The position numbers and the translations under genes were made by a program. A stretch of 33,349 nt of DNA from Megasphaera paucivorans (GTDB taxonomy: Bacteria; Bacillota; Negativicutes; Veillonellales; Megasphaeraceae), in NCBI RefSeq assembly GCF_900103535.1, contig NZ_FNHQ01000029.1:1-33349 (forward strand). Reading direction: 5' to 3'. Shown here one piece after another: positions 1 to 33,349 of the stretch. Numbering within the stretch: the stretch's first letter is position 1; each line of letters begins with the position of its first letter. Under the pieces are notes generated by a model. It was not told the origin of the DNA. It did not search any database and saw only the letters and a list, made by a program, of their open reading frames with translations.

Positions 1-219
1 ATACGAAACAAGGAATTAGATCAGGCGTTTGCCGACTGGACCAAGGGGTTTACCGCTCCAGTCAGCCGTACTTTCCGTGGGACGATGAGACGAGTCATGC
101 GAAAGATTCCCTTTCAAACGCATGTAGGGATTCATCACGGACGCATTTGCAATAATGGCCCGTCCAGCAGTGCCATAGGGAAGTTAGCTAACAGTTTCTC
201 AACGCCTGCATTTTTATAA
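1..219 (+). CDS. C-terminal end of an unrecognised protein (partial)
   Basis: Frame 1 is open from the window edge for 72 codons and ends with TAA at 217-219. The visible peptide is basic, with an arginine/lysine-rich stretch (RTFRGTMRRVMRK), and ends in FSTPAFL. No transmembrane segment or familiar motif is seen and I do not recognise the family. The other frames have stops, although frame 3 is also open for about 50 codons. The stretch also contains short inverted repeats (for example GACTGGA at 33-39 with TCCAGTC at 56-62), so a structured RNA is an alternative. No clear terminator follows. Confidence 0.45.
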   Translation: MRNKELDQAFADWTKGFTAPVSRTFRGTMRRVMRKIPFQTHVGIHHGRICNNGPSSSAIGKLANSFSTPAFL

Positions 220-277
220 AAAAACGATGTCGACGAGGCTAGCTATTATCTAGGTCAATACATTTACCGAGAACTTC

Positions 278-337
278 TTGACACATACATATCGCGGTAT
301 ATTCTTGTAAGAAGCTTGACACATGTGGTACTATAAT
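278..337 (+). promoter_or_regulatory. Promoter region with repeated CTTGACACAT
   Basis: The 10-mer CTTGACACAT occurs twice, at 277-286 and 315-324, 38 bp apart. The first contains TTGACA (278-283) and lies 16 bp before TATTCT (300-305). The second TTGACA (316-321) is only 10 bp from a perfect TATAAT (332-337), too close to be its -35. The repeat may therefore be a protein-binding site as well as a -35. It is the only promoter-like region before the three-gene operon starting at 399. Confidence 0.5.
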
Positions 338-398
338 GGCAACAACCATATATTTCATAATTTTTATTACGCATTCATTTTAAAGGAGATCGTGGACA

Positions 399-671
399 AT
401 GACCGTATCCCAATCTAACAATAAATGGCGATATATATATATAAGTTTATATACTATAGGCGGAGTCTTTTCTCTTCTTACTCTCTGCCTGTTAGCTTGG
501 ATCGCATATTGCATTGCGGTGGAAGCTGAACCGCTGGCTGCTATTTCTTTCTTGCCGCCTATGCCGACCGCCGCTGTATTTCTTCTTGTTCTTGGAATTA
601 TGCTGATTAGTATCATCGCATGGCAATTAGGTGCCAAATGTCAAGGACAATATGAACAACATTTGAAATGA
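399..671 (+). CDS. Small two-helix membrane protein
   Basis: This is a 90-residue protein of unknown function. Two hydrophobic segments are visible, about residues 17-41 and 58-76, separated by a short loop with several prolines. The C-terminus is short and polar. The start is supported by AAAGGAG a few bases before the ATG. It is followed after 13 bp by the DUF1700 gene, so it is probably the first gene of a three-gene envelope operon. An antisense open frame over the same DNA is a shadow. The function cannot be named from sequence. Confidence 0.75.
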   Translation: MTVSQSNNKWRYIYISLYTIGGVFSLLTLCLLAWIAYCIAVEAEPLAAISFLPPMPTAAVFLLVLGIMLISIIAWQLGAKCQGQYEQHLK

Positions 672-684
672 AAGGTAGTCCTGT

Positions 685-1524
685 ATGAGAAAAACTGAAT
701 TTATGGATCTTCTAAAATATTATTTTCGCAAAAGCGACAAAGATGATTTGAAAGGGATTCTTGAAGATTGTGAAGAACAGTTCCGTATTGGCGCAGATGA
801 AGGAAAATCAGAAGAAGAAATATGTTGTAAATTGGGACATCCGAAAAATATATACCGATATTATATCGGAAAACCCATCGTACCCGAAGATAACCCGAAA
901 ATGCCTTACACATATGATGATCCTTCTGATACCGAATATATGGATGACAGAACACAGCAATACAATACTCCGCTACACGAAAAACAAAACAAGGCTTACG
1001 ACTGGGAAAATGATCCCCAGCGTCTCCGCCGACGGGCAGACTCCGAACAATATTATCGTCAGCCCTATCCTGCACCAAACCGGCATATTCCGGGAGAAGA
1101 TCCTTCTTCGTACCGAGATGCCTATGATTCACATGGTTACAGAACGCCTCCGCAATCACGATACCGTGCAGCTCCTCCTTATCCCAACGAATCAGATGAC
1201 GAAGAGTTCCAATGGGGAAAGGACAGCGCACTGTCTCCCGCAACCATGATTGTAAATCCATTTATGCAGATTATAGGAACTTTGTTTCATATATTAGGAG
1301 GATTCCTTTTCATCTTTTTTGCGGTTTCTATCGTTGGCAGCATTGCAATTACCAGCATGCCTTTATATTTGTATTCTGACTTGCTGCCGCTTCCGACAAT
1401 TACCCTCAAAACATTGGTCTTTGCTAACTTGGCAATTCTTTTTGCTGCCATGTCCGCTATGTATGCCGGCTCCGCTTGCCAAAATACGGGGAAATCTAAT
1501 CAGCGCAAGAAAGGCAGGGGATAG
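685..1524 (+). CDS. DUF1700/HAAS-domain membrane protein
   Basis: This is a 279-residue protein. Residues 1-62 look like the HAAS/DUF1700 helical module: it opens MRKTEFMDLLKYYF, is acidic and helical (DDLKGILEDCEEQF), and closes with CCKLGHPKNIYRYYIG. Residues about 65-190 form a long polar linker rich in Tyr, Pro, Arg and Asp, probably disordered. Two hydrophobic helices follow at about 197-222 and 238-262, then a basic tail (SNQRKKGRG). DUF1700 proteins are often encoded beside PadR-type regulators and are thought to act in envelope signalling; no PadR gene is visible here. It sits between two other small envelope genes, with 2 bp to the next. Confidence 0.75.
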   Translation: MRKTEFMDLLKYYFRKSDKDDLKGILEDCEEQFRIGADEGKSEEEICCKLGHPKNIYRYYIGKPIVPEDNPKMPYTYDDPSDTEYMDDRTQQYNTPLHEKQNKAYDWENDPQRLRRRADSEQYYRQPYPAPNRHIPGEDPSSYRDAYDSHGYRTPPQSRYRAAPPYPNESDDEEFQWGKDSALSPATMIVNPFMQIIGTLFHILGGFLFIFFAVSIVGSIAITSMPLYLYSDLLPLPTITLKTLVFANLAILFAAMSAMYAGSACQNTGKSNQRKKGRG

Positions 1525-1526
1525 TA

Positions 1527-1946
1527 ATGTCGAAGGTGATAATCTGCCTGGTGTTATCTTGTATATTTTCCTTTTTAAGTTATACTTCCTTTATGACAAA
1601 TGATTATCAGCCACTGCAAAACTGGATTACTTATTATAAGGAATATCAGGAATTACAGGGAGCTTTACATAAAGGAACTGCTGAAAAAACAGAATTATTT
1701 GAAAAGTTAAAACGCATGTATCCAGAAAAAGCAAAGGTCTGGGAATCGCAATTACGCAGTAAATATGGCGATCTTCAGGAGGATGTCCATTCTGCAGAAA
1801 ATGCGGCTGCCTCACAAACACGCAGTGAAGATACTGCCGCACCTCGTAAGCAACCCGCCGTTAGTGCTTCTCAGAAGCAATCATACACGGATTCAGTCCG
1901 CTCTAACAGTCAAAATAATCAGAATAACAAACAAAAACAAGAATAA
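1527..1946 (+). CDS. Small exported or membrane-anchored protein with Q/N-rich tail
   Basis: This is a 139-residue protein. Residues about 4-22 form a hydrophobic N-terminal segment that could be an uncleaved anchor or a signal peptide. Residues about 28-90 are charged and predicted helical (repeated E, K, L pattern, possible coiled coil). The last 45 residues are low-complexity, rich in Ser, Ala, Gln and Asn. The start lies 2 bp after the DUF1700 stop, with AGGGG just upstream inside that gene, which implies translational coupling. No family is recognised. Its place as the last gene of the operon suggests an envelope role linked to the DUF1700 protein. Confidence 0.65.
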   Translation: MSKVIICLVLSCIFSFLSYTSFMTNDYQPLQNWITYYKEYQELQGALHKGTAEKTELFEKLKRMYPEKAKVWESQLRSKYGDLQEDVHSAENAAASQTRSEDTAAPRKQPAVSASQKQSYTDSVRSNSQNNQNNKQKQE

Positions 1947-1969
1947 CAAAAATTGGCTGTATGACACAC

Positions 1970-1998
1970 TTGTTTTTTTGCACTACATGCGTTATAAT
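1970..1998 (+). promoter_or_regulatory. Rubrerythrin promoter
   Basis: TTGTTT (1970-1975) is followed after 17 bp by TATAAT (1993-1998). The -10 lies inside a TTATAAT half-site with a degenerate inverted partner (TTATTAA). Further down, TAATTAT is repeated at 2011-2017 and 2032-2038. These A/T-rich repeats resemble PerR-type boxes, which often control rubrerythrin in Firmicutes, but the match is imperfect and the assignment is an inference. Confidence 0.6.
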
Positions 1999-2057
1999 TT
2001 TATTAATAAGTAATTATTATTGTTTACTTGGTAATTATAACAAGGAGGTAGTCCGAT

Positions 2058-2594
2058 ATGCAATTAAAAGGCAGTAAAACAGAAAAGAATTTACAAGCCG
2101 CTTTTGCCGGTGAATCTCAAGCTAGAAATAAGTACACCTATTATGCCAGCGTAGCAAAAAAAGCAGGTTATGAACAGATCAGTGCTTTTTTCGAAGAAAC
2201 AGCGGGAAACGAAAAAGAACATGCCAAAATGTGGTTCAAACACCTCATGAATGGTATGCCGGATATCGATGGTGCATTGAAGGATGCCGCAGCTGGTGAA
2301 CATTATGAATGGACTGAAATGTATCCTTCCTTTGCAGCAGTAGCAAAAGAAGAAGGTTTTAACGATATTGCTTTTGAATTTGAAAAAGTAAGTGAAATCG
2401 AAAAACATCATGAAGAACGGTATCTGGCGCTTTTAAATAATATCCAAAAAGAACAGGTATTCAAGCATACGGAAAAAACAGTTTGGCAGTGCCGTAATTG
2501 CGGTTATATCTGCGAAAGTGCCGAAGCTCCGCAAAAGTGTCCCGTTTGCGCTCATCCCCAGGCTTACTTTGAAGTCCGTAAAATTAATTACTAA
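2058..2594 (+). CDS. rbr: Rubrerythrin
   Basis: This is a 178-residue non-haem iron peroxidase that reduces hydrogen peroxide in the cytoplasm of anaerobes. Residues 1-135 are the ferritin-like four-helix domain with the expected di-iron ligands (E19, E52 and H55 region, E96-E98 region, E114 and H117). The C-terminal rubredoxin-like domain holds an FeS4 site from two CxxC pairs, C145/C148 (CRNCGY) and C161/C164 (CPVCAHP). The length is normal for the family. AAGGAGG precedes the ATG. It is transcribed alone, between its own promoter and a strong hairpin terminator. It suggests an obligate anaerobe that meets oxygen or peroxide. Confidence 0.97.
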
Positions 2595-2641
2595 TTGATT
2601 GATTTTCATAAACTTGCACTATCTATGGCTTTATAATTTTC

Positions 2642-2677
2642 AAAGACCCTGCCAATTTACATATTGGCAGGGTCTTT
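2642..2677. terminator. Bidirectional terminator between rbr and the response regulator
   Basis: A perfect 15-bp stem (2642-2656 with 2663-2677) and a 6-nt loop TTACAT. It is flanked by A's on the left and T's on the right, so it can end transcription of rbr on the plus strand and of the two-component operon on the minus strand. Confidence 0.9.
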
Positions 2678-2687
2678 TCAATATTCT

Positions 2688-3401
2688 CTATGCATTTTCA
2701 TTGGCCCGAAACCGATATCCATTTCCCCATACCGTTTCAATTGCCGTAAATTCCGGTTTTACTTCATTTAACTTATCTCTCAGTCGATTTACATGCACGG
2801 TAACCGTAGCTAATTCACCCAGTGCATCCAAGTGCCATATCATTTCAAATAAATATTTTTTCGAAAAAACCTGATTCGGATGTTGTGCTAAAAACAGCAG
2901 CAGATTGAATTCTTTACCCGTCAACGGTATTTCTATTTTTCCGCGAAATACCTGATGTCGACTGATAAAAATCCGCAAATCGCCAATATGCACATCCGGG
3001 GTGTTTACATCGGACACTTGCTGGCGCTTGCCCAGTAACCGATTATGGACTTCCAAATGAGCTTTTAATCTGGCAACCATTTCCGTCGGACTAAAGGGTT
3101 TTACGATATAATCATCGGCTCCCAAACTTAACCCTTTTATTTTATCTACATCTTCCCGTTTCGCCGTTACAAATAAAATCGGAACATCGCTCTTATCCCG
3201 GATTTTTCGACAAACAGTAAACCCATCTTCCCCTGGAAGCATGACATCCATCAGCACTGCATCAATATCACCTTTTTCAATAGCTTCCAATCCACCAAGG
3301 CCATTGCTGGCAATCGTAACAACAAAACCATTGGCTTCCAAAAAATCTCGTTCCAACGCGGCAATCAGTTCATCATCTTCAACAACTAAAATATGTGCCA
3401 T
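2688..3401 (-). CDS. OmpR/PhoB-family response regulator
   Basis: This is a 237-residue protein with an N-terminal receiver domain and a C-terminal winged-helix DNA-binding domain. The receiver shows the acidic pair E8-D9-D10, the phospho-acceptor D52 (VLMDVMLPG), T79 and K101 (KPF). The winged-helix part (about 135-235) has the typical ending HVNRLRDKLN and VWGNGYRF. The gene starts 31 bp after the histidine kinase stop and is the last gene of a dacF-kinase-regulator operon, so it is the cognate partner of that kinase. The target genes are not shown by sequence; cell-wall genes are a reasonable guess from context. Confidence 0.95.
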   Translation of the reverse strand: MAHILVVEDDELIAALERDFLEANGFVVTIASNGLGGLEAIEKGDIDAVLMDVMLPGEDGFTVCRKIRDKSDVPILFVTAKREDVDKIKGLSLGADDYIVKPFSPTEMVARLKAHLEVHNRLLGKRQQVSDVNTPDVHIGDLRIFISRHQVFRGKIEIPLTGKEFNLLLFLAQHPNQVFSKKYLFEMIWHLDALGELATVTVHVNRLRDKLNEVKPEFTAIETVWGNGYRFRANENA

Positions 3402-3432
3402 TATATTTTCCTCCCTACTGTCTATTATTCGT

Positions 3433-4899
3433 CTATCCTTTGTATAAGGGTAACGTAATGCAAATCGTCAGCCCTCGATCATTATACGCGCGTATTGTTC
3501 CTTTATGGGCTTCTATTATCTTCTTGACAATAGCCAAACCCAATCCGCTCCCTTGATCTGTATGCGTTCGCGCCGCATCCAAACGAACAAAAGCTTCAAA
3601 AATATAATCTGTGTTGCTGGCAACGATACCCGGTCCGTCATCACTAAATAAGAAAACAAGAACATTGTCTTCTTTTTCTAAGTGCAGCCGAATATGTGAA
3701 ACCGGACGTACTCGATATTTTACAGAGTTATTAAACAAATTATCAAAAATACGATGGAACTCTGTTTTATCAAGATACACCCTGTCTTCATCCGTTTCCA
3801 TATTCCATTCAACAACAATATTATCTTTTTCAAAACGTTCTTTTTCTTCTATTATGTACGTCTGAAGTATTTCAGAAAAAGAACAAATTTCCGGTTTTGC
3901 CATAAACATAGATGTATCAAAGTGATTATAGAGAGATAAATTATTTACTAGTCGTTCCAAATCATCTGCACGTGTCTGTATTGCTCGATAGTAACGCTGC
4001 TGCTTTTCCTGCGTATCAGCGATACCCGTAAGCAACCCTTCTGCATACCCTTTTATCGACGTCAATGGCGTCCGCAGATCATGGGATATACCCGCTAATA
4101 ATTCACGGCGATATTTTTCATATTCCGCTTGTCTCGCCATAGAATTTTTCAAATATGTCTGCATATCAGAAAAATCATGGCATACTTGAAGCAGTTCCTC
4201 CGTCTGCTTTCCTTTTAGATTTACGGGAGTCGTCAAATCTCCGGAACGTATCGCCTTTGCCGCCTTGCTGATTTGCTGCAAAGGATCAAGAATAAGTTCC
4301 TTGGATTTATTATACATGATTGTGTTAACAATAACCATCGTAATAAGCACAAAAAAGAACATTATAAATAAAAAGAAACTTACATAAGTATAAAAAAATG
4401 AAAAATGCACCGGTTCCATATCTTTTCCAGGGTTAATAGCTCTAATAATAGCAACATCATTTCCATTAACCCATTGGGTTTTTATAATGTGCACGTTCCC
4501 CTTGCTTGCGGTAATATAATCTAATTTGCGCGCTTCTTCCCCCAATATGCCGATTCCTATCTGATCATCTTCCGGAGTAATATTGTTGAATTGTTCTTCG
4601 CCATTGAGAGTATATTGCACATGATATCCCAGATCAGCCATTTGAATAACAAGACGCCGCACGGCTGCTTCGCGTTGTTCTGCATGAGCCGGATCCGTAT
4701 CCGTCAGTGGTTTCTGTTCCCCATACAGCAAGCTTTGGGCATATACCAGCTCATCCCGGTCGGAAAACATATTTTCTACGGGATTCCAATAGGCATCATG
4801 CATCATAGCCGCAGCAAACAAACCTACCAGGCTGGAAATAACAAACGGCAGTACTATCATGATTAAATTTGAAATAAGCATCCTTCGCTTCAGCGTCAT
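3433..4899 (-). CDS. Membrane sensor histidine kinase
   Basis: This is a 488-residue kinase. TM1 spans about residues 10-32, an extracytoplasmic sensor about 33-168, and TM2 about 169-194. HAMP-like sequence follows (about 195-250), then the HisKA domain with phospho-acceptor H273 in ISHDLRTPLTSIKGY. The HATPase domain shows the N box (FDNLFNNSVKYR), G1 (SDDGPGI) and G2 (GSGLGLAI). The architecture is like VanS and other envelope-stress kinases. It starts 20 bp after the D,D-carboxypeptidase stop. The likely ligand or stress is linked to the cell wall, but this is inferred from operon context only. Confidence 0.95.
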   Translation of the reverse strand: MTLKRRMLISNLIMIVLPFVISSLVGLFAAAMMHDAYWNPVENMFSDRDELVYAQSLLYGEQKPLTDTDPAHAEQREAAVRRLVIQMADLGYHVQYTLNGEEQFNNITPEDDQIGIGILGEEARKLDYITASKGNVHIIKTQWVNGNDVAIIRAINPGKDMEPVHFSFFYTYVSFFLFIMFFFVLITMVIVNTIMYNKSKELILDPLQQISKAAKAIRSGDLTTPVNLKGKQTEELLQVCHDFSDMQTYLKNSMARQAEYEKYRRELLAGISHDLRTPLTSIKGYAEGLLTGIADTQEKQQRYYRAIQTRADDLERLVNNLSLYNHFDTSMFMAKPEICSFSEILQTYIIEEKERFEKDNIVVEWNMETDEDRVYLDKTEFHRIFDNLFNNSVKYRVRPVSHIRLHLEKEDNVLVFLFSDDGPGIVASNTDYIFEAFVRLDAARTHTDQGSGLGLAIVKKIIEAHKGTIRAYNDRGLTICITLPLYKG

Positions 4900-4919
4900 A
4901 GAAAAAGCCTTTCTGGATA

Positions 4920-5762
4920 TTATTCCTTAGCAATGCGCCGGAATCCATAATCAAGTATATTAGGTGCATCTGTCCAACGATTATCATCATTAAATAATAC
5001 AACTATCAGCGTATGTCCATCTCTGGTCGCCGAAGCAACCAAACAATCTCCCGCTGCATCAGTAAAACCGGTTTTAATACCATCGGCACCGGCATAGCCG
5101 CTCGTAAGAAAGTAATTAGTAGTAGTAACATATTTAGGTTTGCGGGAATCCATATATTTCATATTATATTCTTTCAAACTGACAATATATCGAAATTCCG
5201 GATAATGTTTCATTCCGTAAGCAGCCATCCGAGCCATATCTGTCGCCGTCGTATAATGTTTCGCCGCAGTGAGACCGTTGGGATTGACGAAATGAGTGTG
5301 TTTAGCACCCATTTTTGCCGCTTCTTTATTCATCATGTCGGCAAAGTTGTTCACAGAACCTCCTAATGTTTGTGCTACTGCCACGGCAGCATCATTTCCT
5401 GATACAACCATCATGCCCCGTAATATTTCTTTTAAACTAATAGGGTCTCCCGGAGCAATACCTAAGCAAGATGGTTCTGTATCGGCTGCTTCACTTGTAA
5501 TGTGAACTGCATCATTCATTTTGTGTTTCCCGGCATCAAGCGCCGTAATCAATGTTACTATTTTTGTTGTACTGGCAGGATTCATCCACTTTGTAGGATT
5601 TACTTGATATAAAATTTTTCCTGTATCTGCATCAATCATGCAAGCAGCCTCTGCTCCTGTTGATGGTACCGCCGCCTCCACCACATTCGCCATGCCTCCG
5701 CAGGATAGCATCAACATGCTCCATAAACCAATTATACCTATCTTTTTCAATACACGTATCAA
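4920..5762 (-). CDS. D-alanyl-D-alanine carboxypeptidase (peptidase S11, DacF-like)
   Basis: This is a 280-residue low-molecular-weight penicillin-binding protein that trims the terminal D-Ala from peptidoglycan stem peptides outside the membrane. A signal peptide covers about residues 1-30. The three active-site motifs are present: S64-T-T-K67, S121-G-N123 and K230-T-G232. The chain stops soon after the catalytic domain, so the C-terminal beta domain and amphipathic anchor of full-length DacA/DacF (about 380-440 residues) are absent. The start is TTG at 5762 with GAGGTG 7 bases upstream. It is first in an operon with a two-component system, an arrangement reminiscent of vanY-vanRS, though no vancomycin ligase genes are present here. 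Confidence 0.93.
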   Translation of the reverse strand: MIRVLKKIGIIGLWSMLMLSCGGMANVVEAAVPSTGAEAACMIDADTGKILYQVNPTKWMNPASTTKIVTLITALDAGKHKMNDAVHITSEAADTEPSCLGIAPGDPISLKEILRGMMVVSGNDAAVAVAQTLGGSVNNFADMMNKEAAKMGAKHTHFVNPNGLTAAKHYTTATDMARMAAYGMKHYPEFRYIVSLKEYNMKYMDSRKPKYVTTTNYFLTSGYAGADGIKTGFTDAAGDCLVASATRDGHTLIVVLFNDDNRWTDAPNILDYGFRRIAKE

Positions 5763-5833
5763 TACACTTCACCTCTGGTAATTGATGCAATTATATACGG
5801 ATACCTATAACTACATACATTTTTTATTATATC

Positions 5834-5862
5834 ATTATTAAACACTTTTAATTTGATGTCAA
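5834..5862 (-). promoter_or_regulatory. Promoter of the dacF-kinase-regulator operon
   Basis: On the minus strand a perfect TTGACA (5862-5857) is followed after 17 bp by AATAAT (5839-5834). A second, perfect TATAAT lies 8 bp further down but at too long a spacing. Confidence 0.65.
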
Positions 5863-5902
5863 CGTATGGGGCATGAATACCTTCTTGATATATGATAGAT
5901 GA

Positions 5903-5931
5903 TTGAATTTCATAGAAAAAAATAGTATTAT
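5903..5931 (+). promoter_or_regulatory. Promoter of the 67-residue membrane protein gene
   Basis: TTGAAT (5903-5908), 17-bp spacer, TATTAT (5926-5931), about 40 bp before the start codon. It is divergent from the dacF operon promoter. Confidence 0.55.
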
Positions 5932-5970
5932 GATTATAACGATTGTGCTATCTGATGAGGAGATGGAATT

Positions 5971-6174
5971 ATGTTCAATGATATCATGTTTTACGGTTTA
6001 TTATTTATCATCTGTTTATTTGCAATATCGGCAGTCCGTTCTGTGTTAGCGATGGGACGATATAAAGATAAAAATATGACAAAATCGAAGCGTCAAAAAT
6101 TAAATTTAATCCGTGCTTTGGGTGTTTTCTGCGTAGTTGCTTTCATTTGCTACATGGGATATATTTTCCAATAA
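5971..6174 (+). CDS. Small two-helix membrane protein
   Basis: This is a 67-residue protein with two hydrophobic segments (about 5-27 and 48-66) joined by a basic loop (GRYKDKNMTKSKRQKLN). The loop charge predicts that it faces the cytoplasm. GAGGAGA lies 8 bases before the ATG and there is a plausible promoter at 5903, so the gene is likely real. No family is recognised. It is transcribed divergently from the D,D-carboxypeptidase operon and converges on the tRNA cluster. Confidence 0.7.
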   Translation: MFNDIMFYGLLFIICLFAISAVRSVLAMGRYKDKNMTKSKRQKLNLIRALGVFCVVAFICYMGYIFQ

Positions 6175-6250
6175 TATTGTACTGCCGCCATATAGCTCCT
6201 CGGCTGGCTGCCATTTATATTTGTACGTATCTATATTACCTTTTGTACGC

Positions 6251-6277
6251 AAAAAAAGCCAGCACATATTGCTGACT
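6251..6277 (-). terminator. Terminator of the tRNA operon
   Basis: Read on the minus strand, a GTCAGCA/TGCTGGC stem with one G-U pair and a short loop is followed by seven T's. It lies 12 bases after the CCA end of tRNA-Leu. Confidence 0.85.
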
Positions 6278-6288
6278 TTACATATCCA

Positions 6289-6374
6289 TGGTGCGGCCGA
6301 CTGGACTTGAACCAGCACGAGTTTTCACCCACTACCCCCTCAAAGTAGCGCGTCTGCCATTCCGCCACGACCGC
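6289..6374 (-). tRNA. tRNA-Leu (GAG)
   Basis: This is an 86-nt class II tRNA with CCA encoded. The acceptor stem is GCGGTCG/CGGCCGC. The anticodon arm is CTACT-TTGAGGG-GGTAG, giving anticodon GAG. A variable arm and the GGTTCAAGTCC T-arm are present. It is the third tRNA of a three-tRNA transcript. Confidence 0.95.
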
Positions 6375-6383
6375 ATGTTGATT

Positions 6384-6459
6384 TGGTGCTTAGGGACGGA
6401 ATTGAACCGCCGACACGGGGATTTTCAGTCCCCTGCTCTACCGACTGAGCTACCTAAGC
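6384..6459 (-). tRNA. tRNA-Phe (GAA)
   Basis: This is a 76-nt tRNA with CCA encoded. The acceptor stem is GCTTAGG/CCTAAGC and the anticodon arm GGGGA-CTGAAAA-TCCCC gives anticodon GAA. It is separated by 9 nt from tRNA-Leu and by 5 nt from tRNA-Asp. Confidence 0.96.
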
Positions 6460-6464
6460 AAATA

Positions 6465-6541
6465 TGGCGACCTCGATCGGATTTGAACCGACGATCTTCG
6501 CCGTGACAGGGCGACATGTTAAACCGCTACACCACGAGGCC
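6465..6541 (-). tRNA. tRNA-Asp (GTC)
   Basis: This is a 77-nt tRNA with CCA encoded. The acceptor stem is GGCCTCG/CGAGGTC with one G-U pair and discriminator G. The anticodon loop CTGTCAC gives anticodon GTC. It is the first tRNA of the transcript. Confidence 0.96.
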
Positions 6542-6555
6542 GCATAACTACACAA

Positions 6556-6574
6556 TCAAGCCTTAATGGCTTGA
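6556..6574 (-). repeat. Inverted repeat in the tRNA leader
   Basis: TCAAGCC (6556-6562) and GGCTTGA (6568-6574) form a perfect 7-bp stem with a 5-nt loop. It lies between the tRNA promoter and tRNA-Asp, so the precursor RNA starts with a hairpin. There is no strong T-run after it. Confidence 0.6.
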
Positions 6575-6584
6575 ACACTTGGAT

Positions 6585-6613
6585 ATTATACCATACGTAA
6601 TTATCTTTGGCAA
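6585..6613 (-). promoter_or_regulatory. Promoter of the tRNA operon
   Basis: On the minus strand TTGCCA (6613-6608), 17-bp spacer, TATAAT (6590-6585). This near-consensus promoter fits a stable-RNA operon. Confidence 0.8.
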
Positions 6614-6742
6614 GAGTGCTTTTATATAATTCCATAAAATTACGTATAAAATAATCCTATATATTACTATGTAATCTTTTATTAATGATGTATAATAGGT
6701 AAGTAATATGTAAAATTTTTATTAATAAAGGGGTATGGATGT

Positions 6743-8545
6743 ATGCCTAGGTCAACAATTGCACGAAGAATTTTTTATTTATTCTGTATTTTCCTTGTCA
6801 TTTATGTTCTCTGTTTTCAATGGGAATTATTAATATCTTTAGGTTTAGGTGAAGATAATATCAAAGAATTTACATTTGGATTGATTCCTGCCGTAGCAGC
6901 CGTCACTCTAGCGCTGGCACTGTATTGGGAGAATATCTCTATTGCCTCGGTTATTCCTACCGCCATCATTGGTATTTCCTGGATCGTAACCGGGCCCTTG
7001 CTCAATTTTTCAACATTAGTCAAAAGCAATACGATTTATTTGAATAATATCTATGATGTCTATGTTGGTCTGTATGTGTTTGCTATCGTTTTTTGCATCA
7101 ACATGCTCATGAAACAGCATCTTCCTCAAAAAACAGGAACGTTCTTAATGACACTGGTACAGATGGCAACCTTACTGATTCCGGCTGTGCAATGGGTATA
7201 TTATGCATTATACCAGTCTTGCATCACCACTTCGGGAGCATTATTGATTTATCAAACTAATCCAGCAGAAATGCTGGAATATTTTCATTCTCTAGGTTAT
7301 TCAAAATTGTTTTTTATTATAATTGCACTTGCTGCCATTATATCTGTGTTTGCAAAAGCAAATTGTCACCGGATTCATTGCTCCGGACTGTCTTGGAAAC
7401 CGAAAATAATCGCGTTGTTATCACTTATTATCATTTTCCCTTCTTTTTACGCTTTAGGCAGCGAAATTTTTCCCGAGTGTTTTCCTATCCGCTTATTTCT
7501 TGATACGCGAGACTATATGAATCGGTCTTCTCTGTATGCAGAAAACCACGATGCCAAATTTGCCGAATTGCAGGCAGTCCAGCTTCACAAGCCTGATCAT
7601 CCGCACACCGTTATTGTCGTCATTGGAGAATCAGAAACACGAACACTCATGAATGCATATAATCCCAGTCATGTAGAAAATACGCCATGGCTTACGGCGG
7701 AAAAAAACAATCCTCAATTCACCTTATTCAATAACGTATACAGCTGTGTTTGGTATACAGTACCGGTCTTAGAACATGCTTTGACTGAATCCAATTTTTA
7801 CAATAATAAAGAGTTCAATGAATCTATATCTATTATTGATATGGCAAAAAAAATAGGATATAAAACATACTGGTTTAGCAATCAAGGTTCTGTTGGAGTC
7901 GCCGATACTCCGATTACCCTTGTGGCTAACACCGCTGACAACGCCGAATGGACTGATCGTGATTTAAAAGAATCTTGTCATGACGATGCACTGTTAGGTT
8001 TTTTACAGCGCGTCAATCCGAATGAAAACAACTTTATTGTACTTCATCTTATGGGCAGCCACATTGAATATCGCAACCGCTATCCATCTGAATTTCAGCG
8101 TTTTGATGATGGAAAAATAAATGAAGAAGCTGATTTTGACAATACAGTGTTATATACCGATTGGATTTTATCGCAAATATTTGAATATGGCAGAGAACAT
8201 CTTAATTTAGACGCGATGGTATATTTCTCTGACCATGGCTCCGATCCGTTAGAAGGTCGGAAACCTGATGAAACGGGATTTAAAGTATTGCGGATTCCCA
8301 TGTTTTGTTATGTATCTCCTGACTATATAGAACGTAACCCGGTTATTGCTGATACATTGAAAGCCCATCAAAATTCTTTTTTTACAAATGATTTGGAATA
8401 TGAATTTATTTGCGGGATATTAAATATTCAATCGCCTAATTACGATCCATCCTACAGTTTAGCTTCTCCTGCATGGAAAATGAAGCGGCAGGATCTCGTC
8501 ACCCGCTTCGGGCAGACAAGTCTGATGGATGACAAAGAATTCTAG
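6743..8545 (+). CDS. Phosphoethanolamine transferase-like membrane enzyme (EptA/CptA superfamily)
   Basis: This is a 600-residue protein of the membrane-anchored sulfatase-fold family that moves phosphoethanolamine from lipid to LPS lipid A, core or another envelope glycan. The N-terminal third holds about five to seven hydrophobic helices (8-30, 42-62, 67-87, 104-123, 134-155, 186-204, 220-240). The extracytoplasmic catalytic domain has the metal/nucleophile motif VIGESETR near 290, then NTPWL, HLMGSHIEYRNRYP, NTVLYTDWIL and YFSDHGSDP. AAAGGGG lies upstream of the ATG, and TATAAT is seen at 6691-6696. It is a single-gene unit with a terminator behind it. The nucleophile position carries Ser or Thr in GESET and the exact acceptor is unknown. 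It supports an LPS-bearing cell. Confidence 0.88.
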   Translation: MPRSTIARRIFYLFCIFLVIYVLCFQWELLISLGLGEDNIKEFTFGLIPAVAAVTLALALYWENISIASVIPTAIIGISWIVTGPLLNFSTLVKSNTIYLNNIYDVYVGLYVFAIVFCINMLMKQHLPQKTGTFLMTLVQMATLLIPAVQWVYYALYQSCITTSGALLIYQTNPAEMLEYFHSLGYSKLFFIIIALAAIISVFAKANCHRIHCSGLSWKPKIIALLSLIIIFPSFYALGSEIFPECFPIRLFLDTRDYMNRSSLYAENHDAKFAELQAVQLHKPDHPHTVIVVIGESETRTLMNAYNPSHVENTPWLTAEKNNPQFTLFNNVYSCVWYTVPVLEHALTESNFYNNKEFNESISIIDMAKKIGYKTYWFSNQGSVGVADTPITLVANTADNAEWTDRDLKESCHDDALLGFLQRVNPNENNFIVLHLMGSHIEYRNRYPSEFQRFDDGKINEEADFDNTVLYTDWILSQIFEYGREHLNLDAMVYFSDHGSDPLEGRKPDETGFKVLRIPMFCYVSPDYIERNPVIADTLKAHQNSFFTNDLEYEFICGILNIQSPNYDPSYSLASPAWKMKRQDLVTRFGQTSLMDDKEF

Positions 8546-8550
8546 CACAA

Positions 8551-8603
8551 AAAATCTCTGCATAAGCAAGTGGTATGTATACCCTATGCTTTGCAGAGAT
8601 TTT
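8551..8603. terminator. Rod-like bidirectional terminator
   Basis: AAAATCTCTGCA (8551-8562) pairs with TGCAGAGATTTT (8592-8603). An inner AAGCA/TGCTT pair and a GGTA/TACC tip extend it into a long rod. A's on the left and T's on the right let it serve both the PEtN-transferase gene and the P-II gene. Confidence 0.85.
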
Positions 8604-8613
8604 TATATTCCGC

Positions 8614-9039
8614 CTATATGTCATCCGTGATATGGTATATATATTTATCACTAATAATATCATCTACCAAATCAACTTCCCCATCTGTATCTATCAATGC
8701 CGCCAGTCCTTCTTCACCGGTCCGGATCCGCATAACATTCAACACCGATTCCACAAAAATCTTGCCATCACCTATATGACCTGTATAACAAGCCTTACGA
8801 GCTGCTTCCATAATTTTTCGCACGGGAACATCTCCCACTATGATTTCTACTTTTATTTTCGGCAATAAATTAAGTGAAATTTGTGTATCCCGATAAAATT
8901 CCGTATATCCTCGAGAAACACCGCATCCATACACTTGGGTTACTGTCATTCCCGGTACACGAAGCTCATCCATAGCTTCCTTTAAATCTGTAAGCTTTTC
9001 GGCACGAGTTATAATTACAACCTTCAATAATTCTTTCAT
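8614..9039 (-). CDS. P-II family nitrogen regulator with C-terminal extension
   Basis: This is a 141-residue P-II-like signalling protein. Core features are the T-loop region GYTEFYRDTQISLNLLPKIK (43-62), the B-loop TGHIGDGKIFV (86-96) and the ending MRIRTGEEG (103-111), which bind ATP/ADP and 2-oxoglutarate in the family. The residue matching the uridylylated Tyr51 of E. coli GlnB is I54, so this form should not be uridylylated there. About 29 extra residues follow the usual end, many acidic (DTDGEVDLVDDIISDKY). GGGAG lies 9 bases before the ATG. No ammonium transporter is adjacent, so its target is unknown. Confidence 0.9.
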   Translation of the reverse strand: MKELLKVVIITRAEKLTDLKEAMDELRVPGMTVTQVYGCGVSRGYTEFYRDTQISLNLLPKIKVEIIVGDVPVRKIMEAARKACYTGHIGDGKIFVESVLNVMRIRTGEEGLAALIDTDGEVDLVDDIISDKYIYHITDDI

Positions 9040-9125
9040 TCACACAATCTCCCGTCGTATATATCCCGTCCCCTAACAGGTAGATATCAAACAATTCAAG
9101 GAGGCGGTCCGGGAATGGCATTTTT

Positions 9126-9239
9126 TCATCCGCTCAACCATACCATTCCACCGACTCCAAACAAGCATCCGAACAATGATAGAATAATCTTGTAGCCATA
9201 CTTAGCTGTCGAAATAACAACAAAGATATCATCCCCCAA
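9126..9239 (-). CDS. Possible 37-residue one-helix peptide upstream of P-II
   Basis: A short frame between the P-II leader and the P-II gene encodes a peptide starting at TTG (9239). A polar N-terminus (GDDIFVVISTAKYGYK) precedes a hydrophobic helix (IILSLFGCLFGVGGMVWL). The only ribosome-site candidate, AGGGAG, is about 14 bases upstream, which is too far, and no ATG exists in frame. It could be a real small membrane peptide cotranscribed with the P-II gene, or the remnant of a membrane-protein gene. The coding case rests on amino acid composition only. Confidence 0.3.
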   Translation of the reverse strand: MGDDIFVVISTAKYGYKIILSLFGCLFGVGGMVWLSG

Positions 9240-9304
9240 TGATAGTTTGTTGTCTCCCTATATTTCAGGCAGCCGCCAAAACCACAATATTGTAATTAAC
9301 ACGC

Positions 9305-9335
9305 AAAAAGCCTCTGCAGCACATTGCAGAGGCTT
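9305..9335 (-). terminator. Leader terminator just after the P-II promoter
   Basis: A perfect 11-bp stem (9308-9318 with 9325-9335) and a 6-nt loop. On the minus strand five T's follow; on the plus strand there is no T-run. It starts only about 20 nt after the predicted transcription start, so transcripts would end at about 50 nt unless read-through occurs. Confidence 0.75.
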
Positions 9336-9361
9336 CATTGCCTGTATTAAATTACAAGTAA

Positions 9362-9390
9362 ATAGTACACTATCCGTGGGCATTTGTCAA
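9362..9390 (-). promoter_or_regulatory. Near-consensus promoter of the P-II unit
   Basis: On the minus strand a perfect TTGACA (9390-9385), 17-bp spacer and TACTAT (9367-9362). It points to the small frame at 9239 and the P-II gene, with the hairpin at 9305-9335 between. The roughly 470-base gap from 9040 to 9507 holds this promoter, the hairpin, the possible small peptide and the promoter of the Memo gene on the other strand. Confidence 0.75.
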
Positions 9391-9447
9391 TATATCCTGT
9401 ATTTTTTTTATTATTACTAACTAATTCCAATATCATATATGTGTATA

Positions 9448-9456
9448 TGCTATAAT
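9448..9456 (+). promoter_or_regulatory. Extended -10 promoter of the Memo/AMMECR1 gene
   Basis: TGCTATAAT is an extended -10 (TGn plus perfect TATAAT at 9451-9456), about 50 bp before the chosen start. No good -35 is seen, as is common with extended -10 promoters. It overlaps the upstream in-frame ATG at 9439, which is a reason to reject that start. Confidence 0.65.
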
Positions 9457-9507
9457 AAAAAAAACAGTATGGTCTCATTAATCCGTAATAGACAGGAGGT
9501 ATCACAA

Positions 9508-10869
9508 ATGAAATCAACGTGTATCGGGGCTGCATTATTTCCCCATCCCCCCATTATGCTGCCGGAAATCGGACAGAATGAGCTGGATAAAATAAAAGCT
9601 ACTGTCCAAGCTGTTTCCCATGCTTCTCAACTGATTATCGAACAACATCCTGAAACAATCATCATTATGTCACCGCATAATTATATCTTCAGTGATGGTG
9701 CCGCCATTTTTACAGAGCCTGCCCTATACGGCAACTTGGGCAAATTCGGATTTCCCGAATTATCTATGTCTCTTACCACGGATATGACACTTGCCAATGA
9801 AATTATCTATGAAACAAACAAAACCTTGCCCTTGCATCAACTTAATCAAAAAGACTGGGGTGACCGTTATGGGTATTCTATTTCCATTGATCAGGGTACC
9901 TTTGTCCCTATGTATTATTTGCAAAAAGCAGGCTTTCAAGGTTCCATCATTTTACTTTCACCTTGTTTTTATCAGTATAATATGATGACAACCCTGGGTG
10001 ATATTGTCCTGAAAGCCGCTAAAAAAATAGGCCGTCGTATTGCCGTAATTGCTTCCGGAGATTTATCACATCGCTTATTGCCGCATTCGCCTAATGGCTA
10101 TACTCCTCAAGGAGCCGTATTCGACAATACCGTTATGGACTCTTTAAAAAAACAAGATATTACGTTGCTGCGTGCTATGCCTGATTCTCTCATCGAAGAA
10201 GCCGGCATGTGCGGTCTTCCATCTGTTTATTTTTTATTTGGAATACTGCGCAGTTTTCAATCTTATATGCCGGTATATTCTTATGAAGGACCGTTTGGTG
10301 TCGGTTATGGTGTTGCCTTATACTTAAACGAAAACAGGGCTCCGCAAAAACCATCCGCAGAAAAAGATATCCGCATACAACTGGCCCGGCGAAGTATAGA
10401 ATATTACTTATCTCATCATGCTATATTATCTACGCCTTCTTCGCTTCCCGAAGAATTGACTGAAAAATCAGGTGTGTTTGTGTCTCTGAAAAAACAAGGG
10501 GAACTGCGAGGCTGTATCGGCACATATCTCCCCATACAGCTTACGGAAGCAGCCGAAATCATTCATAACGCGGTAGCCGCTGCTGTCCGTGATCCCCGCT
10601 TTTATCCTGTCGAATTAAACGAGCTGAAGGATATTACTATTTCCGTTGATGTCCTCGGCATCCCGGAAGCTATATCATCTTCCGCGCAACTTGATCCCAA
10701 AAAATATGGAGTCATCGTCATGAGTCATGCGAATACCGGACTACTGCTGCCTAATTTAGAAGGAATTGATACAGTAGAACAACAAATTACCATCGCAAAA
10801 CAAAAAGCCCATATTCCAGCAGCGGTTCGCCCTGATTTATATCGTTTTACCGTAACCCGTTATGAGTAG
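9508..10869 (+). CDS. Memo-AMMECR1 fusion (AmmeMemoRadiSam systems B and A)
   Basis: This is a 453-residue two-domain protein. Residues about 1-270 are a Memo-like domain related to class III extradiol dioxygenases (LigB fold), with FPHPPIMLPEIG, SPHNY, and IASGDLSHRL carrying candidate metal-ligand histidines. Residues about 285-453 are an AMMECR1 domain, with GVFVSLKKQGELRGCIGTY and DPRFYPV as hallmarks. The start at 9508 has a strong GGAGG; an in-frame ATG 69 bases upstream lies in the promoter. It is followed after 11 bp by the radical SAM enzyme usually found with these two domains. The family is widespread, but the reaction is not established. Confidence 0.93.
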   Translation: MKSTCIGAALFPHPPIMLPEIGQNELDKIKATVQAVSHASQLIIEQHPETIIIMSPHNYIFSDGAAIFTEPALYGNLGKFGFPELSMSLTTDMTLANEIIYETNKTLPLHQLNQKDWGDRYGYSISIDQGTFVPMYYLQKAGFQGSIILLSPCFYQYNMMTTLGDIVLKAAKKIGRRIAVIASGDLSHRLLPHSPNGYTPQGAVFDNTVMDSLKKQDITLLRAMPDSLIEEAGMCGLPSVYFLFGILRSFQSYMPVYSYEGPFGVGYGVALYLNENRAPQKPSAEKDIRIQLARRSIEYYLSHHAILSTPSSLPEELTEKSGVFVSLKKQGELRGCIGTYLPIQLTEAAEIIHNAVAAAVRDPRFYPVELNELKDITISVDVLGIPEAISSSAQLDPKKYGVIVMSHANTGLLLPNLEGIDTVEQQITIAKQKAHIPAAVRPDLYRFTVTRYE

Positions 10870-10880
10870 AGGCGTTGATC

Positions 10881-11756
10881 ATGGAAGCGCTATATTATGA
10901 AAAAAAGCCGGCCAACGCTATACACTGCATGCTTTGTCCTCATCATTGCCTTATTCCTCCCGGACATTGCGGGCGCTGCCACACACGTTACAATGATGCG
11001 GGGATACTCTTGGCATTAAACTATGGCCAGTGCACATCTATGGCTCTCGATCCCGTTGAAAAGAAACCACTGCAGCGCTTTCATCCCGGCAGTTTTATCC
11101 TATCATTGGGCTCATGGGGATGTAACTTTCATTGCTCTTTTTGTCAAAATTGGCAGATATCGCAAGACATACCGTCTTATGAAGAAATATCTCCGCAAGA
11201 TGCCGTGCGTTTAGCTATTCAACTGAAAAAACGAGGAAATATTGGTATTGCATACACCTATAATGAGCCTATCATATGGTATGAATTTCTTCGTCAGACA
11301 GCACCGCTTATCCATAAAGCCGGATTGTATAATGTTGTTGTTACAAACGGTTTTATAGAAGAAGCTCCCCTGCGAGAACTTCTCCCTTTGATAGACGCCT
11401 GGAACATTGATATAAAATCTTTTGATGAAAATTTTTATCTTCGCCGCTGCAAGGGTGCACTTTCTCCCGTTAAACGTACCATTGCATTAGCTGCCGCCGC
11501 TGCGCATGTAGAAGTAACAACACTGCTCATCCCCGGCGAGAACGATAAAATCGAAGAAATAGAAAAGACAGCGCATTGGCTCTCAAAAATTGATCCCCAA
11601 ATTCCTTTTCACTTGACACGATACTTTCCACAGTATAAAATGAGCCTTCCCGCCACACCCATTTCTACGCTGCGCAGCGGTGCGGCGGCAGCCAAAAAAT
11701 GGCTTGACTATGTATACATTGGAAATGTCCCTGATGACGATTTAGATCAAGTATAA
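10881..11756 (+). CDS. amrS: AmmeMemoRadiSam system radical SAM enzyme
   Basis: This is a 291-residue radical SAM protein. An N-terminal cysteine cluster (C16, C19, C23, C30, C33; pattern CMLCPHHC...GHCGRC) may bind a second metal centre. The SAM/[4Fe-4S] motif CxxxCxxC is C81, C85 and C88 (GCNFHCSFCQNW). The rest fits a partial TIM barrel of the pyruvate formate-lyase-activating type (YTYNEPIIWYEF, VVVTNGF, DAWNIDIKSF). I chose ATG at 10881 over an in-frame TTG at 10875 because AGAGG is 8 bases upstream. It is cotranscribed with the Memo-AMMECR1 fusion, so its substrate may be that protein or its product. No glycyl radical enzyme is nearby. Confidence 0.92.
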   Translation: MEALYYEKKPANAIHCMLCPHHCLIPPGHCGRCHTRYNDAGILLALNYGQCTSMALDPVEKKPLQRFHPGSFILSLGSWGCNFHCSFCQNWQISQDIPSYEEISPQDAVRLAIQLKKRGNIGIAYTYNEPIIWYEFLRQTAPLIHKAGLYNVVVTNGFIEEAPLRELLPLIDAWNIDIKSFDENFYLRRCKGALSPVKRTIALAAAAAHVEVTTLLIPGENDKIEEIEKTAHWLSKIDPQIPFHLTRYFPQYKMSLPATPISTLRSGAAAAKKWLDYVYIGNVPDDDLDQV

Positions 11757-11785
11757 GAAAAACAAAACTTCATTATACTAAAGTC

Positions 11786-11807
11786 GTATAATCGTTAAAC
11801 GATATAC
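11786..11807. promoter_or_regulatory. Palindromic operator-like site before the LarA-family gene
   Basis: GTAT-A-ATCGTT, a central A, then AACGAT-ATAC: a perfect 6-bp inner inverted repeat (11791-11803) extended by 4 bp on each side with one bulged base. It covers a TATAAT at 11787-11792. A second TATAAT lies at 11845-11850, so the palindrome may sit on or just upstream of the promoter. It has no following T-run, so it is not a terminator. Confidence 0.5.
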
Positions 11808-11886
11808 CGTTTTCTGTCCTCTGTAAAATCCGAATAAATAGCGTTATAATGTGTGCTAATACGTTAAAAGGAAGAGATGATGGAAA

Positions 11887-13188
11887 ATGTCTTTAAGAGA
11901 ATTTACATTTGGTATCGGAGATACCTTTCAAAAGGTATGTTTGCCGGAAGAACACATTTCCGACGTCATGGAAGGAAAAAGCGTGCCGGCCGTTGATATC
12001 AAAAAAGCCACTATCGACTGTATGCGCAATCCGATAAGCAGTGACCCTTTGCAAAAAAAAGTAACACCAGGAGATTCGGTTTGTCTTGTCGTCGCGGATT
12101 GTACCCGCATCTGGAACCAATCAAATAAATTTTTAGTATATATTATCAATGAACTAAACTTAGCCGGCATTCCCGATACAGACATCTGCATCGTATTTGC
12201 TCAAGGTTCTCATCGTGCTCATACACCGGAGGAAAATATCAAAGTTTGCGGTGAAGAAGTGTGCCGGCGTATTAAAATGTACCAGCATGACTGTAACGAT
12301 ACTACGTTGGTAGATTTGGGGAAAACAAAAATAGGTACACCGCTTTTCATTAATAAGCATGTCGTCGATGCCGATAAAGTCATCATTGTAGACGGTATTA
12401 CCGTACATTTATTTGCTGGTTACGGCGGTGGCCGCAAACTCATCCTTCCCGGAGTCTCCGGTTATAAAACTATTCAATGCAATCATTGCCACGCCTTAGC
12501 TCCCCAAATCGGCGAAGGTGTCAATCCGCTTACCCGTCCGACCTTACTAGACCATAATCCATTGAATGATGATATGATTGAAGCCTGCGCAAAAATTAAT
12601 CCTTGTTTTCTTGTCCATTCCATCATCAATGCAGAAGGTGAAATCTGCCGTATGGTCGGAGGCGACTGGTATGATGCTTGGTTAGAAGGTACAAAGGAAG
12701 TACACCGCATCCAACAGGTTCCCATGAAGCAAAAAACAGATGTCGTATTTGCCTGTGCCGGTGGATATCCAAAAGATGTAAGTTTGTATCAAGGCAGCAA
12801 ATGCTATGATCCTGCTGAAATGGCCGTCAAAGACGGCGGCATTGTAATTGCCATCATGGAAGCCCGGGATATAAAAGAACCACCTGCATACATGGACAGT
12901 TTTTGTTTTGACACAATGGAAGAGATGGAAAAAGCATTGCGTGCTGAATTTACTATTCCGTTTTTTGTCGCTTATAATTTATTCTGTCTATGTCATCGCT
13001 GTACTGTAATTCTCGTAACTCGTCCAGAAAACTTTGAAGATATACGGCGCACCGGACAAATTCCTGTCGCGACAGTAAAAGAAGCTTGGCTGCTGGCACA
13101 GAAAAAACTTGAGGAACAAAAAAAGAACGATTATACCATTAATATTATGACACATTGTACGACAGTAGTTCCTACCCTCGCACAATAA
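11887..13188 (+). CDS. larA: LarA-family nickel-dependent racemase/epimerase
   Basis: This is a 433-residue homologue of lactate racemase LarA, which uses a nickel-pincer nucleotide on a lysine to move a hydride at 2-hydroxyacid carbons. The catalytic histidines H109 (GSHRAHT) and H174 (ITVHLFAGYG) and the cofactor-binding lysine K184 (GGRKLILPG) are all present, as is a TR motif (ADCTRIW). LarB, LarC and LarE, needed to build the cofactor, are not in the window. LarA relatives act on many 2-hydroxyacids, so lactate is a guess. The start has AAGGAAGAG upstream. It follows the radical SAM gene after 130 bp and has its own promoter-like sequence; two cupin genes follow. Confidence 0.88.
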   Translation: MSLREFTFGIGDTFQKVCLPEEHISDVMEGKSVPAVDIKKATIDCMRNPISSDPLQKKVTPGDSVCLVVADCTRIWNQSNKFLVYIINELNLAGIPDTDICIVFAQGSHRAHTPEENIKVCGEEVCRRIKMYQHDCNDTTLVDLGKTKIGTPLFINKHVVDADKVIIVDGITVHLFAGYGGGRKLILPGVSGYKTIQCNHCHALAPQIGEGVNPLTRPTLLDHNPLNDDMIEACAKINPCFLVHSIINAEGEICRMVGGDWYDAWLEGTKEVHRIQQVPMKQKTDVVFACAGGYPKDVSLYQGSKCYDPAEMAVKDGGIVIAIMEARDIKEPPAYMDSFCFDTMEEMEKALRAEFTIPFFVAYNLFCLCHRCTVILVTRPENFEDIRRTGQIPVATVKEAWLLAQKKLEEQKKNDYTINIMTHCTTVVPTLAQ

Positions 13189-13269
13189 ACCCACCGATCA
13201 GCTAGTATCCTGCAATCACTATTTGTGGTAAAATAAGTATATTAAATTTTACACTGAGGAGTTGATTTC

Positions 13270-13596
13270 ATGGAAATTGTAAAGAAAGAACATTTTTTTG
13301 ACGGCGCCGGTCATGTAATCTTCAAGCATTTGCTTACAAATGAACAACTGAACGAAAAATGCCGGGTTTATGCCGAAGTAACACTGGAACCGGGTTGCGA
13401 AATCGGCTATCATGTTCACCACGGAGATGCCGAAACATTCTATATTTTATCCGGCGAGGGTGAATTTAACGATAACGGAACAGTCCGAATCATAAAAAAA
13501 GGGGATGTCACCTATACCCCATCCAATGTCGGTCATAGCTTGATCAACAAAGGATCTGCCAATCTGGTACTTATGGCTTTAATCATTTACGATTGA
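13270..13596 (+). CDS. Single-domain cupin protein, copy 1
   Basis: This is a 108-residue cupin. Motif 1 (GYHVHHGDAETFYILSGEG) supplies metal ligands H48, H50 and E55; motif 2 (GDVTYTPSNVGHSLINKG) supplies H89. All four ligand positions are kept, so it probably binds a divalent metal. Small cupins of this type may be isomerases, dioxygenases or ligand sensors, and the substrate cannot be read from sequence. GAGGAG precedes the ATG. It is a close paralogue of the next gene (same length, same ligands, same LNEKC segment at 28-31), which points to tandem duplication. Confidence 0.88.
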   Translation: MEIVKKEHFFDGAGHVIFKHLLTNEQLNEKCRVYAEVTLEPGCEIGYHVHHGDAETFYILSGEGEFNDNGTVRIIKKGDVTYTPSNVGHSLINKGSANLVLMALIIYD

Positions 13597-13628
13597 ACTA
13601 ATTCTGCATTCAATAAAAGAGGATATCT

Positions 13629-13955
13629 ATGAAAATAATACAGAAAGAACATGCTTCGGGCGGCAAAGGATATATTACAGTAAAACAGCTGCTCGATGCA
13701 AAACAGCTGAACGAAAAATGCGGTTTATATGCAGAAGTAACGATTACTCCCGGTAATTCTCTGGGCTATCATGAACATCATGGAGAAAGCGAAACCTACT
13801 ATATTCTTCAAGGAGAAGGCGTATATGATGATAATGGCATAACACGCACGGTTACCGCAGGTGATGTTACTTTTACCTCCCATGGCATGGGCCACGGAAT
13901 TGAAAACAAAGGAACGAAAGATCTTGTCTTTATGGCTTTGATAATTTTTGATTAA
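13629..13955 (+). CDS. Single-domain cupin protein, copy 2
   Basis: This is a 108-residue cupin, alignable with copy 1 without gaps. It has H48, H50 and E55 in GYHEHHGESETYYILQGEG and H89 in GDVTFTSHGMGHGIENKG. AGAGGA lies just upstream and the gap to copy 1 is 32 bp, so the two are probably cotranscribed. Substitutions cluster around the pocket (for example HVHHGDAET versus HEHHGESET), consistent with different ligands or a hetero-oligomer. A strong terminator follows. Confidence 0.88.
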   Translation: MKIIQKEHASGGKGYITVKQLLDAKQLNEKCGLYAEVTITPGNSLGYHEHHGESETYYILQGEGVYDDNGITRTVTAGDVTFTSHGMGHGIENKGTKDLVFMALIIFD

Positions 13956-13963
13956 CAGAAAAT

Positions 13964-14010
13964 AAAAACAAACAAAGACTGTCTATTTTAGACAGTCTTT
14001 GTTTGTTTTT
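13964..14010. terminator. Long perfect bidirectional terminator
   Basis: A perfect 20-bp stem (13964-13983 with 13991-14010) and a 7-nt loop, with A5 at the left end and T5 at the right end. It ends the cupin transcript on the plus strand and the trp operon on the minus strand. Confidence 0.92.
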
Positions 14011-14067
14011 ACGTAATTTCGGTAAAAATACGACAATTTACACTTTATGCTGATTATTCATGCTTTT

Positions 14068-14841
14068 TCAATTTTTCATAGATTGCTTCATAGTTTTCAC
14101 ATAGTCATAAATATAAGGCGCCGCATTATCTCCCTGTTTGGCAATAATATTAACAATAGCGCTGCCAACAATAATTCCATCTGCATATGCTGATATGTCG
14201 GCAGCTTGCTGCGGCGTATTAATACCAAAACCAACCGCAGCCGGCGTACGGGTCTCTGTCCTGACAATATGAATAATTTCTTCTAAATCCGTCGCAATTT
14301 CCTTGCGAACCCCGGTAACCCCTAAAGATGATACAATATAAAGAAACCCTTCTCCAACAGCTGCAATTTCTTTGATGCGATCTTTCGAGGTGGGTGCAAT
14401 CATAGAAATAATATCAATGCCATATCTATGAGCTGTTTCAGATATTTCCCGGCGCTCTTCATAAGGGAGATCCGGTATAATGATACCATCTACGCCTATT
14501 TTCGCGCATACAGCAAAGAATTTTTCTATTCCATACGTAAAGACAGGATTAAAATAAGTTAAAAAGACAAGGGGAATTTGTGTTTTTTCACGTACCAGGG
14601 AAACTAAGCGAAAAATATCTTCCAACCTCGTATGCCCTTTCAATGCCCGGATATTTGCTTCTTGAATGACGGGGCCCTCTGCAATGGGATCAGAAAAAGG
14701 AATTCCTATTTCTATCAAATCAGCTCCCCCTTTTTCCATAGTTAAAATAAATTCGCAGCTTTTTTCAATAGATGGGTCGCCGCCTGTTAAAAAACCAATA
14801 AACGCTTTTCCATTTTTAAATGCATTTCCAATATTACTCAT
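14068..14841 (-). CDS. trpA: Tryptophan synthase alpha chain
   Basis: This is a 257-residue TIM-barrel subunit that cleaves indole-3-glycerol phosphate to indole and glyceraldehyde 3-phosphate, and feeds indole to TrpB. The catalytic Glu is E44 ([11 protein letters not shown]). The second acid, Asp60 in E. coli, is replaced by E55 (IAEGPVIQ), a conservative change. I placed the start at the ATG at 14841, which has GGAGG upstream and overlaps the trpB stop by 8 bases; a further in-frame ATG upstream lies inside trpB. It is the last gene of the operon. Confidence 0.97.
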
Positions 14842-16021
14842 CGCGCAAATTCCTCCCTTTATATCTGGCAATCGCCGCTACATCCTTATCTCCCCGTCCT
14901 GACAAACATACAATCAGAATATCGTCTTTACTCATTTTAGGGGCCATCTGCATGGCATGAAATAATGCATGTGCACTTTCAATAGCACAGATAATTCCTT
15001 CCGTACGAGCCAGATATTCAAAAGCTTCCACTGCTTGTGAATCGGTAACAGGTACATATTGTGCCCGTCCAATATCATGGAGATGTGCATGTTCCGGCCC
15101 AATTCCCGGATAATCCAACCCCGCAGAAATAGAATATACGGGGTCAATCTGTCCCTGATCATTTTGACAAAATAACGACTTCATGCCATGAAATACGCCT
15201 ATAGAGCCTTTGGCAATTGTTGCCGCATGGTAGGGTGTATCTATCCCGCGTCCAGCCGCTTCACAACCAATAAGCTGCACTTGCGCATCCTCAATAAAAT
15301 GATAAAACATACCGATAGCATTACTGCCGCCGCCTACGCAGGCAACCACGGCACGAGGCAATTTTCCTTCTTTTTCCAGTATCTGCTGCCGTGCTTCTTT
15401 ACTGATAACACTTTGAAAGTCTCGTACCATCGTAGGAAAAGGATGCGGCCCCATAACCGATCCAATAACATAATGCGTATCCTCTACTCTGTTTACCCAT
15501 TCTCTCATGGCTTCATTGACTGCATCTTTAAGAACTTTTGTCCCGCTCGTTACAGCATGAACTTTTGCACCAAGAAGTTCCATACGATATACATTAAGAG
15601 CTTGGCGAATGGTATCTTCTTCTCCCATGAATACTTCGCATTCAAGTCCCATAAACGCCGCCGCAGTTGCGGTTGCCACCCCGTGTTGTCCCGCTCCGGT
15701 TTCGGCTATGACCCGGGATTTTCCCATTTTTTTAGCTAATAAGCACTGTCCCAAGGCATTATTGATTTTATGAGCACCTGTATGATTAAGGTCTTCACGC
15801 TTCAAATATACCTTAGCCCCTCCCAAATCTTCCGTCATTTTACCCGCATAATACAGCAGAGACGGTCGATTCGCATAATTATCTAATAAGTCCTTCAATT
15901 CCGCTTGAAACTGAACATCTTCTTTATAATGCGTATAGGCCTTATCCAAACGTATAATCTCATTCATTAATGTTTCCGGTATATATTGTCCGCCAAAAAC
16001 TCCAAATCGTCCCGTTGTCAT
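14834..16021 (-). CDS. trpB: Tryptophan synthase beta chain
   Basis: This is a 395-residue PLP enzyme that joins indole and L-serine to make tryptophan, in a complex with TrpA. The PLP lysine is K85 in HTGAHKINN, and the phosphate-binding GGGSNAIG motif is present. The N-terminus [18 protein letters not shown] is standard for the TrpB1 type. The start at 16021 follows AGGAGG by 7 bases; an upstream in-frame start overlaps the end of trpF and lacks a site. It is 11 bp after trpF and overlaps trpA. Confidence 0.98.
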
Positions 16022-16032
16022 TATAGTTCCTC

Positions 16033-16638
16033 CTATTGTGCAGTTCCGCAATGGACCTGCCTTATAAATTGTCTGATTTTATCTCTGTCTTTACATCCTT
16101 GTATTTCAACACCGCTGCTTACATCTAATGCAAAGGGGTGAAGATGACGTGCTTTTTCCACATTAGCCGTACATATCCCTCCTGCTAAAAAGAAAGGACG
16201 TTTTATGTTTTCGATAAGCGTCCAGTCAAAACATTGGCCCGTACCGCCTCTGCCATGGTCAAACAGAACATAATCCGCACTGCTCTGACACGCTTTTTGT
16301 ACATCTGCTGCAGATTCTATGGAAAACGCTTGAATAATAGGAACCTTGCTATGTTGCCGCAGCCGCTTTATATACATTTCATCTTCTTGTCCGTGAAGTT
16401 GTACCCATTGAATCGTTTCTAATTGAACCAATTGTTGTATATGTTCAAGTGTTTCATTAACAAACACCCCTACTGCAGGAATATGGGGATTCAACATTTG
16501 TCGTAAAATACCGGCTGTCTTATCTTCTATGCGCCTTTTTTCCCCTGCAAAAACAAATCCTACATAGTCAGGTAGTTCTTCATTGGCCCATTGAATTTCA
16601 CATGGTCTTAAAATTCCGCAGAGTTTAACTTTAATCAT
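16033..16638 (-). CDS. trpF: Phosphoribosylanthranilate isomerase
   Basis: This is a 201-residue (beta/alpha)8 enzyme that performs the Amadori rearrangement of N-(5-phosphoribosyl)anthranilate to CdRP. The catalytic Cys7 is in KLCG and the catalytic Asp is in [11 protein letters not shown], with the phosphate-binding FLAGGI following. ATG at 16638 is chosen because AAGGTGG is 5 bases upstream; a GTG 9 bases earlier has no site. It overlaps the trpC stop by 8 bases, so the two are translationally coupled. It is a separate gene and not fused to trpC. Confidence 0.95.
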
Positions 16639-17419
16639 AACTCCCACCTTGAAGTTCTTGTAACATTCTTTTTTTATTGCTGCTTCGCATAAGCGTCTCT
16701 CCTATCAAAACAGCATCGACTCCATAGGTCTTCAGCCGTTTTATATCTTCAGCCGTTTTAATTCCACTTTCTGCGACAAACAACACATTCTTCGGCACTA
16801 AACGCCGCAGCCGGCAGCTCGTATCAAGAGATACTGTGAAATCCTTCAAATTACGGTTATTAACACCAATAATTCTGGCACCGCAGCGCAGTGCCCTATA
16901 TATTTCAGCTTCATCATGCGCTTCAACAAGCACTGATAATCCCAGATTATCGGCCAAAGAAAAGAAAGAACATAAGGTTTCATCATCCAAAACAGCACAA
17001 ATCAACAAAATCGCAGAAGCTCCCAATACCTTGGCTTCATAAATCTGATACGCATCAATAATAAAATCTTTCCGTATAATGGGAATAGAAACAGTTTCCG
17101 CAATATGCTGTAAATACTGTGGTGATCCTTTAAAATAATCACGTTCTGTCAAAACGGAAATAGCTGCCGCACCGGCTTTTTCATATTCCTCGGCAATCGC
17201 GAGATACGGAAAATCCGGCGCAATAAGTCCTTTGGAAGGAGATGCTTTTTTTACTTCACAAATAAACGACATCTCCGTTGCAGCCAACACTTTTTCAAAA
17301 GGAAATTCGCCATAGGATGTTATTGCAAGTGCCTGTTCCTTCATTTCCTGCAGCAAATTATGGGTTTTATCAGTTTTAACTCGCTGACGTACGGCTTTTA
17401 TGATATCATCTAAAATCAT
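16631..17419 (-). CDS. trpC: Indole-3-glycerol phosphate synthase
   Basis: This is a 262-residue TIM barrel that closes the indole ring from CdRP with loss of CO2 and water. Visible hallmarks are CEVKKASPSKG (catalytic Glu and Lys), IIRKDFIID (catalytic Lys), LVEAHDEAE, IGVNNRNLKDF and VAESGI. AAGGAG lies upstream of the ATG, which is 12 bp after the trpD stop. It overlaps trpF by 8 bases. Confidence 0.97.
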   Translation of the reverse strand: MILDDIIKAVRQRVKTDKTHNLLQEMKEQALAITSYGEFPFEKVLAATEMSFICEVKKASPSKGLIAPDFPYLAIAEEYEKAGAAAISVLTERDYFKGSPQYLQHIAETVSIPIIRKDFIIDAYQIYEAKVLGASAILLICAVLDDETLCSFFSLADNLGLSVLVEAHDEAEIYRALRCGARIIGVNNRNLKDFTVSLDTSCRLRRLVPKNVLFVAESGIKTAEDIKRLKTYGVDAVLIGETLMRSSNKKRMLQELQGGSYD

Positions 17420-17431
17420 TTTCGTTTCTCC

Positions 17432-18445
17432 TTACGAAACTAACTGACTTTGCGTTACAAAGGCGTCCAATGTTGCTGCTGCCTGACCGCCGTCAATAAG
17501 CGCTTCTGCCTGCCGCATGCCTTGTTCAAGGGTTGCTGCTTTGCCAAAAATATAGAGACCTGCGCCGGCATTCATAACAACGGCTGTTCGCCGCGGTCCT
17601 GCAGATCCGCTTAAAACATCGCGCGTAATACGAGCATTATCAGCCGGCGTGCCGCCACATAAATCGGATTTAGCACAACGGGTAAAGCCAAAATATTCCG
17701 GTGTGATGACATAATTTTTAAAATCATCTCCCTCAAATTCACAGATAGTAGTTGCCGCAGAAGCAGAAATTTCATCCAGTTTATCCTGTCCATAAACCAC
17801 CATTCCGCGTTTTACGCCCAGTCCCCGCAAAACATGCGCCATAGGTTCTACCAAAGCTTGGTCATATACCCCTAAAATTTGATGTGTAGCATGAGCTGGA
17901 TTGGTTAGCGGTCCTAAAATATTAAATACCGTAGGAACTCCCATTTCCTTGCGAACAGGCCCCACATATTTCATGGATCGATGATAATACTGCGCAAAGA
18001 AAAAACATAATCCCACTCTATTCAGCAATGCAATGCAGGCATCCGGAGTAAGAGAAATATTGGCCCCTAATGCCTCCAGCACATCTGCCGCTCCGCTTTT
18101 AGAAGAAGCTGCCCGATTCCCATGTTTAGCAACTTTAGCCCCTCCGGCAGCACATACACAGGCTGCCGTAGTAGAAATATTAAATGAATTAGAGCCATCT
18201 CCGCCGGTACCGACAATTTCCAATAAATCCATATGCGGTTCAATTTTCAATGCATGGTCACGCATGGAGGATGCACAAGCTGTAATTTCTGTAATGGTAG
18301 CTTTTTTTGCTTGTAAAGCAGTCAAAAAAGCGGCGGTCTGAATTTGAGTCGTCTGTCCATTCATAATTTCATCCATAACTTGTATTGTTTCATTCATTGT
18401 CAAATTTTCATGATTAATCAATTTTTGTATTGCTTCTTTTATCAT
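17432..18445 (-). CDS. trpD: Anthranilate phosphoribosyltransferase
   Basis: This is a 337-residue enzyme that transfers phosphoribosyl from PRPP to anthranilate. The PRPP-binding motif [14 protein letters not shown] spans residues 79-92, followed by [12 protein letters not shown]. The later [10 protein letters not shown] and the ESA-type region ([12 protein letters not shown]) are typical. It is a stand-alone gene, not fused to trpG. GGAGG lies 8 bases before the ATG and the trpG stop is 26 bp upstream. Confidence 0.97.
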
Positions 18446-18471
18446 ATTGAATTCCTCCCACGCCGCAGCAT

Positions 18472-19041
18472 TTATTGTGTTTTTAAAAAATTCTCAATAA
18501 TAAGAGGCCCCATCGGAGTTAAAATCGATTCCGGATGAAATTGCAATCCATATAAAGGAAATTCCCGATGGGCAACTGCCATAACTTCATGTTCGTCTGT
18601 TTCAGCTATTATCGATAATTCTGAAGGCAGCGTATCCGGCTCCACCGCTAACGAATGGTATCGTCCGACTTCTACTTTTTCAGGTAATCCTTGAAACAAA
18701 GAATTTTCCGCAGCAAGATGTGCCCAGGATTGTTTGCCGTGCATAAGCTTTTTAGCATATGTAACAATGCCGCCAAAGACTTCACAAATGGCCTGATGTC
18801 CTAAACACACGCCAAGAAGAGGAATCTTTCCAGCTTCTTTTTGGATTAATTCTTCACAAATCCCGGCAGATGAGGGGCGGCCCGGTCCGGGAGATATAAC
18901 AATATGACTCGGTTTCATCCTTTCTATCTCTCTCACGGTTCGTTCATCATTGCGGACAACTTGTATGTGAGGATCAAATTGTCCCAGCAGTTGATACAGA
19001 TTAAAAGAAAAACTGTCATAATTATCAATAAGCAATATCAT
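18472..19041 (-). CDS. trpG: Anthranilate synthase glutaminase subunit
   Basis: This is a 189-residue class I glutamine amidotransferase that supplies ammonia to TrpE. The catalytic triad is C79 (LLGVCLGHQ), H169 and E171 (LQFHPES). The oxyanion strand PGPGRP is at 51-56. The ATG overlaps the end of trpE by 17 bases, and GGAGG within trpE precedes it. In some Firmicutes such a subunit also serves folate synthesis (PabA); here its place in the trp operon argues for a tryptophan role. Confidence 0.97.
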
Positions 19042-20506
19042 TATCGATCCCTCCTTCTGCCTGCTCCAATGCAGTTATCACCGCTTGTGCTTTATTTAAA
19101 CATTCTGTATATTCCCGTTCAGGCACGCTGTCGGCAACAATCCCTGCCCCAGCCCGAATACATACATGATTTTTTATCTTATATGCCAGCCGTATCGCAA
19201 TGCAGGTATCCATATTTCCCGTAAAATCAATATAGCCAACAGCGCCGCCGTAAACACCGCGTTTATTATTCTCTAATTCGTCTATAATTTGACAGGCTCT
19301 GATTTTTGGTGCCCCTGATAAAGTACCGGCTGGTAAAACAGCGCCAATGGCATCAACAGCACTTTTCCCTTTTTGTATACGGCTGCTGATAGTAGATCCC
19401 ATATGCATCACATGGGAAAATTTCAAAATATCAAGATAGGTGTCAACACGTACACTGCCAAATTCACTAATCCGTCCTAAATCATTTCGTCCCAAATCAA
19501 CAAGCATATTATGTTCTGCCAATTCCTTTGGATCATGCAGCAATTCTTGCTTCAACTGTTCGTCTTCCTCTGCTGTCGCGCCCCTCTTACGTGTCCCGGC
19601 CAAAGGAAAGGTATATAATTTATCTTCCTGCAGACGTGTCAATGTCTCCGGTGAAGAACCCGCAATTTCCACTTCATCCCCCGATAAGTAAAACATATAC
19701 GGCGATGGATTTACGGTGCGCAGTACTCGATAGGTATCCAAAAGGCTGCCTGACGCTTCTGCTCGCAGCCGATTAGAAAGCACTACTTGAAAAATATCTC
19801 CTTCCTGTATATAATGCTTTCCTTTCTCGACCATAGCGCAATATGCGGCTTTATCAAATAATGCTTCAAACGAGCTATGCAGCACCAACGGTTCCGATTC
19901 AGCCTTCACGCCGTTACAAATAAGGTCCGCCATAAATTTCAATTCACGTTGTGCTTTATTATAATTTTCCTCTGCATTATCAAGACAGACATTGGCAATA
20001 AGAATAATTTTTTGCTTAAGATGATCAAAAACTATTACTTTATCAAATAACATAAGATCAAAATCGTTGAATTCTTCATCATCGACAGACCGGATTTGAA
20101 GAGTAGGTTCACTATACTTAAGATAATCGTAAGAAAAATATCCTACCAGCCCCCCCGTAAAAGGAGGCAGTTCCGGAATGCGGGGAGACACATATTCTTT
20201 TAATATTTTTCTGATACAGCTATCTGGTGATTCTGTATAAACCGTAGTACCGTCTGCTGATTTAACATGAATCGTTCCATCCTTGCAGGTAAGTTCCATT
20301 TGGGGATTATATCCAAGAAAAGTATACCTTCCCCATCGCTTAGCATCCTCCATACTTTCTAAAATATAACAGCGGGAACTGGCATGTTTCAAAATACGCA
20401 GTACTTCAACGGGAGTACGCACGTCGGCACACATGCTGCAGCTGATCGGTACAACTTTGTAGTTTACAGCATACGTTTTAATTTCTTCCAGTGACATCAT
20501 TTGCAT
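19025..20506 (-). CDS. trpE: Anthranilate synthase component I
   Basis: This is a 493-residue chorismate-using enzyme, the first step of tryptophan synthesis. The N-terminal part contains the tryptophan-feedback segment (SRCYILESMEDAKRWGRYTFLG). The C-terminal chorismate-binding domain has SPSPYMFYL-like, SPETLTRL, PLAGTRKRG, MLVDLGRNDLG, LPAGTLSGAPK and IRAGAGIVADS motifs. AGGAGG lies 6 bases before the ATG. It is the first gene behind the T-box leader. Allosteric inhibition by tryptophan is likely given the LES motif. Confidence 0.97.
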   Translation of the reverse strand: MQMMSLEEIKTYAVNYKVVPISCSMCADVRTPVEVLRILKHASSRCYILESMEDAKRWGRYTFLGYNPQMELTCKDGTIHVKSADGTTVYTESPDSCIRKILKEYVSPRIPELPPFTGGLVGYFSYDYLKYSEPTLQIRSVDDEEFNDFDLMLFDKVIVFDHLKQKIILIANVCLDNAEENYNKAQRELKFMADLICNGVKAESEPLVLHSSFEALFDKAAYCAMVEKGKHYIQEGDIFQVVLSNRLRAEASGSLLDTYRVLRTVNPSPYMFYLSGDEVEIAGSSPETLTRLQEDKLYTFPLAGTRKRGATAEEDEQLKQELLHDPKELAEHNMLVDLGRNDLGRISEFGSVRVDTYLDILKFSHVMHMGSTISSRIQKGKSAVDAIGAVLPAGTLSGAPKIRACQIIDELENNKRGVYGGAVGYIDFTGNMDTCIAIRLAYKIKNHVCIRAGAGIVADSVPEREYTECLNKAQAVITALEQAEGGIDNDIAY

Positions 20507-20526
20507 CTGTAACCTCCTTCAATATT

Positions 20527-20824
20527 CAGATAACAAAAAAAATCCGTCCACGACAATAAAATTGTCAAGGACGGATATAATTCACCCGCGGTGCCACCTT
20601 GTTTTAGGGTTTGATCCCTACACTCGACGGAATACCAACATATTCCCGGCAACTGACGTATGCCCCACGTTGCAGAATACTCAGGTCACCCTTTTCACTG
20701 CACCCTCGGCGGTCCATTTAACGCGCTGCGTCCGGCCGGCTCTCAGCTACCCGGCTCTCTGTACGTGCACGACATCGTTTTTACTTCCGCTTCACAGGTT
20801 TATATGGACGATGTTTTGTTGTTG
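20527..20824 (-). promoter_or_regulatory. Tryptophan T-box riboswitch of the trp operon
   Basis: Read on the minus strand, the leader has the AGAGAG and GTAGCTGAGAGCC segments of Stem I, then a specifier loop AAATGGACC in which UGG (20716-20714) specifies tryptophan. The T-box core AGGTGGCACCGCGGG lies at 20599-20585, and its TGGC can pair with the free acceptor end of uncharged tRNA-Trp. The terminator hairpin with its A's on the plus strand (20535-20576) follows: an ATCCGTCC/GGACGGAT stem and eight T's. Uncharged tRNA-Trp would stabilise the antiterminator and allow trpE-A expression. Confidence 0.95.
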
Positions 20825-20830
20825 CTATGT

Positions 20831-20859
20831 ATCTTACTCCGAAATATCAAACTTGTCAA
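20831..20859 (-). promoter_or_regulatory. Promoter of the trp operon
   Basis: On the minus strand a perfect TTGACA (20859-20854), 17-bp spacer and TAAGAT (20836-20831), placing the start near 20824, just before the T-box. Confidence 0.85.
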
Positions 20860-20991
20860 CAAAAAAATATAGTTGTATGTGCCAATACGTTCTCATTATA
20901 TTTTTTAAACTGAATAATAGCGGGTCCTAAAAATTTTGTTTTTTACAAAAATTTATACACTGAAAATTTTTCAAATACCATTACAATCAAA

Positions 20992-21036
20992 CTGCGCACC
21001 GCATTTCAAGCAGATGGCTTGACTCACAGTGCGCAG
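20992..21036 (-). terminator. Hairpin after the MBL-fold hydrolase gene
   Basis: CTGCGCAC (20992-20999) and GTGCGCAG (21029-21036) form a perfect 8-bp outer stem. An inner TCAAG/CTTGA pair extends it. On the minus strand only a weak T-rich tract follows, so termination is likely but not certain. Confidence 0.55.
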
Positions 21037-21055
21037 AATCGCCTGAACTATTAAC

Positions 21056-22039
21056 TTATCTCATGCGATATCGATGCAGACCATCAATATCTCGACATTG
21101 TATCGTCCCTTCATCCAATAGATATTCAAGATGGGACAAACATTCGCCAAGAGCAAACCATTTTTGAGTAATAGGAAAATCTTCCCAGCGTTTTCCTCTC
21201 ATAGACCATGTCATATGCGCTGCAATTTCAAAAGCAGTTGCTTCCGGCATTGTCCTTACCAGCTGGCAAGTTTCGGTTAAACGATGCCGATGATGTGCCT
21301 TAATACTATCGATTCGTTCCACAACAGACGTATCTCCCTTGCGATGCCCGGGAAGAGCCAGTTTTACTGGAAAATTCCGTACTTTATCCAGACTTTCCAA
21401 ATACGTATGGAGAGCATGCTGCATATTATTCCAGATCGTAATATTAGGTGTAATATCAAAGAGAATATGATCACTGGAAAAAAAGATCTCATGTTCCGGG
21501 ATATATAAACAACAAAGCCCTTTTGTATGACCTGGTGTATGAATAACGTGAATATACTGATCGGCAAGATGTAGTATTTGTCTGTCTTGCACAAGTATTG
21601 CCGGGAAGTGGGGATCCGGTGCAAATTTACGTGCTTGATTGGCTGCCTGCGTCCGAATGACATCGCCCGGCATCCCTTCCTGGGCATATCTTTTCTCTGT
21701 TGCAGCCCACATGGAACCATCCGCCCCATCTTGCAGGTATTGATAATCAATTTGATGCATATACACGGTCGCTCCGGCAGCTACAAAATCGTTGACAAGA
21801 CCGCTATGGTCCGCATGCAGATGTGTCAAAAATAAATCGACCTTCGATAAATCAACTGCTAGCTCTTTCAAGCCTGTCATCAATGCATTTCGGCATTCCG
21901 GGCGCTTGAATCCCGTATCAACAACAAGTGTCCGTTCTTTACCGGGAAGTACATACGAATTAAGATACTTTAAGGGATTATCTGGCAGCGGTACTTGAAT
22001 TTGAAAAATATCTGGTTGTTCATGTAGTTTCTGTATCAT
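21056..22039 (-). CDS. MBL-fold metallo-hydrolase
   Basis: This is a 327-residue metallo-beta-lactamase-fold hydrolase. The zinc motif HxHxDH is at THLHADHSG, with the later ligands in HTPGHTKG and SSDHILFD. After about residue 260 a helical C-terminal domain follows, ending HLEYLLDEGTIQCRDIDGLHRYRMR. It resembles the winged-helix tail of LACTB2-like or thioester-hydrolysing MBL proteins. I prefer the ATG at 22039 because AAGGA is 8 bases upstream; the ATG at 22045 would have it only 2 bases away. A TATAAT lies upstream (22083-22078 on the minus strand). The substrate is unknown. Confidence 0.85.
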   Translation of the reverse strand: MIQKLHEQPDIFQIQVPLPDNPLKYLNSYVLPGKERTLVVDTGFKRPECRNALMTGLKELAVDLSKVDLFLTHLHADHSGLVNDFVAAGATVYMHQIDYQYLQDGADGSMWAATEKRYAQEGMPGDVIRTQAANQARKFAPDPHFPAILVQDRQILHLADQYIHVIHTPGHTKGLCCLYIPEHEIFFSSDHILFDITPNITIWNNMQHALHTYLESLDKVRNFPVKLALPGHRKGDTSVVERIDSIKAHHRHRLTETCQLVRTMPEATAFEIAAHMTWSMRGKRWEDFPITQKWFALGECLSHLEYLLDEGTIQCRDIDGLHRYRMR

Positions 22040-22127
22040 AGTCATGTTCCTTTTTTTGGTATTAAGATTACTGCTTCATTATACCTCATTCAGGCTATAA
22101 ACAAAAACAAAAAGACAACATTCCGAT

Positions 22128-23699
22128 TTATTCCCATTTAAAACGTTTATTGTCATCAACAGGAAGTTCTTTATTTTGTATATCTTGTTTCAATGCTTTA
22201 TAAAAAGCTATCAGTAATAACACAATAACACATAGTATCGGAATCGCAAATACTGTAGTTACCGATTGAATCGTTTCCAAAACATTCAATCCCGGCACCA
22301 TATGTTCTAAGAAAAGTATGCTGACCGGCAGCAGCAGTACTAGAAAAGCCCAAAAAATCTTGTACCATTTCTGCGGTTCTTCATCATTTTTAAGATTTTT
22401 GGATGTTAAAATAGACACCACCGTAGAAGCGGCCGTTGCTCCGCAGGCAAGTGTAATAAAAACAATAGCCATATATGCAATAATCGCAATCGTAGAAAAT
22501 GGCAATGTCTTCAGAACCGCAAGCACAGCAATATTATTTCCACTATCTTCAACGATCTGAGACAAGGGAAGCACTCCGGTTAATTCCAAATTCATGCCGT
22601 AATTTCCCAGTACAGCAAACGCCAGCCAACAAGCCAACGACGTCCAGATACAACGAACTACTGCAATTTCTCTGAATGTTCGTCCATACGACACACGAGC
22701 CAGCCATAACCCATCTGAAATAGTACAGCCTAAATACCACGCCCAGTAAAAAATCGTCCATTGCTGTACAAATCCGGTCTGTGCAATCGCATCTGTATTA
22801 AAACTCATATGAATAAATTCACGAAGATTAGTCCCTATCGCCATGGTAAAATTATTCAGAATAAACGATGTCGGCCCCACGAATAAAACGAATACAAAAA
22901 ATGCCAACGCTAATTTTATATTAAAATTACTGATAACACTAATACCTTTTGCAATACTTTTAGATGTAGATAATATAAAGAATAAGCAGAAAACAAGAAT
23001 AACACCTATCCGCAATGAAAAAGTAACTTCTAATCCAAAAACATATCCAGCCAATTCGGCTAAAATAGAGGTTCCCAAGCCAACAGTACAAACAAGTCCC
23101 CCAATATAGCCAAAGGCAACGATGCCATCAATGCATTTACGAACAATTCTAACAAAAGTGCCATTACCGGTAAGCACATTTTTACAAAGATCCGAAACAT
23201 TAAGAGAATCTACTTTTTTATTCCAAAAAATATAACCCAAGGCTAAAGAAACAGGTAAATAGATTGCCCATGCAGAAAATCCCCAGTGAAACATCCCATA
23301 AGCTGACGCATATTCATAGGCTTGTACGGACATAGGAGTTACTCCAAATGGCGGTGTTTTAACATAATACATCCACTCTACCATACCAAAAATAAAAATA
23401 CCCGCACCTGCAGCCGAACACATATTCATTGCCGCCCACGAAAACGTTTTATAATGGGGTTTTGCATTAGGTCCGCCCAGCCGAATATCTCCATACTTTG
23501 AAAACATAATAAAAACAGCAAAAATAGCACTGCAAAAGGCAATGAGCATAAGCAGCCAAGGAAAGTCCAATGTCATAACAGTATAAAACATCTTAATAAC
23601 AGCAGCACTTCCTGCTGGTGAAATAATCATGGGAACAACCATAGCTATGAGCAAGCCGACAGCAAGCAAGGCTACCGGCAGATTAATATTTTTCAACAT
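22128..23699 (-). CDS. BCCT-family transporter
   Basis: This is a 523-residue, about 12-helix inner-membrane carrier of the betaine/carnitine/choline family. Hallmarks are GMFHWGFSAWAIYLPV in the first half and WTIFYWAWYLGCTISDG followed by LARVSYGRTFREI, the signature around TM8. BCCT carriers move quaternary ammonium or sulfonium compounds using sodium or proton gradients or by exchange. Here the usual WWI...FIARISRGRT segment is altered (WYLGCTISDGLWLARVSYGRT), which hints at a non-standard substrate or antiport. GGAGG precedes the start, 23 bp after the PLP-enzyme stop, so the two form one operon. Confidence 0.93.
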   Translation of the reverse strand: MLKNINLPVALLAVGLLIAMVVPMIISPAGSAAVIKMFYTVMTLDFPWLLMLIAFCSAIFAVFIMFSKYGDIRLGGPNAKPHYKTFSWAAMNMCSAAGAGIFIFGMVEWMYYVKTPPFGVTPMSVQAYEYASAYGMFHWGFSAWAIYLPVSLALGYIFWNKKVDSLNVSDLCKNVLTGNGTFVRIVRKCIDGIVAFGYIGGLVCTVGLGTSILAELAGYVFGLEVTFSLRIGVILVFCLFFILSTSKSIAKGISVISNFNIKLALAFFVFVLFVGPTSFILNNFTMAIGTNLREFIHMSFNTDAIAQTGFVQQWTIFYWAWYLGCTISDGLWLARVSYGRTFREIAVVRCIWTSLACWLAFAVLGNYGMNLELTGVLPLSQIVEDSGNNIAVLAVLKTLPFSTIAIIAYMAIVFITLACGATAASTVVSILTSKNLKNDEEPQKWYKIFWAFLVLLLPVSILFLEHMVPGLNVLETIQSVTTVFAIPILCVIVLLLIAFYKALKQDIQNKELPVDDNKRFKWE

Positions 23700-23722
23700 C
23701 GGTTTATCCTCCTCACCACTAT

Positions 23723-24910
23723 TTAATTTTCTTCAAATACGTTCAACGCCTGCTTAAAATCAGCAATTAAATCCGCGCTGTCTTCGGCTCCGGCAGAAAT
23801 GCGAATAAGCCCTTCTTCCATTCCCATTTCCAATAATTTTTCTGGTGAAAAATCATTGCGGAAAGCCGTTGCCGGGTGCGCGATCGTAGTCCGATAACCG
23901 CCCAATGTCCCCAGGTATTTAACAATTTTTAATCGATGCATAAAAGCGTTTACTTTATCTCTGCTGTCTTCCACGCGAAAACTAAGCATAGCACCACATC
24001 CCTTTGGCATTAACTTCATCGCCAGCTCATGCTGTGGATGATTTGACAGTGTCGGATAATTGACATACCGTACATGCTTATCCTGCTGCAAGGCTTCCGC
24101 AATTTTTTTAGCATTTTCAAATTGCTTCATAACACGCATTTCCATCGTTCTTATACTCCGCAGCATAAGCCAAGAACTATTCGGATCAAGACACCCTCCA
24201 AACAATAAATAATCGGCGTATATTTTCTTCATTACTATATGAGATCCAGTTATACAACCTGCCGTAATATCACTATGTCCTCCAAAGTACTTCGTCATAC
24301 TGTGAATAACGATATCCGCCCCGTGTTCTAATGGGCGTATAGCAAACGGTGTTGTAAAAGTACTATCCACCAGCACCAAGGCGTTAGCATTATGTGCTGC
24401 TTGCACAATAGCATCAATATCGGTTACCTCAATCAATGGATTCGCAATAATTTCTGTATATACTATTTTAGTATTGGGCTGTATCGCAGCTTGTACGCTT
24501 TTTACATCGGTAAAATCAGCATATGTAACGGTAACATTAAATTTTTTTACTATATTTTCAAACAGCTCAATGGTTTCGCCATAAATGGAACGGCTTGCTA
24601 TAATATTATCTCCGGCTTTGATTAAAGATAATATAGCCGTAGAAATAGCTGCCATTCCCGATGCACATACTAAAGATTGTTCTCCATGTTCTAAATAAGA
24701 CACGATTTCCGCCACACTGTCCCGATTCGGATTGGCAGTCCGGCAATAATAGTATTTTCCGCCTTTACTGGCAAAATCATAGTCATCCATATCTGCAATA
24801 ATATTTGCCGTCGAATGATAAATCGGTGGCGTCTCCGGCCGTTCAACAGGTAAAGCGGGTTCGCTTCCTACATATAAAATATTAGTTTCTCTTGATGCTT
24901 CAGAATTCAT
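23723..24910 (-). CDS. Divergent PLP-dependent trans-sulfuration-family enzyme (gamma-lyase type)
   Basis: This is a 395-residue Cys/Met-metabolism PLP enzyme. The Schiff-base lysine is K207 (HSMTKYFGGHSD), D182 holds the pyridine nitrogen (VDSTFTTPF), and the SGMAAIS loop and Y55/R57 pair contact phosphate. It departs from standard members in two places. The usual YSRxxNPT is YCRTANPNRD. The Tyr-Gly-X-Thr loop is YGET (110-113), where methionine gamma-lyase has Cys and cystathionine enzymes have Gly. So a gamma-elimination is likely but methionine or cystathionine as substrate is doubtful. It is expressed from a MerR-type promoter with the BCCT carrier. Confidence 0.88.
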   Translation of the reverse strand: MNSEASRETNILYVGSEPALPVERPETPPIYHSTANIIADMDDYDFASKGGKYYYCRTANPNRDSVAEIVSYLEHGEQSLVCASGMAAISTAILSLIKAGDNIIASRSIYGETIELFENIVKKFNVTVTYADFTDVKSVQAAIQPNTKIVYTEIIANPLIEVTDIDAIVQAAHNANALVLVDSTFTTPFAIRPLEHGADIVIHSMTKYFGGHSDITAGCITGSHIVMKKIYADYLLFGGCLDPNSSWLMLRSIRTMEMRVMKQFENAKKIAEALQQDKHVRYVNYPTLSNHPQHELAMKLMPKGCGAMLSFRVEDSRDKVNAFMHRLKIVKYLGTLGGYRTTIAHPATAFRNDFSPEKLLEMGMEEGLIRISAGAEDSADLIADFKQALNVFEEN

Positions 24911-24941
24911 AGTATATCGCCTCCAAAATTTTTATACCCTA

Positions 24942-24972
24942 AGCGTAGACCTTCTTCTTAGAAGCGAGTCAA
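24942..24972 (-). promoter_or_regulatory. MerR-type promoter and operator of the lyase-BCCT operon
   Basis: On the minus strand TTGACT (24972-24967) and TACGCT (24947-24942) are separated by 19 bp. This overlong spacer is typical of promoters that MerR-family activators untwist. A 23-bp imperfect palindrome fills it (24948-24970): GACnnnCTTCT, central A, AGAAGnnnGTC, with 8 of 11 positions paired. It lies 32 bp before the lyase start. The neighbouring MerR gene is the obvious regulator. Confidence 0.8.
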
Positions 24973-25002
24973 GAATATCTATTATGATTTATTTGCATAC
25001 AA

Positions 25003-25036
25003 TAACGCACTTTCAATAAAAATTGAAAGTGCGTTA
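25003..25036 (-). terminator. Hairpin after the MerR gene
   Basis: A perfect 14-bp stem AACGCACTTTCAAT/ATTGAAAGTGCGTT (25004-25017 with 25022-25035) and an AAAA loop, 5 bp after the merR stop. The T-tract after it is weak on both strands, but its place between the regulator and the lyase promoter fits a terminator. Confidence 0.65.
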
Positions 25037-25040
25037 TATA

Positions 25041-25844
25041 TTATTCAGGTGGCAGCAGCATCTGAATTTCATATTCTGCATCCATATATTCCACCAAATT
25101 TCCCTCAAACTCCAATCCAATCACAGTCACTGGGCGGGTAGAAGAAAAAAAAGTTTGAAGGACTTTCGTATCCCACTGTTCCCGTAATAATTTAGTACGA
25201 AAACATAAATATTCTCCTGCAGGCAATTCCTTATAATACGGGGTATAAAAATCAGGCCGCTGTTTTAAATAAATAAAATATGTTTTCGGCTTGAATATCG
25301 ATTGAAACAAATCAGGCACCGATAATTCATATCCATACTGCCGCCGATAAGACAACGCATGCAATTGTTTCAGACTACGTGCTGCCGCTAGGCGAATTTC
25401 CATATCTGCCAGTTCATCTTGTTCATAACAAGGAACATAGATAACATGCCTGGTATCTTGCTGCGTCCTATATAAAGCCGTAGACGGCTCCATCTGGCTT
25501 AAATACGTAAAATAATTAATATACCATTCAATGTCTTTTATCCGTGATTGAATCTGTTCAAGTTCATGGTATGCCGTTTGCCATTCGTTTTCCAATGCCG
25601 GCAAAAGACCATCTACCGTACCTTTCTTCATAATATTTCTAATTTCGGAAAGAGGAAGTCCCAGATGCTGTAAATACTTAATGCGGTCAATACAGTGAAA
25701 TTGATTGAATTCATAATACCGATACCCTGTTTCCATATCGACATAAGATGGCTGCAAAATATCTATTTTTTCATAATGACGCAAAGTTTGTGTTGTAACT
25801 CCCAAAAGTTTTGCCGTTTCGCCAATCGTATAATATTTTTTCAT
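25041..25844 (-). CDS. MerR-family transcription activator with effector domain
   Basis: This is a 267-residue regulator. Residues 1-70 are the MerR winged-helix domain (YYTIGETAKLLGVTTQTLRHYEKIDIL, then TGYRYYEFNQFHCIDRIKYLQHLGLPLSEI). A coiled-coil dimer helix follows at about 80-125. The remaining 140 residues look like a BmrR/GyrI-type ligand-binding domain (FIYLKQRP, LPAGEYLCFRT, YMDAEYEIQMLLP). There is no cysteine-based metal site, so the effector is probably organic. ATG at 25844 is preferred over a GTG at 25853 from the spacing of GGGTGG. It most likely controls the adjacent lyase-BCCT operon. Confidence 0.92.
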   Translation of the reverse strand: MKKYYTIGETAKLLGVTTQTLRHYEKIDILQPSYVDMETGYRYYEFNQFHCIDRIKYLQHLGLPLSEIRNIMKKGTVDGLLPALENEWQTAYHELEQIQSRIKDIEWYINYFTYLSQMEPSTALYRTQQDTRHVIYVPCYEQDELADMEIRLAAARSLKQLHALSYRRQYGYELSVPDLFQSIFKPKTYFIYLKQRPDFYTPYYKELPAGEYLCFRTKLLREQWDTKVLQTFFSSTRPVTVIGLEFEGNLVEYMDAEYEIQMLLPPE

Positions 25845-25862
25845 AAACACCACCCAAATAAA

Positions 25863-25893
25863 TTGAACTTTATCCTTACCATAAGGTTGCTAT
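25863..25893 (+). promoter_or_regulatory. Second MerR-type 19-bp-spacer element upstream of merR
   Basis: On the plus strand TTGAAC (25863-25868) and TGCTAT (25888-25893) are separated by 19 bp, with the palindrome CCTTA-CCA-TAAGG (25874-25886) in the spacer. It starts about 20 bp from the merR start codon. It may be the autoregulatory operator, or a promoter directed away from merR. The rest of the 480-base gap (25854-26333) is A/T-rich: it holds a TATAAT on the minus strand (26015-26010) that may belong to merR and the cstA control region from 26228, and I see no gene. Confidence 0.5.
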
Positions 25894-26242
25894 GCGATGC
25901 TTTTTCTGGTTACCTTCACACTGAATGCAACTGCCGTATTTCCATTTCTATGTACTAGGACCGCAATTGGTTTTAAAAAACTCATTCTATACAGTGTACT
26001 ATTCTTTTTATTATACTCCAAAATAATTATATATTGCCACATCGTATCTGTTGATTTGATTTACCCTATATAGTATGTAAAATTCTTTACACGAATATAA
26101 AAAAATTTCATTACTGTGCTAAATCATTATTTTTATTTTTAAAAATTTTATATAAATATTATATTTATTATTATCATCTATTTCCATTCGCGTCCATATA
26201 TTTCCCTTCATCATCTTTTTTTTCCCATTGACACGAATTTGC

Positions 26243-26271
26243 TTGTACCTTTTTCGTAAGCATAGTATATT
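26243..26271 (+). promoter_or_regulatory. Promoter of cstA
   Basis: TTGTAC (26243-26248), 17-bp spacer, TATATT (26266-26271). A separate perfect TTGACA at 26228-26233 has no -10 at normal spacing. Confidence 0.5.
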
Positions 26272-26276
26272 ACAAC

Positions 26277-26317
26277 CCGTCACATATAAAGACGGTCATA
26301 TCATAAACCGTCACATA
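26277..26317 (+). repeat. CCGTCACATA repeats in the cstA leader
   Basis: CCGTCACATA occurs at 26277-26286 and 26308-26317, 31 bp apart. Between them GACGGT (26291-26296) is complementary to both (CCGTC/GACGG). The second copy runs directly into the ribosome site AAAAGGGGG. The array may be a pair of regulator sites or two alternative RNA hairpins in the 5' leader. Confidence 0.7.
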
Positions 26318-26333
26318 AAAGGGGGAATTATAT

Positions 26334-28184
26334 ATGGTAATGAATGGTGTTTATATAGTTATAATCACCGCGTGTTTCCTAATATTAGGATATCGTTTTT
26401 ATGGCACATTCATCGCTGCTAAGGTTTTAACGTTAGATCAATACAAAATCCCTCCATCTATCCGCTTGGAAGATGGACATGATTATGTACCAACTAACAA
26501 ATGGGTCGTATTCGGTCAGCATTTTGCTGCAATAGCGGGTGCCGGTCCACTCGTCGGTCCTGTCATTGCCGCTCAATTTGGCTATCTTCCCGGAATGCTC
26601 TGGATTTTATTTGGTTCTGTTTTTGCCGGAGCTGTTCATGATATGGTTATCTTGCTGGCTTCTGTCCGTCATGATGGCAAATCTATTGCCGAAATCACGA
26701 AGGAGGAAATCAGCGGTCTGGCTGGTATGAGTGCTTTGCTTGCCACTTTATTCCTGCTCATTATTACAGAAGCAGGAATGGCCGTTGTTGTAGCTAACTC
26801 TTTATTTAACAGTCCCTGGGGAACTTTTACGGTCGCTTCTACTATTCCTATTGCAATTTTTGTCGGTTTATATTTAAAATACTTGCGCCCGGGTAAAATT
26901 CAGGAAGCTACTATTATCGGTGTCATCCTTGTATTACTTGCTGTCTTTTATGGCTCGGAAGTTCCTAGCTCTGCATTAGCTCCGTATTTTACATTTAATT
27001 TAACTCAACTAGAAATTATACTTGCTGTTTACGGTTTTATTGCATCCGTTTTACCTGTATGGTTACTTTTGGCACCACGAGGCTACTTATCGACATATAT
27101 GAAAATAGGTACTATCGGTGCTTTGGCAATCGGCATTATTGTCGTTGCCCCTACCATCCGCATGCCCGCACTTACTCAGTTCTGTGCCGGTGGAGGCCCT
27201 GTTCTCACAGGCTCTGTCATTCCTTTCGTTTTCATTACCATTGCATGTGGAGCTGTATCTGGATTTCACTCACTGATATCTACTGGCACGACTCCAAAAA
27301 TGTTAACAAACGAACGTCAGATTCTGCCTATTGGATATGGAGCAATGCTCACGGAATCTTTCATTTCAATGATGGCACTTATTGCTGCTACCAGTCTCCA
27401 TCCGAATGATTATTTTGCTATTAATTCCACACAGCAAGCCTTTGCTGCTTTAGGGGTACATGTACAAGATCTCCCTGTACTTGCTCAGCAAGTTGGAGAA
27501 AATCTTATGCATCGTCCCGGCGGCGCTGTCTCTTTGGCAGTCGGCATGGCGGATATCTTTAATCAAATTCCAGGCATGAGCCAATTCATGGGATTCTGGT
27601 ATCATTTCTGTATTATGTTTGAAGCATTATTTATTTTAACTTTAATTGATGCCGGATCTCGTGTCGGCCGCTATCTTTTACAAGAATTAATTGGTAAATT
27701 TTCACCAAAATTCAAAGATGCTGAATGGTGGCCTGGCATCATTATTTGTTCCATTGTTATCAATGTTTCCTGGGGTTTTCTCGTATTACAAGGTAATATA
27801 GGAGTTATTTGGCCGCTATTTGGGGTATCTAACCAACTATTATCAGCTGTTACGCTGGCTATCGGAACTTCTTTCATTTACCGTCATGGTCGTGGCCGAT
27901 ATGCGTTGATTACTATGATCCCTTGTATTTTTATGAGTTTCATTACCGTCTACGCAGATTATGATAATATTTTCTATAATTACATTCCTAACGGAAAATG
28001 GCTTCTTATTGCGATTAGTGTCATCATGTTGATTCTTGATGCTGTTGTCATGATAGAAGCTGTCAAAAGCTGGATTCGATACGCCAAGACGATCCCGCAG
28101 GATATGCGTACATGTGCTGAAATTGAAGCAGAAACAAAAAAACAAAATGAAAAAGACGGAATTGAAGTTCCGGCTATGCATTAA
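26334..28184 (+). CDS. cstA: CstA/BtsT-family carbon starvation transporter (pyruvate or peptide)
   Basis: This is a 616-residue polytopic inner-membrane protein. Family hallmarks are the N-terminal GYRFYGTFIAAKVL, DGHDYVPTNKWVVFGQHFAAIAGAGPLVGP, LWILFGSVFAGAVHDM and the later ACGAVSGFHSLISTGTTPKM, followed by FGVSNQLLSAVTLAIGT near the end. E. coli relatives import pyruvate (BtsT, CstA) and CstA was also linked to peptides. The convergent neighbour is the pyruvate-oxidising PFOR, which favours pyruvate. AGGGGG lies 8 bases before the ATG. The leader carries the CCGTCACATA repeats. Confidence 0.95.
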   Translation: MVMNGVYIVIITACFLILGYRFYGTFIAAKVLTLDQYKIPPSIRLEDGHDYVPTNKWVVFGQHFAAIAGAGPLVGPVIAAQFGYLPGMLWILFGSVFAGAVHDMVILLASVRHDGKSIAEITKEEISGLAGMSALLATLFLLIITEAGMAVVVANSLFNSPWGTFTVASTIPIAIFVGLYLKYLRPGKIQEATIIGVILVLLAVFYGSEVPSSALAPYFTFNLTQLEIILAVYGFIASVLPVWLLLAPRGYLSTYMKIGTIGALAIGIIVVAPTIRMPALTQFCAGGGPVLTGSVIPFVFITIACGAVSGFHSLISTGTTPKMLTNERQILPIGYGAMLTESFISMMALIAATSLHPNDYFAINSTQQAFAALGVHVQDLPVLAQQVGENLMHRPGGAVSLAVGMADIFNQIPGMSQFMGFWYHFCIMFEALFILTLIDAGSRVGRYLLQELIGKFSPKFKDAEWWPGIIICSIVINVSWGFLVLQGNIGVIWPLFGVSNQLLSAVTLAIGTSFIYRHGRGRYALITMIPCIFMSFITVYADYDNIFYNYIPNGKWLLIAISVIMLILDAVVMIEAVKSWIRYAKTIPQDMRTCAEIEAETKKQNEKDGIEVPAMH

Positions 28185-28194
28185 CATCAAGATT

Positions 28195-28237
28195 AAAAAT
28201 AAGACGCACCGATTTTTTTCGGCGCGTCTTATTTTTA
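28195..28237. terminator. Bidirectional terminator between cstA and PFOR
   Basis: AAAAATAAGACGC (28195-28207) pairs with GCGTCTTATTTTT (28224-28236); the apex includes CCGA/TCGG. A's and T's at both ends make it suitable for both converging genes. Confidence 0.9.
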
Positions 28238-28299
28238 TATGATGCATTTTCTTGCCTTATTCAAAATAAATACCGCTCACACAATTCATCCGCAGTCGA

Positions 28300-31200
28300 T
28301 TATTTATCAGCTAGTTTTTTATACGCTTCCAACCGCTGTTCCATGTCTTTCGCGGTTTTGTCAAAGAACGCATCGGCAGTATCAGGGAACATCGTCTTCA
28401 GCGACGAATAGCGTACTTCGCCCATGAGGAAGTCCTTTATATTCCCTACGGGATCTTTAGAATCAAGACTGAATCCGTTCTTTCCTGCTTCTTCCTGCGT
28501 CGGATTGTAACGGTATAAATGCCAATATCCGGCATCTACTGCCTTCTTCGCTTCACGCTGTGCACAGCCCATCCCCGCTTTGATGCCGTGATTGATGCAG
28601 GGAGCATAGGCAATAACAAGAGAAGGACCCGGATACGCTTCGGCTTCCTGGATAGCTTTCAGACATTGCGCCTTATCCGCTCCCATTGCCACCTGCGCTA
28701 CATATACATATCCATAGCTCATGAATATGCGCCCGAGATCTTTCTTTTTCGTCTTTTTGCCCCCCGCCGCAAATTTAGCCACTGCTGCGGTAGGGGTCGC
28801 TTTTGAGGACTGCCCGCCCGTATTTGAATATACTTCCGTATCAAAAACAAGGACGTTGACATTGGCACCTGATGCCAAGACGTGATCCAATCCGCCATAC
28901 CCGATATCATAGGACCAGCCATCTCCGCCAAATATCCACTGGCTTCTTTTTACCAGGCAGTCACGGCGGTCATAAATCCGCTGACAGACAGGGCATTGCT
29001 CCTTAGCGGCTTCCACTACTGCGGTTACCTTATCTGCCCGTTCCCGTGTTCCTTCTGTCACCTCTTTATTATCCAGCCATTCTTGGAATACTACTTTGGC
29101 CGCTGCCGGCGTGTTTTCGTTATCAATGGCTTCCCGTACATCCATTGCCGTCTTTTCCCGCAGTTGTTCGGTCGCTAATACCATTCCTAAACCAAACTCC
29201 GCATTGTCTTCAAATAGAGAATTCGCCCAGCCCGGTCCATGTCCTTTTCGATTTTTTGTATACGGCATGGACGGTACACTCCCGGACCAAACAGAAGAAC
29301 AACCGGTAGCATTCGCTACCATCATCCGATCCCCAAACAGCTGGGTAACAAGTTTAGCATACGGTGTTTCTCCACATCCGGCACACGATCCGGAGAATTC
29401 CAGCAAGGGTTGTTCGAACTGGCTTCCTTTCACAGAAAACTTGTTCATCGGATTGTCTTTACCCGTTACTTCTTTTATGGCGTATTCCCAAAGTCCTGCC
29501 TTGCTTTCCTGCGAAGCAAGCGGCTTCATTACCAGTGCTTTTTCCTTAGCCGGGCAGACATCGGCACAACTGCCGCAGCCCAGACAATCCAGCACACTGA
29601 CGGCTATACGGAAGTTCAATCCTTTCGCACCGACAGCCGGTTTCGTTTCAAATCCCACCGGTGCCGCTTTTGTTTCTTCCTCCGTAAGCAGAACCGGACG
29701 GATCGCTGCATGCGGACAAACAAACGAGCACTGGTTGCATTGTATGCACTTATCTTTATCCCATTCCGGCACACTGATCGCCACCCCGCGTTTTTCAAAA
29801 CAAGAGGTACCTACCGGGAATGACCCATCTTCCAAGCCAATAAAGGCACTGACCGGCAGACTGTCGCCTTCCTGCTTGTTGATCGGTTCCAATATTTTTG
29901 TGATAAATTCCGGTACGGCTTCGCTTTCCTGAGAAGCCTCCGCAGCATTTTCCCAGACTGCCGGCACATTGATTTTCACGATGCCTTCTACCCCTTTATC
30001 AATCGCATCATGATTCATCTTTACCACTTTTTCGCCTTTTTTCCCATACGAAGAGACAACGGCATCTTTTAAATACAGCACCGCATCTTCAACCGGAATG
30101 ATATCCGCCAGTTTAAAGAACGCGGCCTGCATAATCATATTGATCCGTCCGCCCAAACCGACACGCTGGGCTATTCCTACGGCATCAATCGTGTAAAAAT
30201 TGATATGATTCTTGGCCAGATACCGTTTCATCGCAGCCGGCAGTTCGCGATCCAATTCTTCCGGCGTCCAAATACAGTTCAGCAAGAATGTACCGCCCTT
30301 TTTCAATCCTGCTAACACATTGTATTTATAAACATAGGATTGGTTATGGCAGGCAACAAATGCTGCTTTATCAATAAGGTATGTCGACTTAATGGGATGC
30401 TTGCCAAACCGCAGATGAGAAACGGTAATTCCGCCTGATTTTTTGGAATCATATGCAAAATAGGCTTGCGCATACATATCCGTATGGTTGCCGATAATCT
30501 TAACGGCACTTTTATTGGCTCCCACCGTTCCGTCAGAACCCAATCCCCAGAATTTACAGGCAGTCGTCCCCTCCGGTGTCGTATCGATATCTTCCCCTAT
30601 AGGAAGCGACGTGTGGGTAACATCATCTACTATCCCTAATGTGAAATGATTCTTCGGCATATCTTTTTTCAGATTTTCAAACACGGCCAATATATGACTC
30701 GGCGTGGTATCTTTGCCGCCTACACCGGCCCGGCCGCCAATGATACAAACTCCCGGCCTCTGTGCAGCAAATGCGCTCTGTACATCAAGAAACAGCGGTT
30801 CGCATAGGGCTCCCATTTCTTTGGTCCGATCAAGAACCGCTACTTTTTTCACTGTTTCCGGCATATATTTAAAGAAGTATTTCAAGGAAAACGGACGATA
30901 GAGATGAACCCGCAAAAGGCCGACCTTTTCACCGCGGGCATTCAGGTAATCTACCGTTTCTTCCGCAGCTTCTGTAAGTGACCCCATGGTAATGATGATA
31001 CGGTCTGCATCGGCGGCTCCATAATAGGTAAACGGATGATATACACGCCCGGTCAGTTCCGTGATTTGTTCCATATATTCTTCTACAATATCCGGCAGTG
31101 CTTCATAAAATCCGTTCGCCACTTCCTGCTGCTGGAAGTACACATCGGAATTTTCCAAGGACCCTTTAATGGTCGGATGATCCGGAGACGTCGCACGGTC

Positions 31201-31815
31201 ACGGAATTCCTTGATTGCCTGATGGTCCGCCAGCTTAAATAATTCATCATATTCCAGAACTTCGATTTTTTGTACTTCATGAGAAGTGCGGAACCCGTCA
31301 AAGAAATTCAGGAAAGGCACTCGTCCTTTTATCGCTGACAAATGGGCTACTGCCGACAAATCCATGGTCTGCTGTACGCTTCCTTCTGCCAGCATGGCAA
31401 AACCCGTTTGGCGGCAGGCCATCACGTCCCGCTGATCACCAAAAATACAGAGGGTATTGGTTCCCAGTGCGCGGGAGGCTACATGGAATACGCCCGGCAA
31501 TAATTCTCCGGCTATTTTATACATATTAGGAATCATCAGCAGCAATCCCTGCGAGGCCGTATACGTCGTTGTAAGTGCACCGGCCTGCAGTGACCCATGC
31601 ACAGCTCCGGCAGCTCCGCCTTCAGCCTGCATTTCCATAACACGTACCTTTTGCCCAAACATATTGGTAACTCCCTGCGTTACCCATTCATCCATATGTT
31701 CTGCCATTGCTGATGAAGGTGTAATCGGATAAATAGCTGCTACATCTGTAAATGCATATGATACATAGGCTGCTGCCGTGTTGCCGTCCATCGTCTTCAT
31801 TCTTCGTTTTCCCAT
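28300..31815 (-). CDS. nifJ: Pyruvate:ferredoxin (flavodoxin) oxidoreductase
   Basis: This is a 1171-residue single-chain PFOR that converts pyruvate and CoA to acetyl-CoA, CO2 and reduced ferredoxin, the central step of energy metabolism in anaerobes. Domains in order: pyruvate-binding N-terminal domain (DGNTAAAYVSYAFTDV, ITPSSAMAEHMDEW), domains II and III, a two-cluster ferredoxin insert with CIQCNQCSFVCP near 690 and CLGCGSCADVCP near 742, and the thiamine diphosphate domain. The last has CAGCGETPYAKL near 808 for the proximal cluster, then GDGWSYDIGYGGLDHVL and SNTGGQSSKATP. GGAGGAG lies 7 bases before the ATG. The gene is visibly more GC-rich than its neighbours, as is common for highly expressed genes. 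Confidence 0.98.
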   Translation of the reverse strand: MGKRRMKTMDGNTAAAYVSYAFTDVAAIYPITPSSAMAEHMDEWVTQGVTNMFGQKVRVMEMQAEGGAAGAVHGSLQAGALTTTYTASQGLLLMIPNMYKIAGELLPGVFHVASRALGTNTLCIFGDQRDVMACRQTGFAMLAEGSVQQTMDLSAVAHLSAIKGRVPFLNFFDGFRTSHEVQKIEVLEYDELFKLADHQAIKEFRDRATSPDHPTIKGSLENSDVYFQQQEVANGFYEALPDIVEEYMEQITELTGRVYHPFTYYGAADADRIIITMGSLTEAAEETVDYLNARGEKVGLLRVHLYRPFSLKYFFKYMPETVKKVAVLDRTKEMGALCEPLFLDVQSAFAAQRPGVCIIGGRAGVGGKDTTPSHILAVFENLKKDMPKNHFTLGIVDDVTHTSLPIGEDIDTTPEGTTACKFWGLGSDGTVGANKSAVKIIGNHTDMYAQAYFAYDSKKSGGITVSHLRFGKHPIKSTYLIDKAAFVACHNQSYVYKYNVLAGLKKGGTFLLNCIWTPEELDRELPAAMKRYLAKNHINFYTIDAVGIAQRVGLGGRINMIMQAAFFKLADIIPVEDAVLYLKDAVVSSYGKKGEKVVKMNHDAIDKGVEGIVKINVPAVWENAAEASQESEAVPEFITKILEPINKQEGDSLPVSAFIGLEDGSFPVGTSCFEKRGVAISVPEWDKDKCIQCNQCSFVCPHAAIRPVLLTEEETKAAPVGFETKPAVGAKGLNFRIAVSVLDCLGCGSCADVCPAKEKALVMKPLASQESKAGLWEYAIKEVTGKDNPMNKFSVKGSQFEQPLLEFSGSCAGCGETPYAKLVTQLFGDRMMVANATGCSSVWSGSVPSMPYTKNRKGHGPGWANSLFEDNAEFGLGMVLATEQLREKTAMDVREAIDNENTPAAAKVVFQEWLDNKEVTEGTRERADKVTAVVEAAKEQCPVCQRIYDRRDCLVKRSQWIFGGDGWSYDIGYGGLDHVLASGANVNVLVFDTEVYSNTGGQSSKATPTAAVAKFAAGGKKTKKKDLGRIFMSYGYVYVAQVAMGADKAQCLKAIQEAEAYPGPSLVIAYAPCINHGIKAGMGCAQREAKKAVDAGYWHLYRYNPTQEEAGKNGFSLDSKDPVGNIKDFLMGEVRYSSLKTMFPDTADAFFDKTAKDMEQRLEAYKKLADK

Positions 31816-31947
31816 TAAAAAACTCCTCCATTCTGTTTTATAAGTTTTTAATTACGTACTTTTCCGCTCCTTTCCTTTAAAATATCCTGCTGTAAAGTAT
31901 TCCCTAAAAAGACAATCAGCATTTTTTAATTACATTACACCTTGAAA

Positions 31948-31977
31948 TACGACACGTATTATAAAATACAATTCGTA
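31948..31977 (-). promoter_or_regulatory. Palindrome over the likely PFOR -10
   Basis: On the minus strand TACGAnnnGTATT, TTAT, AATACnnnTCGTA: 10 of 13 positions pair between arms. It covers a TATAAT (31963-31958), the best -10 upstream of the PFOR gene. No consensus -35 is present, which suggests that an activator or repressor acts here. The rest of the 413-base gap (31816-32228) is A/T-rich and shows no gene. Confidence 0.5.
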
Positions 31978-32228
31978 ATTTTTTATATTTCATTACCAAT
32001 TGTCATTTAAAAAATTACTTTCCGTTCAGTATAGGATAGTATTATTAAAATTAAATTAAAATTCAATATTTTTTTCTATTTTTTTGCTATTTTATTTTCT
32101 TATTTAGCATGAATGATATTCTTTTATCGAATGTAAAAGCAAGTAATACAGCGCCCTATCTATATGTCTTTTTATAGTGTACATTTTTGATGTTTCTTTA
32201 TTATTCTAAAACATTGTCCACGTTATAT

Positions 32229-32861
32229 TTATATCATACTATCCATATATCGCTGCAGTTTATGTGCCAATCTTCCAATATGTATACCATCAACAAAGGA
32301 ATGATGCACTTGTACTGCAAAAGGAAGTAATACCTTGTTGTTTTGATAATAATACTTTCCCCAATCAAAAAGTGGAACTGCATTGTCTTTTTTTCCTGAA
32401 ATAGTATGTGAAATATGTCGAAATGATACCCATGGCATAGGAGAAAATACAAAAACATTATTTTTAGGCGGACTTATAAAATAAGCAGCTTGTGCCTCTG
32501 TTATTTTTTTGGTTTCATAAATATAAGCTGCCAGAGAGGACTGCATCGGAGCCTGTACAAATTTAAACAGTTCCGTGTTGTCATGTAAGTAAGTAAATGC
32601 CGTATCTATTTGTTTATACAAAACAATATGTTCTCCCATAAAGCGATATCGAAATTCTTCTATTTCATTGGCACAAGAAGCAATTGCATATATCAACGCA
32701 AAAGTAAAAGAATACTTTTTATCATGAACAACTGAAATAAAATTTGTAATATCCAACTCAAAGCTTACACAATACTGCGGTTCCAAACTATTGCGGAATA
32801 GTTGACAATGTTGTGCCCGCTTCCAATTCCGCATATCAATTACCTCATATTGCTGTCCCAT
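32229..32861 (-). CDS. Chloramphenicol acetyltransferase-family (CatA-like) protein
   Basis: This is a 210-residue CoA-dependent O-acetyltransferase of the trimeric CAT fold. The catalytic His is H187 in QVHHSFVDGIHIG, with the structural D191. Other family signs are MRNWKRAQHCQLF near the N-terminus and SPMPWVSFRHI at 140-150. The length is close to classical CAT (about 215-220). GGAGG lies 6 bases before the ATG. Many anaerobes carry chromosomal CAT-like proteins whose substrate is not chloramphenicol, so resistance should not be assumed. It is A/T-rich, like most of the window, and has no mobile-element neighbours. Confidence 0.9.
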   Translation of the reverse strand: MGQQYEVIDMRNWKRAQHCQLFRNSLEPQYCVSFELDITNFISVVHDKKYSFTFALIYAIASCANEIEEFRYRFMGEHIVLYKQIDTAFTYLHDNTELFKFVQAPMQSSLAAYIYETKKITEAQAAYFISPPKNNVFVFSPMPWVSFRHISHTISGKKDNAVPLFDWGKYYYQNNKVLLPFAVQVHHSFVDGIHIGRLAHKLQRYMDSMI

Positions 32862-32889
32862 TATGTCCCTCCTTATCGTATCCCATACT

Positions 32890-32923
32890 AAACAAGGACG
32901 CTTGAATCCAGGCGCCCTTGTTT
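32890..32923 (-). terminator. Hairpin after the BASS transporter gene
   Basis: A 12-bp stem (32890-32901 with 32912-32923) with one G-T pair and a 10-nt loop. On the minus strand it ends in TTGTTTAGT, a short T-rich tract, just after the transporter stop and before the CAT-family start. Confidence 0.65.
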
Positions 32924-32953
32924 ATCATATATATAACTGCATCTATACCTTGC

Positions 32954-33349
32954 TTATTTTGCTTCCTCACTGTCACCGTCATCGCTGCGGCTGGCCCAAT
33001 AGCCGGCCAGTATCGACCCTGAAAAATTGTGCCATACACTGAAAATGGCTCCCGGAATCGCCGCCATCGGATCCAGATGCGCCAGTGCCAGCGCCACGGC
33101 CAGCCCCGAGTTTTCCATCCCGATCTCAAACGCCACGGCCTTGCTTTTATGGTGGCTCATCCGTCCCAGACTCCGCGATACTCCGTATCCCAGGCTCAGC
33201 CCCAGACAGTTATGCAGCACTACCGCCAGCGCCGCGATCCCTGCCACCGTAGCCAGCCGCTGCGCATTCAACGCTACCACGATCGTAATGATCATCACGA
33301 TCGCCACTACCGATACTACCGGGATGATCCCCGCCAGGCGGTCTACCGT
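32954..33349 (-). CDS. Bile acid:sodium symporter-family (BASS) transporter, C-terminal part
   Basis: The frame is open from the window edge to the stop at 32954, giving the last 131 residues of a polytopic transporter. The family signature FEIGMENSGLAVALALAHLDP and the late FSVWHNFSGSILAGYW identify the BASS/SBF fold, in which such carriers move organic acids with sodium. The tail is acidic (RSDDGDSEEAK). The true start is outside the window; the internal GTG at 33307 is not it. This gene is strikingly GC-rich: 41 of 60 bases at 33061-33120 versus 22 of 60 at 32281-32340 in the adjacent CAT-family gene. Confidence 0.93.
   Translation of the reverse strand, partial: TVDRLAGIIPVVSVVAIVMIITIVVALNAQRLATVAGIAALAVVLHNCLGLSLGYGVSRSLGRMSHHKSKAVAFEIGMENSGLAVALALAHLDPMAAIPGAIFSVWHNFSGSILAGYWASRSDDGDSEEAK

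Follow-up and report, generated by a model that had tools for sequence, protein, structure and literature searches.

A run of AmmeMemoRadiSam, LarA-family and cupin genes in Megasphaera paucivorans that probably combines neighbouring transcription units

Five genes follow one another on the + strand of a 33,349-nucleotide stretch of Megasphaera paucivorans DNA, hereafter the window: a Memo-superfamily/AMMECR1 fusion (amrAB), a radical SAM gene (amrS), a larA homologue and two cupins. A preliminary description raised the possibility that they form one pathway around a small hydroxyacid or a modified metabolite, and the question is whether the genes are partners or simply neighbours. The ORF read-out of the window placed all five, apparently intact and in the families named, at 9508–10869 (amrAB, with the longest ORF starting at 9439), 10875–11756 (amrS), 11887–13188 (larA), 13270–13596 (cupin 1) and 13629–13955 (cupin 2). 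The intergenic gaps along the run are 5, 130, 81 and 32 bp, and the gap ahead of larA is thus the 130 bp originally given. We compared the window's own genome (G000) with its family (f1), with a second family (f2) and with further families. The nearest relative of the genome is a Megasphaera metagenome-assembled genome (sister G001), whose LarA is 98% identical, and a scan of genome contigs for the locus found only three Megasphaera loci. Taken together, the analysis indicates that the run is probably not one pathway but a mosaic made up of three adjacent transcription units, amrAB–amrS, larA and the cupins. Elsewhere in the window, a P-II-like gene (8614–9039, − strand) lies between an eptA-like gene and amrAB, which among the loci compared was seen only in the window and the sister G001, and an ORF of 1171 amino acids occupies 28300–31815 on the − strand.

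Promoter-like and terminator-like signals along the run

The gap ahead of larA contains TATAAT, a −10-like element (11845–11850, + strand) accompanied by a weak −35, and TATAxT is kept at this place in 9/9 relatives. It also contains an operator-like box, CGTTAAACGATAT (11793–11805, + strand), which is kept in 6/9 relatives as CGTTAAACGAT. These elements support the separate larA promoter proposed earlier, as a prediction made from sequence reading only, and larA would have a promoter to itself, controlled by a nearby operator. The box is the only near-exact copy that a search of the own genome found. We therefore dropped the idea of a regulon for it, since there is one genome copy and the inexact matches in the window, with up to 2 mismatches, are at chance (3 versus 4.8 expected).

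In a single operon, one would expect the run to be free of conserved internal promoters and terminators; the relatives carry the TATAxT element (9/9) as well as internal hairpins. A hairpin with a T-run follows amrS in 1/9 relatives (G008) and follows larA in 4/9 (G008, G010, G011 and G013). In the window, no + strand terminator was found between amrS and larA or between larA and cupin 1, so that read-through along the run, perhaps partial, is possible. Between cupin 2 and trpA stands a long palindromic hairpin of 20 pairs (13964–14010, a feature without a strand of its own, listed on the − strand), which is likely to be a two-way terminator, its action in both directions being suggested by its symmetry. 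The part of PMC6374331 available yielded no M. elsdenii transcriptome data.

The AmrAB fusion and its radical SAM partner

AmrAB joins a LigB/Memo-superfamily domain (residues about 1–275) to AMMECR1 (about 286–453, with RGCIG at 334–338). The AMMECR1 domain scored 145 bits with PF01871 and 125 bits with TIGR04335 (cut-off 99). The N-terminal half scored 112 bits with the LigB profile PF02900, whereas it reached 19.6 bits with the Memo profile PF01875 (cut-off 27) and 20.5 bits with the Memo model TIGR04336 (cut-off 26). The Memo–AMMECR1 fusion of the preliminary description is therefore real at the level of the Memo superfamily, but its N-terminal domain scores as LigB and not as Memo. In the AlphaFold model of AmrAB (mean pLDDT 91.4, pTM 0.62, low confidence in the linker 277–285), the best fold match was TK2203 (5hee; Z 33.4, rmsd 2.8, 260 aligned), followed by aminophenol dioxygenases (Z about 27, rmsd about 3, about 260 aligned) and, lower, by MEMO1 (7kq8; Z 19.2, rmsd 3.4, 232 aligned), while the C-terminal half matched archaeal AMMECR1 proteins (1vaj; Z 22.1, rmsd 1.8, 167 aligned). 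By profile and by predicted fold, the N-terminal domain is nearer to LigB/TK2203 than to MEMO1.

The putative metal ligands show a different kinship. H13, H57 and C235, together with D185 and H188, are invariant in 19/19 aligned fusions. According to the portion of PMC11081632 available, the iron ligands of MEMO1 are H49, H81 and C244, their LigB equivalents are H12, H61 and E242, and the aminophenol dioxygenases have His-His-Glu, as stated for 3VSH. Paired by motif order and not by superposed coordinates, H13, H57 and C235 correspond to the two histidines and the cysteine of MEMO1 (PDB 7KQ8), so that the third ligand is a MEMO1-type cysteine. AmrAB would thus carry a Memo-type His-His-Cys putative metal site in a fold that is related to MEMO1 but closer to TK2203 and the aminophenol dioxygenases. 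An ordinary extradiol dioxygenase was considered and rejected, because the third ligand is cysteine in 19/19 aligned fusions and because M. elsdenii is described as strictly anaerobic (PMC10819428, in the part available).

AmrS scored 257 bits with TIGR04337 (AmmeMemoSam_rS, cut-off 220), and its runner-up families are activases of glycyl-radical enzymes (YjjW, 58 bits; PFLA, 54 bits). The CX3CX2C motif (C83, C87 and C90) is intact, and these cysteines and four N-terminal ones (C18, C21, C25 and C35) are invariant in 10/10 sequences, confirming a radical SAM partner beside the fusion. AmrS, as a PFL-activase-like radical SAM enzyme, would probably work with or on the AmrAB protein. A role in defence was discarded, since AmrS gave only weak viperin-like matches (24 bits). 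The pair resembles the AmmeMemoRadiSam system (TIGR04335/04336/04337) in that the AmrA and AmrS models are above cut-off and the partner genes are adjacent, and differs from it in that its Memo part falls below the TIGR04336 cut-off, resembles LigB/TK2203 and is fused to AMMECR1. The portions of the literature searched gave no reaction for this system.

The pair would be a standing AmmeMemoRadiSam unit. In a phylum-wide sample, amrS is present in 229/299 genomes. The fused form of AmrAB was found in 13/30 of the loci that the class search gave; of the 27 that the phylum search gave, 22 were scorable and 21 of these are fused. Reading the fusion as a hint that Memo and AMMECR1 are physically coupled, as was done earlier, is fair; since fused loci are the rule in the phylum sample, the predicted coupling is not peculiar to the present locus, where the fusion is ordinary. 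At the eptA–trp place, G006 has a lone LigB-type ORF and a cupin (L081:5199-6458) instead of the amr set, with AMMECR1 and amrS absent there; the AmrS of G004 (L080) groups with those of f24 and f5 as if acquired sideways (support 97/83 and 93/90); and a frameshift or an assembly error divides amrS of G011 (L073) into two pieces that overlap in different reading frames.

The LarA homologue and the cupins

LarA scored 604 bits with NF052525 (LarAH10, cut-off 540), which predicts a 2-hydroxyacid racemase dependent on the nickel-pincer nucleotide (NPN). H109, H174 and K184, earlier described as intact, are all present, together with R74, H200 and K305, thus providing the histidine pair, the lysine pair and the arginine of the catalytic and cofactor sites; L175, F176, S304 and F360 form the pocket. 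H108 of LarA has a role in the corresponding residue set. The roles of the other catalytic and cofactor residues were taken from the available part of PMC7583248. The window LarA is apparently competent, and as a racemase it would invert C2 of hydrophobic or medium-sized 2-hydroxyacids, making both enantiomers usable. The nickel-pincer cofactor can probably be made in the own genome, because one LarC and two LarE proteins are above cut-off there. The same genome encodes four LarA homologues. The three further ones are on G000 contigs 29, 41 and 30; one has an HPM loop and lies beside GntR-like and FAD-oxidase-like genes, and the two others have lactate-racemase-like HFF loops.

In the larA tree, which was built without the orthologues of G010 and G042 (their ORFs were hidden by a longest-first ORF filter), the window LarA falls in a clade of 16 rows from f1, f2 and f5 (support 100/100), most of which have HLF from His174 and F-F at 359–360. 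The HPM paralogues form a separate clade, in f1 beside a GntR regulator and glcD. As far as the available portions of PMC11770544 and PMC7583248 describe it, the LarAH10 of M. elsdenii racemises hydrophobic 2-hydroxyacids, epimerises mannonate/gluconate and has three methionines in its site. The window LarA shares with that protein (PMC7583248, PMC11770544 and PMC11796402, each in part) the NF052525 family, the conserved leucine after the catalytic histidine, and LarC and LarE in the own genome. The three methionines, however, fit the glcD-linked HPM...QSMK paralogue (L090) better than the HLF...FF window clade, and on these active-site residues the studied enzyme would fit better as the paralogue than as a member of the window clade. 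The portions of the literature looked at give no accession for it.

Cupin 1 and cupin 2 are mono-cupins, 55% identical to each other, and both matched the Cupin_2 profile. Their 3-His/1-Glu set (H48, H50, E55 and H89) is invariant in 12/12 aligned cupins, which bears out the earlier statement that both are complete in metal ligands, and both would be metal-binding. The nearest solved structure to cupin 2 is TM1287 (PDB 1o4t, a putative oxalate decarboxylase), likewise a mono-cupin (93.6 bits over 98 residues) with the metal ligands kept, whereas the window has two tandem copies; the part of PMC2684688 available gives a structural class for TM1287 and no function. Two copies also occur in the sister genome and in G008, and the cupin tree does not show a single simple duplication as the origin of cupin 1 and cupin 2; the third unit would hold one or two cupins. 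In G013 and G016 (L069:3926-5222 and L070:2942-4316), two ORFs on the opposite strand are inserted ahead of the cupin, and those of G013 match folE2 and an HD-domain protein.

Linkage in relatives and the competing readings

In f1, the gene set stands at one fixed place, between the eptA-like (phosphoethanolamine-transferase-like) gene and trpAB. The set is full in G000, G001, G002, G003, G008, G010, G011, G013 and G014. It is partial in G005 and G016, which lack larA, and in G006 with its LigB-only ORF and cupin, and is reduced to the cupin in G009, G012 and G015 (in G012 and G015 the trp flank was not in view). We checked the conservation of the neighbourhood across Negativicutes, as originally suggested, in genomes having both genes among the matches listed: linkage of amrS and larA within 6 kb held in f1 (9/11) and did not extend to most of f2 (1/3) or to the others (0/35). 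By the same measure, larA and the cupin are linked in 9/11 f1, 1/6 f2 and 0/7 other genomes, and amrS and the cupin in 10/12, 4/4 and 1/58, respectively. Close larA linkage is thus restricted to one family plus one f2 genome. In f2, amrAB–amrS–cupin stands in other flanks than in f1 (4/4), and larA is divergent next door in G042, 15 kb away in G025 and 179 kb away in G028; G034 gave no LarAH10-like match. Outside the f1-type place, amrB–amrA–amrS lies between cwlD and argCJBD, and argC/argJ clusters are near in 11/20 other amrS loci; no larA and one cupin were seen near these 20. In this comparison, the larA and cupin loci were chosen mostly outside the complete f1 set, and the longest-first ORF filter left no anchor ORF in 1/20 amrS, 4/32 larA and 6/20 cupin loci.

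Among 380 genomes of the class, with each gene at its own E-value limit, amrS was found in 251, the cupin in 233 and a LarAH10-like protein in 131. amrS and LarAH10 occur together in 80 genomes, amrS only in 171, LarAH10 only in 51 and neither in 78 (Fisher p 0.14). The f24 block alone has 150 genomes with amrS, none of them with LarAH10 at E<=1e-90. Within f1, the two co-occur (12 both, 1 larA only, 4 neither; p 0.002), in a count that includes the roughly 43% identical paralogue, and the remaining families show a mild co-occurrence (p 0.015, uncorrected for descent).

That AmrAB/AmrS, LarA and the cupins act in f1 on one and the same substrate, a small hydroxyacid or a modified metabolite, would suit the common strand, the short gaps, the joint presence in 9/11 f1 genomes and the window's freedom from an internal terminator. 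We nevertheless consider it very improbable and rejected it on the linkage and co-occurrence counts across the class: LarAH10 is absent from 171/251 amrS genomes, amrS and larA are close in 0/35 of the genomes listed beyond f1 and f2, the two nearest families, and the same-clade LarAH10 orthologues of f2 and f5 are mostly away from amr genes. Furthermore, larA has a predicted promoter and box of its own, the run is broken up in relatives by conserved promoter-like and terminator-like features, and the cupin persists without amr in G009, G012 and G015. The pathway reading fails because the modules occur apart, because larA has a predicted control region to itself, and because the close linkage is best explained by common descent inside a single family. 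The mosaic of three units, the reading that we favour, has against it the possible read-through in the window, the amrS–larA linkage kept in 9/11 f1 members, the f1 co-occurrence and the mild co-occurrence in the remaining families.

Of the neighbours, only the cupin shows any hint of having been drawn to amrS repeatedly. In some Negativicutes the TM1287-like cupin, and not LarA, might be a lineage-specific AmrS accessory, either a metal-binding partner or a small enzyme whose substrate is the AMR product. Differing flanks around the linked amrS–cupin genes of f1 and f2, a gap of 12 bp between amrS and the cupin in G028, and an ATGA overlap with the cupin upstream of amrS in G251 (f24) speak for such a role, which we regard as doubtful: 57/58 other genomes are unlinked, 61/233 cupin genomes lack amrS (including G006, G009, G012 and G015), the linkage in f1 and f2 may go back to one ancestral event, the G251 case comes from one fragmented genome, and no close amrS–cupin pair was seen by eye outside the class among the roughly 150 matches listed for the phylum sample. 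The overlapping pair of G251 (L174:4965-6175) has no amrAB beside it.

If the accessory role were true, the cupin would have been recruited beside amrS in three ways: behind larA in f1, immediately behind amrS in f2, and upstream with an overlap in G251. It would then offer a new route to what AmrS produces or requires. The AmrAB fusion and the cupin adjacency offer cheap constructs for pull-down and co-expression. With LarA ruled out as a likely AmrS partner, a false lead is avoided, and the amr-linked LarA clade, with its HLF...FF pocket, may represent a so far uncharacterised group of LarA-superfamily enzymes with a specificity of its own.
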